Positions 1 to 64,000 of a stretch of DNA of 64,000 bases are shown here, piece after piece. This stretch comes from Myxococcota bacterium (GTDB lineage Bacteria > Myxococcota_A > Polyangia > HGW-17), in the NCBI GenBank assembly GCA_018817795.1, contig JAHITJ010000117.1, positions 47,501-111,500 of the forward strand, written 5' to 3'. The position numbers and the translations under genes are program-made. The first letter of the stretch is position 1. Every line of letters begins with the position of its first letter. The notes beneath the pieces were generated by a model. That model was not told where the DNA came from and did not search any database. It saw only the letters and a program-made list of their open reading frames with translations.

Positions 1-1
1 G

Positions 2-154
2 GTGTCCTGGCCCATCGCCCGGGGTGCCACCTGGCTCCCCAAACTGGCCACGGGGCTGCCCGTCCAGTTCCGGCTGAGGTTCGATCTGGGCGACGAGACC
101 GAATTCCTGATCGACAAGAAGGACACGATCAGGATCAACCCGTTTTCCCTGTGA
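2..154 (+). CDS. C-terminal fragment of a CDS truncated by the window start; product unknown
   Basis: Open frame from base 2 to TGA at 152-154 (VSWPIARGATWLPKLATGLPVQFRLRFDLGDETEFLIDKKDTIRINPFSL), directly abutting the next CDS. Confidence 0.5.
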   Translation: MSWPIARGATWLPKLATGLPVQFRLRFDLGDETEFLIDKKDTIRINPFSL

Positions 155-165
155 TGGAGGTACCC

Positions 166-528
166 ATGACCCGCGAAGATCAGATTCAGGTGTGCAAACT
201 GGTGGCACAGGCCATCTTCATCGATGGCCAGCTCACCGACAACGAAATGCAGATGTTCGACCGGCTGCTTTCGCACTTCGAGATCACGCCGGCAGAAAAG
301 AAGATCATCGTCGCGCGAAACCTCGACGATGATGTCAGCGCGATGGCCCAGGCGATCCAGGGGGAGGACGGAAAGATCGAGGCGCTGGTCCAGCTGGCCC
401 AGGCGATCTCGGCCGACGGCCACACCACCGGCTCGGAAAGGGACATCCTCCTTCGCTGCGCATCCGCGATGGGGATCACGTCTGAAAAACTGAAGGAAAT
501 CGTCGCCCCCCACATCATTCTGGACTGA
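166..528 (+). CDS. TerB-like (tellurite resistance TerB family) protein
   Basis: ~120 aa acidic helical protein with TerB-type repeats (IDGQLTDNEMQMFDRLL / ADGHTTGSERDILL); GTG at 151 is an alternative start. Confidence 0.65.
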   Translation: MTREDQIQVCKLVAQAIFIDGQLTDNEMQMFDRLLSHFEITPAEKKIIVARNLDDDVSAMAQAIQGEDGKIEALVQLAQAISADGHTTGSERDILLRCASAMGITSEKLKEIVAPHIILD

Positions 529-582
529 TTTTTTCAGTCGAAAATTTGATTGGGTGCGGTTTGCCTGCTACACCAGCAATCG

Positions 583-1395
583 ATGCTGCGTTCATTCCTT
601 CTATTCATTTTTCTTTTACTGATCACCCCATTGGCGCTCGCGGATCCCCTGCCCCGCCAATGCAAAGTCAACCGTGAAGGCCGTCTCCAGTGCTCCCTGC
701 AGGGCACCACGCGCGGACGAGCCCTTCAGAAGTTTGACGCCACGACCTTCCCCATGGATCAAATCCGGAAATCCAGATCGCCGCTCTCGGTGGGCCTTCC
801 CTTCGCGGGCCGTCTGCACCGTCCGGCGGCCATGCCGGTCTCGGGCAAGGGCTTCCTGCTGCTGGCCCGCACCCAGGAACGCAATCACGGCTGGGCGCTC
901 CCTGAGCTCGTCGAGCTGCTCACCTCCTCGGCCGCCCGCGTGGCCCGCCTGTACCCGAAGTCCATCCTCACCGTGGGAGATTTGAGCCCCCGCGGCGGAG
1001 GCTACGCGCCCGGACACCGCTCGCACCAGAGCGGGCGCGACGTGGACCTGGGTTTTTACATCGTGGACGGCCGCTCGCGCTACCAGATCGTGACCACGGA
1101 ATTCGTGCACTTCAACGAGTCCGCGCGCGGGTCTGGCAAGTACGCGCACCTGATGTTCGATCTCGAGCGCAACTGGGAGTTCGTCGAGGCGCTGGTGTCG
1201 CACAAGACCGTGCACGTCCAGAAAATCTTCATCAGTTCCCAGCTGCGTGATCTACTCCTGCAGTATGCCGATGCCGTGGCACGTCCTGCTGACGTTCTCC
1301 GCCGCGCGCGGGCTGCCTTGAGCGTGGACACAGCCCACGGCGACCACTTCCACGTGCGCATCGCCTGCCCGGACAACCAGCCCCACTGTCGCTGA
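583..1395 (+). CDS. mepA: Penicillin-insensitive murein endopeptidase (MepA, M74 family)
   Basis: Signal peptide MLRSFLLFIFLLLITPLALA; HRSHQSGRDVDLGFY and HGDHFHVRIACP metal-binding motifs. Confidence 0.85.
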   Translation: MLRSFLLFIFLLLITPLALADPLPRQCKVNREGRLQCSLQGTTRGRALQKFDATTFPMDQIRKSRSPLSVGLPFAGRLHRPAAMPVSGKGFLLLARTQERNHGWALPELVELLTSSAARVARLYPKSILTVGDLSPRGGGYAPGHRSHQSGRDVDLGFYIVDGRSRYQIVTTEFVHFNESARGSGKYAHLMFDLERNWEFVEALVSHKTVHVQKIFISSQLRDLLLQYADAVARPADVLRRARAALSVDTAHGDHFHVRIACPDNQPHCR

Positions 1396-1459
1396 TTTTA
1401 TCCCGTGCCCCTTTGCAGAACCGAATTCAAGATTATATTGCCCGCCGGAGGTTCATGAC

Positions 1460-3934
<2,475 letters not shown>

Positions 3935-3991
3935 CCGGTATTTGAAGAGAAAACGAGGGGACGTCGGAGGGGCACCGGAGAAGCCGGGAGG

Positions 3992-5197
3992 CTAGGCCGC
4001 TGCGGCTTCCTTTTTGACGGGCTTCTTGACGAAGAAGGTGATCAGGATCGAGACGATCAGCAGGGCACCGGCCAGGTAGAAGGCGTACTTGAACGAGCCC
4101 GTCCGCTTCTGGATGATGCCGGCGCCCACGGCCATGATGGAGCCCACGCCCCAGGCGGTGAAGACCAGGCCGTAGTTCACGCCGAAGTTCTTCAGACCGA
4201 AGAAATCCTTGGTGATCGAGGGGAACAGGGCCAGGTTGGAGCCGTAGCAGGCACCGATCAGGATCGCCGCCGGAATCAGCAGGGACACGCTGTCCATCAT
4301 GGGCATCAGGAACATCAGGATCATCTGAAGCGCCGTGAAGATCTGCATGGTGCGGATGCGTCCGAGCTTGTCCGAGAAGGATCCGGCGATCAGGCGACCA
4401 CCTGCGTTGCCGATGGCCAGCAGGGCCACAAGGATGAAGCCGCCCTTGTAGCCTGCCTGGGCCTGCACCACGACGGCGAGCTTGCCGATGACCATGAGGC
4501 CTGCACCGGCGTTGAAGGCGTACATGAGCCACAGCAGATAGAAATGCGGGGTCGAGAGGACTTCCTTGACGGTGAAATCATTGGCGGTGTTGACCTTGGT
4601 GCCGGCCGCTGCCGCTACCACCGGAGGATTCACGAGCAACTGGGCGAGCCCGACGACGACGATGAGGAACGCGATGCCCAGGATCAACAGGGTCCGGGGA
4701 ACACCGTACGCGCCGATCATGGTCTTGGCCAGGGGGGAGATGTAGACCGACGCTAGGCCAAAGCCGGCCACCACGATGCCGGCGATCATGCCGGTCTTGG
4801 CCGGCGGGAACCATTTCACAGCGGGCGGGGTGGCCGCGGCGTAGCCGAAGCCGATGCCCGTGCCGGCGATGACGCCGAAGGCGATGATGTACATCAGCAC
4901 GGAACTGAAGAAACTGGCGAGGATCAGCCCGGCCCCGATGAGCACGCCGCCGATGGTGGCGACCAGCCGCGGGGAGAGCTTGTCCTGAAGGCGGCCGGCC
5001 GGGACCATCATGAACGCGAACACCAGGCAGGCGACGGTGTAGGGCCAGGCCTTGTCAGCCTCGTCCCAACCCCAGCTCGCCGGGATGCTCTTGGAGATGA
5101 CGCTCCAGGTGTACAGGACACCCAGCGCCAGGTTGATGCCGGTGCCCGCCAGGGTGACGATCCAGCCCTTCTTCGATCCGATCACAGATTCCGTCAT
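3992..5197 (-). CDS. MFS transporter, oxalate/formate antiporter (OFA) family
   Basis: 12-TM-like MFS protein; [48 protein letters not shown] typical of OFA family; start set at MTESVIG. Confidence 0.8.
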
Positions 5198-5314
5198 GAG
5201 AAACTCCTTACTTGTGAAAAAAATGAAAAACACTTGTTCAGGCGGGTCGATTTGTATCGAAAAAAAGCCGTCCTGTCAATGGAATTTGGGTGTTTTTGAG
5301 GCAGTCTGGAGAGG

Positions 5315-6103
5315 TTACTCGGGAATCACGCACTGGCAGGGATCTTCAGTGATGGCGGGGTCGCAGCCCAGGGAAATCGCCCCCTCGCCCTGGTCGGTGA
5401 CGCACTTGTCGGCGCAGTTGAAGTAGTCGTAGTAGTAGGAATCATTGCAGATCGCCACCTGACCACCATCCATGCACAGGATGTCGGAGGGCACGCACTC
5501 GGCGATGTCGCCGTCGATCATGTCATATTCGCAGTTGCACAGGTTCTCGGTGTTGTCGGCGGTGCAGCCCAGGTAGGACGAGTAATCCGGACCGAGGGTG
5601 GTCTTGCAGTACTGGTCGCAGGTGAGGGTGGCCGGGGTGCCGGTGAAATCCCCGTAGCCCTGGGTCATGTCGCAGTACGTGATGTACTCGTCGTCCTGGC
5701 AGTAGATTTCGTCGGGATAGCACTGGGCGATCATGCCGTCGATCTGATCATAGTCGCACTGGCAGCGGTTGTCGGCGTTCTCGGCGCTGCAGCCGTGGCT
5801 GGTCCAGTCGACCCCGTAGTTGGCCACGCAGTAGTCGTTGCAGTCGACGACCTGCCGGACGTGATTCTCGTCACAGAAGACGAGGGTATCGACGTCGCGG
5901 CACATGGCGTCGCCGGTCGTGCAGACATCGGGGTTCTCCTCGAGGGGCACGGTGCAGCCGGCGCCCAGGAGCAGCCCGAGGCCCGAGGCCACGGCGGCTC
6001 CGACAGCCAGCCTGCCGGGCGTGGAAACCAGGCTTGATTTGACTGGATATTTTGGGGTTTGAACGGAAGAAACTGGACGTAGGCTAAAATATTTGGATTT
6101 CAT
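5315..6103 (-). CDS. Cys-rich lipoprotein with three tandem ~60-aa Cys-rich repeats
   Basis: Lipobox-like LLGAGC; three repeats with GC..(E/D)N..C.C.YD.IDG.IA.C.PD...C. Confidence 0.7.
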   Translation of the reverse strand: MKSKYFSLRPVSSVQTPKYPVKSSLVSTPGRLAVGAAVASGLGLLLGAGCTVPLEENPDVCTTGDAMCRDVDTLVFCDENHVRQVVDCNDYCVANYGVDWTSHGCSAENADNRCQCDYDQIDGMIAQCYPDEIYCQDDEYITYCDMTQGYGDFTGTPATLTCDQYCKTTLGPDYSSYLGCTADNTENLCNCEYDMIDGDIAECVPSDILCMDGGQVAICNDSYYYDYFNCADKCVTDQGEGAISLGCDPAITEDPCQCVIPE

Positions 6104-6169
6104 GGGAAGACTCCTTGTGGAAGACCGCAGGTATTGTAGCACGCCGAAATGCAGGCGCAACGGTCATTT

Positions 6170-7546
<1,377 letters not shown>

Positions 7547-7605
7547 GGCAATGACCTCCGGAAAAGAATGGACCGGCCCACCCTACCCCGATTGTCCTGC
7601 CGAGT

Positions 7606-8121
7606 TCAACCCGGAAAATGGAAGCAATCCAACTGGTGGAAATCCGGCTTATCCCCGGGCAGGGGAACGTAGGAACCGTGGAAACGCTGCGGGCCGAGGA
7701 TGGTGGTGACGTTGAACGCGCACAGTCCGGCAGGAAGCACCGCACAGGGAATGCGCACGCACACCTCCCAGCGATCTTCCCCGCACCGCCACGTATGCCC
7801 AAGCGGCTCGAACTCGGAGACGATGTTCCGGCAGCCGTGAAGCATCAGCAGCCAGTAGTGACCATGGGGCCCCAGCTCCAGCTCGAGGTAGCGCTCCCCT
7901 GCCCCAAGCAGGAAGACCTCGATCACGTCATGCCGCCAAAGTTCCTCGAAGCGGCCGGCGGGGCCCGGCGGAGGAGGCTGTCCTGTGACCGGACCGGAAA
8001 CAGTGACGCTGCATTGGTCAGCGGACTGATCGATCCGGCACCCGATCCGGGTTTGGTCCGGAGCGCCCGGCTCATGAAAATGCGGGGAAAACTCGAGTTG
8101 GACGGATGCAGGGAACGGCAT
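7606..8121 (-). CDS. Carbohydrate-binding (DOMON/CBM9-like) domain protein
   Basis: ~171 aa from MPFPASVQLEF; WRHDVIEVFL..YLELELGPHGHYW pattern of CBM9-like proteins. Confidence 0.5.
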   Translation of the reverse strand: MPFPASVQLEFSPHFHEPGAPDQTRIGCRIDQSADQCSVTVSGPVTGQPPPPGPAGRFEELWRHDVIEVFLLGAGERYLELELGPHGHYWLLMLHGCRNIVSEFEPLGHTWRCGEDRWEVCVRIPCAVLPAGLCAFNVTTILGPQRFHGSYVPLPGDKPDFHQLDCFHFPG

Positions 8122-8185
8122 TTTCACACACTGTACAACTTCGGGGAAAAAATGATAGATTGCGTGCGTCACCCAAGGAAAGGAA

Positions 8186-8672
8186 ATGAAGATGTCCGCG
8201 ATCTCCCGGCCCCAAATCGAAGCTCTGACGAAGAACCTGTCGAAGAACTTCAACGACCTGGACCTGAGCAGATGCGATCATCAAGGATGCGGTGTTCGAA
8301 TACTGCCGTTTCAAGGGTGCATCATGGACCGGCGCCCGCGTGAAGAGGTGCCGGTTTGAATCCTGCGACGACATCGTCGGCCTGCCGCTCCACAAGATCC
8401 ACGCCTCGCTCTCCGAGATCTCCGACGACGAGCAGAAGAAGGCCGTCTGCCGGGAGCACTTCGCCCCTCTGGATCCGATCCTCCACGGCAGCGTCCGGGA
8501 ACGCGACGAGGATTCCACCCTCGAGCCATTCTGCCTGTACCGCGATCCCAAGCGGAAGCTCAAGCAACAGCAGAGGGACCAGTGGGATGATGCGGATGAT
8601 TCAGAGTTAGTGCACTTCCTGTCGGATGGTGTGTATATCGAGGAGACCCGTGCGGAAAATCGTTCTAGTTAA
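8186..8672 (+). pseudogene. Pentapeptide-repeat-like protein interrupted by an apparent +1 frameshift near 8270
   Basis: SD AGGAAAGG then ATG 8186: MKMSAISRPQIEALTKNLSKNFNDLDLS; skipping one base at 8270 continues DAIIKDAVFEYCRFKGASWTGARVKRCRFESCDDIVGL... Confidence 0.6.
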
Positions 8673-8741
8673 TATTCGACCGAAAAACAACGAAATAGAC
8701 AGGGTTTCGTAGCCCGCGGGGCGACCGGGGGTTTTTCCTTG

Positions 8742-8759
8742 CAGGCTCCTGGGAGCCTG
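8742..8759. terminator. Candidate bidirectional terminator hairpin between convergent genes
   Basis: CAGGCTCC-TG-GGAGCCTG perfect 8-bp stem followed by T-rich tcttcttct, between the 8672 (+) end and the hppA (-) end. Confidence 0.5.
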
Positions 8760-8802
8760 TCTTCTTCTCATCTGAGTTGGCAGGTGGAATGGAATGCGAA
8801 AA

Positions 8803-11124
8803 TTACGGAGTTACCGGAGCGGGAGCCGGGGCCGGGGCCGGACGCGGAATCGGGCCGGGGCCGGACGCGGGACCCATCGGCCGGGGCTGACGGGGCATCA
8901 TGCGGGGACCCATGGGACGCGGACCGGGAACCGGAGCCGGAGCCGGAGCCACCTGCGGAGCCGGGGCGGGGGCGGCCACGACCAGAGCGTTGGTCTTGGG
9001 ATCGGCCTTCGACTCGGCGCCGACGATGAGGGGAGCGATGACCAGCGCCACGACGCTCATGAGCTTGATCAGGATGTTCAGCGAGGGGCCGGACGTGTCT
9101 TTGAACGGATCGCCGACGGTGTCGCCGGTGACGGCGGCCTTGTGGGCGTCGGACTTCTTGCCACCGAAATTGCCGTCTTCAATGTATTTCTTGGCATTGT
9201 CCCAGGAGCCGCCTGCGTTGGCCTGGAAGATGGCCAGCAGGACGCCCGAGACGGTGACGCCGGCGAGCATGCCGCCCAGCGCGAACTTGTTCCAGAAACC
9301 GACGATGACGGGAACGGACACGGCCAGCAGGCCCGGGACGATCATCTTGCGGATCGCGGCCTTGGTGGAGATCTCCACGCACTTGGCGTAGTCGGCCTTG
9401 GCGGTGCCTTCGAGCAGACCGGGGATCTCCTTGAACTGGCGGCGGACCTCGATGATCATTTCGTTGGCGGCTTCACCGACGGCGGTCATGCACATCGCGG
9501 AGAACAGGAACGGCAGCATGGCGCCGAAGAACAGGCCGGCCATGACCACGGGGTTGGAGACATCGATGGTCGGTACCTTGGCCTGAATCTGGAACGCAGA
9601 GAACAGGGCCAGGGCGGTCAGGGCGGCGGAGCCGATGGCGAAGCCCTTGCCGATCGCGGCGGTGGTGTTGCCCACGGCGTCAAGTTTGTCGGTGCGCTCG
9701 CGCACCTCGGGGGGAAGTTCGGCCATCTCGGCCAGACCACCGGCGTTGTCGGCGATGGGACCGTAGGCGTCAACGGCCAGCTGGATGCCCGTGGTGGACA
9801 GCATGCCCAGGGCGGCCACGGCGATGCCGTAGAGGCCGGCGAGCTTGAAGGAGACCATGATCGCGATGCAGATCCAGATGATCGGAAGTGCGGTGGAGAC
9901 CATGCCGTTGGCCAGGCCGGCGATGATGTTGGTGGCAGCGCCGGTCTGGGAGGCCATGGCGATCTTGTGGACCGGGGCGCGATCCTTGGAGCAGTAGTAT
10001 TCGGTGGTCACGCCGACGGCGATGCCCGCGAGCAGACCGATGACCGTGGCGCCGAAGAGCTTCAGCCAGGTGGCCTTCACGATGCCGTAGCCGAGCACGT
10101 GCATCTTCACTTCAACCGGGACCATCCAGTAGCAGATGCCGGCGGTGGCGAACAGCATGAGGATCGCAGCGCCGAAGGTGCCGATATTGAGCGCAGTCTG
10201 GGGGCTGCCGCCTTCCTTGGTGGACACCATGAACGTGCCCAGGATCGAGGCGATGACACCGACACCGGCGAGCATCAGGGGAAGCAGGACCAGGCGCAGC
10301 TCGGGGGAACCCTCGTAGTTGCCGACCCAGCCCGCGCCGAACGACAGGACCATGGTGCCGACGATGGCGCCGACATACGATTCGAACAGGTCCGCGCCCA
10401 TGCCGGCCACGTCGCCGACGTTGTCACCGACGTTGTCGGCGATGGTGGCGGGGTTGCGCGGGTCGTCCTCGGGAATGCCGGCTTCGATCTTGCCGACCAG
10501 GTCAGCGCCGACGTCGGCGGCCTTGGTGTAGATGCCGCCGCCCACGCGGGCGAACAGCGCGATCGAGGAGGCGCCCAGGCTGTAGCCGGAGACGACGGTG
10601 ATCGAGTTGCGGAGGCCGACTTCACCGGTGCCGACGATGCCGAGCATGTAATAGATGATGAGCAGGGTGCCCAGGCCCAGCAGGGCCAGACCGACGACGC
10701 TCATGCCCATGACGGTGCCGCCGGAGAACGCGACGCGCAGCGCCTTGTTCAGGCTGGTGCGGGCGGCCGCTGTGGTGCGGACGTTGGCCAGGGTGGCCAC
10801 CTTCATGCCGAAGTACCCGGAGAGGACCGAGCACAGCGCACCGATGATGAACGAGAACGCCATCAGGGGATGCTTGAAGTTTTCAGGGGTGCTCTTGCCG
10901 AGCATGTTGGAGATGATCAGGAGCGCGGCCACGCCGAGCACGAACCAGATCAGGACGCGGTATTCTGCGTTGAGGAACGCCATGGCGCCTTCGCGCACAT
11001 AACCGGAAATCTCTCTCATCCGATCGGTACCGGTATCCTGCTTCTTGATCCACTGCGTCTTCCAGAACGCGAACAACAGGGCTGCCAGGCCGAACGCCGG
11101 CACGACATAGAAAAGATTGTTCAT
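8803..11124 (-). CDS. hppA: Membrane-bound (Na+/H+-pumping) pyrophosphatase, predicted K+-dependent type
   Basis: 773 aa; multiple V-PPase motifs ([46 protein letters not shown]); P/A/G-rich C-terminal tail. Confidence 0.95.
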
Positions 11125-11240
11125 TCTGTTACCTCCTTGGTTGGTTGTGGTTGGGTTTCAGCCGAGAACTGCTGGAAAATTCGGGAACGCCGTCCCTTTC
11201 CGGATACCGGGTCCGGCAGCGGTAGGGACATGATACAAAA

Positions 11241-11813
11241 TCAGGATTGCCCATTGAAGGCATTCATGGCATAAGTCACGTCCTTCTTCAAGATCGTTTC
11301 CACGATATTCACGCAATTTTCGAGCATGTCGGGAATCACGGGACGCTCGTCAGCTGTGAAAGCCGAAAGAACATATTCCACCATGTCGCCGGGAGGGCGC
11401 CCCACCCCCAGACGGACTCGGGCATATTCGGGACCGCCCACCGTACCGGAGATGGATTTCAGGCCGTTGTGGCCGCCGTTTCCGCCGCCGAGCTTCACGC
11501 GCAGCCGCCCGAAGGCCAGGTCCACGTCGTCGTGCAGCACGATCAGCCGGTCGCGATCCACCCCGAGATGCCGCATGGCCGCTGCGATCGATCGCCCGGA
11601 GATGTTCATGTACGTGTGAGGAAACAGAAGGGCCACGTCGCAGCCATCCACGACGGTCTGCACATACTCGCCCTCGAAGCGTTTGCGGAAGGGGGGGGCA
11701 CACCATTTCTGGGCGCAAAGAAAAAGGGCACGCGCACCGAGGTTGTGGCGGGTGCGGGCATATTCCGGTCCTGGATTTCCCAGTCCGGCGATGAGAAAGC
11801 CTTGAAAGGTCAC
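11241..11813 (-). CDS. pth: Peptidyl-tRNA hydrolase
   Basis: AGLGNPGPEYARTRHNLGARAL, LHDDVDLAFGRLRVKLGGGNGGHNGLKSI. Confidence 0.96.
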   Translation of the reverse strand: MTFQGFLIAGLGNPGPEYARTRHNLGARALFLCAQKWCAPPFRKRFEGEYVQTVVDGCDVALLFPHTYMNISGRSIAAAMRHLGVDRDRLIVLHDDVDLAFGRLRVKLGGGNGGHNGLKSISGTVGGPEYARVRLGVGRPPGDMVEYVLSAFTADERPVIPDMLENCVNIVETILKKDVTYAMNAFNGQS

Positions 11814-11840
11814 CTGTCGGTCAACCTGTGGCTCAACGGA

Positions 11841-12506
11841 TTATTTCTTGCCGGGAGCAGGCTTCGCAGGAGCGGCCTTCGCGGGGGCTGCGGCCTTCGC
11901 GGGAGCGGCGGCAGGAGTGGCGGCGACAGCGCCTTCCTCAGGACGATCGTCCTTGCCGCCGGACACGATGACGAGCGCCTGGCGGGGGGAAAGCCGGATG
12001 TTGATGCCTTCGGGCAGCTTCAGGTTTTCGACGCGCAGAACCGAACCCAGGCCCATCGAGGTCACATCCTGCTCGATGAAGGCGGGCACTTCGGAGGCGG
12101 CGCATCGGACCGGAAGATGGCTCATGGTCAGGCGGATGGAGCCGCCCAGCTTCACGCCCTCGGAGCGACCGGTGATGCGGAAGTTGACCGTGGCCGGAAC
12201 CAGATCGTTGGGCGCGGTGCGCAGGAAGTCCACGTGCTTGATCGCGCCGGTCATCGTGTCGAACTGGACGTCACGGATGAACACGGGCACTTCTTCCTTG
12301 CCTTCGATGTCCAGCAGGAAGTACGTGTTGCGCTTCTTCTCGGGATCCATGGTCTTGATCAGATCCCGGGGATTCAGTTTAAGGGAGACCGACGGCAGCT
12401 TCTTGCCGTACAGCACCGCCGGGATCATGGCGCTGGCGCGCAGACGGTGGTTTTCGTTCTTCCCAGTGGCAGTTCTCATTTCGACGGACAGTTTTACGGG
12501 TTCCAT
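11841..12506 (-). CDS. rplY: 50S ribosomal protein L25/Ctc family with Ala/Pro/Lys-rich C-terminal tail
   Basis: L25-TL5 domain organisation, adjacent to pth and prs (common synteny); tail AAATPAAAPAKAAAPAKAAPAKPAPGKK. Confidence 0.92.
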   Translation of the reverse strand: MEPVKLSVEMRTATGKNENHRLRASAMIPAVLYGKKLPSVSLKLNPRDLIKTMDPEKKRNTYFLLDIEGKEEVPVFIRDVQFDTMTGAIKHVDFLRTAPNDLVPATVNFRITGRSEGVKLGGSIRLTMSHLPVRCAASEVPAFIEQDVTSMGLGSVLRVENLKLPEGINIRLSPRQALVIVSGGKDDRPEEGAVAATPAAAPAKAAAPAKAAPAKPAPGKK

Positions 12507-12591
12507 TACTCATACCTCATTTCAAAAGCAACCCCGCTCCTCGGTCGCGTTGCCGGTGCGCGGGACGAACACATATAGCTGAAAATTCTTC

Positions 12592-13536
12592 TCAAGTAAA
12601 GAGTGAACTGATGGAATCTCCATGATGAATGCGTTTGATGGCCTCGCCAAGGAGCCGACCCACCGATAACTGGTGGATTCGTCCGCTCTCGGCGGCCTCC
12701 TGGGACAGGGCGATGGTGTTGGTCACCCACACCTTTTTCAGCGGGGACTTGATGATGTTCTCGACGGCTTTTCCGGAAAAGACGCCATGGGAGGCCGCCG
12801 CATAGACCTCGATGGCGCCCTGGTCGATGACGGCCTGGGCCGCCTTGCTCAGCGTGCCGGCGGTGTCGATCATGTCATCGACGATCACGGCTTTCTTGCC
12901 GGCGACGTCGCCAACGATGTTCATCACCTCGCACTGGTTCGCCTGGGGACGCCGCTTGTCGATGATGGCCAGCGGACAACCCAGACGCATGGAGTAGCCG
13001 CGGGCGCGCTCGGTGCCTCCGGCGTCCGGGCTCACGATCACCAATTCCTCGTTGCGGAACTCATTGCGGATCGCATCGAGCAGCACGGGAAGGCCGGTCA
13101 AATGATCGACCGGAATGTCGAAGAATCCCTGGATCTGGCCGGCGTGGAGATCCATCATCATGACACGGGACGCGCCGGCGGTGGTGATCAGGTTCGCCAC
13201 CAGCTTGGCGGAGATCGGCGTGCGGGGCCGCACCTTGCGGTCCTGCCGGGCATATCCGTAATACGGCAGGATTCCGATGATGGAGCCGGCCGAGGCCCTC
13301 CGAAGCGCGTCAATGATGATGAGCAGATCCATCAGATGCTCGTTCACAGGCATGGATGTCGGCTGGATGACGAAGCAGTTCACGCCGCGGACGTTTTCGT
13401 TGATGGTGACGAAGGTCTCCCCGTCGGAGAACTTGCTGACGGTGATCGAGCCCGGGACGATCTCAAGGTAGCGGCAGATTTCCGCCGTCAGCGCAGTGTT
13501 GGAGGTTCCGGAAAAGACAGCCAAGGATTTGAGCAT
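12592..13536 (-). CDS. prs: Ribose-phosphate pyrophosphokinase
   Basis: SGTSNTALTAEICRYL, VVSPDAGGTERARGYS, AVIVDDMIDTAGTL. Confidence 0.97.
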   Translation of the reverse strand: MLKSLAVFSGTSNTALTAEICRYLEIVPGSITVSKFSDGETFVTINENVRGVNCFVIQPTSMPVNEHLMDLLIIIDALRRASAGSIIGILPYYGYARQDRKVRPRTPISAKLVANLITTAGASRVMMMDLHAGQIQGFFDIPVDHLTGLPVLLDAIRNEFRNEELVIVSPDAGGTERARGYSMRLGCPLAIIDKRRPQANQCEVMNIVGDVAGKKAVIVDDMIDTAGTLSKAAQAVIDQGAIEVYAAASHGVFSGKAVENIIKSPLKKVWVTNTIALSQEAAESGRIHQLSVGRLLGEAIKRIHHGDSISSLFT

Positions 13537-13603
13537 GGCAGCAACACCTCAGGAAAGGAGTGAATACTGAGGGCACCCGCACCTTGCGGATGTCGCCCGG
13601 AAG

Positions 13604-13675
13604 CTGGGCCGGAAGGATTCGAACCTTCGAATGCGGGGACCAAAGCCCCGTGACTTGCCACTTGTCGACGGCCCA
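13604..13675 (-). tRNA. tRNA-Gln (anticodon TTG)
   Basis: Reverse complement TGGGCCGTCGACAAGTGGCAAGTCACGGGGCTTTGGTCCCCGCATTCGAAGGTTCGAATCCTTCCGGCCCAG folds as a cloverleaf; CGGGG-CTTTGGT-CCCCG anticodon arm. Confidence 0.93.
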
Positions 13676-13763
13676 AAGAGACCCGCAGGTCCGACAAACG
13701 GGTGTGATAAATACAGATCTCTGTGAAAAAGTCAACGTCTCGACCAGGGAAAAATGAGCAGGT

Positions 13764-14498
13764 TCAGGCGGCGGACTGGATAGTTCTGGCGCGCTGCCGC
13801 AAAAGTTGGAGGCCATGGTGATGGATCTGAGAGATCCGGCCTTCCGTGAGGGACATCTCATCGGCCAGGGCGCGTGGACTCATTTGTAGGTAATAAATAC
13901 CCTCAATCACGCGGCGCTCCCTGTCGGGCAGGAGTTCGACCCATCCGGACACCAGCAGCCGCTCTTCATGATGAAGGCAGGCCTCTTCGGGCAGGGGGAC
14001 GCTCTCGTCGGCGATGAAGTCGAGGAGGCTGCCGTCCTCATCGTTTTCCAGACGGGAGAAGTGGATCGTGTGGCCGGCAGCGCGGATTCTCTGGGTTTTG
14101 AGGACCATCGACTCGGTCATGCCGGTCAGGGAGCAGAGGGTATCCAGTTGGGGGGTCTCCCCGTTCTCGGAGAGGTGGGTGGCCACCGACTTTTCAACGA
14201 GCCTGACCTGCCGGCGCTGCGTCCGGGTCAGCGGGTCCTTCTGCCGCAGTTCATCAAGAATGGCGCCCTGTACGCGATTCTTTGCATAGGGCCAAAAGTG
14301 GTTTTTTTCAATGGAGTCGAACCGTGAGGCCGACTCAATCAGGCCGATCATGGCTGCGGAGAGGATCTCCTGGCGATCTTCGAGGGAAAGGTGCTGACCA
14401 TGACGTCGCACCAGCCGGCGGACATGGGGAAGGTGTTCGAGAATCAAGGCATGTTCTGGACTTGGCGATCGTCGCAGGGACTGAATCAGGGCAATCAT
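13764..14498 (-). CDS. RNA polymerase sigma factor, FliA/sigma-28-like
   Basis: Region 2 (LSLEDRQEILSAAMIGLIESASRFD, YAKNRVQGAILDELR) and region 4 (LPDRERRVIEGIYYLQMSPRALADEMSLTEGRISQIHHHGLQLLR). Confidence 0.85.
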   Translation of the reverse strand: MIALIQSLRRSPSPEHALILEHLPHVRRLVRRHGQHLSLEDRQEILSAAMIGLIESASRFDSIEKNHFWPYAKNRVQGAILDELRQKDPLTRTQRRQVRLVEKSVATHLSENGETPQLDTLCSLTGMTESMVLKTQRIRAAGHTIHFSRLENDEDGSLLDFIADESVPLPEEACLHHEERLLVSGWVELLPDRERRVIEGIYYLQMSPRALADEMSLTEGRISQIHHHGLQLLRQRARTIQSAA

Positions 14499-14906
14499 GG
14501 AGTACCTCCGGACTGGACGGGGGGCTTTGTAAGCGAAATCCGTGCCAAATCCCGATTTTAGTGTCAGAAATTTCATTTCCCTGTTGTGACGGTATTTTTT
14601 TGCCCTGGAACTTTATGGACAGGAGTTAGTGGCTATTGCAAATGAATGCCCTTTCCCTGCTTTTCGCGTATCACGTCGGACAAAAACCGGGTGTTTTTTG
14701 GTTTATTTGTACACTTTTGTATCAAAAACGTAATAAAACACCCATGCCGCCCATATATTCAAACGCTTATGTACTTTATAACGCCCTTTATGTTTCATTT
14801 ATGTACTTTTACGCCTTCCCCGAGTTCATTGACAACTCCGGGGACTGTCTGATATGAAAGCTGTCGACCGCGGACGATCCCCGGTCGTCGGCACCCAGGA
14901 ATTCCC

Positions 14907-15737
14907 ATGCGCTATTCTTTTTGTGTACTTGATATTGACGGCACCCTGACCAATGGGTTTAACACCTACCACCCCCGGGTCGTGGATCGTGTACGCGCCT
15001 ACCGGGAGCGGGGTGGCACCGTCGCGCTGCTCTCGGGCCGGCTGCCCTGCGGCATGCTCGAGCCCGCACGCCTGCTGGAGTTGCCGGCCGGGACGCTCAT
15101 CGGCGGCGGCGACGGCGCGGTGCTGGCCGTCCTCAACGCCGACGGCACCCTGGAATGGGCCTGGACCCGGGCCCTGTCGGTAGAGACCCTGCTTCCCCAT
15201 CTGGTCGCCGCGGACCAACCCGGCCTCGCGCTGACCCCTACGCGCGTGATCGCCGTGGGCACCACCGAAAAAATCACATACCGGCTGGCATCGATCACCT
15301 CTCCGGTGGTGCATCCCCTGCCCGATTGGACAAAGCTCCCGGAGGCCCTCGCCGGCGAGCCGCTGGTCGGGGTCCGCTTCATCCTCGAACGGGCCGCCGC
15401 GGTGAGCCTGATCGCACGGTTCTCCGTAGTGCCGGAGGGGGATCAGGAGGTCTTCGACAACCAGGAATTCACCCATCAAAACGTGGGCTTTTCCATCCGT
15501 CCCACCGGCAGCGACAAGGGCACCGCCCTCGAGCGTATGATCGCCGCGGCCGGATTCTCGAAGGAATCCACCGCCGCCTTCGGCGACTGGATCACCGACA
15601 TCCCGATGATGCGCAGTGCAGGCTTCTCCAGCGCTCCCAGCGACGCCCTGAAAGCCGTGCGCGAGGCGGCCACCCGCGTCTCGGCCCACACCATCAGTGA
15701 CGGCTGGCTCGCCACCGAGATGGATCTTTTGCAGTAG
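14907..15737 (+). CDS. HAD-superfamily (Cof-like) hydrolase
   Basis: FCVLDIDGTLTNGFNTYHPRVVDRVRAYRERGGTVALLSGR; late FGDWITDIPMMRSAG motif IV. Confidence 0.85.
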   Translation: MRYSFCVLDIDGTLTNGFNTYHPRVVDRVRAYRERGGTVALLSGRLPCGMLEPARLLELPAGTLIGGGDGAVLAVLNADGTLEWAWTRALSVETLLPHLVAADQPGLALTPTRVIAVGTTEKITYRLASITSPVVHPLPDWTKLPEALAGEPLVGVRFILERAAAVSLIARFSVVPEGDQEVFDNQEFTHQNVGFSIRPTGSDKGTALERMIAAAGFSKESTAAFGDWITDIPMMRSAGFSSAPSDALKAVREAATRVSAHTISDGWLATEMDLLQ

Positions 15738-15811
15738 TTTCGGAGGATGATCCCGCGCCCTTTTGCGGCCGCCTCAAATGGCCGGCTTTGGCCGGGTCAG
15801 ATGCCTTCGTC

Positions 15812-17338
15812 TCACGGAGCCTTCGCCGACGTGTATGACTTCACCACCCAGGCGCCCTTCTCCTTCGTGATGCGGGACAGGGCGGTCTGTCCGCCGACAT
15901 AGAGATCCCCTTCCGTGGACAGGTACAGGCACCGCAGGAACTTCTGGGCGGAAAGGTCGAAGAACCTGGTCTTTCCGTTTTCCTCCAGCGTCACGCCCTT
16001 GTTGTAGTGCAGGTACCAGGTGCGACCCCTGGACTTGTCCACACGCAGGTCGGACGCCTTGTCCATCGCAGGTCCCGCTGGTACGAAGCGATCCGCCGCG
16101 GGGTCGAACCGGAAGAAGCCGTCGGCGAAGTCCATCACCCAGAGACGCTTTTGGGCATCCACGACCAGGCGTCGGGGATCCGAGCCGGGATAGCCGGCGC
16201 TCTTCCGGGCGTATTTCACCCAGCCGCCGCCGGCACGCCTCCGGAGCCCCCTGAGGAGGTCGACCGCCCAGAGCTCCCCCGTCGGCGAGAACACCGTCTG
16301 AAAGGGGTCCCAACCCGGCGACACCTGCTCGACGAACCGGTCCGTGGCGGCATCGTACTCCCAGTGTTGACGCCTCCACATCACATGCAGTCTCCCCCGG
16401 TTGTCCAGGAAGACGCGGTAGGTACCGGCGTGCTTGGCTGGGTCAAACTTCAGATATTCCTTCCAGACCGTGCCGTCCCAGCGAGCCAGGGACCCCGATG
16501 ATCCGGCCCAAAGCCGGCCCGAATATGACACCAGCGACCCCGTGAGGCCACGCTTGTGCACGGACATGATCTGGTGCGTCTTCAAATCCCAGAAGGCCAC
16601 ACCGGCCTGGGAAGCCACCGCGAGCTGGCCAAAATGGGAGACCATCTCGGTGGCCTGCAGAAAGCCCGGATCCAGTTGGCCTGCCGGCAGGGGACAATAT
16701 TTCTTGTACGCGCCGATGTACTCCATGATCGACTTCACAGCCTCGGGTTTGAGGTTGCGACCGGACTCCGGGAAGCGGTCGAGGACCGCCTGCACCAGGC
16801 TGTACACCTGGCACCAGTCCTTGTCCGGCGTGTTCTGCACGGTGATCAGCGCGGCGATCATGGCGATCGTGAAGTCCGCCGGCGAGCGCAGGACGGCCTC
16901 CGCCAGCAGCACCTTGGGCTGCGCCGCCCACAAACCGCCGCGGGCCTTCTCCAGCGGCTCGAACTTGAAGTAGTCATGCATCGCCAGCAGGTAGCCCAGC
17001 GTCATCAGTTCGTCTGCCGCGAGATCTCCTGACGACAGGGCCTTCCCCTGCTTGCGGTATTTTCCCTCGAGTGCCTTGACGAAGGACTGGGCGTTGCCGG
17101 TGGGGTCCTTTTGCCACGAGAGCGCGTTCACGCAGGCCGCCTTCTGATCCGTGGGCGCCCTTCCGAGCAGGAAGTTAAGCACGGGCGTTGAGAGGCGACC
17201 GCTGCGGGCGGCCACCACTCCCGCCTGGGCATAGTGCTGGTGAAACCCGGTGCTGGTGATCGGCGAGTCGGCCAAAGCCGGCCCGGGAAATCCCAGGGAA
17301 ACAAGGAAAACAAGGATGAAAAGCGACCAATTTCTCAT
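15812..17338 (-). CDS. Secreted beta-propeller-like protein
   Basis: Signal peptide MRNWSLFILVFLVSLGFPGPALA; repeated LWVMDFADGFFRFDP / GELWAVDLLRGLRRR-type propeller blades. Confidence 0.6.
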   Translation of the reverse strand: MRNWSLFILVFLVSLGFPGPALADSPITSTGFHQHYAQAGVVAARSGRLSTPVLNFLLGRAPTDQKAACVNALSWQKDPTGNAQSFVKALEGKYRKQGKALSSGDLAADELMTLGYLLAMHDYFKFEPLEKARGGLWAAQPKVLLAEAVLRSPADFTIAMIAALITVQNTPDKDWCQVYSLVQAVLDRFPESGRNLKPEAVKSIMEYIGAYKKYCPLPAGQLDPGFLQATEMVSHFGQLAVASQAGVAFWDLKTHQIMSVHKRGLTGSLVSYSGRLWAGSSGSLARWDGTVWKEYLKFDPAKHAGTYRVFLDNRGRLHVMWRRQHWEYDAATDRFVEQVSPGWDPFQTVFSPTGELWAVDLLRGLRRRAGGGWVKYARKSAGYPGSDPRRLVVDAQKRLWVMDFADGFFRFDPAADRFVPAGPAMDKASDLRVDKSRGRTWYLHYNKGVTLEENGKTRFFDLSAQKFLRCLYLSTEGDLYVGGQTALSRITKEKGAWVVKSYTSAKAP

Positions 17339-17437
17339 GTCATGAACTCCCTTGAAGGAGGATTCGACGATCCGCAGGGGGATTCTATTGCATTTGGTGC
17401 CCATTTTTCGATATTTTTCACACTCTAGAGGTGACCC

Positions 17438-20400
17438 TTGTCCGGACCCAGGAAGAAATCTCCCCATATCACCATCCGCCTGAAACCCCGTCATGACTTC
17501 TCCGACGGCTCCTTCTGTCCCCTGACGCTGCCGACGGTGGTGGACGCGGTGTTCCTCGAGCCGCGGACCGCGGCGGCGGCCGTGGAGCGGGCAAGCGCCC
17601 ATCTGATGTGCCGCTTCACACCCGGCGAGTATGCCTTCGCGCTGCAGCGTGAGGACCCTCTGCTGGTGCGCGTGCCCGAAGACTTCTCCGCCGAGATTCA
17701 CGTCGCCTGCGCCCGCGTGGACGGAGCGGACACGCCTGTGGTCACCTCGCTGGAGATCGTGTTCAACCGTCCGCTGTTGCTGGACAACGTTCTTCCGACG
17801 CTCTTCGTGCTGCCGAAACTGTTCGATGATCACGACTGGTCGGCGTGGCGCGGGGCCGCCCGACAGATGGGACTGGGCGAGATCCAGTCGGCCTTCTCCC
17901 GTTTCACGAAGAACTTGGGCAGGCACGTCAGGGAGGGCGTGGACGAGCTCGGCGATCCGGTCCTGCAGGAAAAACTGAAAACCGCGGCGAAATCCGTGGG
18001 CGGCATGTTCGAACAGTTGTCCGACCGCCTGCGCGGGAGGGATCCCAACCTGCCTTGCGTGTTCCTGACGCGCGTCTGCGGCCTACCGAAGAACCGGCAG
18101 GGACACCGCGAGATCGACTTCGCCTTCACCGGTGAGATCGGCTGGCCCGGCCGGATCCTCCACAGGTTCCATGAGGTGGTGCTGCCCAAGACACTCATCC
18201 CCTCGCTGCACGGCGAGCTTGCTGACCTGCTGACCGCGGAGCCGATGTCCTCGGCCTACCTGCACCTGGAGCAGATCGCGGGCCTGTCCATGGCACGCAG
18301 CGCGGCACGCATGCTCGACTCGGTCGAGGGCGCCTGGAAGATCCAGATCACGCGCCCCCAGGCGCTCTTCGAGGCCCGGCTGCACGATCACGCGCGGGTG
18401 CAGGTCGAGGCCGAGCTTGCCGACCTCACGATCTCCGGGATGCTGCAGGGCACCCAGGGACCCGAGCGTTTCACCGCGGAGGCCCGCGACATCGAGATCG
18501 AGCAGAAGGACCGGAAACTCTCCTGTGACCTGACCCTGGAGATCGGCGCCAGGACGCCGGGCATGCTGCCCTGCGAGGCCGGCGTCCTGCGGCTGTTCGG
18601 CGGTGGGGGCGCCAGCGGAGCAAATGCAGGCTGCGGGAGCGCCGATGCCGACCTGCGCCTGGGGCTGCACCTGCATCCGGAGTCCACGCTGGGCGCCGTG
18701 GACCTGCTCGTACGCTACTTTCATCCGTACATCCGGGGCGGATCGGAGTTTCCCGTCCGTCTCGACGAGGGCGTGGTCTCCCTTGACCTCGAACTGACCT
18801 CTGGCGGATCCGGCGAGCCCTGGGTCCTGTCCCAGTTGAGCGCCTCCTCCCGTTCCACCTTCGAAGTCACCGCGGCGGCATCGATCAATGACGGTCGCTC
18901 ACGCGTTGAACCCGAGACCCTGCAGGGTGTCCTGTCCGCCTCGGCCGGGGTCCTTCCGGAAGGCGGCCTCCATGCGCGACTCGAGGGAGACTGCGCCTTT
19001 CAGGTGGGCGCCCGTGTCGAGATCGACGCCTTTCCAGAGCTCGGACTCGACGACGGATTTCTCGACGCGAAGGTCGCCGGGACGGTCCGGTTCGACTTGC
19101 ACACCGCCGTGCACGACACGGAGCCGGCAAGGATGGCCTTCGATGGATCCCGTTTCGACGCGAAGATCACCGATCTGGGTCTTTGGGCATCTGGTTATGG
19201 GTTCGAGTTCCCCGAGGGGCTCGATCTTTCCATGGAGGTCGACCGCATGGAGATCGACGCCACCGGCCGCGGCAGCACCCAGGCAGGCCTTGGTTGGTCC
19301 ATGAACGGATTCTCCCCCGTACTCTCGTCTGGCGCCGACCGCGTGGAGGTGCTCGTGCCGGAACTATGGAGCGGCCGCATCCGGCTGGACCTTGACCCCA
19401 TGGGGCACCTTGAGGTGTCCGGAGTGCACTCCGGCCGCCACGCCGGCGGTCTGTACGACGCACACTTCTGGAATGCTCTCCTCAACCCGGGCGCGGAGCC
19501 CGCGCGATGGATGGAGATCTTCCTCGACGACGACGCCATGGACAAGGTGGTCCGCTCCCTGGGCCTGTTCCATGCCGAGGGAGCCAAGGCGCTCGACCGC
19601 ATGCGGAAACTCGCGCTGCGGGCCCGCGACATCCTCGATGACATGGGCGTGAAGAAACCCGGGGACTTCCTGCCGGCTCACCGGCTGGCCACCTTTGCCT
19701 CACGCCTGGCATGCGAATCCGAGGAAATGGAACCCGAGTGGCACGAGCTTACGCTGCAGGTCGTCTCCGGCCGAGGGCTCGACGTACCCCACCTGCGCCG
19801 CCTGCTCGACCGCGTCTTGCCGGAGCACCAACTCCACTTCGAGATCGACCGCATGCTGCGCATCGCGGCGCTGCTGCTGGCGCCCACCGAGCCGGTTCCT
19901 CCCCCCCGCGAGACCGAGGTGCAGCCGCTGGCCCTGTCCATCGAGCACACCTTCCTGCGCGAGCTCCCCTGCGCGGCCGATCTGGTCGCAGTGGCCGATT
20001 CCGCCCCCACCGCAGACCGGTTGACCATCTTCGCTGGCCTTGCCCACTACTTCACGCTGAACCAGCTACGGCACCTCGCCTCCAGACCGTCACTCCCCTG
20101 GCATCCGGCCGATCGCGCCCGCGTGCACCTGATCCTCCACCTGAAGGAACGGATCGAGGCCTTCTCCGAGCACTTCGGCGGCGTGGGGCACCTTTTCCAG
20201 CCCTGGGCGCTGTCGTTCTTCCTCGGCGAGGCCGCTGCCGCGGATCTTCCACACAACCGTCCCCCGTTACGTTGGATCGCACGTGACCGCGACCTCACGG
20301 TCGCCAGGGACCGCGACCTCCCCGGATGGCGCCTCGATCCCGCCCGGATCCTGCAGGGCGTCCTCGGGCCCCATGACATCGCAGTGCTGCTGCAGTGCGG

Positions 20401-22168
20401 GCTGGCTTCCCCGACGACCACGCGCACGGTGCAGGTGAACCAGCATTTGCTGTTTACGCTCCTGTCACGTGCGCCCCACGCCGGCCTCCGACAAGTGCTG
20501 TGCGTGCTCGGACAGAACAGCGAGCGCCTCCTCTCCCATGTGCTGTACGGTCTCTTCAACCAGTCGCAGAACCTGCTGCGGGAGCCCGTGGACATGGCGG
20601 CGCTCGTGGAGCGGGCCACCGGCGTCCCGATGCCGCGCCAGGCGCAGTACCTCGCCCAGGGACGCCACGCCCGGGAGAGCTACTATGAGGCGCTGTCTCG
20701 TGCCGCGGCATCTTTGATGGAACAGTTCGACACCGAGAACGCCCTGTTCTCGCATCTGCGCGCCTTCCGGCATCCGGCGCCCTCGATACTTCCAGCCGGC
20801 GCGCTGCCCAACGCGAAGGCGGCCCGTGAGGCCATCGCCCATGCGGACAAATTGTCCGCCGCATGCACCTTCTCGACGCGAGAGAAGACTCGTCGCGCCA
20901 AGGCCATCGCCGCGCATGAGGCCGCCGCGTCCGCCTGTCGCGAGGTCCTGTCCACTGACGCCCGGGCCTTCTCGGAGCCCTGGTTCAAGGACTACATGTC
21001 CCGCCACTTTGAGGCGCTGCAGGTGCTCTCGATCGTGCGCAACCACGAGGAGGACATCGATCGCGTCCGCCCATGGATCACCCGCCGCACGGGCCGGGAG
21101 CACTTCGAGGGGGAGCAGGATCTGGCCCACACCGTGATCGGGGCGCTGTACCACGACGCGGCCGACGCGAAGGCCGTGTGGGAGGATCCGCTGGTCCGCC
21201 TGCTGTGGGACCCGCCGGCGGAAAAGCTGGATTTCTCCATCGTCAGTTGCATGGGGGTCATCACCGAGGGTTCGCGCGGCACCGAGCTCGACGAGACGTT
21301 CGCCCGGCTGCTCATCCGTCGGGGCATCGACACGGTGCGCGCCGACACGGCGACCGCTCGATCCCTGGAGTACAACGCGCAGAAGGCCATCGAGGCCATC
21401 GAGACGCTGAGGACGCCCTACGGACTGGTCGGCTACTCCCAGGGCTGCGCCAACGCCCTGTGCGCGGAATCGAAGATGATCTCCGGCCCGCCGCAACTTC
21501 AGGAGCTGGCCCGCGGCCTGCGCGGCCGGATGTTCCTGTTCTCGGCGATCAACGGCTCGGCCCACGGCACCTGCGGCGACTGGAAGTTCTACCGTGCCAT
21601 GGTGGAGATGGACCGCTTCATGAAGCACTACCAGGGCGTCTTCTCGGGACCGGCCATGCGATTCGTGCTGCAGAACCTCAGTGCGCTGCTGGACTCGCGT
21701 ATGTTCATCCAGAACTTCGGCGGCATGGCCAGCCTCTCGTACGATGGCGTGGCCGCGCTGGCCCGTGAGGGTCAGTTCCGCGACGTCGTCCCCACGTGCA
21801 TGCTGCGCGGCATCGTCGAGCCCGAGACGCTTCCGGAGGCCCTGGACCTGCTCGCCCACAGCCTCGCTGCCCAGCTGCCCGATCCGCGCCATGACACCCA
21901 GGTGCAGGTCGAGGAGGCAGTGGGACACTTCGTCTACGTGCGCAACGCCTGGGCCGACGTGCTGCGCCGCTGCGACGTCGGCGCCCGCATCCAGGGCACA
22001 CACCACTGGTCCCCGCTGCTCAAGGAAGTCGAGTTCCTCACCACCGACCGCGACCGCGAACAGTGCATCTACGACGTGCCCAAGGACCGCCACATCTTCC
22101 CCTGGATCGATTTGCTGCACCGCTTCGGATTCATCGGGGAGAAAAAATCGGAAGATAAGAGAAGATAG
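17438..22168 (+). CDS. Very large (1576 aa) uncharacterised protein with C-terminal alpha/beta-hydrolase-like domain
   Basis: Single long ORF from TTG; GLVGYSQGCANAL nucleophile-elbow-like GxSxG near the C-terminus; beta-rich repetitive N-terminal half. Confidence 0.75.
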   Translation: MSGPRKKSPHITIRLKPRHDFSDGSFCPLTLPTVVDAVFLEPRTAAAAVERASAHLMCRFTPGEYAFALQREDPLLVRVPEDFSAEIHVACARVDGADTPVVTSLEIVFNRPLLLDNVLPTLFVLPKLFDDHDWSAWRGAARQMGLGEIQSAFSRFTKNLGRHVREGVDELGDPVLQEKLKTAAKSVGGMFEQLSDRLRGRDPNLPCVFLTRVCGLPKNRQGHREIDFAFTGEIGWPGRILHRFHEVVLPKTLIPSLHGELADLLTAEPMSSAYLHLEQIAGLSMARSAARMLDSVEGAWKIQITRPQALFEARLHDHARVQVEAELADLTISGMLQGTQGPERFTAEARDIEIEQKDRKLSCDLTLEIGARTPGMLPCEAGVLRLFGGGGASGANAGCGSADADLRLGLHLHPESTLGAVDLLVRYFHPYIRGGSEFPVRLDEGVVSLDLELTSGGSGEPWVLSQLSASSRSTFEVTAAASINDGRSRVEPETLQGVLSASAGVLPEGGLHARLEGDCAFQVGARVEIDAFPELGLDDGFLDAKVAGTVRFDLHTAVHDTEPARMAFDGSRFDAKITDLGLWASGYGFEFPEGLDLSMEVDRMEIDATGRGSTQAGLGWSMNGFSPVLSSGADRVEVLVPELWSGRIRLDLDPMGHLEVSGVHSGRHAGGLYDAHFWNALLNPGAEPARWMEIFLDDDAMDKVVRSLGLFHAEGAKALDRMRKLALRARDILDDMGVKKPGDFLPAHRLATFASRLACESEEMEPEWHELTLQVVSGRGLDVPHLRRLLDRVLPEHQLHFEIDRMLRIAALLLAPTEPVPPPRETEVQPLALSIEHTFLRELPCAADLVAVADSAPTADRLTIFAGLAHYFTLNQLRHLASRPSLPWHPADRARVHLILHLKERIEAFSEHFGGVGHLFQPWALSFFLGEAAAADLPHNRPPLRWIARDRDLTVARDRDLPGWRLDPARILQGVLGPHDIAVLLQCGLASPTTTRTVQVNQHLLFTLLSRAPHAGLRQVLCVLGQNSERLLSHVLYGLFNQSQNLLREPVDMAALVERATGVPMPRQAQYLAQGRHARESYYEALSRAAASLMEQFDTENALFSHLRAFRHPAPSILPAGALPNAKAAREAIAHADKLSAACTFSTREKTRRAKAIAAHEAAASACREVLSTDARAFSEPWFKDYMSRHFEALQVLSIVRNHEEDIDRVRPWITRRTGREHFEGEQDLAHTVIGALYHDAADAKAVWEDPLVRLLWDPPAEKLDFSIVSCMGVITEGSRGTELDETFARLLIRRGIDTVRADTATARSLEYNAQKAIEAIETLRTPYGLVGYSQGCANALCAESKMISGPPQLQELARGLRGRMFLFSAINGSAHGTCGDWKFYRAMVEMDRFMKHYQGVFSGPAMRFVLQNLSALLDSRMFIQNFGGMASLSYDGVAALAREGQFRDVVPTCMLRGIVEPETLPEALDLLAHSLAAQLPDPRHDTQVQVEEAVGHFVYVRNAWADVLRRCDVGARIQGTHHWSPLLKEVEFLTTDRDREQCIYDVPKDRHIFPWIDLLHRFGFIGEKKSEDKRR

Positions 22169-22190
22169 AGAGGGCGGTCCCATGGGCAGG

Positions 22191-22232
22191 TCGGACTTAT
22201 CGGACGAGTCGGACCGGTCGGACCGGTCGGAC
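22191..22232 (+). repeat. TCGGACNNN tandem array, five copies at exact 9-nt period
   Basis: TCGGAC at 22191, 22200, 22209, 22218 and 22227. Confidence 0.9.
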
Positions 22233-22323
22233 AGGGCCGCCCTGAAGAAGAGAAGAAAAGAATTCCGCGCCCGGCGGCTTCCCTTCCCCTACGCCGCCCG
22301 CCGGCGGCGTTGCGGAAATGAAG

Positions 22324-22366
22324 CCCCTGGTTGAAGCGACCGGAAACCGGTCACTTCAACCAGGGG
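22324..22366. terminator. Strong hairpin between convergent genes, likely bidirectional terminator
   Basis: CCCCTGGTTGAAGCGACCGG-AAA-CCGGTCACTTCAACCAGGGG, 20-bp stem with a single mismatch. Confidence 0.7.
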
Positions 22367-22390
22367 ACCAAGAGGAAAGACCTCTCTGTA

Positions 22391-24283
22391 CTACCGGCAG
22401 ATGAACATCAGGTTGAAGTTCTCGATGACGCCGGTGTCGGTCGAGGCGAGATCACGCACGAACAGGCGCCAGTTGCCGGCCATGCCCTGGTGGGCGGTGT
22501 AGACGACCTGGCCGCCGACGGCGAGGTTGTCGGTGCCCGCGCCGGTGCGGTTGTGCAGGTTGACCACCGCGCCGGAGGGGTCAATCAGGTCGACGATCAG
22601 ATCGCCGATATAGGTGTGCAGGATCGAGAAGCTCACGACCACCTCGGGGGTGCCGCAGAAGGACGAGGTCACCTCGGCCACGGAGGAGGCACCCACGGAG
22701 GAGTTGTCCGGGATCGCCACGTTCTCGGTGCCCGACACGCTCATCGGCGGCAGGCTGCTCCGGTGCCAGGCGCAGGTGGATTCCACGCAGCGCCAGTTGC
22801 CCGGGACCATGATATGTGGCAGCGTGGCGCAGTCGTTGTCGACGGTGATCTCGGTGCACCAGGTCTCACCCTGGCAGGTGCCGGCGCCGCCGACCAGGCC
22901 CTTGCACAGCAGACCGTCCCGGCAGGAAGCGTCGATGGTGCAGGCGTCGCCCTCGAGACCGCCGGTGCGGGCGTCCTGGCAGTCGCCGTAGCAGGGGGCG
23001 TACGGATTGAAGCAGTGGTGCGGATTGCAGATCTGGTTCGCGGCGCAGTCGGTGTTTTCGTTGCACAGGCCCACGGGCAGCTGCTCGTAGAAGGAGACCA
23101 TCGCAACGTGGAAACCCCATCCGGTGACCGAGTAGTCCGAGGTCAACTGCACGTTGATCGTGTCGCCACGCACCTCGGGGGACCAGTACTCGGCGTAATC
23201 GCCGGTCAGGCGCACGGGGGCGAAGTTGGGGTCGGTGCCCGCCAGGGTCAGGTAATCATAGCCGGACTCGAGCTCGATGCGGGAGAAGTACAACTTGATG
23301 CGGGCCGCGCCCTCGTGGCGGAACTGCCAGCCCTGGCTCACGTTGTCGACGTACGGGTGGGCCGACTCGAGGTTCTGGACCAGATGGGAGGTCCAGGACC
23401 AGACGCCGGGCTGGGGCTGCTCGTCGCAGGTGACGCCGCAGGCGTTTTCGGTGCAGGTCACGGTGCCGGTGCACGTCGGACGGATCCACAGGTTGTCGGG
23501 GTTCTCGCAGTCGGCCGCGGTGGTGCAGTTGCCGGGATCAACGCACACACCGTTGCCGTCGGCATCGGCGCCGGCGCAATAGAGCATCGTGCCTCGGTTG
23601 ATGTAGCAGGACAGTCCCGAGGCGGGACCGCAGGGCTCACCCACGATGGCGATGCCCACGACATTGTGGCAGAACGCCCAGACGATCAGGCTGGTTTCGG
23701 AATACCAGCCCTCGGAGCGGCTTCCGATGGCGCCACAGGTGGGCGCGGCCTGGCCCGTGCACACCTCGAGTTTGATCAACTCGCCGGTGTCCTCCCAGTA
23801 CCAACCCTCCGAGCTCGTTCCGACGGCGTTGCATACGGGACGGTGCTGCAGGTTTTCGATGAGCTCATAGGTGTAGCGCGTGATCTTGAAACCCCAGCGA
23901 CGCACGGAGGCGTCGGAGGTGAGACGGATCTGCAAGCGGGGACCTTCCACACGGAAGGACTGGCCCGACAGGTTGCCCGTCAGGTGGTGGACCACGCGGC
24001 CGTCCTGATCGATCAGGTCGACGAAATCATACCGGCTCTCGGTCTCGAGCCGATCGAAGGTGACGTTGACCGCCATGGCCTCACCGGGGGCCTCGAGGGT
24101 CCACACCAGCCGGGCGTTGTTGGGATAGGAATGGGGGCTCTCGATGAGGGTCGTCGCCTCGACCACGGTCGTGGTGCCGGGGAAGGTGCCCAGATCGGCG
24201 GGGTCGTTGAGGTCCGGCGTGCAGCGGAACATCGAAAGGAACAGGGACAGTGACAGCAACAGGAAAAACAAACGGTTACGCAT
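22391..24283 (-). CDS. Secreted/lipoprotein with two CUB-like domains, Cys-rich linkers and a C-terminal proprotein-convertase P-domain
   Basis: Signal sequence with C at MFRC; CUB-like ESPHSYPNNARLVWTLEAPG and ESAHPYVDNVSQGWQFRHEG repeats; C-terminal VAIPDNSSVGASSVAEV...HTYIGDLIVDLIDPSGAVVNLHNR...GNWRLFVRDLA..DTGVIENFNLMF. Confidence 0.75.
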   Translation of the reverse strand: MRNRLFFLLLSLSLFLSMFRCTPDLNDPADLGTFPGTTTVVEATTLIESPHSYPNNARLVWTLEAPGEAMAVNVTFDRLETESRYDFVDLIDQDGRVVHHLTGNLSGQSFRVEGPRLQIRLTSDASVRRWGFKITRYTYELIENLQHRPVCNAVGTSSEGWYWEDTGELIKLEVCTGQAAPTCGAIGSRSEGWYSETSLIVWAFCHNVVGIAIVGEPCGPASGLSCYINRGTMLYCAGADADGNGVCVDPGNCTTAADCENPDNLWIRPTCTGTVTCTENACGVTCDEQPQPGVWSWTSHLVQNLESAHPYVDNVSQGWQFRHEGAARIKLYFSRIELESGYDYLTLAGTDPNFAPVRLTGDYAEYWSPEVRGDTINVQLTSDYSVTGWGFHVAMVSFYEQLPVGLCNENTDCAANQICNPHHCFNPYAPCYGDCQDARTGGLEGDACTIDASCRDGLLCKGLVGGAGTCQGETWCTEITVDNDCATLPHIMVPGNWRCVESTCAWHRSSLPPMSVSGTENVAIPDNSSVGASSVAEVTSSFCGTPEVVVSFSILHTYIGDLIVDLIDPSGAVVNLHNRTGAGTDNLAVGGQVVYTAHQGMAGNWRLFVRDLASTDTGVIENFNLMFICR

Positions 24284-24472
24284 GGAATACCTCTACAGAA
24301 AAAAACGATATCGACGCACATTTTGACCCAAAAATCACACATGTAAGACAGCGTGCGCGAATGCGGTGGAACATAGCCGTTTAACTTACCCTGTCAAGAA
24401 TTATTTTCTTTTTAGAATTTCCAATGATTTCAAATATTTATGAGAAAGTGACGGGCTGTGGGCGGGAATTAA

Positions 24473-25063
24473 TCAGTTGTGGGCGGCGGCGCGGCGCCCC
24501 TCCACCTTGCGGGCGGAGGCAGCTTCGGCACGGCGGGGCTTGCCGTAGGAGCCGGTGACCTGACGACCCTGGGACGGCGCGGCCGAGGCGTTCTTGCCCG
24601 CGTTCGCCTTCACGACTGGGGCCTTGGTCATCGGGGCTCTGGCCATGGGGGCCATCGCACGTCCCCTGGACAGGGCGATGGTGCCCTGGGCCTTGGGGCG
24701 GGCCGACGAAGTGCGGGATTCGGTCACCGGGGCACCGGCGGGGGACTCCACGCCCTGCTTGTCGGCGTTTCCGCCGGCCGGCAGTTCCTCGATGGGGATC
24801 TCACGCTTGCGGATCTGGGTCAGGGCCTTCTTGGCCACGAATTCCTTGCTCTCCTTCTCCATCTCGTCGAGGCGGGTCAGCAGATCGGCGGCCGCCTGCG
24901 GGGTCCCGAGCACCACCTTGCGGCGCTCCGAGCGCTTGCCCATCGAGAACCCCACGACGAACATCACCAGCGCGACGCCGACGAGCATCACGGCCAGCAC
25001 GAAGATCTGGCGGGAGGTCAGTACGATTTCCATGCGTTCTTCCATCTGTTCAAAGCGTTGCAT
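24473..25063 (-). CDS. Single-TM protein with low-complexity Ala/Lys/Arg-rich tail, unknown function
   Basis: MEIVLTSRQIFVLAVMLVGVALVMFVVGFSMGKR TM segment; abuts argS. Confidence 0.55.
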   Translation of the reverse strand: MQRFEQMEERMEIVLTSRQIFVLAVMLVGVALVMFVVGFSMGKRSERRKVVLGTPQAAADLLTRLDEMEKESKEFVAKKALTQIRKREIPIEELPAGGNADKQGVESPAGAPVTESRTSSARPKAQGTIALSRGRAMAPMARAPMTKAPVVKANAGKNASAAPSQGRQVTGSYGKPRRAEAASARKVEGRRAAAHN

Positions 25064-25065
25064 GA

Positions 25066-26805
25066 TTATTCCTCCTCCGGAGCGGTCATCGCTTCCGGTG
25101 CGGTGATTCCCAGCAGGCTCAGGCAGGAGCGCAGCACCGTGCGGTACGCTTCCACCAGGCCCAGACGGTCGATCGTCTTGGCGCGGTCCGCGATCTCCTG
25201 ACCCGAGCGGGGCAGGATCGGATCGTCCTTGAACCGCGTGTAGTAACTGTGGAACGCGCGGCACAGGTCCAGGGCATAAGAGGCCACGCGGTGCGGCAGG
25301 AAGTTCGCTGCGGCGTCGGCGACCAGCTCGGGATACGACAGCAGCATGCGGGCGATGGCCTGCTCCTCGGTGGCCGCCAGGCGGGTGAAGTCGGCAGCCG
25401 ACAGGTCGGCCACGGTCAGGTTCCACATCGCGGCCCGGCGCCAGATCGCGCAGGCACGGGCGTGTCCGTACTGGACATAGCGGGCCTGGTTCTCGCGGGG
25501 ATCCGCGCTCGTGGCGACCTCCAGATCGAAGTCCACGGCCACGTCATGGGTCTTGGCCAGGAAGAACCAGCGGGTCACGTCGCAGGAGACCGTGTCGATG
25601 AGATCCTGCAGGGTCACGAAGTTGCCCGAGCGCTTGCCCATGGCCAGCTTCTCGCCCTGGTTGACCAGCGAGACGAACTGGACCAGCAGCACGGCGAGCT
25701 GGTCCTGGCGGTACCCGAAGGCCTCCAGCGCGCACTTCACACGGGAGATGTAGCCGTGGTGATCGGCGCCCCAGATGTCCATGAGTTGGTCGAACCCGCG
25801 GTTGAACTTGTGGAGGTGATACGCGATATCGGCGGCGAAATAGGTCGGCTCGCCGTTGGCGCGGATCATGACGCGGTCCTTCTCGTCGCCGAAACGCGTG
25901 GCCGCAAAGAACAGGGCGCCCTCCTGCTCATAGGTCAGTCCCTTTTCGCCGAGCAGGTCCATCGCGCGGGTCACGGCGCCGTCGTCGTGCAGGGTCGCCT
26001 CGGAGGTGAACACGTCGAAGTGGACGTTGAACTGATCGAGGGTGGTGCGGATCTCGGCCAGCGCCAGCTCCACGCCGAAGGCCTTCATCGCGGCAGCGTC
26101 GTAGCCGGCCAGTGCGGGGGCCAGGCCGAAACGATCCAGGTAGCTCCGGGCGAAATCAACGACGTAGCCGCCGTGATAACCGTCCTCCGGGAACGGGACG
26201 GCTTCGATGGTCGCGTCCTGCTCGCGGCAAAGGTCGATGTACCGGCTCCAGATCGAGGCGGCCAGGTGGCTGACCTGCCGACCGGCGTCGTTGACGTAGT
26301 ACTCGGTGAAGACCTCGCGGCCGGCAAAGCGCAGGATCCGCGCCAGGGAATCGCCGACGGCGGCGCCGCGGCCATGACCGACATGCATCGGACCGGTCGG
26401 ATTAGCCGAGACGAATTCCAGGTTGATACGTCCGGAGACCGGCGCGCCCCGACCCCAGTCGTCGCCGGCGTCGAGCACGCGGCGCAGACCTCGGGCCAGG
26501 CTGGCGTCGGCGATGCGCAGGTTGATGAAGCCAGGACCGGCCAGCTCGGCGGACTTGAGCGGCTCCTGCCCGATCGGCAACCGGTCGAGGATTTTCTGGG
26601 CCAGCTCGCGGGGATTGATGCGGGCCTGCTTGGCCGCGGCCAGCGCGAAGGTCGTGGCGAAGTCGCCGTGTTCAGGCATCTTCGGCACTTCCAGCGTGAT
26701 GGGCCGGTCAAGGATTTCCGCCGGGAGGTTGTTCTCACGGACGACCTGTTCCACGGCGTTTTTCAGAAGTTCAAGGAGTTCGGATTTGATCAGAAGCATG
26801 GCCAC
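25066..26805 (-). CDS. argS: Arginyl-tRNA synthetase
   Basis: FVSANPTGPMHVGHGRGAAVGDSLARIL, MGKRSGNFVTLQDLID, C-terminal DALR domain. Confidence 0.97.
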   Translation of the reverse strand: MAMLLIKSELLELLKNAVEQVVRENNLPAEILDRPITLEVPKMPEHGDFATTFALAAAKQARINPRELAQKILDRLPIGQEPLKSAELAGPGFINLRIADASLARGLRRVLDAGDDWGRGAPVSGRINLEFVSANPTGPMHVGHGRGAAVGDSLARILRFAGREVFTEYYVNDAGRQVSHLAASIWSRYIDLCREQDATIEAVPFPEDGYHGGYVVDFARSYLDRFGLAPALAGYDAAAMKAFGVELALAEIRTTLDQFNVHFDVFTSEATLHDDGAVTRAMDLLGEKGLTYEQEGALFFAATRFGDEKDRVMIRANGEPTYFAADIAYHLHKFNRGFDQLMDIWGADHHGYISRVKCALEAFGYRQDQLAVLLVQFVSLVNQGEKLAMGKRSGNFVTLQDLIDTVSCDVTRWFFLAKTHDVAVDFDLEVATSADPRENQARYVQYGHARACAIWRRAAMWNLTVADLSAADFTRLAATEEQAIARMLLSYPELVADAAANFLPHRVASYALDLCRAFHSYYTRFKDDPILPRSGQEIADRAKTIDRLGLVEAYRTVLRSCLSLLGITAPEAMTAPEEE

Positions 26806-26931
26806 GTCACCTACTTATGCCATAAAAACACACACCATCCTAAGTGTCAACATTTTACCTACATCAGGTTACCAAGTAACCAAAGAGTCGCCTGTGTCGG
26901 TCGTTTTGTCGTGTTTGTAAACGGAGGGAAA

Positions 26932-29523
26932 ATGCACTATCTTCGCGCCATGCGATGGAACACCCGAAACCACCGGATCGCCACAGGCTGCGTGGGAGCG
27001 GTGTTTTTGATCGCGGGCTTCGTCGGAGGCTTCCTCGAATGGTACCGTTTTGACTTGACATGGACCCGGTTTTCCCCTGTGCCCGACCGGCTCACCCATG
27101 CCGGTGCCGCCGGGATCCCGGGGAGGCCCGGCACCGGCCCCGCCGTCCCCGGCAGCGCCCGCGCCAAGGCCGGTCTGGCCGTGGATCAGGACGGACGCCC
27201 CCTGGCCGGCGTGAAGATGCGCTTCATCAAGCCCGGCGAGGACCTGCCCCGCGAGGTCTTCACGTCCGACGCCGACGGCCGCTTCGAGCTGCCCTCCGAG
27301 ACCGACACGATCTTCCGCGTGATGGCCGAGAAGGCCGGCTACCACTCCGACGGCGAGCACTGGACCTCCCCGGGAGAGTCCGCGATGATCGTCCGGCTGG
27401 AGGCCGCCGCCGGCCTGCGGATCGAGGCCGTCCTGCAGAACGGGAAGCCCGCCCCCGGTGCGACGTTGCGCGTGATGGGCTCGTCCGTGTACCCGCCCTA
27501 CGAGCTCACCGCCGACCTGGAGGGCCGCGCGTTTCTGCCGGATCTCGCGCCGGGAATCCTCGCCATCGAGGCCGTCTTCGAGGATCAGGTGGCCGAACTG
27601 GTGGGCGTGGAGTTGACCGCAGGAGCGGTCGTGCACGCGCATTTATACATGGATGAAGGAATTGTACTGCTCGGCCTGGTGCGTGACGAGAAGGACGACC
27701 ATCCCCTGCCCGGCGCGCTGTTCACGCTCGGCCGCGAGGAGCCATCGCTGCTGACCCGGGCCGTGGAGACGGCCGAGGACGGCCGCTTCCGGATTGGTCC
27801 GCTTCCTGAAGGTTCCTATCGTTTCTCGTTGTCGTCGGAAGGCTATGTGTCTCTGACGGGTCGGCGTTTCTGGGTGGGAGCGACCTCCGGGCTGGCCTTG
27901 TTCGAGCTCTCGCGCGGGGTGACGATCTCCGGACGTGTCCTCGACACCGCAGGACAGCCAGTGGAGCACGCCGCCGTCGAGTGCTGGGGCGTGGATGCCA
28001 CCGGTACGCTCATCGCGCCGCTGGCGCTGGACGCGCCGGGCCTGATTCCGGTGGGCCAGCTCGGCGTGACCGACAAGAAGATCGAGATCGGCCAGACCGC
28101 CTCGGGCGCGGTGATGACCGACGACAAGGGGTTGTTCACGCTCACCGGCATCCCTGCTGGCCACCTCCTGCTGCACGTCTCCCACGACAACTTCCTGGCC
28201 ACCAGCGTGGTGATCGGTGAGATCACCCAGAACACGGACGTGCCGGACATCCGCCTGACGCCTGGCGCGGAGATGACGCTGGTGGTGGTCGACGAGCGGC
28301 AGTTCCCTGTCGTGGGCGCCCAGTTGCGCGTCGAAAGCGCCCGATCCCCCGGAACGGGTTTCACCGCCTTCACCGACGACTCCGGCGAGGTGCTCCTGCC
28401 GGCCGTCGACGAGGAGTTCACGGCCACGTTCTTCCATCCGGAGTTCCCTGTTCACGTGGAGCACCTCAAGGCCGTGCGGCAGCAGAAGGTCCAGCTCAGG
28501 CGCGGCACCGGGACGCTGCGCCTGCGCCTGAGGGACGCGGCCAGGATCCCGGTCGTGCGGGCCCAGGTGGAGCTGCTCGCCCAGGACCGGCCCGAGCGTC
28601 GCCAGCGCGTCACCGACGACACGGGCACGGTCACGTTCGAGCGCCTCGGTCCGGGACCGTACCTGATCGTGGTGACCCACCCGGACTACACGTCGCTGGA
28701 GAAGTCCGGCCTGGAGCCGGGCGACTACGACTGGACCCTGCCCTACGGGGGCGGATTCCAAGGCTTCGTGCGGGATCGGCAGACCCTGGAGGGGCTGGCC
28801 GGCACCGTGCGGCTGTCCCATCCCGACGGCGCTCAGGAGGTGCAGGAGACGCGCAAGGGTGAGGTGGAGTTCCGCGCCCTGGCCGAGGGGACCTGGCAGG
28901 TCCACGTGTCCGCACCGGGGTACGCGCCGCTGACGGGAGAGCTGGTGGTGAAGGCCGGAACCGCCCTTCAGGAGCTCAACCTGACGCCGCAGTTGTGGGA
29001 ACTGGAGCGCGCGGGAGCCGCCACGGGCACCGTGCGCGACGATCGCGGGTTTGCGGTGCGCGGAGCCTGGGTCAGCGCCGGAACCCTCATGGAGCAGACC
29101 GATCGCAACGGCAGCTTCACCTTCAAATCGCTGCCCGCCGGAGAGGTCACCTTCATGGCCTGGCATCCCCTCTCCGGTCTCGGGTCGGAGACCATCCATG
29201 TCATCGCGGATCTGCAGGCTCCCGACGTGATCATCGATCTCGTCCCAGTCCGCACCTCGGCCGCCGCCGGTGAGAGCGGGCTGACGCTGGCGCGCGACGG
29301 GCTGCGCTCCCGTCTGGTCGTGGCCACCGTCGCCGCCGGCACCCCCGCCTCCCGCGCAGGGCTGTCTGCCGGTGAGACGGTCTGGCGCATCGGTGGACTC
29401 CCCTCCCACCTGCCCTTGTTCATGCTGCGATCCCAGTTGATGGGTCCGGCAGGCACCGTGGTCTTCCTCGAGGTGGGCCTCACCGAGTGGCTCACCCGGC
29501 CTGTGTTCCTGCGCCTGGAGTGA
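26932..29523 (+). CDS. Membrane-anchored protein with multiple carboxypeptidase-regulatory-like (Ig-like) repeats and C-terminal PDZ-like domain
   Basis: N-terminal TM; repeated G.V.D..G.P...A.V......T..DG.F......G pattern; C-term LVVATVAAGTPASRAGLSAGETVWRIGG PDZ-like. Confidence 0.7.
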   Translation: MHYLRAMRWNTRNHRIATGCVGAVFLIAGFVGGFLEWYRFDLTWTRFSPVPDRLTHAGAAGIPGRPGTGPAVPGSARAKAGLAVDQDGRPLAGVKMRFIKPGEDLPREVFTSDADGRFELPSETDTIFRVMAEKAGYHSDGEHWTSPGESAMIVRLEAAAGLRIEAVLQNGKPAPGATLRVMGSSVYPPYELTADLEGRAFLPDLAPGILAIEAVFEDQVAELVGVELTAGAVVHAHLYMDEGIVLLGLVRDEKDDHPLPGALFTLGREEPSLLTRAVETAEDGRFRIGPLPEGSYRFSLSSEGYVSLTGRRFWVGATSGLALFELSRGVTISGRVLDTAGQPVEHAAVECWGVDATGTLIAPLALDAPGLIPVGQLGVTDKKIEIGQTASGAVMTDDKGLFTLTGIPAGHLLLHVSHDNFLATSVVIGEITQNTDVPDIRLTPGAEMTLVVVDERQFPVVGAQLRVESARSPGTGFTAFTDDSGEVLLPAVDEEFTATFFHPEFPVHVEHLKAVRQQKVQLRRGTGTLRLRLRDAARIPVVRAQVELLAQDRPERRQRVTDDTGTVTFERLGPGPYLIVVTHPDYTSLEKSGLEPGDYDWTLPYGGGFQGFVRDRQTLEGLAGTVRLSHPDGAQEVQETRKGEVEFRALAEGTWQVHVSAPGYAPLTGELVVKAGTALQELNLTPQLWELERAGAATGTVRDDRGFAVRGAWVSAGTLMEQTDRNGSFTFKSLPAGEVTFMAWHPLSGLGSETIHVIADLQAPDVIIDLVPVRTSAAAGESGLTLARDGLRSRLVVATVAAGTPASRAGLSAGETVWRIGGLPSHLPLFMLRSQLMGPAGTVVFLEVGLTEWLTRPVFLRLE

Positions 29524-29652
29524 AGGAATCACCGAGGCCACGACGTGACCGGAAAACCTGTACGTCGGCCGGCCACCAAAGACGGTCGCACGGGGCCGCT
29601 CCTTCTTCGGTGCGTCGAGCAGCACTTCCTCTTTTTCTGTCCTGGGGTCTTC

Positions 29653-30324
29653 TTACGGGAGGGGGCCGGCGGCCTGCTTCTTGAGGTGATCCATCAGGCC
29701 GGAGAAGCCCTTGGACTTGATCAGGTCGGCGAAGGTGGAACGGTAATTGCGGATCAGGCTGACCTCGTCGGTGAGGACGTCGTAGATACGCCAGCCCTGC
29801 TTGGTCTTCTGCATGCGATAGGTCACGTCCACCGACGTGGATCCCTTGGCGGACTTGACCAGGCGTGTGGCGACCTGGGCCTTGTCCTCCTTGAGCTTCT
29901 CACCGGTGATCGATGCCAGGTATTCCGCGTGGGAATACAACTTCCTGAGGTAGTTGCGCTGCAGCATCGCGGTGAACGCCAGGCTGAACTGCGCGCGCTG
30001 CTCGATGGTGAGCTTCTCCCACTCGCCGAACAGGGCCGCCTCGGCCATGGTCGAGAAATCGAAGTAATCGTGCATCCTGTTCAGGAACGCCTGCTTCTGC
30101 GCATCGGTGAGCCCCTTGCGGATGTCCGACTTCACCTGCGCCTGGAAGCTCGTGATCTTCTGGCTGGGTGTGATGGTGGCGGCATCGCCGGCGGCGATCC
30201 TGCACTTCTCGGGCGCGGCGCCCTTCTCCGGCGGCGCGCCCATCTCCGGCACACAGGGAGTCTGGGCCTGCGCGGGCAGGCTCAGTGCGAGTGAAATGAG
30301 GAATAACGGGATAAAGCGTTTCAT
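29653..30324 (-). CDS. MlaC/Ttg2D-family phospholipid-binding (toluene tolerance) protein
   Basis: Signal peptide; FDFSTMAEAALFGEWEKLTIEQRAQFSLAFTAMLQRNYL..YRMQKTKQGWRIYDVLTDEVSLIRNYRSTFADLI. Confidence 0.85.
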   Translation of the reverse strand: MKRFIPLFLISLALSLPAQAQTPCVPEMGAPPEKGAAPEKCRIAAGDAATITPSQKITSFQAQVKSDIRKGLTDAQKQAFLNRMHDYFDFSTMAEAALFGEWEKLTIEQRAQFSLAFTAMLQRNYLRKLYSHAEYLASITGEKLKEDKAQVATRLVKSAKGSTSVDVTYRMQKTKQGWRIYDVLTDEVSLIRNYRSTFADLIKSKGFSGLMDHLKKQAAGPLP

Positions 30325-30381
30325 GCGGTCCTCCAGCATCCGGCGGAACCGACGACGCAGACGCCGGAAGATTCAATCAGG

Positions 30382-31095
30382 CTATGAGGGCACGACGCGG
30401 GAGCCGACAGCCCCGCCCGTGAGTGCGGCGAGCATGGCGCCGGGAGTGCGCAGCGCGACGACCTGCACCGGCAGCCGGTTCTCGCGGGCGATGGCCACCG
30501 CAGAGGCGTCCATGATGCGCAGGTTGAGGCGCAGCATCTCGTCGTAGGTGATCTGCGGCAGGAATTCAGCGGCCGGGTTCTTCTTGGGGTCGTCGGAGTA
30601 GATGCCGTCGACCTGGGTGGCCTTGACCAGAAAGTCCGCGCTGATCTCGAGGGCCCGCAGCACGGCCGCCGTGTCCGTCGTGAAATATGGATTGGATGTG
30701 CCTCCGCCGAAGACCGTCACCTTCCCCTGGGAGAGGGCGGCGCGGGCCGCGTCCACAGAGAACGGTTCGAGCAGGTTGCCGACGGGAAAGGCCGAGAAGG
30801 CCTTCGACGGCAATCCGTGCGCATTGAAGTAGCCGGCCAGGGCCGTGGCGTTCATCAGCGTGGCAAACATGCCCAGGCTGTCACCCACGTGCCGGGGGAG
30901 CCCTGCGGCCGAGGACGAGATTCCACGGAACAGGTTGCCTCCGCCGACCACGATGGCGGTCTCGATGCCCGCGTCCACGACCTTCTTCACTTCGGAGCGG
31001 ACGTAGTCGAGCATCTGCGGGTCCAGACCGTGGGTCTGACCCCCCATGAGCGCTTCACCGGAGATTTTCAGCAGGATTCGGGTAATGGCGGGCAT
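30382..31095 (-). CDS. pyrH: UMP kinase
   Basis: RILLKISGEALMGG, AIVVGGGNLFRG, tsf/rpsB synteny. Confidence 0.96.
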   Translation of the reverse strand: MPAITRILLKISGEALMGGQTHGLDPQMLDYVRSEVKKVVDAGIETAIVVGGGNLFRGISSSAAGLPRHVGDSLGMFATLMNATALAGYFNAHGLPSKAFSAFPVGNLLEPFSVDAARAALSQGKVTVFGGGTSNPYFTTDTAAVLRALEISADFLVKATQVDGIYSDDPKKNPAAEFLPQITYDEMLRLNLRIMDASAVAIARENRLPVQVVALRTPGAMLAALTGGAVGSRVVPS

Positions 31096-31117
31096 CGCGG
31101 CGACTGGGACCTTGCGG

Positions 31118-31774
31118 CTATTTGGGGCCCATCTCGGCGGCGACTTCCTTGGCCAGGTCGTAGACGCGCTTCTCGAGGCCTTCGCCCAGCTCCCAGCGCA
31201 CGAACCGGCGCACGGAGATCTTCTCGCCGATCTTCGCCGTCACGTTGTTCACCATGTCGGTGATCGTGATCTTGTTCTCGAAGGCGTACGGCTGATCCAT
31301 CAGGCAGTTCTCGCTGAAGAACTTCTTGACTTTGCCTTCCATGATCTTTTCCCACGCCTTCTCGGGCTTGCCCTCGAGGCGCAGCTGCTCGGCGTAGATT
31401 TCCTTCTCACGCTCGATCACCTGGGGGGGGATCTCATCACGGGTCACGTACTGGGGCGAGGACGCACAGATGTGCAGGGCGATCTCGTGAACGAGTTCCT
31501 TGAAGTCCTCGGTGCGGGCGGCGAAGTCGGTCTCGATGTTCACTTCGAGCAGCACGCCGACGCGGCCGCCGCCATGAATATACGCATGAACCTGACCTTC
31601 GGCGGCGATGCGACCGGACTTCTTCGAGGCCGTGGCGAGTCCCTTCTTGCGCAGAAGATCCTTCGCCTTTTCCATGTCGCCTTCACACTCGGTGAGGGCC
31701 TTCTTGCACTCGACCATGCCGGCGCCGGTGATCTGTCTCAGTTCCTGAACCTGGGCAGCAGTGATAGTGGCCAT
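31118..31774 (-). CDS. tsf: Elongation factor Ts
   Basis: LRQITGAGMVECKKALTECEGDMEKAKDLLRKKG; VNIETDFAARTEDF. Confidence 0.97.
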   Translation of the reverse strand: MATITAAQVQELRQITGAGMVECKKALTECEGDMEKAKDLLRKKGLATASKKSGRIAAEGQVHAYIHGGGRVGVLLEVNIETDFAARTEDFKELVHEIALHICASSPQYVTRDEIPPQVIEREKEIYAEQLRLEGKPEKAWEKIMEGKVKKFFSENCLMDQPYAFENKITITDMVNNVTAKIGEKISVRRFVRWELGEGLEKRVYDLAKEVAAEMGPK

Positions 31775-31806
31775 TTGATATTTCCTTTCCTGGAGAAGTT
31801 GGGGGG

Positions 31807-32676
31807 TTAGCGACCTTCGGGGCGACCGGTGCCGTCGGGCTTCAGATTCACGGCCTTGCCGGAAGTGAACACGACGTCGAGGTCTGCCTGGCTCTCATCG
31901 GTGGCGGCGGGGACGTCCACGGGAGCGACGGCCGGGCGGGTCTCCATGACGGGATTCTCGCGGCGGTCCTTGGACTGGGACGTTCCGGCGATGACCGCGT
32001 CGGCGATGCGGCCGGCGAACAGGCGGATCGCGCGGATGGCGTCATCGTTGCCCGGGATGATGTAGTCGATGGGATCGGGATCGCAGTTGGTGTCGGCCAC
32101 GGCGACGATGGGGATGCCCAGTCCGCGGGCTTCGGCCACCGCGATGCGCTCCTTGGTCGGGTCGATCAGGAAGATCGCCGCCGGAAGGTTGCGCATCTCC
32201 TTGATGCCGCCGAGGTTCTTCTCGAGTTTCTTGCACTCGCGATCGATCTGGAGGCGCTCTTTCTTCGTGAGCTTCTCCATGGTGCCGTCACGGCCCATCT
32301 CCTCGAACCGCTTCAACTTCTCGATGGAGGCCTTCACCGTGGCGAAGTTCGTCAGCGTGCCGCCGAGCCAGCGGTTGACCACGCAGAACTGACCGGCGCG
32401 GGCTGCTTCTTCGATGATCACGTCCTGGGCCTGCTTCTTGGTGCCCACGAACAGGATGGTGCCGCCCTGGGAGGCGAGCCGCTCGACGAAATCGTAGGCC
32501 TTCTGGAACAGGGGCAGCGTGGCCTCGAGGTTGATGATGTGAACGCCGTTGCGCACGCCGAAGATGTACTGACGCATCTTGGGGTTCCAGCGACGGGTCT
32601 GGTGGCCGAAGTGTACGCCGGCTTCCAGCAGTTCACGCAGGGTGATGGCTTCTTGTTGGGTCTTGTTCTCGGTCAT
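31807..32676 (-). CDS. rpsB: 30S ribosomal protein S2
   Basis: [38 protein letters not shown]; start at MTENKTQQ. Confidence 0.97.
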
Positions 32677-32843
32677 GACATCTCCTTCTGGCGTTGATCC
32701 TCCGCATGGCTTTTCACACCCCGAAACCTTCATTGGCACGCCAAGGGGTTACCATGCGTGGGTGATGAGTAAACAAATCAGCCACTAGGGCGACTTGCAT
32801 TACCACTGATCAAACAGGAATGCAAGGGTAAAAGGGAAGCTAT

Positions 32844-33443
32844 TCATTGAATTGGAGACTGGGGATCCCAGGCGGTCGCGGCTGGCAGCCCCGGCAGGCG
32901 AAGGAACGAAAGCGCACGCAGCACGAGCGGCTCAATCAGTTCGTCGATGCTGCCGGGCTTCAGATAAAATCCCGGCGCGGCGGGCATGATCGTGGCTCCG
33001 GCCTCGGCCAGGGTCGCGAGATGCCGCAGGTGGTGCGACGCCAGGGGTGTCTCGCGCAGCAGCAGCACCAGCGGACGACGCTCCTTGAGGCAGACCTGCC
33101 CTGCCCGCAGCAGAAGATCGTCGGCCAGTCCCGCCGCAAGGGCCATGGCGGTGTGCAGCGAGCACGGGGCGATGACCATGCCCGCGAGCGGGAAGGATCC
33201 CGAGGCCACGCAGGCGCCTAGTTGGTCGTTCCCGTGGTGGAAGTGCGCCATGGACAGCATCGCCTCGTATTCGCCGGGAGCGCACTCCGTGGCGGCGACC
33301 TCGGCGGCCGCGGAGGAGGCCACGACATGCGTCTGTACTCCAGGCACGGCCGACAGGCACGCCAGCATGTGGCGGGCGTAGATCAGGCCGGACGCACCGC
33401 AGATGCCCACCAGGACCTGGTGATCACTTCTTTTTGGTTGCAT
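32844..33443 (-). CDS. ubiX: UbiX-type flavin prenyltransferase
   Basis: VGICGASGLIYARHMLACL; APCSLHTAMALAAGLADDLLLRAGQVCLKERRPLVLLLRETPLASHHLRHL. Confidence 0.9.
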   Translation of the reverse strand: MQPKRSDHQVLVGICGASGLIYARHMLACLSAVPGVQTHVVASSAAAEVAATECAPGEYEAMLSMAHFHHGNDQLGACVASGSFPLAGMVIAPCSLHTAMALAAGLADDLLLRAGQVCLKERRPLVLLLRETPLASHHLRHLATLAEAGATIMPAAPGFYLKPGSIDELIEPLVLRALSFLRLPGLPAATAWDPQSPIQ

Positions 33444-35319
33444 GGCCGCCCTTGGGCTTTTTCGGGGCCGGCTTCGGGGCCGGCGTGGATTTCTTGGAGC
33501 CGCCGTTCTTGGGCGGGGGTGAGTCGGCGACGAACAGGCGCTTGATGCTGTTGAGGATGCTGCCGTTGGTCTGATTCTGTTCCTGCATGCTGGCGAAGAC
33601 CTCGTCGAGCCCGGAATAATCGTTCTCGGGGTGCAGCTCCTTGTCGAAGAACTCCTCTTCAAGGTCTGAAAACTTGGTCGGCAGATCGTCGCGCGTCGCG
33701 GCGCGCGGCAACCGCCCGGCGAGGGCCTGTTCAGGCATCTTCTCGAGGTTGTGGGAGACCAGTGAGTTCTCCAGGGGCGTGGCCATCCGACGTTGTCTGG
33801 AGTGCTCGGCGACGGCGTCGGATTTGGCGGCGACCGGCGTCCCGGCGACGACCGGCGTCCCGGCGATCTTGCCTTCGTGCGGCTTATCGACGACGGCAGG
33901 GGTTTCCGGTGCCTGCCTGGCGTGTTTGGGCTCCCCGGGAGCATGCGCATGCCTGGCTGGCCTGGCCACAGGAGCCGGATCGGGTGGCGGCGGCGGCGGA
34001 TCCGGGAGCGGATCCGGGGACGGAGGCAATTCAGGCGCAGCCGAGGGTGCTGTAATCTCACCGGCCGCCTCGACCATCGGCCTGGTCACCTGGGGTTCGA
34101 GTTGCAAAGCGGGGACCGCAGGAACAAATTCCGCATCCGACGCAGGCGAAGTCTTGTCGGGAATGTTCATCGCGAAGGGCACCGGAGCCTGGGCGATCAT
34201 CTGACGAAGGATCTCGCGACGCTGGTCGCGGGCCGATTTGCGCTGCTCCATCTCTTCGGGCGTAGGCTCGTCATCGGGCCGGGACGGTTCGGACGATCCG
34301 GCGGGTTCGTCAACCGGGGCCGGAGCCTTGAGCGCGGCGGGGGGCGGCGGATCCGGGGGCGGAGGCAACGAATCGGATATCTTCGCGGCCGGCGGCTTGG
34401 CAGCAGGGGGCAGCGGAGGCGGTGCCATGGTGGCCTTGGGCGCGGAGGCCGTCGGCGGAGCCGTCTCCTTGCGGGGCCGGGCCGGGATGTCCTCTTCGGG
34501 AACGAGCATGATCTCGCCGCTGACAAGGGTGTACTCGCCGCTGACGAAGGGTTCCATGGGATGGGACACAGCCGCAGGCGATCGGGGCACAGCCGCCTCA
34601 GGTGCAGGCGGGGGCGGGGCGGCGGTCACCACCACCGGCTGCTCACCGGTGCGTGTGTGCTGCGGCAGGGTGTTGCGGCGACGACGTGACTTTTCAGCCG
34701 GCACGACCACCGCCGGTGCAGGCGTGGGTTTCTCTTCGGCCGGCTCTTCGGCCGGCTCTTCGGCCGACGAGTCGGCCGGCAGGGAGGGTCCCAGATCTTC
34801 CAGCGGGACATCTTCGGATTCGTCCTCCGCTTCAAGCGGCCGGGCCTCTTCGATCTCATGCCGCCGACGGCGGGTCGCGTGGGTATGCGGCGCAGGCGTG
34901 GGTCCCTCGGGATCGGAATCCGTGGAGCGGTGCCCGTATACGTCGGGCTCCTCCATGATGGCATCCTCCCCGGACACCACGATCGACGGGTTCTTCCTGG
35001 GACGGTCCCCTTCGAAGTGCACCGAGAGCGCTGCGTCGTGGTCAATCCTGATTTCGCCGCTGGTCAGCCCGATGATCGAGCCCGAGACCATGCCGATATC
35101 GGGCTGGGCAGTGCCCAGGTCCTGGACATCCTGCCTCGGCACCGAACGGTAACGATCGCCCGTAGCCGGCGTGCCGGGTGTGGCGATGTCAATGTACAAC
35201 GGACTCTCTTCAACGCTCACCGGACCGGTCACGGTCGAATGCGTATCGGTCGTCCGTTTCTGCTTGGCTTTTCGTTTCTTCTTGACCAACAGCGTCCTCC
35301 CAGACAAGTCGCGGCACAA
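33424..35319 (-). CDS. Pro/Ala/Glu-rich low-complexity protein, unknown function
   Basis: 631-aa ORF; PPPPDPPPP, EEPAEEPAEE and AGTPVVAGTPVAAK repeats; overlaps the ubiX start by about 20 bp. Confidence 0.55.
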   Translation of the reverse strand: MCRDLSGRTLLVKKKRKAKQKRTTDTHSTVTGPVSVEESPLYIDIATPGTPATGDRYRSVPRQDVQDLGTAQPDIGMVSGSIIGLTSGEIRIDHDAALSVHFEGDRPRKNPSIVVSGEDAIMEEPDVYGHRSTDSDPEGPTPAPHTHATRRRRHEIEEARPLEAEDESEDVPLEDLGPSLPADSSAEEPAEEPAEEKPTPAPAVVVPAEKSRRRRNTLPQHTRTGEQPVVVTAAPPPPAPEAAVPRSPAAVSHPMEPFVSGEYTLVSGEIMLVPEEDIPARPRKETAPPTASAPKATMAPPPLPPAAKPPAAKISDSLPPPPDPPPPAALKAPAPVDEPAGSSEPSRPDDEPTPEEMEQRKSARDQRREILRQMIAQAPVPFAMNIPDKTSPASDAEFVPAVPALQLEPQVTRPMVEAAGEITAPSAAPELPPSPDPLPDPPPPPPDPAPVARPARHAHAPGEPKHARQAPETPAVVDKPHEGKIAGTPVVAGTPVAAKSDAVAEHSRQRRMATPLENSLVSHNLEKMPEQALAGRLPRAATRDDLPTKFSDLEEEFFDKELHPENDYSGLDEVFASMQEQNQTNGSILNSIKRLFVADSPPPKNGGSKKSTPAPKPAPKKPKGGHATKKK

Positions 35320-35537
35320 TATAGCGCAGGATCAGATCAATACAAACAACGATTTTCAGGGATCCCGCCATGAAGGGATATTTCCGGCGCCCTGTCAACC
35401 CCAGACCAGAGGAACATTCAAATAGGGAAAAAATTCACCATTCTCCTCAGGTCACGACGCGCGAGCCTCGGACGAATGATGAAAATGCAAGCAATGTCAA
35501 TGAGAAACGGCACATGAATCCCTCAAAAACCGCACCA

Positions 35538-35565
35538 TTGACATGCATGGACACCTATGGATACT
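35538..35565 (+). promoter_or_regulatory. Candidate sigma70-type promoter upstream of the NifU-like/GGGtGRT pair
   Basis: TTGACA (35538) - 16 nt - GATACT (35560). Confidence 0.35.
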
Positions 35566-35687
35566 GCGTAGCGGAGGCTCAGTCCGATGGCGACCGACGA
35601 TCGAGGGCGCCTTCCGGAAACTGAACCGTTCACCTTGGGCCGTTCATTACATACGGTGCCACCACACCCGAAGGAGGACTTCAAGAA

Positions 35688-36377
35688 ATGCTGACACACG
35701 AAATTGAACAGATGTGCATCGTGGCCAAGGGCGCCAAGCATGGCCCGGCGCCGATTCCCCAGGAAGGAAAATGGACCAAGGCCAAGGAGATCCGCGACAT
35801 CTCCGGACTGACCCACGGGGTCGGCGGCTGCGCACCGCAACAGGGCGCCTGCAAGCTCACCCTCAACGTCAAGAACGGCATCATCGAGGAGGCCCTCGTC
35901 GAGACCATCGGCTGCTCGGGCATGACCCACTCCGCGGCCATGGCCGGCGAGATTCTTCCCGGCAAGACGATCCTCGAAGCGCTGAACACCGATCTGGTGT
36001 GCGATGCGATCAACGTGGCCATGCGGGAGCTCTTCCTGCAGATCGTCTACGGCCGCACGCAGACGGCCTTCTCCGACGGAGGCCTGCCCATCGGCGCCGG
36101 CCTCGAGGACCTCGGAAAGGGGCTGCGCTCGGTCACCGCCACCATGTACGGCACCAGCGTCAAGGGCGCACGCTACCTGGAGATGGCCGAAGGATACGTC
36201 ACCGAGATCGCCCTCGACGAGGACAGCGAGATCATCGGCTACAAGTTCGTGAAACTGGGCGTCATGATGGAAAACATCGGCAAGGGCATGGACGCGCAGA
36301 CCGCACTGGAGAAGGCCACCGGAACCTACGGACGCTTTGCCGATGCGGCCAAAACCATCAATCCGCGAAAGGAATAA
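35688..36377 (+). CDS. NifU-N/IscU-like iron-sulfur scaffold family protein (partner of GGGtGRT protein)
   Basis: GLTHGVGGCAPQQGACKLTLNVKNGIIEEALVETIGCSGMTHSAAMAGEILPGKTILEAL. Confidence 0.8.
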   Translation: MLTHEIEQMCIVAKGAKHGPAPIPQEGKWTKAKEIRDISGLTHGVGGCAPQQGACKLTLNVKNGIIEEALVETIGCSGMTHSAAMAGEILPGKTILEALNTDLVCDAINVAMRELFLQIVYGRTQTAFSDGGLPIGAGLEDLGKGLRSVTATMYGTSVKGARYLEMAEGYVTEIALDEDSEIIGYKFVKLGVMMENIGKGMDAQTALEKATGTYGRFADAAKTINPRKE

Positions 36378-36387
36378 GGAGCTCACC

Positions 36388-37389
36388 ATGGCTTTATTCG
36401 AAGGTTACGAAAGAAGAATCGCTCAGATCACGTCGTTCCTGGCCGGCCACGGCATCCCCTCCCTCGAGGAGGCGGAGAAGATCTGCCTCGCCAGGGACGT
36501 GGACGTGCGCAAGATCGTGAAGTCCATCCAGCCCATCGCGTTCGAGAACGCCGGCTGGGCCTACCTCGTCGGTGCCGCCGTCGCCATCAAGACCGGCCAG
36601 ACCGCCGCCGCCGAGATTGCCAAGACCCTGGGTCTGGGCCTGCAGGCCTTCTGCATCCCCGGCTCCGTCGCCGACGACCGCAAGGTCGGCATCGGCCACG
36701 GTGACCTGGCCTCGATGCTGCTGCGCGAGGAGACCGCCTGCTTTGCGTTCTGCGCCGGACACGAGTCGTTCGCCGCCGCCGAGGGCGCCATCGGCCTGGC
36801 CCGCTCCGCCAACAAGGCACGCACCAAGCCGCTGCGCGTGATCCTCAACGGGCTGGGCAAGGACGCCGCCCAGATCATCTCCCGCATCAACGGCTTCACC
36901 CACGTCGAGACCGAGTTCGATTATGCGTCGGGGAAGCTCGCGATCGTGAAGGAGAAGGCGTACTCCAAGGGCGAGCGCGCCGCGGTCCGCTGCTACGGCG
37001 CCGACGACGTCCGCGAGGGCGTGGCCATCATGCACCAGGAGCAGGTCGACGTCGCGATCACCGGCAACTCGACCAACCCCACGCGCTTCCAGCACCCGGT
37101 CATGGGCGTGTACAAGAAGGAGCGCCTGCTCGAAGGGAAGAAGTTCTTCTCGGTGGCCTCCGGCGGCGGCACGGGACGCACCCTGCATCCTGACAACATG
37201 GCGGCGGGCCCGGCCTCCTACGGCATGACCGACACCATGGGACGCATGCACTCCGACGCGCAGTTCGCCGGCTCCTCCTCGGTCCCGGCGCACGTTGAGA
37301 TGATGGGCCTGATCGGCATGGGCAACAACCCGATGGTCGGCGCCTCGGTCGCGGTCGCGGTCGCGGTGGAACAGGCCATGAAGAAGTAG
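36388..37389 (+). CDS. GGGtGRT family protein
   Basis: Contains the eponymous SGGGTGRTLHPDNMAAGPASYGMTDTMGRMHSDAQFAGSSSVPAHVEMMGLIGMGNNPMVGA. Confidence 0.92.
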   Translation: MALFEGYERRIAQITSFLAGHGIPSLEEAEKICLARDVDVRKIVKSIQPIAFENAGWAYLVGAAVAIKTGQTAAAEIAKTLGLGLQAFCIPGSVADDRKVGIGHGDLASMLLREETACFAFCAGHESFAAAEGAIGLARSANKARTKPLRVILNGLGKDAAQIISRINGFTHVETEFDYASGKLAIVKEKAYSKGERAAVRCYGADDVREGVAIMHQEQVDVAITGNSTNPTRFQHPVMGVYKKERLLEGKKFFSVASGGGTGRTLHPDNMAAGPASYGMTDTMGRMHSDAQFAGSSSVPAHVEMMGLIGMGNNPMVGASVAVAVAVEQAMKK

Positions 37390-37398
37390 CCATTCCGG

Positions 37399-38400
37399 CT
37401 ACTGCACCAATATCTTCAAACAATCATCAAGACATTCATGAACCGACACTGCAAAGGCGTGCTCGGCCCGGGCGCGATGCAGGTTGTGCTCGCCGCGGTT
37501 GGCGAAGTGGGTGGGATCCCAGCCGAAGTAGTGCTCCTCGAGGGCGTCGATCAGGAAGCGGGCCGTCAGTTCGTGGGCGATCAGTTCAATGCTCTCCGGG
37601 ATCGCCGCCACCTCCGTCACCGCCAGCTCCGGGGCGCGCTGCAGGTAGGACCCGAAGAACGCCCCGAACAACGGCATCGAGAACGTCCCGTTGTCGCGGC
37701 ACAGCGCCCGGCCGGCGTCGCCCAGCTCGCCGAGGATGCAGTGGCGCCCGACCGTGTCCAGATCCAGCAGCGTGACGCCGTCGGCGGTGCGCCAGAAGTT
37801 CTCCAGTTTGGGATCGCCGTGCACGATTCTGGAAGGCAGCGTGTTCCAGTCGCAGTCGGGATGCAGCCGCGGCAGCACCTCCCTGGAAATCGCCTCCACC
37901 TCGCCGTGCAGCGGATGATCCGCGTGTGTTTCGAGGGCCTCGCGCAGCCGCCCGGCGTAGAACGGCGGGTGGTGGATGTTTCGGTGGTGCGAAAACACGT
38001 GCGTGCAGTCCGCCAGCGCCCGGTGGAAGCGCGCCAGGGTCAGCCCTGCGACGCCGATGTCGCCATGTCCGAGGAAGTCCCCCTCGAGGTGGGTCAGCAG
38101 GCGGAAGCTGCCGTTGTCGTGAGGAAGAAACGCCGCGCCATCGCAGGTGGGGAGCACCGAGAAAGTCGAAAAGCCACGGCTCGCGAGGTGCATGCAGATC
38201 GCGGCCACGTCGTCGGTGACGGTGCCCGGGAACACCGGATTGAGCCACTGCAGCACGCTGCGCCGCCCGTCCTTGGAGGTCATGCGCACGGTCTTGTTGA
38301 TCAGGCCTCCGGCCAGCGGTTCGGCGATGGCGCAGGCCAGATCCGGCCAGGCCGCGGTGATGGCCTTCCATGGGAATTCCAGCAGAAACTGCGTGTGCAT
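37399..38400 (-). CDS. Aminoglycoside-phosphotransferase-fold kinase (phosphotransferase enzyme family)
   Basis: IVHGDPKLENFWRTADGVTLLDLDTVGRH catalytic and DxD motifs. Confidence 0.8.
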   Translation of the reverse strand: MHTQFLLEFPWKAITAAWPDLACAIAEPLAGGLINKTVRMTSKDGRRSVLQWLNPVFPGTVTDDVAAICMHLASRGFSTFSVLPTCDGAAFLPHDNGSFRLLTHLEGDFLGHGDIGVAGLTLARFHRALADCTHVFSHHRNIHHPPFYAGRLREALETHADHPLHGEVEAISREVLPRLHPDCDWNTLPSRIVHGDPKLENFWRTADGVTLLDLDTVGRHCILGELGDAGRALCRDNGTFSMPLFGAFFGSYLQRAPELAVTEVAAIPESIELIAHELTARFLIDALEEHYFGWDPTHFANRGEHNLHRARAEHAFAVSVHECLDDCLKILVQ

Positions 38401-38598
38401 GGGCAATACACCTGTCGGAAAAACGCCCGTCGTGATCACGCCGGCGTTCTTCGCCTGCAACCTACAACAACCTTTCACGGCATGTCCAGCAGAAGAAGTT
38501 CCCCGGAACCAAATCAGGGGATTGCGTCGTCTTCCCGGCTGTGGCAGCATGGATCAGTTGTCGACGAACACGAGGCCCCCGCACTCAGGAGTGATTCC

Positions 38599-39213
38599 AT
38601 GACCCACCCCGTCTCCATCTGCCTTGAAGACTGCTACCCCGAACACGAGAGCCTGCGCTTTCTGCAGTGCACGGCCGCCGCCGGTCCCGCCTTCCGCCTG
38701 CTGCTGACCCGGGACGGCCGCGTGCTTCAGCAGGAATCAGCGACGGCCTGGTGCCGGATCTTCGTCACTGGTGACGACCGGCTCGGTGTGCTTCGAGATG
38801 ATCAGATGCCCGCCGGCGCCCGCGTGACGCGCGCGAAACGCCACGTGGACCTGGAGATCGGGAAGCCCGTGATCCTGCGCGACGGCGACTTCCTCGCGGT
38901 GCCGGGACGCTGCTTTTGCCTGCACGTGCACGGCGCCGCGACCGACGTCCGGGAGCCGGAGTTCCTCCATGCGAAGGAGCCCGCCGCCTCCACCTGGACC
39001 CGCTTCGCCGCTGCGGGCCTCATCGCCGTCACCGGCCTGGCAGGGGCGGTCTCCTGCACCCGTGAATCCAACGTGAACGAAAAGCCGTCCTCCACCGTGG
39101 AGCAGCCGGTTCCCCCGCGCCCGAATCCGCCCGACGGCATGGAGCCCAAGGACAAGGTCGAGCCCATCGACGTGCGCGACGCTCCGCCCGAAGCCCCTGC
39201 GAACTATCCCTGA
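38599..39213 (+). CDS. Hypothetical protein with beta-rich N-terminus, hydrophobic segment and Pro-rich tail
   Basis: ORF from ATG 38599; AAAGLIAVTGLAGAVSC hydrophobic/lipobox-like segment; PRPNPPDGMEPKDKVEPIDVRDAPPEAPANYP tail. Confidence 0.5.
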   Translation: MTHPVSICLEDCYPEHESLRFLQCTAAAGPAFRLLLTRDGRVLQQESATAWCRIFVTGDDRLGVLRDDQMPAGARVTRAKRHVDLEIGKPVILRDGDFLAVPGRCFCLHVHGAATDVREPEFLHAKEPAASTWTRFAAAGLIAVTGLAGAVSCTRESNVNEKPSSTVEQPVPPRPNPPDGMEPKDKVEPIDVRDAPPEAPANYP

Positions 39214-39223
39214 AGAATCTTTT

Positions 39224-39694
39224 CTACTCCACCGCCGTGATCAGGCACTTCTTCCCGCGAAAGACGAACTCTTCGTCGAGGGTCAATCCCAGCAGGGCCT
39301 GCCCCAGCGGGGACGGCTCGGTGATGACCACCACCTCGACGCCATCGACGGTCACCTTCAGGCCACCCTGGTCGGGCCCCAGGAACACGCGGCCGGTCCT
39401 GCCGCCAGTCTCATCAAAGGTGACAAGAGCCCCCGGAGCGATGGGCGTCTCCGCCAAAAACGGCACAGGCTCCAGCCGCTCGTACAACTTCACGGCTGCA
39501 GCCAGCTCTGCGGCGCGGTTCGCCTGTCCCTGAGCGATGTAGGAGGCCTCCAGCGCCAGGGTCTCGTACTTGCTGCGGGCCTTGTTGTCCTCATGGGTGG
39601 CCGCCTGATGGGCCGTCATCGCCGCCTGGGCCAGTGTTTTGGCCTCTGCGGCCAACTTTTCAAGAATGGCGTCAAGGATCCGCTGCTTGTCCAT
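39224..39694 (-). CDS. GreA/GreB-like protein (C-terminal domain type)
   Basis: ATHEDNKARSKYETLALEASYIAQGQANRAAEL; ITEPSPLGQALLGLTLDEEFVFRGKKCLITAVE. Confidence 0.65.
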   Translation of the reverse strand: MDKQRILDAILEKLAAEAKTLAQAAMTAHQAATHEDNKARSKYETLALEASYIAQGQANRAAELAAAVKLYERLEPVPFLAETPIAPGALVTFDETGGRTGRVFLGPDQGGLKVTVDGVEVVVITEPSPLGQALLGLTLDEEFVFRGKKCLITAVE

Positions 39695-39701
39695 GCCGGG
39701 G

Positions 39702-40901
39702 CTAGTTCAGGACTTCGAGGACCTTGTCCAGGCCCAGGAGCAGGTCCTCACGGGAAATGACCAGCGGGGGGGCGAGGCGGATGGTGTGATGGTGCGTGTC
39801 CTTGGCGAGCACGCCCTTCTCCATCAGTTTCATGCAGTACTTGCGGGCGCCGCCGGCCTCGGGCTTCAACTCGATGCCTATCCACAGGCCACGGCCGCGG
39901 ACTTCCTTGACCAGCGGGTTGGAGGCCAGCGAAGCCAGCTTGTCCATGGCGACCCTCCCCAACTCCTCGGCGCGCTCGACGAGCTTCTCCTCGATGAGGA
40001 CATCGAGCGCGGCCAGCGCCACGGCGGCAGCCATCGGGTTGCCGCCGAAGGTGGAGCCGTGCTCGCCGGGCTTGAACACGCTCATGACCTCGGCGGAGCC
40101 TACCACCGCTGACACCGGATAGAAGCCGCCCGAGAGCGCCTTGCCCAGGCAGACCATGTCGGGCTTGACGTTCTCCCATTCGCAGGCAAGCATGCGGCCG
40201 GTGCGGCCCAGGCCTGACTGGATCTCGTCGGCGATCATCAGAATGTGGTTCCGGTCGCAGATCTCGCGGACCTTCTTCAGCGTCCCTTCGGGCGGGATGA
40301 TGATGCCGGCCTCACCCTGGATGGGCTCCATCAGCACGGCCACGGTGTTGGGCGTGATGGCCTTCTCGAGGGCGGCGACGTCCCCGTAGGGGATCACGGT
40401 GAAGCCGTCGGTGAACGGGCCAAAACCGTCACGATAGTCGTCCTCGGTGGAAAAGGAGACGATGGTGATCGTGCGGCCGTGGAAGTTGTTCGACATCGCG
40501 ATGATGTTCGCCTTCCCCTCGGGGATCTTCTTGTGGATGTAGCCCCACTTGCGGGCGGCCTTGAGCGCGGTCTCGACCGCCTCTGCGCCGGAGTTCATGG
40601 GCAGCATCATCTCGTATCCCAACAGGTTGCAGAGCTTCTCGGCCAGCAGCGGAAGCTTGTCATTGCGGAAGGCGCGCGAGGTGAGCGTGACCTTCTCGAC
40701 CTGCTCGAGCATCGCCTTCTTGATCCTGGGGTGACAATAGCCCTGGTTCAGAGCGGAGTAGGCCGCCAGGAAGTCCAGGTACCTCTTCCCTTCGACGTCG
40801 GTCACCCAGACGCCTTCACCGGATTCGATGACGACATCGAGCGGATTGTAGTTCGGAGCGAGATATTTCTTTTCCAATGCCACAAAATCTTGCGTCTTCA
40901 T
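39702..40901 (-). CDS. rocD: Class-III aminotransferase, ornithine--oxo-acid transaminase type
   Basis: PMNSGAEAVETALKAARKWGY, LMIADEIQSGLGRTGRMLACEWENVKPDMVCLGKALSGGFYPVSAV. Confidence 0.88.
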   Translation of the reverse strand: MKTQDFVALEKKYLAPNYNPLDVVIESGEGVWVTDVEGKRYLDFLAAYSALNQGYCHPRIKKAMLEQVEKVTLTSRAFRNDKLPLLAEKLCNLLGYEMMLPMNSGAEAVETALKAARKWGYIHKKIPEGKANIIAMSNNFHGRTITIVSFSTEDDYRDGFGPFTDGFTVIPYGDVAALEKAITPNTVAVLMEPIQGEAGIIIPPEGTLKKVREICDRNHILMIADEIQSGLGRTGRMLACEWENVKPDMVCLGKALSGGFYPVSAVVGSAEVMSVFKPGEHGSTFGGNPMAAAVALAALDVLIEEKLVERAEELGRVAMDKLASLASNPLVKEVRGRGLWIGIELKPEAGGARKYCMKLMEKGVLAKDTHHHTIRLAPPLVISREDLLLGLDKVLEVLN

Positions 40902-41085
40902 TAAAAAAGCCTCCTTCGGGCCCATGGCCCGCGCGCATCATATAGACATAGGCCGGGGAGTCAACACCCTAAAATGCCTACGGAACAACGTTGACGGCCT
41001 GATCATCATTCTTCATCTTAGTCTTCTCATTCCCGCCGTTTTGCGTTAGTAATGGGCCATGCTTGACACGCAAGGAGTGATCATT

Positions 41086-43005
41086 ATGAAACGTTACTGG
41101 ATATTGAGCCTGATCATCGCCATCACCGTTCTCGGCTGCAAGCCGAAGGCGAAAACCGACCCCACGAAGGATCCCAAGGTCGCCATCCCCGAGAAGGCTG
41201 CCGACTCGGGTCTGACGGTGCTGGCCTATTCGCTGCCCAAGGAAGCCGCTCTCCCCGCGCAGGTCGCCGTGAAACTGGCGATCACTCCCAACACCGAGAA
41301 GAAGCTGGCGGTGTCCTGGGTGCAGGCCGACCCCTCCCCCGCACGCAAGACGCTGCTGTGGACCGGCGGCATGCTCGCAGCCTATGCGATCGGCAAGAAC
41401 CTGGTGGACTATAAAATCACGGCCGACGCGACCGGCGAGATCGACGAGATGGGCTCCCAGCTGGCCATCGCAGCGGGCATCATGGCCGCGATGGTCCAGA
41501 CTCCGCCCAAGGCCGGCGTCGTGCTGTTCGGCGCACTGAACCCTGACGGCACCGTGGGCCCTGTGGAGCACCTGCCTGCGAAGATCAAGGCCGCCGCGAC
41601 CGCCGGCGCCAAGATCATCGGCATCCCGGCCGGCCAGGACCAGGCCTGGGACGAGGCCGCCAAGCAGTACGTGACCTGCGCCGAGATGGGCAAGGCCGCA
41701 GGCGCCGAGATCAAGGAGGTCGCCACGATCACCGAGGCGTTCACGCTGCTGACCGGCAGCACCCTCGAGCTGCCCGAGGCGGTGGCCCCCGACGCCCTCA
41801 AGCTCGACGCCGACACGGAGAAACTGCTCAAGGAGCGCAGCGAAAAGTGGCTCACGCAGCATGATGAATTCGTCAAGAAAATCAAGGCGATCAAAGGAAA
41901 GCAGTCTGACCGCACCAAGAACGGCCTGACCGCGGCCGTGAAGTACGCCGAGGAGGCCAGGACCCTGATCAAGGCCGGCTCCGTGGCGGCTGCCTACGAC
42001 TATGCGCAGCGCGCAGGCGCCTTCGCCATGACGGCGCTGTGGTCGGCCCAGTTCGACGCCCTCGATGCCAAAAAGGACCTCAAGGGCATGCTCAAGGCCG
42101 TCGAATCCTTCGACAACATCAGCAAGCAGATCACCGACACCATCACCAAGTTGCGCACCGTCGAGGACCCGACCGCGCTGGATCCCATGATCCGCCTGAC
42201 CACCTACGACCATCTGGCCGGTGCGTGGGGCTACGCCAAGCTCGGCGAGAAGCAGCTCAAGGAGAGCCGCGACAAGATCGCCTACCTGCTCGAGAAGAAG
42301 CTCTCCCCGGCGATGGACGAAGGACGCCTGTTCCAGCTGCTGCTGGGCACCGCCACCCGCTTCTCGATGGCCGACGTGAAGAACGGCAAGGCCCAGGACT
42401 TCGCGGCGTTCCCGGCGCTGAAGTCCGGCAAATGGAACGTGAACGCGGACCGCGCCGCAGAGCTCGCCGACATGCTCGAAGCCACCGCCCGCGCATGGAT
42501 GGAACTGTCCTCCAAGGTGTTCGTGCAGGAAGTCGCCGCTGCCGGAACCAAGTCCTCCGAGGAGGTCCTCTCCGACATGATCGCCACCGAGAACAACTAC
42601 CTCGTGGCCGTCTCCTCGCTGGACTTCCCTGAGTTCCTGATCTCCCAGGACGCCAAGGAAGGCCTGCTGATCCGTGTGGCCGCCTACTGGAATTCCTACC
42701 TCAACAACGCCATGCTCTTCCTCAAGCGCATCCACCTGGACATCCGCAAGGACGCCACCGGACAGGTGCACCAGGTCCGGCAACAGAAGGTCCTGGCCCG
42801 GCTCATCGTCTCCGCCGAGGAAAACGCCCGCCGGTCAGCCGCCCTGGCCCAGAAGGTCACAGGCACCATCCCGGCGTCGGCCCGCTTCTATTACCAAGTC
42901 GGCATGACCATGAAGGACGGTGCCTTCGGCCTGCAGATCAAGTCGCTTGAGATGTTCTGGAAGGCCGCCACCGAGTGCCAACTCGCCGTCCTCCTCGTCC
43001 GCTGA
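41086..43005 (+). CDS. Lipoprotein with Lon (S16)-like serine/lysine protease domain
   Basis: MKRYWILSLIIAITVLGC lipobox; MGSQLAIAAGIMAAM and GALNPDGTVGPVEHLPAKIKAAATAGAKIIGIPAGQ resemble S16 Ser and Lys motifs. Confidence 0.7.
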   Translation: MKRYWILSLIIAITVLGCKPKAKTDPTKDPKVAIPEKAADSGLTVLAYSLPKEAALPAQVAVKLAITPNTEKKLAVSWVQADPSPARKTLLWTGGMLAAYAIGKNLVDYKITADATGEIDEMGSQLAIAAGIMAAMVQTPPKAGVVLFGALNPDGTVGPVEHLPAKIKAAATAGAKIIGIPAGQDQAWDEAAKQYVTCAEMGKAAGAEIKEVATITEAFTLLTGSTLELPEAVAPDALKLDADTEKLLKERSEKWLTQHDEFVKKIKAIKGKQSDRTKNGLTAAVKYAEEARTLIKAGSVAAAYDYAQRAGAFAMTALWSAQFDALDAKKDLKGMLKAVESFDNISKQITDTITKLRTVEDPTALDPMIRLTTYDHLAGAWGYAKLGEKQLKESRDKIAYLLEKKLSPAMDEGRLFQLLLGTATRFSMADVKNGKAQDFAAFPALKSGKWNVNADRAAELADMLEATARAWMELSSKVFVQEVAAAGTKSSEEVLSDMIATENNYLVAVSSLDFPEFLISQDAKEGLLIRVAAYWNSYLNNAMLFLKRIHLDIRKDATGQVHQVRQQKVLARLIVSAEENARRSAALAQKVTGTIPASARFYYQVGMTMKDGAFGLQIKSLEMFWKAATECQLAVLLVR

Positions 43006-43081
43006 TTTCCGCCCGACGGTTCACGACGTGAACCAGATTCTAGCTGACGCTGCTCCTTTCCCCAACCCAAGAGGTGATAAC

Positions 43082-43621
43082 ATGAAGAGGTCATTATCCG
43101 TTCTCGTGGCGATTTTCCTGCTGCTTCCCGGCATGGCGACGGCCCAGCCCAAGGGTCCGGTGCATTCGAATCCCACCGTCGCCCCTGGTTTTTCAGGTCC
43201 CAAGGGCCCGATGGGCAAGGGGCCGGGCATGGGCCCCGGCATGGGCATGAAGGGAAACCCCCACGGCGGCGGTGATCCGTTCCTGACGGGCAAGCTCGAG
43301 ATGATCAGGCTTCACCTGAAGTTGTCCGACAAGCAGGTCGCCGACGTCCAGACACTTCAGATGAAGTACTTGAAACTGATGCTCCAGCTCCAAAAACAAC
43401 TCGTCGCCGTGAAGTTCGATCTCAAGGCGCTGGTATTCGAGCCCGCCATCGACGTGGCCAAGGCCAAAACCCTGTTCGCAAGGGAAGCGACCCTCATGGC
43501 CGATAAGAAAATGCTGCGGCTGCAATTTTTGCTGGAAGCCGAAAAACTGCTCACCGCGGATCAGAAGAAACTCGCACGCATGATGTTCATCCAGCACATG
43601 CATGGAGGCCACGGCCGTTGA
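43082..43621 (+). CDS. Spy/CpxP-like periplasmic protein
   Basis: Signal peptide; LTGKLEMIRLHLKLSDKQVADVQTLQMKYLKLMLQLQKQL helical pattern; Gly/Met-rich linker. Confidence 0.5.
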   Translation: MKRSLSVLVAIFLLLPGMATAQPKGPVHSNPTVAPGFSGPKGPMGKGPGMGPGMGMKGNPHGGGDPFLTGKLEMIRLHLKLSDKQVADVQTLQMKYLKLMLQLQKQLVAVKFDLKALVFEPAIDVAKAKTLFAREATLMADKKMLRLQFLLEAEKLLTADQKKLARMMFIQHMHGGHGR

Positions 43622-44547
43622 GTCACGAACACAAACTGCTTTTTCACCTTCGCATGCTCACCGACTCGGTCCGGATGGAGGCCTATTGCAGGGCCATCGA
43701 GGGCACAGTCCGTCCCGGCGATGTGGTCGTGGATCTCGGCTCCGGTTCCGGAATCCTTGGCCTGCTGGCCGCCCGCGCCGGGGCTTCCCGCGTCTTCTGC
43801 GTCGAAAAGGACAAGTACATGGTCCAGCGCGCCCGGCGCATCGTCCATGACAACGGTTTCGACGGGGTCGTCGAGTTCCTGAACACCAAGATCGAGGATC
43901 TCGAAAGCTTTCCCCTGCCCGTCGACGTGATCGTCAGCGAGACCATGGGACCTGCCGGCATCGACGAGGGCATCTTCCAACTGTTCTCCCACTGTGTCCG
44001 CCTGCTGGGTTCGCGACCGCGCTGCATCCCCGATGAGCTCACGGTGCTGGCTGCGCCGCTGCAGGTTCATGAACTGGTCGAGCGTCGTGCCCAGGCGTGC
44101 AGGGTGGTCGGGCTGAACTTTTCTTCACTGGCCGGGAACATCGGCAGCATCTCACAGATCCTGCCCGTGATGCCGTCAATGCTCATCGGGCCCGTGGGAA
44201 AACTGTTCCACGGTGCTCCGGGCATCGACACGCTACCCGAGGAACTGACAGTGACGTGGGACCTGGCAGAGTTGTGCCCGATTGACGCGGTGGGCGTGTG
44301 GTTCAAGACACGGCTCTCCGAAGATGTGGACCTGGCCAACCCGCCCGAGGGACCTGACACCCACTGGAACCAGCTGGTGCTTCCGATCCTGCCCGGGACC
44401 GGTCCGATCCGGGGGGCTGTGCAGTTCACCCTGTGGCCCCGTTTCGACTCCATCACGCCCCGCTGGAAATGGCGGCTTTCCTGGGACGGCGGCGAGTACA
44501 CCGGTGATCCGGCCGATCTCGACGAACCCGAAGACCTCGAAGGCTGA
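43618..44547 (+). CDS. PRMT-like class I SAM-dependent methyltransferase
   Basis: VVDLGSGSGILGLLAARAGASRVFCVEKD; VDVIVSETMGPAGIDEGI in the position of the PRMT double-E loop; TTG start overlaps the upstream stop. Confidence 0.7.
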   Translation: MSHEHKLLFHLRMLTDSVRMEAYCRAIEGTVRPGDVVVDLGSGSGILGLLAARAGASRVFCVEKDKYMVQRARRIVHDNGFDGVVEFLNTKIEDLESFPLPVDVIVSETMGPAGIDEGIFQLFSHCVRLLGSRPRCIPDELTVLAAPLQVHELVERRAQACRVVGLNFSSLAGNIGSISQILPVMPSMLIGPVGKLFHGAPGIDTLPEELTVTWDLAELCPIDAVGVWFKTRLSEDVDLANPPEGPDTHWNQLVLPILPGTGPIRGAVQFTLWPRFDSITPRWKWRLSWDGGEYTGDPADLDEPEDLEG

Positions 44548-44690
44548 TCGAAGACCTGGGGAGTGACCCGCAAGTCTTTAACCGGGCACCGTAATCGGCT
44601 GCACCGGAGCATTCCTGAAATCCCTCAATGTCCGAAGGAACCGGGGTCTGCGCCCAACTCCCTGAGGATGCATCAAACCGTCGTTGCTGG

Positions 44691-44744
44691 TTCGATTTCG
44701 ATTTCGATTTCGATTTCGATTTGGACTTGGACTTGGACTTGGAC
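44691..44744 (+). repeat. Double hexanucleotide array (TTCGAT)5(TTGGAC)4
   Basis: Five exact TTCGAT (44691-44720) followed by four exact TTGGAC (44721-44744). Confidence 0.95.
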
Positions 44745-44788
44745 TCTTAAAAATCCAAGATACCAGGAAAACTGAAGGGGTCAGTCCT

Positions 44789-45502
44789 CTAGGAGACGAC
44801 CGTTTCCTCAATGTAGAGGATACGCGTGCAGTGGGGGCACTGCATCATTTCCTTCATGTCGTACAACTGGTTGAACATCTGCGGAGGGATGCCCATGTTG
44901 CAGCCCAGGCAGTTGTTGTTCTCGGCCTTTGCCACCGGTGGGAAGCGGCGCTTGGCCAGGAAGTCGTACTTACGGAACCACACCTTGTCGATCGTCGAGA
45001 CCAGCTTGGCGCGATCCACCAGCAGCAGCTTCAACTCGGAATTGATCTCCTCGATCTTCTTCGAGAAGATTTCCTCGCGCTGCATGAGCACCTTCTGGAA
45101 ATCGGCGATCTCGGCCTGGCGCTTGTCCACCTCGGCCCGGCGCTTTTCCACGGACTCCATCAGTGAGAGCACCTCGGTCTCGTGATCGCGGACCCGCTTG
45201 CGGATGCTGTCGAGGTCCTTCTGCAGCGCCACGTATTCCTTGGCGGACTGGACCTGGTCGATGGCCTGCATCCGCTTCTGGATGCGGTCCTCTTCCTCAG
45301 CCAGCGTTTCCTCGTGGGTCCGTTTCCAGCTCTCCACCTCGTCGAGGTTCTCGATTTCCTTTTTCAGAAATCCCTCGAGTTCGATGATGTCCTGACGCAG
45401 CCCGGCAAGCTCTTCGGGAAGCCTCACCAGTTCCTTTTCCAGTTCCTGTTGTCGGAGGTCATGCTGCTGAAGGGCGAGAAGTTGTTTAATCTGATTGATC
45501 AC
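44789..45502 (-). CDS. Coiled-coil protein with C-terminal C4 zinc ribbon (zf-RING_7/CT398-like)
   Basis: Long coiled coil then CLGCNMGIPPQMFNQLYDMKEMMQCPHCTRILY. Confidence 0.85.
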   Translation of the reverse strand: MINQIKQLLALQQHDLRQQELEKELVRLPEELAGLRQDIIELEGFLKKEIENLDEVESWKRTHEETLAEEEDRIQKRMQAIDQVQSAKEYVALQKDLDSIRKRVRDHETEVLSLMESVEKRRAEVDKRQAEIADFQKVLMQREEIFSKKIEEINSELKLLLVDRAKLVSTIDKVWFRKYDFLAKRRFPPVAKAENNNCLGCNMGIPPQMFNQLYDMKEMMQCPHCTRILYIEETVVS

Positions 45503-45561
45503 TGGTACCTCGCTGCGAGACCGCGGTCAACCGGCATGGAAAACCGGCGGTTTGCAATTCG

Positions 45562-45635
45562 TGGGCCCACCTGGACTCGAACCAGGGACCAACCGGTTAT
45601 GAGCCGGTGGCTCTAACCAACTGAGCTATAGGCCC
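45562..45635 (-). tRNA. tRNA with CAT anticodon (elongator Met or Ile2)
   Basis: Reverse complement GGGCCTATAGCTCAGTTGGTTAGAGCCACCGGCTCATAACCGGTTGGTCCCTGGTTCGAGTCCAGGTGGGCCCA; G1-C72 pair and lack of GGG/CCC anticodon stem exclude initiator. Confidence 0.92.
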
Positions 45636-45695
45636 GTGGCGGTCGTAGGTATATGAATTGAGGAGAAAAATGCAAGAAAAAAGCGGCAATGCAGG

Positions 45696-46964
45696 TTATT
45701 TAACCTGCGAATCTGCTGGTTTTTCCGGGTTTTTGAAGCGGATTGTCCACGAAACCCGGACCGGACAGGCAGGCTTGGCTGGCACGGGCACCGGAAGCTG
45801 GGACTCCAGCAGCCCCGCCAGCGGGGTCCCGGCGACCGCCTTCGGGGAGGTCATGGCCCACCGTCCCTGCTCGAAGGACAGTTTCAGTTCGGTCTCGGAC
45901 GGGTGCAGGAACAACAGGACCGTGGCGAACTCCTGCAGCGTGGGCATCACCGCTGCAAACATCCGGTCATCGCCGTCGGCGACCTGAAGCGGCGTGACCA
46001 CCCGGCGAGGACGCCATCTGCGGTCCAGTTCGGCGAACACGTGCCGGAAGTGCTCAAGGCGGGCGCCGTCTGCGGCCAGCTCCGGACAGATCCCCTTGAC
46101 CGTCGCGGCATCTGGCGTCACCCCCATGGTGGAGAGCCACACGCCGCGCGCGAGCACAGGAATGAAGTCGTGCCATGTCCCCTCGGAAACCTTCGCACAG
46201 ATCGCCTTCCATGCCTGAGGCTCCGCGGGTGGCTGGCACACCCGGACCAGGCTCTCGATGAACTGGCCACGCCCGGCCTGGTTCGCGGGCACGCCGCGGC
46301 CGAGCAACTGACGCGCCTCGGAGCAGCGACGGTCCGACAACAGCAGGCCGGCGAAGTCGAGCACGTAGTAGCGAAAGTCGGGCACCTTGGGGTGTTCCAG
46401 CAGTTTGTAAAAATAGGGGATGGCCGCCGCGCCCTGGACATGGGCGGTGTAATAGGCCAGGCGCTCCAGCGCCGCGGGTGTCATGTTGGGGAGGTAAAAA
46501 AGATAATCCAGGTGCAGCAGGCTCTCGGTCCGGTAGTTCTGGATCGTCCGCAGCGCACGACGGTAGTCCAGCACATCCTTGGCGGGGGCGTCCTGCGCGG
46601 GCGGCACCTTGAGCGCCCCCTCCTCGATCTCGGCCATGCGCCACAGCAGCACGGCCAGGAAGAAGTGCTCGCGCCAGTTCTTCTCACCCGAGATCATCAC
46701 CTTGTAACGCTGGCGCTCCAGCGTGCGATCGTTCAACTGAAGCCGTTCGACATACCGCGGCCGGAGGTCCATCCCCTCCAGCGGCCACAACGGCCGCACC
46801 TCAAGGACATGGGCCTGCGGGGCGGTCGCCGGGCACGTCAGTGCAGGCTTCACGACCGGCGCGGCCACGGGCTTCTTGACGGGCTTGGGGTCCGTGCACG
46901 CCCCTGCCGCGAGCCACAGCGGCAGAAACAGGAGCAGGATCAGGATGGGCACGGGTCTGAACAT
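45696..46964 (-). CDS. Predicted lipoprotein, unknown function
   Basis: MFRPVPILILLLFLPLWLAAGAC lipobox; helical body. Confidence 0.6.
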   Translation of the reverse strand: MFRPVPILILLLFLPLWLAAGACTDPKPVKKPVAAPVVKPALTCPATAPQAHVLEVRPLWPLEGMDLRPRYVERLQLNDRTLERQRYKVMISGEKNWREHFFLAVLLWRMAEIEEGALKVPPAQDAPAKDVLDYRRALRTIQNYRTESLLHLDYLFYLPNMTPAALERLAYYTAHVQGAAAIPYFYKLLEHPKVPDFRYYVLDFAGLLLSDRRCSEARQLLGRGVPANQAGRGQFIESLVRVCQPPAEPQAWKAICAKVSEGTWHDFIPVLARGVWLSTMGVTPDAATVKGICPELAADGARLEHFRHVFAELDRRWRPRRVVTPLQVADGDDRMFAAVMPTLQEFATVLLFLHPSETELKLSFEQGRWAMTSPKAVAGTPLAGLLESQLPVPVPAKPACPVRVSWTIRFKNPEKPADSQVK

Positions 46965-47083
46965 GCACCGAGAATACGCAAAACCCGCCCGGAATGCGAA
47001 AAGAATTTCCTGAGAATGTGTCCGGCGTTGCCCCTGGTCGGTACCTGCGCTATTTTCATGGGCATCGTCAGGAGTGCCGCGCC

Positions 47084-47596
47084 ATGAAGCATGCCAAATC
47101 CAGCCTGTTCGTCCTCGTGTTTGCGCTCGGTTGCGCGTCACCCTCGCTGGACGCGCGTCCCGACCTGCAGCCACCGTCGGTCTCGGGATACTGGTACATC
47201 GACCAGCCCATGCACGCGCTCTATGAGGCCACCGTCTACCACTTCGATGCCGACGGCCCGGTTTCAGCCACGGCTGCGTTTCCGGAGGACTACCGCACCG
47301 GGACCGTGGGAACCCTGGATTCCTCGATCACCTGCGAGTTCGCGGGCTCCTGGGCATCCGACGGGAGACAGTGGATGGAGATCGGGCTGACCTGCTCCGA
47401 TGGCCACGCCCGCGAGGCCGTGCTGATGTTCGAGCAGGGGCTCTCCAGTTGCACCGGTGACCATGGCTGTTTCCCGCTGCTGCACTCCGTCGACGGCGAC
47501 ACCGGGAACTGGACCCGCAACTGGCCCGAGTGGATGTGGACCCACTGCACCGGCGAGGACGAATGCATGACCCGCCTGCGCCAGTGGACCGGTTGA
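47084..47596 (+). CDS. Predicted lipoprotein, unknown function
   Basis: MKHAKSSLFVLVFALGCAS lipobox; Cys/Trp-rich C-terminus. Confidence 0.55.
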   Translation: MKHAKSSLFVLVFALGCASPSLDARPDLQPPSVSGYWYIDQPMHALYEATVYHFDADGPVSATAAFPEDYRTGTVGTLDSSITCEFAGSWASDGRQWMEIGLTCSDGHAREAVLMFEQGLSSCTGDHGCFPLLHSVDGDTGNWTRNWPEWMWTHCTGEDECMTRLRQWTG

Positions 47597-47764
47597 TAGC
47601 TTCCCGCCCGAGGAGCCGACCGAACCCGTGGACCTGACACGCCTGGGCCACGACCTGTGTGACGAAACCGACACTTTGGCCCGCTGTGCTTCGGTGTCGG
47701 CCGTGATTTGCTTGCGCCAGACCCGGGGAAGTGCTACCCAACAGATGGATCGACAGGTGTCCTT

Positions 47765-48343
47765 ATGCAAAATATCATGATTTCGATGATTCTGCTTGTG
47801 TTGGGCGCCCTGTCCGTCGCCTGTGAGGAAGACGACGGCTGGCACTTCAATCCGATCTGCGGAAATGGCGCGGTCGACGAGGGCGAGGAGTGCGACGCAC
47901 CCAGCCTCGGCGGCTCGACCTGCGAATCGATGGGCTTCACCGGAGGCATGCTGGGCTGCACCCTGGCCTGCACTTACAACACGACTGAATGCACCGGAGG
48001 CTGCACCGACATCTGCGTCGGGGGCGTCGCACGCTGCCTGTCTTCCGGAGACGCCATCGAGTCCTGCATCGTGGCTGAAAACGGTTGCACCGTCTGGAGC
48101 ACAATGGCCTGCCAGAATCCCACCCCCTTCTGCGTCACGCTCGAGGGCGAACCATTGTGCAACGAGGACGCCTGCGCGCCGGTCTGTACGATCGGTGCGC
48201 GCCGCTGCAACGAGGACGGAACCACCCGCCAGATCTGCCAGGCCGACAATGACGGCTGCCCCGAGTGGGACAGCAGCCCCTGCCCTGAGGAGCTTCCCGT
48301 CTGCGAGCTTGTCGAGGGCGTCTTCTCCTGCAACGCGATGTGA
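47765..48343 (+). CDS. Cys-rich lipoprotein with CGNGxVDxGEECD (myxobacterial-type Cys-rich repeat) motif
   Basis: MQNIMISMILLVLGALSVAC lipobox; ICGNGAVDEGEECDAPSLGGSTC. Confidence 0.75.
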   Translation: MQNIMISMILLVLGALSVACEEDDGWHFNPICGNGAVDEGEECDAPSLGGSTCESMGFTGGMLGCTLACTYNTTECTGGCTDICVGGVARCLSSGDAIESCIVAENGCTVWSTMACQNPTPFCVTLEGEPLCNEDACAPVCTIGARRCNEDGTTRQICQADNDGCPEWDSSPCPEELPVCELVEGVFSCNAM

Positions 48344-48355
48344 GCCGGAACCCCC

Positions 48356-49144
48356 ATGGACCTTTACCTGACCGCAGCCGGCCTCGGCCTCTCCTTCGGC
48401 AACCTCTGGATCTGCGTGCTGCTGGTCTTCTCGCTGCAGACGGCCAACCGCAACACCGCCGCGGGCTACCTGTTCGGGCGCGCCGTCGCCATCGTGGCGC
48501 TGTGCCTGATCGTGGCTCTTCTCGGCAGGGCCGTGCACATCCCGCGAGCGGCGCTTCATGCGTCCACCGGCGTGCTCCTGCTGGGCTTCGCCGCGTACCT
48601 GCTGTCTCTTCACGTGTTCGGCTGGGTACCCCCATGGAAACGGCGCACCCGACACACCGACGGGGCTGCCGACTGCGATCATCAGTGCTCCTCCTGTGCT
48701 CTCAGGCATGATCCCGCCGCCCACGAGGCTTGCGGCGACTGCGGCGACCATGGCGTGTGCTCGGCCGAGGAGCCCGAGGTGCGTGACCTGACCGTCGCGG
48801 CCCGCCGCGCGCACGGCAAGGATCTCGACAACGGAGGTACCGCGGCAGGGGATGCATCCGTGGCCGGCTTCTGGCCAGGAACCATGCTGGGGGCCCTGCG
48901 CGGCGCAGCCATGTGCAGCAAACTCGTGGTGCTGCTGCCGCTGCTGCTGACCGCTGGCTGGCACGAGGCGCTGGGTGTCGGCGTGGTCTTCTCCGTCACC
49001 TCCTCGGTCTATCCGCTGCTCGGCTTCGCCTTCGGCCGCTTCGCCCTCCGTCTGGTGGCTTTGAAAAAACCCCTCTTCTGGCTCAGTTCTGTCTTCCTGA
49101 TCGGCCTGGGGTCGCGTATGATCTGGATGGCCTTCACCCACTGA
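48356..49144 (+). CDS. Polytopic membrane protein (DsbD/TauE-like fold) with Cys/His-rich loop
   Basis: Hydrophobic TM segments flanking DCDHQCSSCALRHDPAAHEACGDCGDHGVC. Confidence 0.55.
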   Translation: MDLYLTAAGLGLSFGNLWICVLLVFSLQTANRNTAAGYLFGRAVAIVALCLIVALLGRAVHIPRAALHASTGVLLLGFAAYLLSLHVFGWVPPWKRRTRHTDGAADCDHQCSSCALRHDPAAHEACGDCGDHGVCSAEEPEVRDLTVAARRAHGKDLDNGGTAAGDASVAGFWPGTMLGALRGAAMCSKLVVLLPLLLTAGWHEALGVGVVFSVTSSVYPLLGFAFGRFALRLVALKKPLFWLSSVFLIGLGSRMIWMAFTH

Positions 49145-49155
49145 GGAGTTCATCC

Positions 49156-51180
49156 ATGCGCAAGGTTCCGCTTCTGACCTTCCTGATTCTTGCCGCCTGT
49201 TCATCGCCCGCGAGGCAGACCGCCGGTGACACCGGCAGGCTGGACGTCACCATCGAACTGGACTCGGACGGCTCCGCCCGAATCACCGAACATCTCAAGC
49301 TCTCCGCAAAGAAGCCCGATGCGGCACGCCTCACGCGCAACATCCACGTGCGGCCGATCTCCTTTCTGGCTGTTCAGGAGGTCAGCGACCTTACCCTTGT
49401 CGACGCCCAGGGAAGGCGCGTTCCGTTGCGGACCCGCGCTTACGGAGAGTGGGTCAACGCCGACTTCGGGAGCGTCGGCGCCGACGCGGACCTGACCTTG
49501 CGCTACAGCGTCTATCCGTTCTTTCCCGACCGCGAAACCTTCCGCTGGGTCGCCGTAGGCCTCTTCTGGCACCTGACGCTGACCGAAACCACCATACGAC
49601 TCATCGACGGCAGCAAGAGCAGTTATTCCAATCTGGCCGCGAAGATGAACTTCTCCGACTGCGAAACCTGCCGCTTCAAGCCGGCCGATGACGGCTTCAC
49701 CCTGACCGCCGGTTCTCCGATCCCGGCCGGGAGCACCCTTGAGCTCACCGGAAAGCGGGACCGGCCCGCCCCCGAGGTGGACACATTGCTTCCGATGGTC
49801 CGACAGAACTGGCCGTACCTCGCCTGGTTCGCGCTGATGCTGGGAGGTTCCCTCATGGCACTTTTCCTGGGGGCACGCGGTCGTAACCGCACGATCCGGG
49901 TGCTGAACTGGGCGTTGCTGATCCCGATCTCGCTTGTCCTGTTCCATGCGACACGCTACTGGCTCCATGAGCTGCCGGTGCGCCCCGGCGAGCTGGACTC
50001 GATGATCGGCGAATTCCTGTGGAACCCCGCGGTGCTGGCCCTCGTCGCGGCCTTCATCGGTTACCAGAACCGCAGCCTGGCGCGCTGGGAGAAGAAGTCC
50101 TGGTTCCTGCAGCACGGGGTGTTCCTTGTTTCGCTGGCGGTGCTGCCCGTCCCGACCTCCGGCGTGTGGTTCGTTCCGCTGGGTGCGCTGGTTCCGCTGC
50201 TGTTCTGGAGCCGGAAGTCCACCGCCACCTGGTTCGGCGCGGGCCTGTTCGAGGTGGCCGAGCACGTCCGCTCCGTCGGTGAGACGACCCTGAACGAGGC
50301 GTCGGCAAGGTTCCATATCCCGCCCGCCCACCTCGCGTTCCTGCTCGCCAGGGAACGCCACGCCGCCCTGTTGTTCGATCCGAAGGCCGAGAAGCTCATC
50401 AGTGCCGAGAACGCCCGCCTGCTTCAGAACGTCCAGGTGTGCCCTCACTGCGGCGGCGCGGACCTGCTCACCCGCGGCGCCGGCCACGCCGCCTGCGGCT
50501 TCTGCGGCCGCGAGTACGTCAGTTCATTCGCGCAGGCCACCGCCGAGCGGCCGGTGCCGGTCCTCATCGAGGCTGTCGCGTCGTTCTTCGGGTTCCTCGC
50601 AGGGGTGCTGGGAGCACTCGGACTGCTGGTTGGCACGGTGTTCTTCGTCATCGGTGTCACCGCCGGCGAGGGCCCAGCAGAGGCCTCCGTCCTTGCGCTG
50701 TTCACCATGGCTGTCTTTGCGCTGCTGACCTGGCGCACGGCCGTGTTCTCCCGCGACCTGCGCGAGGGCGTCGGGCTTGGGAAGCTCAAGTTCTGGATGG
50801 TGCTCGGCATCCCGGCGATCGTGCCTCTGTTGGTGCTGCTGAAGCTCTCGTCACGCCGCATCCAGCTGCACTTCGGACGACTGGAGCCCGGGGAACTCGA
50901 GACCGAGCTCAGGAAGGGGCCGATGGATCTGTCGGCCCTGGCCCGCTGGATGAAGACCGACGCGGCCGACGCAGCCGACGCTGCGGCCTACCTGTGCGGC
51001 AACCATCTGATCGACGCGATCTACGACCGGCGGCAGGCCCGTATCGCCCACCTTGACCTGTACCGCTCGCTGGCTGCCCGGGATGCCTGCTGCCTTCGCT
51101 GTGGCGGCACGCTGGGCATCCTCGACGGCGGCGTCCGCTGCCAGTTCTGCGGCGCCCAACCCGATGGAGGCATGTCATGA
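49156..51180 (+). CDS. DUF2207-like membrane protein with two zinc-ribbon motifs
   Basis: Signal/lipobox LAACSS; N-terminal beta domain then TM segments; CPHCGG..CGFCG and CLRCGG..CQFCG. Confidence 0.6.
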   Translation: MRKVPLLTFLILAACSSPARQTAGDTGRLDVTIELDSDGSARITEHLKLSAKKPDAARLTRNIHVRPISFLAVQEVSDLTLVDAQGRRVPLRTRAYGEWVNADFGSVGADADLTLRYSVYPFFPDRETFRWVAVGLFWHLTLTETTIRLIDGSKSSYSNLAAKMNFSDCETCRFKPADDGFTLTAGSPIPAGSTLELTGKRDRPAPEVDTLLPMVRQNWPYLAWFALMLGGSLMALFLGARGRNRTIRVLNWALLIPISLVLFHATRYWLHELPVRPGELDSMIGEFLWNPAVLALVAAFIGYQNRSLARWEKKSWFLQHGVFLVSLAVLPVPTSGVWFVPLGALVPLLFWSRKSTATWFGAGLFEVAEHVRSVGETTLNEASARFHIPPAHLAFLLARERHAALLFDPKAEKLISAENARLLQNVQVCPHCGGADLLTRGAGHAACGFCGREYVSSFAQATAERPVPVLIEAVASFFGFLAGVLGALGLLVGTVFFVIGVTAGEGPAEASVLALFTMAVFALLTWRTAVFSRDLREGVGLGKLKFWMVLGIPAIVPLLVLLKLSSRRIQLHFGRLEPGELETELRKGPMDLSALARWMKTDAADAADAAAYLCGNHLIDAIYDRRQARIAHLDLYRSLAARDACCLRCGGTLGILDGGVRCQFCGAQPDGGMS

Positions 51181-51196
51181 ACCCGACTCCAACGCC

Positions 51197-51352
51197 ATGA
51201 ACGGGGAGGTGGAGATCAACATGACACCACCACCCCCCGAGATGGCGGATGATCCGCCGATGGCCGATCCGATGGGCGAGCCTGTTGACATCTACGGCGG
51301 TCCGGTCATGGACGACGGGTCCTGGAAGACGCGCGACATGCCGTCGAAATAA
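51197..51352 (+). CDS. Small Pro/Met-rich protein (51 aa), unknown function
   Basis: MNGEVEINMTPPPPEMADDPPMADPMGEPVDIYGGPVMDDGSWKTRDMPSK between co-directional genes. Confidence 0.4.
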   Translation: MNGEVEINMTPPPPEMADDPPMADPMGEPVDIYGGPVMDDGSWKTRDMPSK

Positions 51353-51371
51353 TAGGGGGACAGGTCATCGC

Positions 51372-51983
51372 ATGAAGCTTTCCGGAAACGTGAGCGCCTT
51401 CTCCGGGTTCTGGATCGGACTCGCGGTCCTCGCGCCCGTGCTGGGTCTCACCCTGGCATGGTCCGCGTTTTCCGCGGAGACGCCTCGCGACGCCCTGCTG
51501 CGAGGAGGCGCGCTGGCGCTGCCGCTTTCACTGGCCGGTGCCACCGTGGTGGCCTTGATGGCCGATTTCCTGCCCGATCGCGGAAGACTGTCCTGGCTTG
51601 CGCTGTGTCTGACAATCCTGATTCTGGCCCTCTCGTTTGTCCTCTTGCGAAACTGGGTGATCATCGGAGGCACCGACGTCCGGATCGCCGCCGCCGATGC
51701 CATGGAAAAAAACGGCTACTACCTGACCAGGCAACTGTGGGATAGCTATGGCGCGTGGTCACTTCTGCTGCTGCCCGTGCTGATCCTGACGCTCGTGTTT
51801 GACTCGATCGTGCTTGCATTCCTCCCGCTGTTTCATCTGCCGTTCTGGGGCGCGCTGGGGCTTCTGCTGCTGCGCTTGCTGAGCTGGCTCGCGCTCGGCG
51901 GCGGGCTGGCCGCGGCGCTGACGGCCGGGTTGATGCGCCTTCGGAGGTGTCACCGCCAGGACCGTGCCGGTATTCCGCCGTGA
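51372..51983 (+). CDS. Multi-TM membrane protein, unknown function
   Basis: Five to six hydrophobic segments. Confidence 0.55.
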   Translation: MKLSGNVSAFSGFWIGLAVLAPVLGLTLAWSAFSAETPRDALLRGGALALPLSLAGATVVALMADFLPDRGRLSWLALCLTILILALSFVLLRNWVIIGGTDVRIAAADAMEKNGYYLTRQLWDSYGAWSLLLLPVLILTLVFDSIVLAFLPLFHLPFWGALGLLLLRLLSWLALGGGLAAALTAGLMRLRRCHRQDRAGIPP

Positions 51984-51984
51984 A

Positions 51985-54900
51985 TCAAGGTGCCTTGATC
52001 CTGAGTTCGAACCCGTCGAGCTGGACGCCAGCTTCGGCTTCGGCCTCGTGCAGGCGGGCAGCCACGTCCTTGCCCAATTCCGGAGACGCCAGCGGATATA
52101 GCGCCGCGGCACCGGAGTAGCCAAGGATCACCGCCCGGCCACGGGGGTCAAAGGCCACATCACTGACTGCACTGCCCGGGTTGATGCGCAGCAACGGGTG
52201 GCCGCTGTCCACCTCCCAGACGATGGCCGATCCGTCATCGCTCCCCGTGACGACCCGTTTCCCGTCGGGCGAGAAGGCCACGCGGTTGACCCACTGCCTG
52301 TGTCCCAAAAAGCGCCGCACCGGAAGCCATTTGTCCGTGTTCCACAGAATCCCGGTATGGTCCTTGCTCACGCTGAGCAGATGATGACCATCAGACGAGA
52401 ACGTCACGTCCGAGACCCAGTCGGTGTGACCTTCCAGCACGCGGACAAGCTTTTTCGACGCAACCTCGAACACGCGCACCCGGCGATCAAAGCTCGCTGT
52501 GGCGAGCCACCGTCCGTCCGGCGAGAACGCCACGCCATGAACGAACCCTCCATGATCCTCGAACACGTGGATCATCCTGCCGGTCCTGGCATCCCACAGA
52601 CGCGCATGGCGATCGTGGGAAACGCTGGCCAGCAGCGTGCCGTCGGGCGAAAAACTGACGCTTGTCAGCGGCGCCTTGTGGCCCTCGAGAACTTGGAGAA
52701 TCCCTCCGGTGGCCGCGTCCCAGATCCGGATCGTGCGGTCGTAGCCACAGGAGGCGATCCGCGCGCCGTCGGGTGAATACGACACACCGATCACGCCGTC
52801 GGTGTGGCCCTCGAGCACGCGCAGCAGCGCCCCGGTGCTGCGATCCGAGATCCGCACGGTGTGGTCCCATCCGGCGGTGACGATGCGCGTGCCGTCCGGA
52901 GAAAAGTCCAGGTGGTAGACACCGTTGGGATGCGGGATGCGGATGATCCCGTCTCCGGAGCTGGTCCGCCAGATCTGGAGGGTGCCGTCCTGGGAGGCGG
53001 AGAAGACGCGACGCCCGTCGGGCGTGAACCCAAGTGCATGGACCGCGTCGGTATGCCCCTCCACCGATGAGACGAGCTCGCCGGTGCTCGCGTCCCACAG
53101 CCTGACGCTGCGGTCGAATCCGCCACTGACGAGCAGCTGGCCGTCTGAGGAGAACGCAAGGGTTATCACCCCGTCTCGCCCTCGGGACATCTCGGAGATC
53201 GGCGCGCCGGTCCCCGTGTCCCACAGCCGGATGACGCCATCATAGGCGCCGGTGGCAAGCTTCTTTCCGTCAGGCGAGAAAGCCACGGCATAGACGCCTT
53301 GGCCGGGCACGGCCAGGCTCAGGCGAACCTTTCCGCCGGCCACCTCGATGATTCGCGCGGTCTTGTCCCAGCTGCCCGTGGCCAGGAAGCGGCCGTCCGG
53401 CGTAAACGACAGGGTCCGAACCTCGTCGGTGTGCCCCGGCAGGACGATCCCGGCCGCCCCCGTGACCGCGTCCCATACCCTCACGGCGCCGGAGTCATGG
53501 CCCGAGACGATGGTCCGACCGTCGGGCGACCAGGCCAGGGATTTGACATCACCGACAGAGGGGATCCCTGCCACCGCCCGACCGGTGCGGGCCTCGCGGA
53601 TCAGGATCTTGTCGGCCGCGCCGCCCACGGCGATGCGGGTGCCGTCAGGAGACCAGGCTACGGCAGATGCACGCTGGAGCATGACGCGCTCCCGGAACAA
53701 CTCCGCACCGGTGTCGAGGTTCCAGACCGAGAGATATCCACCCTGGTCACAGAGCGCAACCTGCCGGCCTTCCCGCGAGAGCGCTGCGCCGAGCACCGGT
53801 CCCGAGACGACGACGGAGCGTTCCAGGCTCCGGATATGACGGAACTGGGTGCGATAGAGCACCGAGATTGCTTCCATCCGGGGACGGTCGGCGTCCTGGT
53901 CGCCTCCGTGAAAGGTGCTGTCCGCGCTAAGGCTTCCCGGGTGAGCCGGATTATGCAGCAGCGAGGCCAGCGCGTGGATCCGCGCCGCGAGCATCTGCCG
54001 CTCGTCGACCAGCCGCACCGCCTGCTGGACGTGGGCACGCGCCAGGTTGTACTCCGAGTCGAGGTGCGCAACCCGTTCCCGTGCGCGGGAATCGGCTTCC
54101 TTGCGCCAGGCCAGCGACACCACCACCAGCGCGGTGACGATCACAGCCAGGATCGCGGCAGCGGCCGTCAGCACAGCCTTGTTCCGGGCCGCAAAGCGCT
54201 TGAAGAGCTCCCATGAACTGTAGGAATGGGCCTGCACCCGCCCACCGGTCATATAGGCCGTGATGTCCACGGCCAGCTCCCGCGCAGAACCGTAACGCAA
54301 CGACCGATCGCGCTCGAGGCACTTCATGGCAATGCCTGCCAGCTCCGGCGGCGCCTCCCTGCAGAGTTCGCTCACGGGACGCACCGGCTCGGTGAGAACC
54401 TGACCAAGCACCACCGCGACGTTCTCTCCGTCGAAAGGCGGGCGGCCGGTCAGCAGTTCGTACAGCACCGCCCCCAGCCCCCACACGTCGGAGCGCTCGT
54501 CCATCTCAGAGACAGCGCCGCGGGCCTGCTCGGGGCTCATGTACCAGGGAGTACCCATGGCCGATCCGTCGAGGGTCGCATCGCCGGCTCCGGAGAGCCC
54601 TGCCAATGGAAGCGCGGAACCGGCGACGGGAGGCTCTGGATCGAGAGATTCCTTCTTGATACCTGCAGAAAGCCCTTCGGAACCGCGCAGTTCCTCTGCG
54701 CCGCGCAGTTCCTCTGCGCCGCGCAGTTCCTCTGCCCCCCTGGACTTGGCCAGTCCCCAGTCGAGGACCACCGTCTCGCCGAACTCGCCGACCATGATGT
54801 TGCCTGGCTTGAGATCGCGATGGATGACCCCCTGATCGTGTGCGTAGGCCATGGCGTTGCACACGTCCCAGAACGCACCCAGAAGCTTCTGGCGTTCGGT

Positions 54901-55377
54901 CAGGGTCCCGCATTTGGCGAGCTTGTGGGCCAGCGTTTCTCCACGAACCAGGCGCATCGTGTAATAGAGTCGTCCGTCCGGACGTCGGCCAATCTCGTGG
55001 ACCGGACAGATGTTGGGATGCTCGAGATGGGCGGTGATGCGCGCCTCCCTCAGGAAGCGACGGGTGAAACCCTCGGCCATGACCGAACCCACGCTGGCAG
55101 GGAGCCACTCTGGAAGCAGCTCCTTCCACGCCACACGGCGGCCGGTGTGGGAGTCGAGGGCGAGCAGCACCCTGGCCTGTCCGCCGCGTGCATGCTCCCG
55201 CTCGAGGACATAGCGGCCGGGAATCTCGTCGCTGACGGGGAGGTCGGCCTCGCCCGGGACCCCGGGAGACACGCTCAGGGCAAGAGTGGGCGCGGTGGCG
55301 TTCACCCCGCAGGACACCGTCGGTGCCTCCACGAAACGGGCGCTGTCGGATTCGGTCCTGTCGGCGCCGTCGGTCAC
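51985..55377 (-). CDS. Serine/threonine protein kinase with C-terminal WD40 beta-propeller(s)
   Basis: GVIHRDLKPGNIMV, VVLDWGLAK, GTPWYMSPEQARG; TM segment; many (H/D)TD.V....FSPDG..LA(S/T)GS.D...R.WD repeats. Confidence 0.95.
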   Translation of the reverse strand: MTDGADRTESDSARFVEAPTVSCGVNATAPTLALSVSPGVPGEADLPVSDEIPGRYVLEREHARGGQARVLLALDSHTGRRVAWKELLPEWLPASVGSVMAEGFTRRFLREARITAHLEHPNICPVHEIGRRPDGRLYYTMRLVRGETLAHKLAKCGTLTERQKLLGAFWDVCNAMAYAHDQGVIHRDLKPGNIMVGEFGETVVLDWGLAKSRGAEELRGAEELRGAEELRGSEGLSAGIKKESLDPEPPVAGSALPLAGLSGAGDATLDGSAMGTPWYMSPEQARGAVSEMDERSDVWGLGAVLYELLTGRPPFDGENVAVVLGQVLTEPVRPVSELCREAPPELAGIAMKCLERDRSLRYGSARELAVDITAYMTGGRVQAHSYSSWELFKRFAARNKAVLTAAAAILAVIVTALVVVSLAWRKEADSRARERVAHLDSEYNLARAHVQQAVRLVDERQMLAARIHALASLLHNPAHPGSLSADSTFHGGDQDADRPRMEAISVLYRTQFRHIRSLERSVVVSGPVLGAALSREGRQVALCDQGGYLSVWNLDTGAELFRERVMLQRASAVAWSPDGTRIAVGGAADKILIREARTGRAVAGIPSVGDVKSLAWSPDGRTIVSGHDSGAVRVWDAVTGAAGIVLPGHTDEVRTLSFTPDGRFLATGSWDKTARIIEVAGGKVRLSLAVPGQGVYAVAFSPDGKKLATGAYDGVIRLWDTGTGAPISEMSRGRDGVITLAFSSDGQLLVSGGFDRSVRLWDASTGELVSSVEGHTDAVHALGFTPDGRRVFSASQDGTLQIWRTSSGDGIIRIPHPNGVYHLDFSPDGTRIVTAGWDHTVRISDRSTGALLRVLEGHTDGVIGVSYSPDGARIASCGYDRTIRIWDAATGGILQVLEGHKAPLTSVSFSPDGTLLASVSHDRHARLWDARTGRMIHVFEDHGGFVHGVAFSPDGRWLATASFDRRVRVFEVASKKLVRVLEGHTDWVSDVTFSSDGHHLLSVSKDHTGILWNTDKWLPVRRFLGHRQWVNRVAFSPDGKRVVTGSDDGSAIVWEVDSGHPLLRINPGSAVSDVAFDPRGRAVILGYSGAAALYPLASPELGKDVAARLHEAEAEAGVQLDGFELRIKAP
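54683..54736 (-). repeat. 18-bp tandem repeat x3 inside the kinase gene (encodes GAEELR repeats)
   Basis: ccgcgcagttcctctgcg at 54683, 54701 and 54719 (last copy one mismatch). Confidence 0.95.
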
Positions 55378-55635
55378 GGATCCCCTCTTTCATGCCACAG
55401 CCCGGCAAGACACCGTGGCAACCCGCCAGGATGTAGATTGGAGTCGGTTCGGATCGTATGAGTCATCGCAGACATGGCCCCGCTGCCGCATCATCCCGAC
55501 TGCACCGGGGAAGTCAAGATGCTTTCGCACATGAAACGGTCCGGATGCCGGTCAGGGAGTCTTCTGCAAGCAGGCCGGGGCATCGGCGGACCCCTGCAAC
55601 CCTGCTTCGTTGATTCAAAATGGGGAACCGACGCG

Positions 55636-56928
55636 CTACTCCACCAGGTTGGGGGAGGTGCAGGTCTGCAGTTCCATGAACAGGTACATCATGACCTTCT
55701 CCTGCAACAGCAGCTCGTATCCGACCGAAGAGCTACCCTCGGCGTGGGTGTGTAGCACGGTGTACATGACCTTGCCGCAGTGGTAGTTCCAGGACACCGT
55801 CAGCGGTTTGTCCGGATAGCGGAAGGAGGTGCCGAACATCCACACCTTGGGCACGTCATAGAACAGGCCGTCGCGGCAGCGAGGATCCAGCTCCGTCTTG
55901 CAAATGCCCTGCTCGCCGGTGCCGAGCTCGTGGATCACGTTGCAGCCGTACTTCATGCTCACCGGGCTGTAGCGGTTCACCACGTCGATCCACTCTGCGA
56001 GCTGGTCGTCACCGGGGTAGCCCGAGGCGTCGTAGCATTCGTAGTTCACACACCGGCCGACCTCGTTGGGTGCCCGCTCGGTGCCGCCGCAGACGCCGGT
56101 TTCGAAGTCCAGGGTGTAGTCGACCTTGAAGGACAAAAAGCCCGGGAACAACTGCTCGGCCCAGTCGTAGGCGAAGTCGTCGACGAACAACTTGCCACCG
56201 TTCTTGACCCAGTTGCGCAGGTTCTCCTGGATCTGCGGCTTGGTCAGGTAGGTCGCCTCGTCCCCGCAGGTGGCCAGCAGGATGCTGTAGTTGCGCAGCA
56301 TCTCGGGGCTGGAGACGACCCACTCCGCCTCGCGGTCCGTGATCTCCTCGACATCGACGCCCGGCAGAAAGCCCAGGGATTTCCAGAAGACACCCATGTC
56401 GGGCTCGCCACGCCCCTTGAGGATCAGGATGCGCGGAATCCACTTGCCCCGGACCGGCTCGTGCACCGAGGGCAGCGTCACGATCGACGGGCGAGGACCG
56501 GACTTATCCTCCTCGGAGTCCCACACCTCGCCGGATCTGCCGGAGACGAACTTCGTCACACGTCGGAACTCGCCCTTCTGCACAACCATCCAGTATTCGG
56601 TGTTGGGCCGCAGTTGGAGTTCGAAGGAACCGTCGACATCGGTGCGAGTGTGCTGGGTGCCCGGGGGCAGCTCCACACAACGGTTGCAGTAGTAACGCCC
56701 CGGAGGCGGCTGGGGCTCCTCCCTGAACAGGGCCACCAGCGCATCAGGCACCGGCATGCGGTTCGCGTCGAGCACACTCATCAGGTCGCCGCCGGGCGCC
56801 CAGACCTTGCCGTGCATCGTGTAGTACAGGGACACCGGCACCACGGGCTCGTGCCAGCCTTCTACGACGCCCTGCTCGACCTGGCAGCCGAACCATGGAA
56901 ACATCAAAAAGAGGAACCACTTTTTCAT
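55636..56928 (-). CDS. Lipoprotein with carboxypeptidase-regulatory-like domain and a GATase1-like fold domain
   Basis: MKKWFLFLMFPWFGC lipobox; HTRTDVDGSFELQLRPNTEYWMVV; RNYSILLATCGDEATYLTKPQIQENLRNWVKNGGKLFVDDFAYDW. Confidence 0.6.
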   Translation of the reverse strand: MKKWFLFLMFPWFGCQVEQGVVEGWHEPVVPVSLYYTMHGKVWAPGGDLMSVLDANRMPVPDALVALFREEPQPPPGRYYCNRCVELPPGTQHTRTDVDGSFELQLRPNTEYWMVVQKGEFRRVTKFVSGRSGEVWDSEEDKSGPRPSIVTLPSVHEPVRGKWIPRILILKGRGEPDMGVFWKSLGFLPGVDVEEITDREAEWVVSSPEMLRNYSILLATCGDEATYLTKPQIQENLRNWVKNGGKLFVDDFAYDWAEQLFPGFLSFKVDYTLDFETGVCGGTERAPNEVGRCVNYECYDASGYPGDDQLAEWIDVVNRYSPVSMKYGCNVIHELGTGEQGICKTELDPRCRDGLFYDVPKVWMFGTSFRYPDKPLTVSWNYHCGKVMYTVLHTHAEGSSSVGYELLLQEKVMMYLFMELQTCTSPNLVE

Positions 56929-56973
56929 GACATCACCTCGTATGACCTTCGCAGGCAGGGTCACGAAACCGCT

Positions 56974-57717
56974 TCATGGATTGCACACGTACTGCGTGTA
57001 CTGCACTTCAGGGTCGTCGAGGACGCCCGAACCGTTGGAGTCCAGGCCCGACTGTACCTTGGTTCCGCCGCGCACGCAATTGGCGCCGGCTGGCTCCTCG
57101 ATCAGACGGATCAGGGAGGTCTGCCCGGCGACGGCGTTGCAAACGTACGCCTGGGATATGACCTCTCCGGGCTGGAGCATGTCGTCACCGTTGGAGTCAA
57201 AACCTGCGGACACGGAAATGCCGCCGGCCGGGCAATTGACGCCGAGGTCTTCGGTGTGCACCTCCACCAGCGGGGTCTTGCCTGGTTCGCCGTGGCAGAC
57301 ATAATCCGTGTTGGTGACCTCCTGCACGGTCAACTCGCCGTCGAGGTTGAGGTCCACACCCCAGTGCAGCGCGATGCCGCCGTATCTGCAGTTCTCGCCG
57401 GGCTCCTCGGGGGCCGACGAGAACAGCGTCGGAGCGCCGTCCTGGCCATCCTTGCCCGGGTCGCCCGATGGGTCGGCCGTGCACAGCACCTGGGTCTGCT
57501 CGATTTCGAACTCCTCGAGGATGCTGTTGCGGTTCAGGTCCAGGCCGGTGTCGATCTGCACCCCGCCGAATTCGCACGAGGAGGTCTCCTCGGTCACCTC
57601 CATCATCTTGATCAGGCTGTTGTATCCCGCGTCACCGTCGCCGATCTTGTCCTCGGCGCAGCCGGACACACCCAGAAATGAACAGCCGCACATCAGGATC
57701 ATCCAATAATTTTTCAT
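56974..57717 (-). CDS. Lipoprotein with four tandem EF-hand-like (DUF7151-like) repeats
   Basis: GLDLNRNSILEEFEI / GVDLNLDGELTVQEV / GFDSNGDDMLQPGEV / GLDSNGSGVLDDPEV, each followed by a Cys. Confidence 0.75.
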   Translation of the reverse strand: MKNYWMILMCGCSFLGVSGCAEDKIGDGDAGYNSLIKMMEVTEETSSCEFGGVQIDTGLDLNRNSILEEFEIEQTQVLCTADPSGDPGKDGQDGAPTLFSSAPEEPGENCRYGGIALHWGVDLNLDGELTVQEVTNTDYVCHGEPGKTPLVEVHTEDLGVNCPAGGISVSAGFDSNGDDMLQPGEVISQAYVCNAVAGQTSLIRLIEEPAGANCVRGGTKVQSGLDSNGSGVLDDPEVQYTQYVCNP

Positions 57718-57953
57718 GTTGGCATCCTCCTAAAAGGTCCGGCATCCATCACCGGACCCGGCATCCCTTGGCAATTGGTGTGCCAGAAGTCACGTTTTTT
57801 CGCAATGAAGCGTTTTTTTTCGGGGTTCCTGACTTGACAGCAGGTGTTTGAACATTTTTTGCAGTAGATCCCCCATGCGACAGGGTGACATTTTCGTCGC
57901 ACCGGCGGAACCCTGGGGTGGTTTCCATGCAGGCAGGAGGGACAGACGGATTA

Positions 57954-58811
57954 TCAGCGGGTCCAACTGAACTTCAGGTCAATGGGCTTGGCGTACGCCT
58001 TCGCCTCGGGCGAGGGGCTCGCAGGGACCAGGGTCTGCACCTTGCGGTTGGTCTCGGCCAGGCACCGCTTCACCGCCACATCCTGCGCCCGGGAGCCGGT
58101 CACCTGCATCGACTTGAGCCGGCCCTCCGAGAACGTCATCCGCAGGTTGATGTCGCCCGGTTCCAGGGGACTGGAGCGATCCGCCGCGACCAGACAGGCG
58201 CGCAGGATGCGGTGTAAGATCATGGCCGTCCGCCTAATCGCCTCGGGGGCATCGGCCGGCACCGACGGCGAGGCCGTCATCCGCAGCGTGCCCGTCGTGG
58301 GGCCGGTCATCGGCGGCGCCCCGTAGGCGGGGGCCTGGCTGGTGATGGATATCGGACCGATCTGTCCGACGCCGATGTCACCTTGCATCGGTGGTGCTCC
58401 GTAGGCCCCAAGCCCCTGCGGAACCATTCCGTTGGTCTGGGTGCTTCCGACGAGATCGGAGGGCACAGGCTCCTTTGGCGTCAAGGGGGTCACGGGGGGA
58501 TCGGCCGCCATCGTGCCCGTCGCGTCCCCGGTCGGGACCTCGACTTTGACTTCCGGCGGCGGTGCGTCCATGGCCTCGGGCGGTGCGTCCATCGTCCCGG
58601 GGAGGGTTGCCGGCGCATCCTGCGAGGCTGCCTTCCCGGCGGGGTCCTTCGCACACCCGGCAGCTAGGGTAAGTCCGGCGCCCAGCAGCGCGGCCTTCAC
58701 CCACACCGGAAGGCCCACACCGGGCCTCCCGTCCGCCAGTCGTTTCTGCACGGCTTCGATTCTGTCGAGGATGGGATCCCGAAAGTTGGGGCTTGGTTCG
58801 GTCGGTTTCAT
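57954..58811 (-). CDS. Predicted lipoprotein with Pro/Ala-rich linker, YGAPPM motifs and C-terminal AgmX/TonB-C-like domain
   Basis: GLTLAAGC lipobox; GAYGAPPMQG and PAYGAPPMTG; C-terminal NLRMTFSEGRLKSMQVTGSRAQDVAVKRCLAE. Confidence 0.55.
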   Translation of the reverse strand: MKPTEPSPNFRDPILDRIEAVQKRLADGRPGVGLPVWVKAALLGAGLTLAAGCAKDPAGKAASQDAPATLPGTMDAPPEAMDAPPPEVKVEVPTGDATGTMAADPPVTPLTPKEPVPSDLVGSTQTNGMVPQGLGAYGAPPMQGDIGVGQIGPISITSQAPAYGAPPMTGPTTGTLRMTASPSVPADAPEAIRRTAMILHRILRACLVAADRSSPLEPGDINLRMTFSEGRLKSMQVTGSRAQDVAVKRCLAETNRKVQTLVPASPSPEAKAYAKPIDLKFSWTR

Positions 58812-58995
58812 GAACAACTCCTGCGGCGGTTTCGCGACGCGGGCAATTATACTCACCGCAAAACCGGAAATCACCTGGATTGTTTCAATGGACCGGAATG
58901 CAGAAAAACGGTTGACAGGGCGTGAAAAATCCTGAAAGTGTTTGTGGGGTGGATTCTTTGATGATTATCATACGTCCTTCCCCGGGATTGGTGTC

Positions 58996-60024
58996 ATGAG
59001 CAACTACGTGGGTCGCGAAATACTTCTGGTCATGCAGGACAATGCAACGGCCAAGAACATCCAGTCCGCCTTCATGAACCTGGGCTTCTGGATCACGGTC
59101 TCATCGGATCTCAAGTCCATACTGGATCTGCTCGACAACAAGTTCTTCGTCGGCGCCATTCTGGAGCAGGACACGCCCAAGCCGGGGTACGGTTTGAAGC
59201 TGGCCCAGAAGATCATCGAGGTCTCCCCGCTGACGGCCACCTACCTCGTGTCGCCCAATCCCGACTTTCCGGCGCTGCTGCAAGCCCATCGCATGGGTCT
59301 CAAGGACTTCGTCCAGCTCGAGGGGGAGTTCCTGCCGTACCTCGTCGGCAGCGTGCGCAAGGCCGCCGAGGAGCTGGAGCACTCCGGCGAACGGGACCGC
59401 CTGCTCAAGGACATGGCCAACCTGCACGGCAAGTTCCTCAAGCAGATGATATCCCTGCACATCAAGTTGATGGAGTCCGAGGAGTCCGCACGCTACCGCG
59501 ATGGCGTGCCCGACGAGGAGCTGCCGCCGTGCAAGGTGCTCATCGTCGATCCCGACGCCACCGTGGCCGAACAACTGCGCGAGCGGATCACCGAGACCGG
59601 CGGCTGGCAGATCACCCATTTGACGTGGGGTGGCGAGGCGCTGGACTTCGGCACCGAAGGGGCCTTCCACATCGCGCTGATCTGCCGGAGCCTGCCGGAT
59701 CTGCCCGGCACCATGGTCTTTCAGACGCTCAAGTCCGACGAGTCCGATGCCAACGTCTTCCTCTTCGATCACGACCAGAAGCAGGCCGGCAGCCTTCTGC
59801 TGTTTGAAAACTCCGTATCCCAGGAGCTGCCGCTGCAGGTGCAGGACGCCGATGACCTGCTCGGCCGGCTGCGCGACCTGCGCCGGATGATGGACACCTC
59901 GTACAAGAAGAAGGAACACCTCAAGACCTTCAAGGCGCAACACTACGACTTCCTGCAGGAATACCAGCGCGTCCAGTTCAAGATGAAGAAAGTGATGCAG
60001 GGGGATGACAAGCCCGAGACTTGA
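58996..60024 (+). CDS. Two-receiver-domain (REC-like) protein with degenerate phosphoacceptor sites
   Basis: VGREILLVMQDNATAKNIQSAFMNLGFWI...VGAILEQDTPKPGYGLKLAQKI; CKVLIVDPDATVAEQLRERITETGGW...IALICRSLPDLPGTMVFQTL. Confidence 0.7.
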   Translation: MSNYVGREILLVMQDNATAKNIQSAFMNLGFWITVSSDLKSILDLLDNKFFVGAILEQDTPKPGYGLKLAQKIIEVSPLTATYLVSPNPDFPALLQAHRMGLKDFVQLEGEFLPYLVGSVRKAAEELEHSGERDRLLKDMANLHGKFLKQMISLHIKLMESEESARYRDGVPDEELPPCKVLIVDPDATVAEQLRERITETGGWQITHLTWGGEALDFGTEGAFHIALICRSLPDLPGTMVFQTLKSDESDANVFLFDHDQKQAGSLLLFENSVSQELPLQVQDADDLLGRLRDLRRMMDTSYKKKEHLKTFKAQHYDFLQEYQRVQFKMKKVMQGDDKPET

Positions 60025-61249
60025 TTTCCGTTCGTATCTGGACTTCCTCGCCTGCCCTCAGCTTTTCCCGCTTCCCACGGCCGAGAGCCGGGGCCTGGCC
60101 CTGTGCGACCGCTCCGGGGCCTTTTTGACCGCGCCCGGGCCGTCGGGCTTTCGCGCCGCGGCCCACCTCCTGGGCGACCGCACCCGGCTCGAGCGCTTCC
60201 TGGGCGTCGACGACCTCGGTCGCGCGCTGGCCGACGCCATGGACCGGCCCGTGCCGCCACAGCCGGGCGACCCCGCCACCCATCAGGAGCGCACCACCTT
60301 CGACCTGCGCGAGCTGGGCGCCTTTTCGCTTCCCGGCCTGCCGCTCTCGGACTACCTGACCTCGGCGGTGGTGTTCGCCCCCGCGGGCGACGGCGACGTG
60401 AACCTCTCGATCCACCGCGCCCGCGTCCTGGACGCCACCCACCTGGTGCTGCGCGTCGTGCCGCGGCACCTGCACCGGCTGCTGACCGCAGCCGGCGGAC
60501 GCCTGCGCGCGGCCATCGCCTTCGGCGTCGATCCGGCCGTCTCGTTTGCGGCCTCGGTGTCGCTGCCCGCGCCCGGTGGGGAGCTGGCCGTGGCCGGCGG
60601 GCTGGGCCGCGCACCGGTGACCGTCTTTTCAACCCACGGACTGATCCTGCCTGCCTCCTTCGAGTGCCTCCTGATCGGGGAGTTCACCGGTCAGACCGCG
60701 CCCGAGGGTCCGTTCATCGACCTGACCGGCACGGTCGATCCCGTCCGCGAGCAGCCCGTGTTCCGCACCGACCTCATGCTGGTGCGGGAGCACGCCGTGA
60801 TCCCGATGATCCTGCCGTCCTCCTCCGAGCACGCATTACTCATGGGCCTGGCCCGCGAGGCCGGCGTGGGCCGTGCCCTGCGCCCGCTTTACGACGACGA
60901 GCCCCGGGTGCGCCTGAGCGCCGGCGGGTCCGGCTGGCTGCACTGCGTCGTGTCGGGCACCTCGAAGGCCCCCGCCGCGCGGATCGCCGACGCCGCCTTC
61001 ACCGCACACGCCTCGTGCAAGCGCCTGACGCTCATCGACGCCGACCTCGACCCGGACGACCCCGTGGCCGTCGAGTGGGCGCTGGCGACCCGTTTCCAGG
61101 CCGATCACGACCTGATCGTGCGCCCCGGCGAGCACGGCTCCACCCTCGATCCCTCCTCCGACGCCGGCGTCACCGCCCGCTGGGTCCTCGACGCCCGCTG
61201 CCCGCCCGACCGCGACCGCGCCCTGTTCACGCGGCTGCTGGATCTCTGA
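60005..61249 (+). CDS. UbiD-family decarboxylase, proposed anhydromevalonate-phosphate decarboxylase
   Basis: UbiD-like architecture: LLIGEFTGQTAPEGPFIDLTGTVDPVREQPVFRTDLMLVREHAVIPMILPSSSEHALLMGLAREA; context with AcnX and IPK. Confidence 0.85.
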   Translation: MTSPRLDFRSYLDFLACPQLFPLPTAESRGLALCDRSGAFLTAPGPSGFRAAAHLLGDRTRLERFLGVDDLGRALADAMDRPVPPQPGDPATHQERTTFDLRELGAFSLPGLPLSDYLTSAVVFAPAGDGDVNLSIHRARVLDATHLVLRVVPRHLHRLLTAAGGRLRAAIAFGVDPAVSFAASVSLPAPGGELAVAGGLGRAPVTVFSTHGLILPASFECLLIGEFTGQTAPEGPFIDLTGTVDPVREQPVFRTDLMLVREHAVIPMILPSSSEHALLMGLAREAGVGRALRPLYDDEPRVRLSAGGSGWLHCVVSGTSKAPAARIADAAFTAHASCKRLTLIDADLDPDDPVAVEWALATRFQADHDLIVRPGEHGSTLDPSSDAGVTARWVLDARCPPDRDRALFTRLLDL

Positions 61250-62467
61250 ATGGACCGCACCCTCCCGCTCTTTGCGCTGCCCGTGATCGGCGACACCCCG
61301 GCGCACACCCGGGCGCTGCATCTGATCACGGCCCTGTGCCGGGTCCGGCGCACCGACCGCGTCGTGCCCGTGGCGTCGGCCCACATCAGCGGCGTCTCGT
61401 ACTGGAACCTAGGACCGGCGGGCCTCGAATACCTCGACGAGCTCGCCGCCACCGGCCGCGTGCGGGTGCCGTCCACGCTCAACCCCTGCGCGTTCATGCC
61501 GTCGGCGCCGCCCCCCTGGGTGACCGAAGACGACGCGCGGCTGCAGGCCCGCGTGCTGGCGGCCTACGAGGCCATGGGCGTCACCATGTCCTGCACCTGC
61601 GCGCCGTACCTGACGCAGCCGGCGCCGCTGTTCGGCACGCACCTGGCCTGGGCCGAGAGCTCGGCGGTCACGGTCGCCAACTCCCTGCTGGGCGCCCGCA
61701 CCGAACGGGAGGGCGGCCCCGGCGCCCTGGCCGCGGCCCTGTGCGGCTTCACGCCGTACACCGGGCTGCACCTCGACGCCAACCGCCGGCCCCGCGTCGG
61801 CGTGCGCGTCACGGCCCGGCTCGACGAGCCGGTTCGCATGGGCCTGCTGGGCGCCTGGTATGGCCGCGTGCTGGGAAACGCCGTCCCGCAGTTTCTCTTC
61901 GACGGTCCTTGCGAGCCCACCCGCACCGGCTGGCAGGCGCTGTGCGCGGCGATCATCACCTACGGCGGACCCGCGCTGTTCCATGTGGTCGAGCGCACCC
62001 CCGAGGCCGCCGCCTTCCCCACCCTGCCCGCGCAGGTCACCGTCTCCGACGCCGACCTCGACGACGAGGCCGCACGCCTGACCGATCTGCAGCCCGGCGA
62101 GGGCGTCGACCTGGTCTTCTCCGGCTGTCCGCATCCGGTGGCCGGCACGCAGGCCTGCTTCTTCCATCGCGACGTTCCCGTCGCCGAGGTTGCCGGAAAC
62201 GCTCCCTGGACCCTGCTGGCGGCCCCTGCCGACGCTGGAACGTCGGTTCATGCCGACGCTGGAACGTCGGTTCAAGCCGGCCGCATCCTGACCCTCCCGG
62301 GAGGCTGTCCTGCCGTGTCCCCGCTGCCCCCGGAGGTGAAGACCATCGTCACCGACTCGGCCAAGGCCGCCTTCTACCTGCGCTCACGCGGCTACCGGGT
62401 CGGGCTCGCTCCCACGCAGCGCTGTGTGGAGCTGGGCTCCACGGGGAGGTGGCCCCATGCGACTTGA
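61250..62467 (+). CDS. Aconitase-X large subunit, proposed phosphomevalonate dehydratase large subunit
   Basis: MGVTMSCTCAPYLTQPAPLFGTHLAWAESSAVTVANSLLGARTEREGGPGALAAALCGFTPYTGLHLDANRRP; VFSGCPHP cluster-Cys motif. Confidence 0.92.
   Translation: MDRTLPLFALPVIGDTPAHTRALHLITALCRVRRTDRVVPVASAHISGVSYWNLGPAGLEYLDELAATGRVRVPSTLNPCAFMPSAPPPWVTEDDARLQARVLAAYEAMGVTMSCTCAPYLTQPAPLFGTHLAWAESSAVTVANSLLGARTEREGGPGALAAALCGFTPYTGLHLDANRRPRVGVRVTARLDEPVRMGLLGAWYGRVLGNAVPQFLFDGPCEPTRTGWQALCAAIITYGGPALFHVVERTPEAAAFPTLPAQVTVSDADLDDEAARLTDLQPGEGVDLVFSGCPHPVAGTQACFFHRDVPVAEVAGNAPWTLLAAPADAGTSVHADAGTSVQAGRILTLPGGCPAVSPLPPEVKTIVTDSAKAAFYLRSRGYRVGLAPTQRCVELGSTGRWPHAT
62227..62274 (+). repeat. Exact 24-bp tandem duplication (8 codons) inside AcnX-L
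   Basis: tgccgacgctggaacgtcggttca twice, each with CCGACG-ctggaa-CGTCGG inverted repeat. Confidence 0.97.
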
Positions 62468-63983
62468 AGGGCTCCGCCTCACCGAGGGCGCCGCCTCCGG
62501 CCGCCTGCTGGTCCTGACCGCTCCGCTGTCGTTCTACGGCGGCGTGGATCCGGAGACCGGCGTCCTGGTGCAGGCCGGTCACCCGCAGCATGGCACGTGC
62601 CTGAGCGGACGCATCCTGGCGCTGCCCCACACGTCGGGTTCCACCGTCGGCTCCTGGACGCTACTGCGCATGGCCAGGGTCGGCACCGCCCCCGCGGCCA
62701 TCGTCTCGGCCACCGCCGACGCGGTCCTGGTCACGGGCACCATCGCCGGCGGCATCGTGCATCTGGACGGCATCACCGTGAACGCCGCGCTGGACGGCTG
62801 CGACGCGGTGATCCCGGAGGAAGGTGCGTGGTTGGAAGTGACGGACTGCGGCGACGTGATGAACCGGCCCCCTTTGGCGGGCGCCTCAGGTGGCCGGCCG
62901 GACTCGCACCGAGTCCGCACGCCGGGCATGAGTCCTGCGCCTGAAACGGCACAACCTGCTCCCGGGTCCCCGAAAGCCGGCGGAATCGTCAACGATTCCG
63001 CAAGCGATCGTCCCCGGTCGCCCGACCGTCCCCGGTCGCCTGTGATTGTCAAGCTCGGGGGTTCGCTGATCACCTTCAAGCAAAGCCCGGTGCCCCGGGT
63101 GGACTTCGACCAGCTCGGGAAGCTGGCGCGGCTCCTGGCCGCCAACCTGAAGGCGCCGGCGGTGATCCTGCACGGCGCGGGCTCCTTCGGGCACGGCCCG
63201 GTGGCCCGCGCGGGTGTGCTGGCAAGAGCCCTCGACGACGACGCGCGGCGCGACTGGGGCCGCATCTCTTCCCTGCAGTACCAACTTTCGGCCATCGTCT
63301 GCGAGGCCCTGGCCGACGCAGGTCTGCCGGTGTTCCCGTTCCAGGCCTCGGCCATGGGACACCTCGAAGGCGGCCGCTTCGTCATCACCGACATCGACGC
63401 CCTGCGCCGCGCGCTTTTGGCCGGCTTCATCCCGGTGCTCTACGGCACGCCGTGCTTCTCCGGTGATCCCACCCGCCCCGGCATCGCTTCGGGCGACGAC
63501 CTGGCGCCAGCCCTGGCTTTGGCGATGGGTTACTCGCGCATCGTGCACCTGACCGACGTCGCCGGCGTGCACGCCGAGGATCCGCGGAAAAACCCCGCCG
63601 CCCCCGTGATCCCGTGGATCACGGCAGCAGACGACTCCACAGACCTGCCGCCGTCCTCGGGGTCCTGTCGTCCGACCGGTCCGACGGTCGGCTGGACACC
63701 CCCGTCGTTTGCTGACGCAAGCAGCCGGGGGGCCCCCACCGACGCCCCCCCTCGGCCTTCCGACGGACTCACCCTCATGGTCACTTCCCACCGCTCCGAC
63801 GCGGCCACAGCCACCACCACAACCGACTTCGACGTCACCGGTGAGATGGCCGGCAAGGTGAAAAAACTCCTCGACGTAGCAGCCGAGGGCGTCACCTCGT
63901 GGATCGTCGACGGACGCGACGAGGCGGCGGTCGCTGCCGCGCTGGCCGGGCTCCCTGCGGGCACGGTGGTGGGTGGGAAGTGA
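62457..63983 (+). CDS. Fusion protein: aconitase-X small (swivel) domain + isopentenyl phosphate kinase
   Basis: N-term GGVDPETGVLVQAGHPQHGTCLSGRILALPHTSGSTVGSWTLLRMARVGTAPAAIVSATADAVLVTG; C-term VIVKLGGSLITFK..VILHGAGSFGHGPVA..IASGDDLAPALALAMGYSRIVHLTDVAGVH..DVTGEMAGKV. Confidence 0.9.
   Translation: MRLEGLRLTEGAASGRLLVLTAPLSFYGGVDPETGVLVQAGHPQHGTCLSGRILALPHTSGSTVGSWTLLRMARVGTAPAAIVSATADAVLVTGTIAGGIVHLDGITVNAALDGCDAVIPEEGAWLEVTDCGDVMNRPPLAGASGGRPDSHRVRTPGMSPAPETAQPAPGSPKAGGIVNDSASDRPRSPDRPRSPVIVKLGGSLITFKQSPVPRVDFDQLGKLARLLAANLKAPAVILHGAGSFGHGPVARAGVLARALDDDARRDWGRISSLQYQLSAIVCEALADAGLPVFPFQASAMGHLEGGRFVITDIDALRRALLAGFIPVLYGTPCFSGDPTRPGIASGDDLAPALALAMGYSRIVHLTDVAGVHAEDPRKNPAAPVIPWITAADDSTDLPPSSGSCRPTGPTVGWTPPSFADASSRGAPTDAPPRPSDGLTLMVTSHRSDAATATTTTDFDVTGEMAGKVKKLLDVAAEGVTSWIVDGRDEAAVAAALAGLPAGTVVGGK
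62981..63000 (+). repeat. Perfect 9-bp-stem palindrome in the AcnX-S/IPK linker
   Basis: CGGAATCGT-CA-ACGATTCCG. Confidence 0.95.
63005..63040 (+). repeat. 18-bp tandem repeat x2 in the AcnX-S/IPK linker
   Basis: cgatcgtccccggtcgcc / cgaccgtccccggtcgcc (one mismatch), encodes DRPRSPDRPRSP. Confidence 0.95.
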
Positions 63984-64000
63984 CCATGAGGGTGAGTCCG

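Follow-up and report, generated by a model that had tools for sequence, protein, structure and literature searches.

Here, we report that a three-gene block in a bacterial genome very probably forms the lower half of an archaeal-type modified mevalonate pathway and serves as the main route of this bacterium to IPP. The block encodes a UbiD-family decarboxylase, an aconitase-X large subunit (AcnX_L) and an AcnX small (swivel) domain (AcnX_S) fused to IPK, and lies in the window, i.e., the whole stretch of 64,000 nucleotides that was analysed. The pathway reading is based on gene content, residue conservation, phylogeny, gene order and the absence of markers of other routes; from these we infer every catalytic activity, the type of the iron-sulfur cluster, any channelling by the fusion and essentiality.

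The block and its gene models

An earlier note on this DNA had placed the three genes on the forward strand at 60005-63983, where the reading frames were indeed located, and the identities that it proposed were confirmed by profile and structure-database searches (Table 1). The first frame matches the UbiD (4.5e-33) and UbiD_C (1.3e-17) profiles and carries the EGPF-[IVL]-D motif that is common to UbiD proteins linked with AcnX in archaea and Chloroflexota. AcnX_L matches the AcnX profile with 1.7e-87 and begins at the base right after the end of UbiD (61249 to 61250). The third frame extends over 62424-63983 on the forward strand in the reading-frame listing, its gene likely starting at the ATG at 62457 and overlapping the stop of AcnX_L; the fused protein matches both AcnX_swivel (3.3e-25) and AA_kinase (1.2e-25), and its IPK domain scores 136.8 bits with NF040647 (cut-off 120). 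The IPK domain keeps the catalytic histidine motif HGAGSFGH, its closest solved structure is the archaeal IPK 3ll9, and the best Foldseek matches of its model are all archaeal IPK. In the structural model of the fusion, two confident domains are joined by a low-confidence linker.

Table 1 Features of the block and of related genes (positions in the window)
Feature	Position	Strand	Evidence or remark
Response-regulator-like protein, 360 aa, overlapping the UbiD start	58942..60024	+	PF00072 1.5e-8
UbiD decarboxylase	60005..61249	+	PF01977, PF20696; EGPF-I-D motif; tree
AcnX large subunit, putative catalytic subunit of phosphomevalonate dehydratase	61250..62467	+	PF04412; 7cnr_A; residues; tree; Foldseek
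In-frame repeat of 24 bp within AcnX_L (ADAGTSV-type units)	62227..62279	+	low-confidence loop in model
Swivel domain (AcnX_S) in the fusion protein; GSTVG substrate loop	62457..62860	+	PF01989 3.3e-25; 7cnr_B; Ser-Thr-Val conserved
IPK domain of the fused protein	63039..63983	+	NF040647; 3ll9; HGAGSFGH and KLGGSLIT motifs; Foldseek
Low-confidence insert in the IPK domain	about 63636-63830	+	structure model
UbiX flavin prenyltransferase, putative prenyl-FMN supplier to UbiD	32844..33443	-	TIGR00421 159.5 bits, cut-off 108.9

The response-regulator-like protein is conserved immediately ahead of UbiD across family f1, with homologues preceding UbiD in G001, G003, G004, G005 and G006, and might be a regulator of the operon. 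The 24-bp repeat of AcnX_L is longer in the sister genome (G001) than in the window. An in-frame 18-bp tandem repeat is also found in a protein kinase gene of the window, at 54683-54735.

The block sits at the end of its contig (C245, 111,500 bases, the last of which is the window end), and the G+C content rises from about 64% in the surroundings to 71-74% in 60005-63983 and in the HMGR gene on contig C186 (L001), the step being mostly at the first and second codon positions. The location at a contig end and the jump from about 64% to 73% at the block start could be read as foreign DNA mis-binned or mis-assembled on a bacterial contig, which we regard as next to impossible. In the sister genome, the block genes are 87-98% identical and have the same neighbors, with the response-regulator gene upstream and the kinase gene close by; since both genes and neighbors are shared, the block is not a chimera, and this synteny rejects mis-binning and mis-assembly alike. 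The same cluster is, moreover, present through the order, in genomes of 39 to 77% G+C, where its G+C content usually exceeds that of the flanking DNA by a few percent. That a recent transfer caused the G+C step is unsupported, most relatives showing a step in the same direction but smaller.

Type of the AcnX protein

A hydroxyproline dehydratase is an alternative identity of AcnX_L, and the sole NCBIfam model matched by AcnX_L is in fact that of the C3LHyp dehydratase; the score of 162 bits, however, is far below the cut-off of 700. L144, a hydroxyproline-like bacterial AcnX of the same phylum, reaches 405 bits with the hydroxyproline model and differs at several of the cysteine and substrate contact positions described below. 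Among solved structures, the large subunit of Thermococcus kodakarensis AcnX (7cnr_A) is the closest to the window AcnX_L with 7e-59, much nearer than the hydroxyproline dehydratases with 3e-37 to 3e-38; 7cnr_A is also the top Foldseek match of the AlphaFold model of AcnX_L (mean pLDDT 78), and the small subunit of the same enzyme, 7cnr_B, is the closest solved structure to AcnX_S.

The residues point to the same type. In the phosphomevalonate dehydratase of A. pernix, the [4Fe-4S] ligands are Cys122, Cys297 and Cys356, and the type I hydroxyproline enzymes are without a cysteine at the second of these positions (Cys297) and carry a "site C" cysteine instead (Komeyama 2023, PMC10040528). The window AcnX_L has Cys117 at site A, Cys293 at site 1 and Cys353 at site B, with alanine (A355) at site C, unlike the hydroxyproline type; these three cysteines would be its Fe-S ligands. 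All tested contacts of T. kodakarensis AcnX with mevalonate 5-phosphate (Watanabe 2021, PMC8184944) are kept, i.e., G48-V49-S50, N53, N78, E136-S137-S138, K372 and Y376 in AcnX_L and the S-T-V contact in the small domain, as they are in nearly all archaeal and Chloroflexota rows of the alignment. Hydroxyproline-type AcnX and the window AcnX_L have the aconitase-X fold in common and differ in the cysteine set and the substrate residues.

In the AcnX tree, AcnX_L nests within the archaeal-type AcnX, separated from the C3LHyp-type outgroup with a support of 100/100; clustering with the hydroxyproline clade, which the earlier note had named as evidence against its reading, was not seen. Please note that the exact placement of the family f1 sequences is less secure because of their long branches. 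The conserved linkage of AcnX_L to UbiD, IPK, HMGR, mevalonate kinase and idi2 also speaks against a hydroxyproline dehydratase. We consider this identity extremely improbable and reject it on the model score, the structure match, the cysteine set and the tree; as judged by its sequence, the window AcnX_L is of the phosphomevalonate dehydratase type.

Pathway context and competing IPP routes

Several further enzymes of the pathway are encoded in the same genome (G000). UbiX is inside the window, HMGR is on contig C186, and mevalonate kinase adjoins the type 2 IPP isomerase (idi2) on contig C63; the scores of mevalonate kinase, idi2 and HMGR are slightly below the NCBIfam cut-offs. Gene searches did not find HMG-CoA synthase in this 88%-complete assembly; a bacterial-type HMG-CoA synthase over the cut-off is carried by the sister genome, and six further genomes of the order have matches. 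Each of the genomes G000 to G009 has exactly one GHMP kinase, which in G000 and G009 is the mevalonate kinase, so that no phosphomevalonate kinase was found there. Of the pathway genes that the earlier note had proposed to seek beyond the window end, where the contig stops, HMGR, mevalonate kinase and idi2 are present elsewhere in the window genome, and HMG-CoA synthase and phosphomevalonate kinase were not found.

Markers of other IPP routes are mostly missing. Gene searches of the 88%-complete window genome gave neither of the MEP markers dxr and ispH, so that a complete MEP pathway, which would have spoken against the archaeal-type route, was not seen; of the 13 genomes of the order, 11 lack ispH and 10 lack dxr, the dxr match of G001 being a 34-residue fragment that was left uncounted. 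In the same search, control genomes with the MEP pathway did give dxr and ispH matches. Diphosphomevalonate decarboxylase (TIGR01240) is absent in 12 of the 13 genomes, including the window genome, the exception being a weak 118-bit match in G009 (L179 on contig C229) below the curated cut-off. This decarboxylase-like protein coexists in G009 with a complete archaeal-type operon. The Chloroflexota/haloarchaeal variant of the pathway uses phosphomevalonate decarboxylase and IPK (PMC3857490); IPK is shared with it, whereas its GHMP-family decarboxylase was not found in the window genome.

The order is not uniform, though. In family f4, the genomes G011 and G012 contain ispH and dxr together with UbiD-AcnX_L (L024, L025, L033, L034, L137, L138, L174), and G011 additionally carries idi2-HMGR-MVK; in this family, neither AcnX_S nor IPK was seen next to AcnX_L. 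Both IPP routes may possibly operate in one cell there, and the presence of ispH and dxr in f4 means that the archaeal-type route is not the sole route everywhere in the order. This family lends some weight to another reading of the genes, namely that they serve isoprenyl-monophosphate salvage or a side product while IPP comes mainly from another route, as does the occurrence of IPK outside full pathways. We find this reading very unlikely: the MEP markers were found neither in the window genome nor in ten further genomes of the order, the remaining mevalonate route is present, and AcnX occurs throughout the order.

The proposal of the earlier note that the bacterium makes or salvages IPP by the archaeal-type route is supported by the presence of HMGR and mevalonate kinase, the failure to find dxr and ispH, and the AcnX type. 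In the proposed pathway, mevalonate would come from a bacterial-type upper half, with a class II HMGR and the bacterial-type HMG-CoA synthase seen in relatives, and would be converted to mevalonate 5-phosphate by the mevalonate kinase on C63. The AcnX_L/AcnX_S dehydratase, with a putative [4Fe-4S] cluster on three cysteines, would produce trans-anhydromevalonate 5-phosphate, which UbiD, using prenyl-FMN from UbiX, would decarboxylate to isopentenyl phosphate. The IPK domain would then phosphorylate isopentenyl phosphate to IPP, and the type 2 isomerase would convert IPP to DMAPP.

Distribution, origins and relation to known systems

We surveyed AcnX in 13 genomes of the order with the Pfam cut-off. 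Matches occur in all 13, of which 12 are over the cut-off; G002 (70% complete) has a weak match only, unsupported by the order's own profile. Elsewhere in the class, strong AcnX matches are found in family f15 (four genomes), G389, G450, G510 and G527, in most of which UbiD, AcnX_L, AcnX_S and IPK are grouped together. G009 has an unbroken operon idi2-HMGR-MVK-UbiD-AcnX_L-AcnX_S-IPK, and in G450 about 8 kb of a single strand hold idi2, MVK, HMGR, UbiD, AcnX_L and AcnX_S. The host phylum of the relatives is taken from database labels, "Myxococcota" or "Deltaproteobacteria": the relatives with sequences identical to JAHJMN010000120.1 (G004) and JAOZUO010000177.1 (G009) are labelled "Myxococcota bacterium" and "Deltaproteobacteria bacterium", respectively.

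AcnX_S and IPK are in one frame in the window genome, G001, G003, G004, G005, G007 and G010, i.e., in families f1 and f3; in G007, the fused frame is 2357/2375-3625 of L027 (two start codons, one frame). The two occupy separate frames in families f2 and f15, in G527 and in those archaeal and Chloroflexota loci that contain both. No fusion was seen in 12 Chloroflexota AcnX loci, IPK being visible in two of the 12. The fusion would join the small subunit of the dehydratase to the enzyme acting two steps later, and may allow channelling between them.

The AcnX data are compatible with a single origin of the core, made up of the order, family f15 and G527 (p = 0.147), and in the UbiD and IPK trees the core Myxococcota-related rows are on one side of a single branch, with supports of 98 and 99. 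One origin for all strong AcnX of the class is rejected (p = 5e-54): the AcnX of G389, G450 and G510 group with Hadarchaea, Methanomicrobia and Thermoplasmata, so judging from the trees the class holds another archaeal-type AcnX clade, of separate derivation. The UbiD and IPK trees concur with AcnX on both the core and this second group. The loci of this second clade are L205 (G450), L206 (G389) and L204 (G510), and their UbiD adjoins Hadarchaea in the tree. A clade uniting the core AcnX with Chloroflexota AcnX is also rejected (p = 0.0001 and 0.002).

The archaeal modified mevalonate pathway was reported from Aeropyrum pernix (Hayakawa 2018, as cited in PMC10040528), and in 2023 the route was described as unique to archaea (PMC10040528). 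It has AcnX_L and AcnX_S, UbiD with UbiX, IPK, type 2 isomerase and mevalonate kinase in common with the system described here, and the gene order UbiD-AcnX_L-AcnX_S of the window is common in archaea. The present system differs in its bacterial host, in the class II HMGR and the bacterial-type HMG-CoA synthase, and in the AcnX_S-IPK fusion of f1 and f3. According to a passage of a 2026 review (PMC13001223), some Chloroflexota have the archaeal-type pathway; the work cited there, Kanno 2024, concerns by its title the archaeal mevalonate pathway of Candidatus Promineifilum breve, a bacterium with an archaeal-type route, as here, in a different phylum. Chloroflexota were the sole bacterial case that we found cited in the literature searched, and no paper linking IPK with Myxococcota was found. 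Ornatilinea apprima P3M-1 (L079), a named Chloroflexota strain, carries UbiD-AcnX_L-AcnX_S and is a candidate for testing the route.

Inter-domain transfer or an unrecognised bacterial distribution had been suggested for the block; the latter is partly right, in that the block is an order-wide trait with relatives elsewhere in the class, but an archaeal pathway in a Chloroflexota bacterium was already published in 2024. What is new is the host lineage, the order-wide use with MEP markers missing in most members, the fusion of AcnX_S with IPK, and a further origin within the class. It is probable, in our judgment, that in most of the order the archaeal dehydratase route took the place of the MEP pathway while a bacterial upper half was kept, that two families fused AcnX_S to IPK, which may tie dehydratase, decarboxylase and kinase in one complex, and that archaeal AcnX entered the class on two or more occasions, separately from Chloroflexota. 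The finding affects pathway annotation, the hydroxyproline model being the only NCBIfam model that these AcnX proteins match, and the natural fusion of a dehydratase subunit with a kinase could be studied and used to engineer a cheaper route to isoprenoids. Order-wide use in a second, distant bacterial group bears on when and how mevalonate routes passed between the domains of life.
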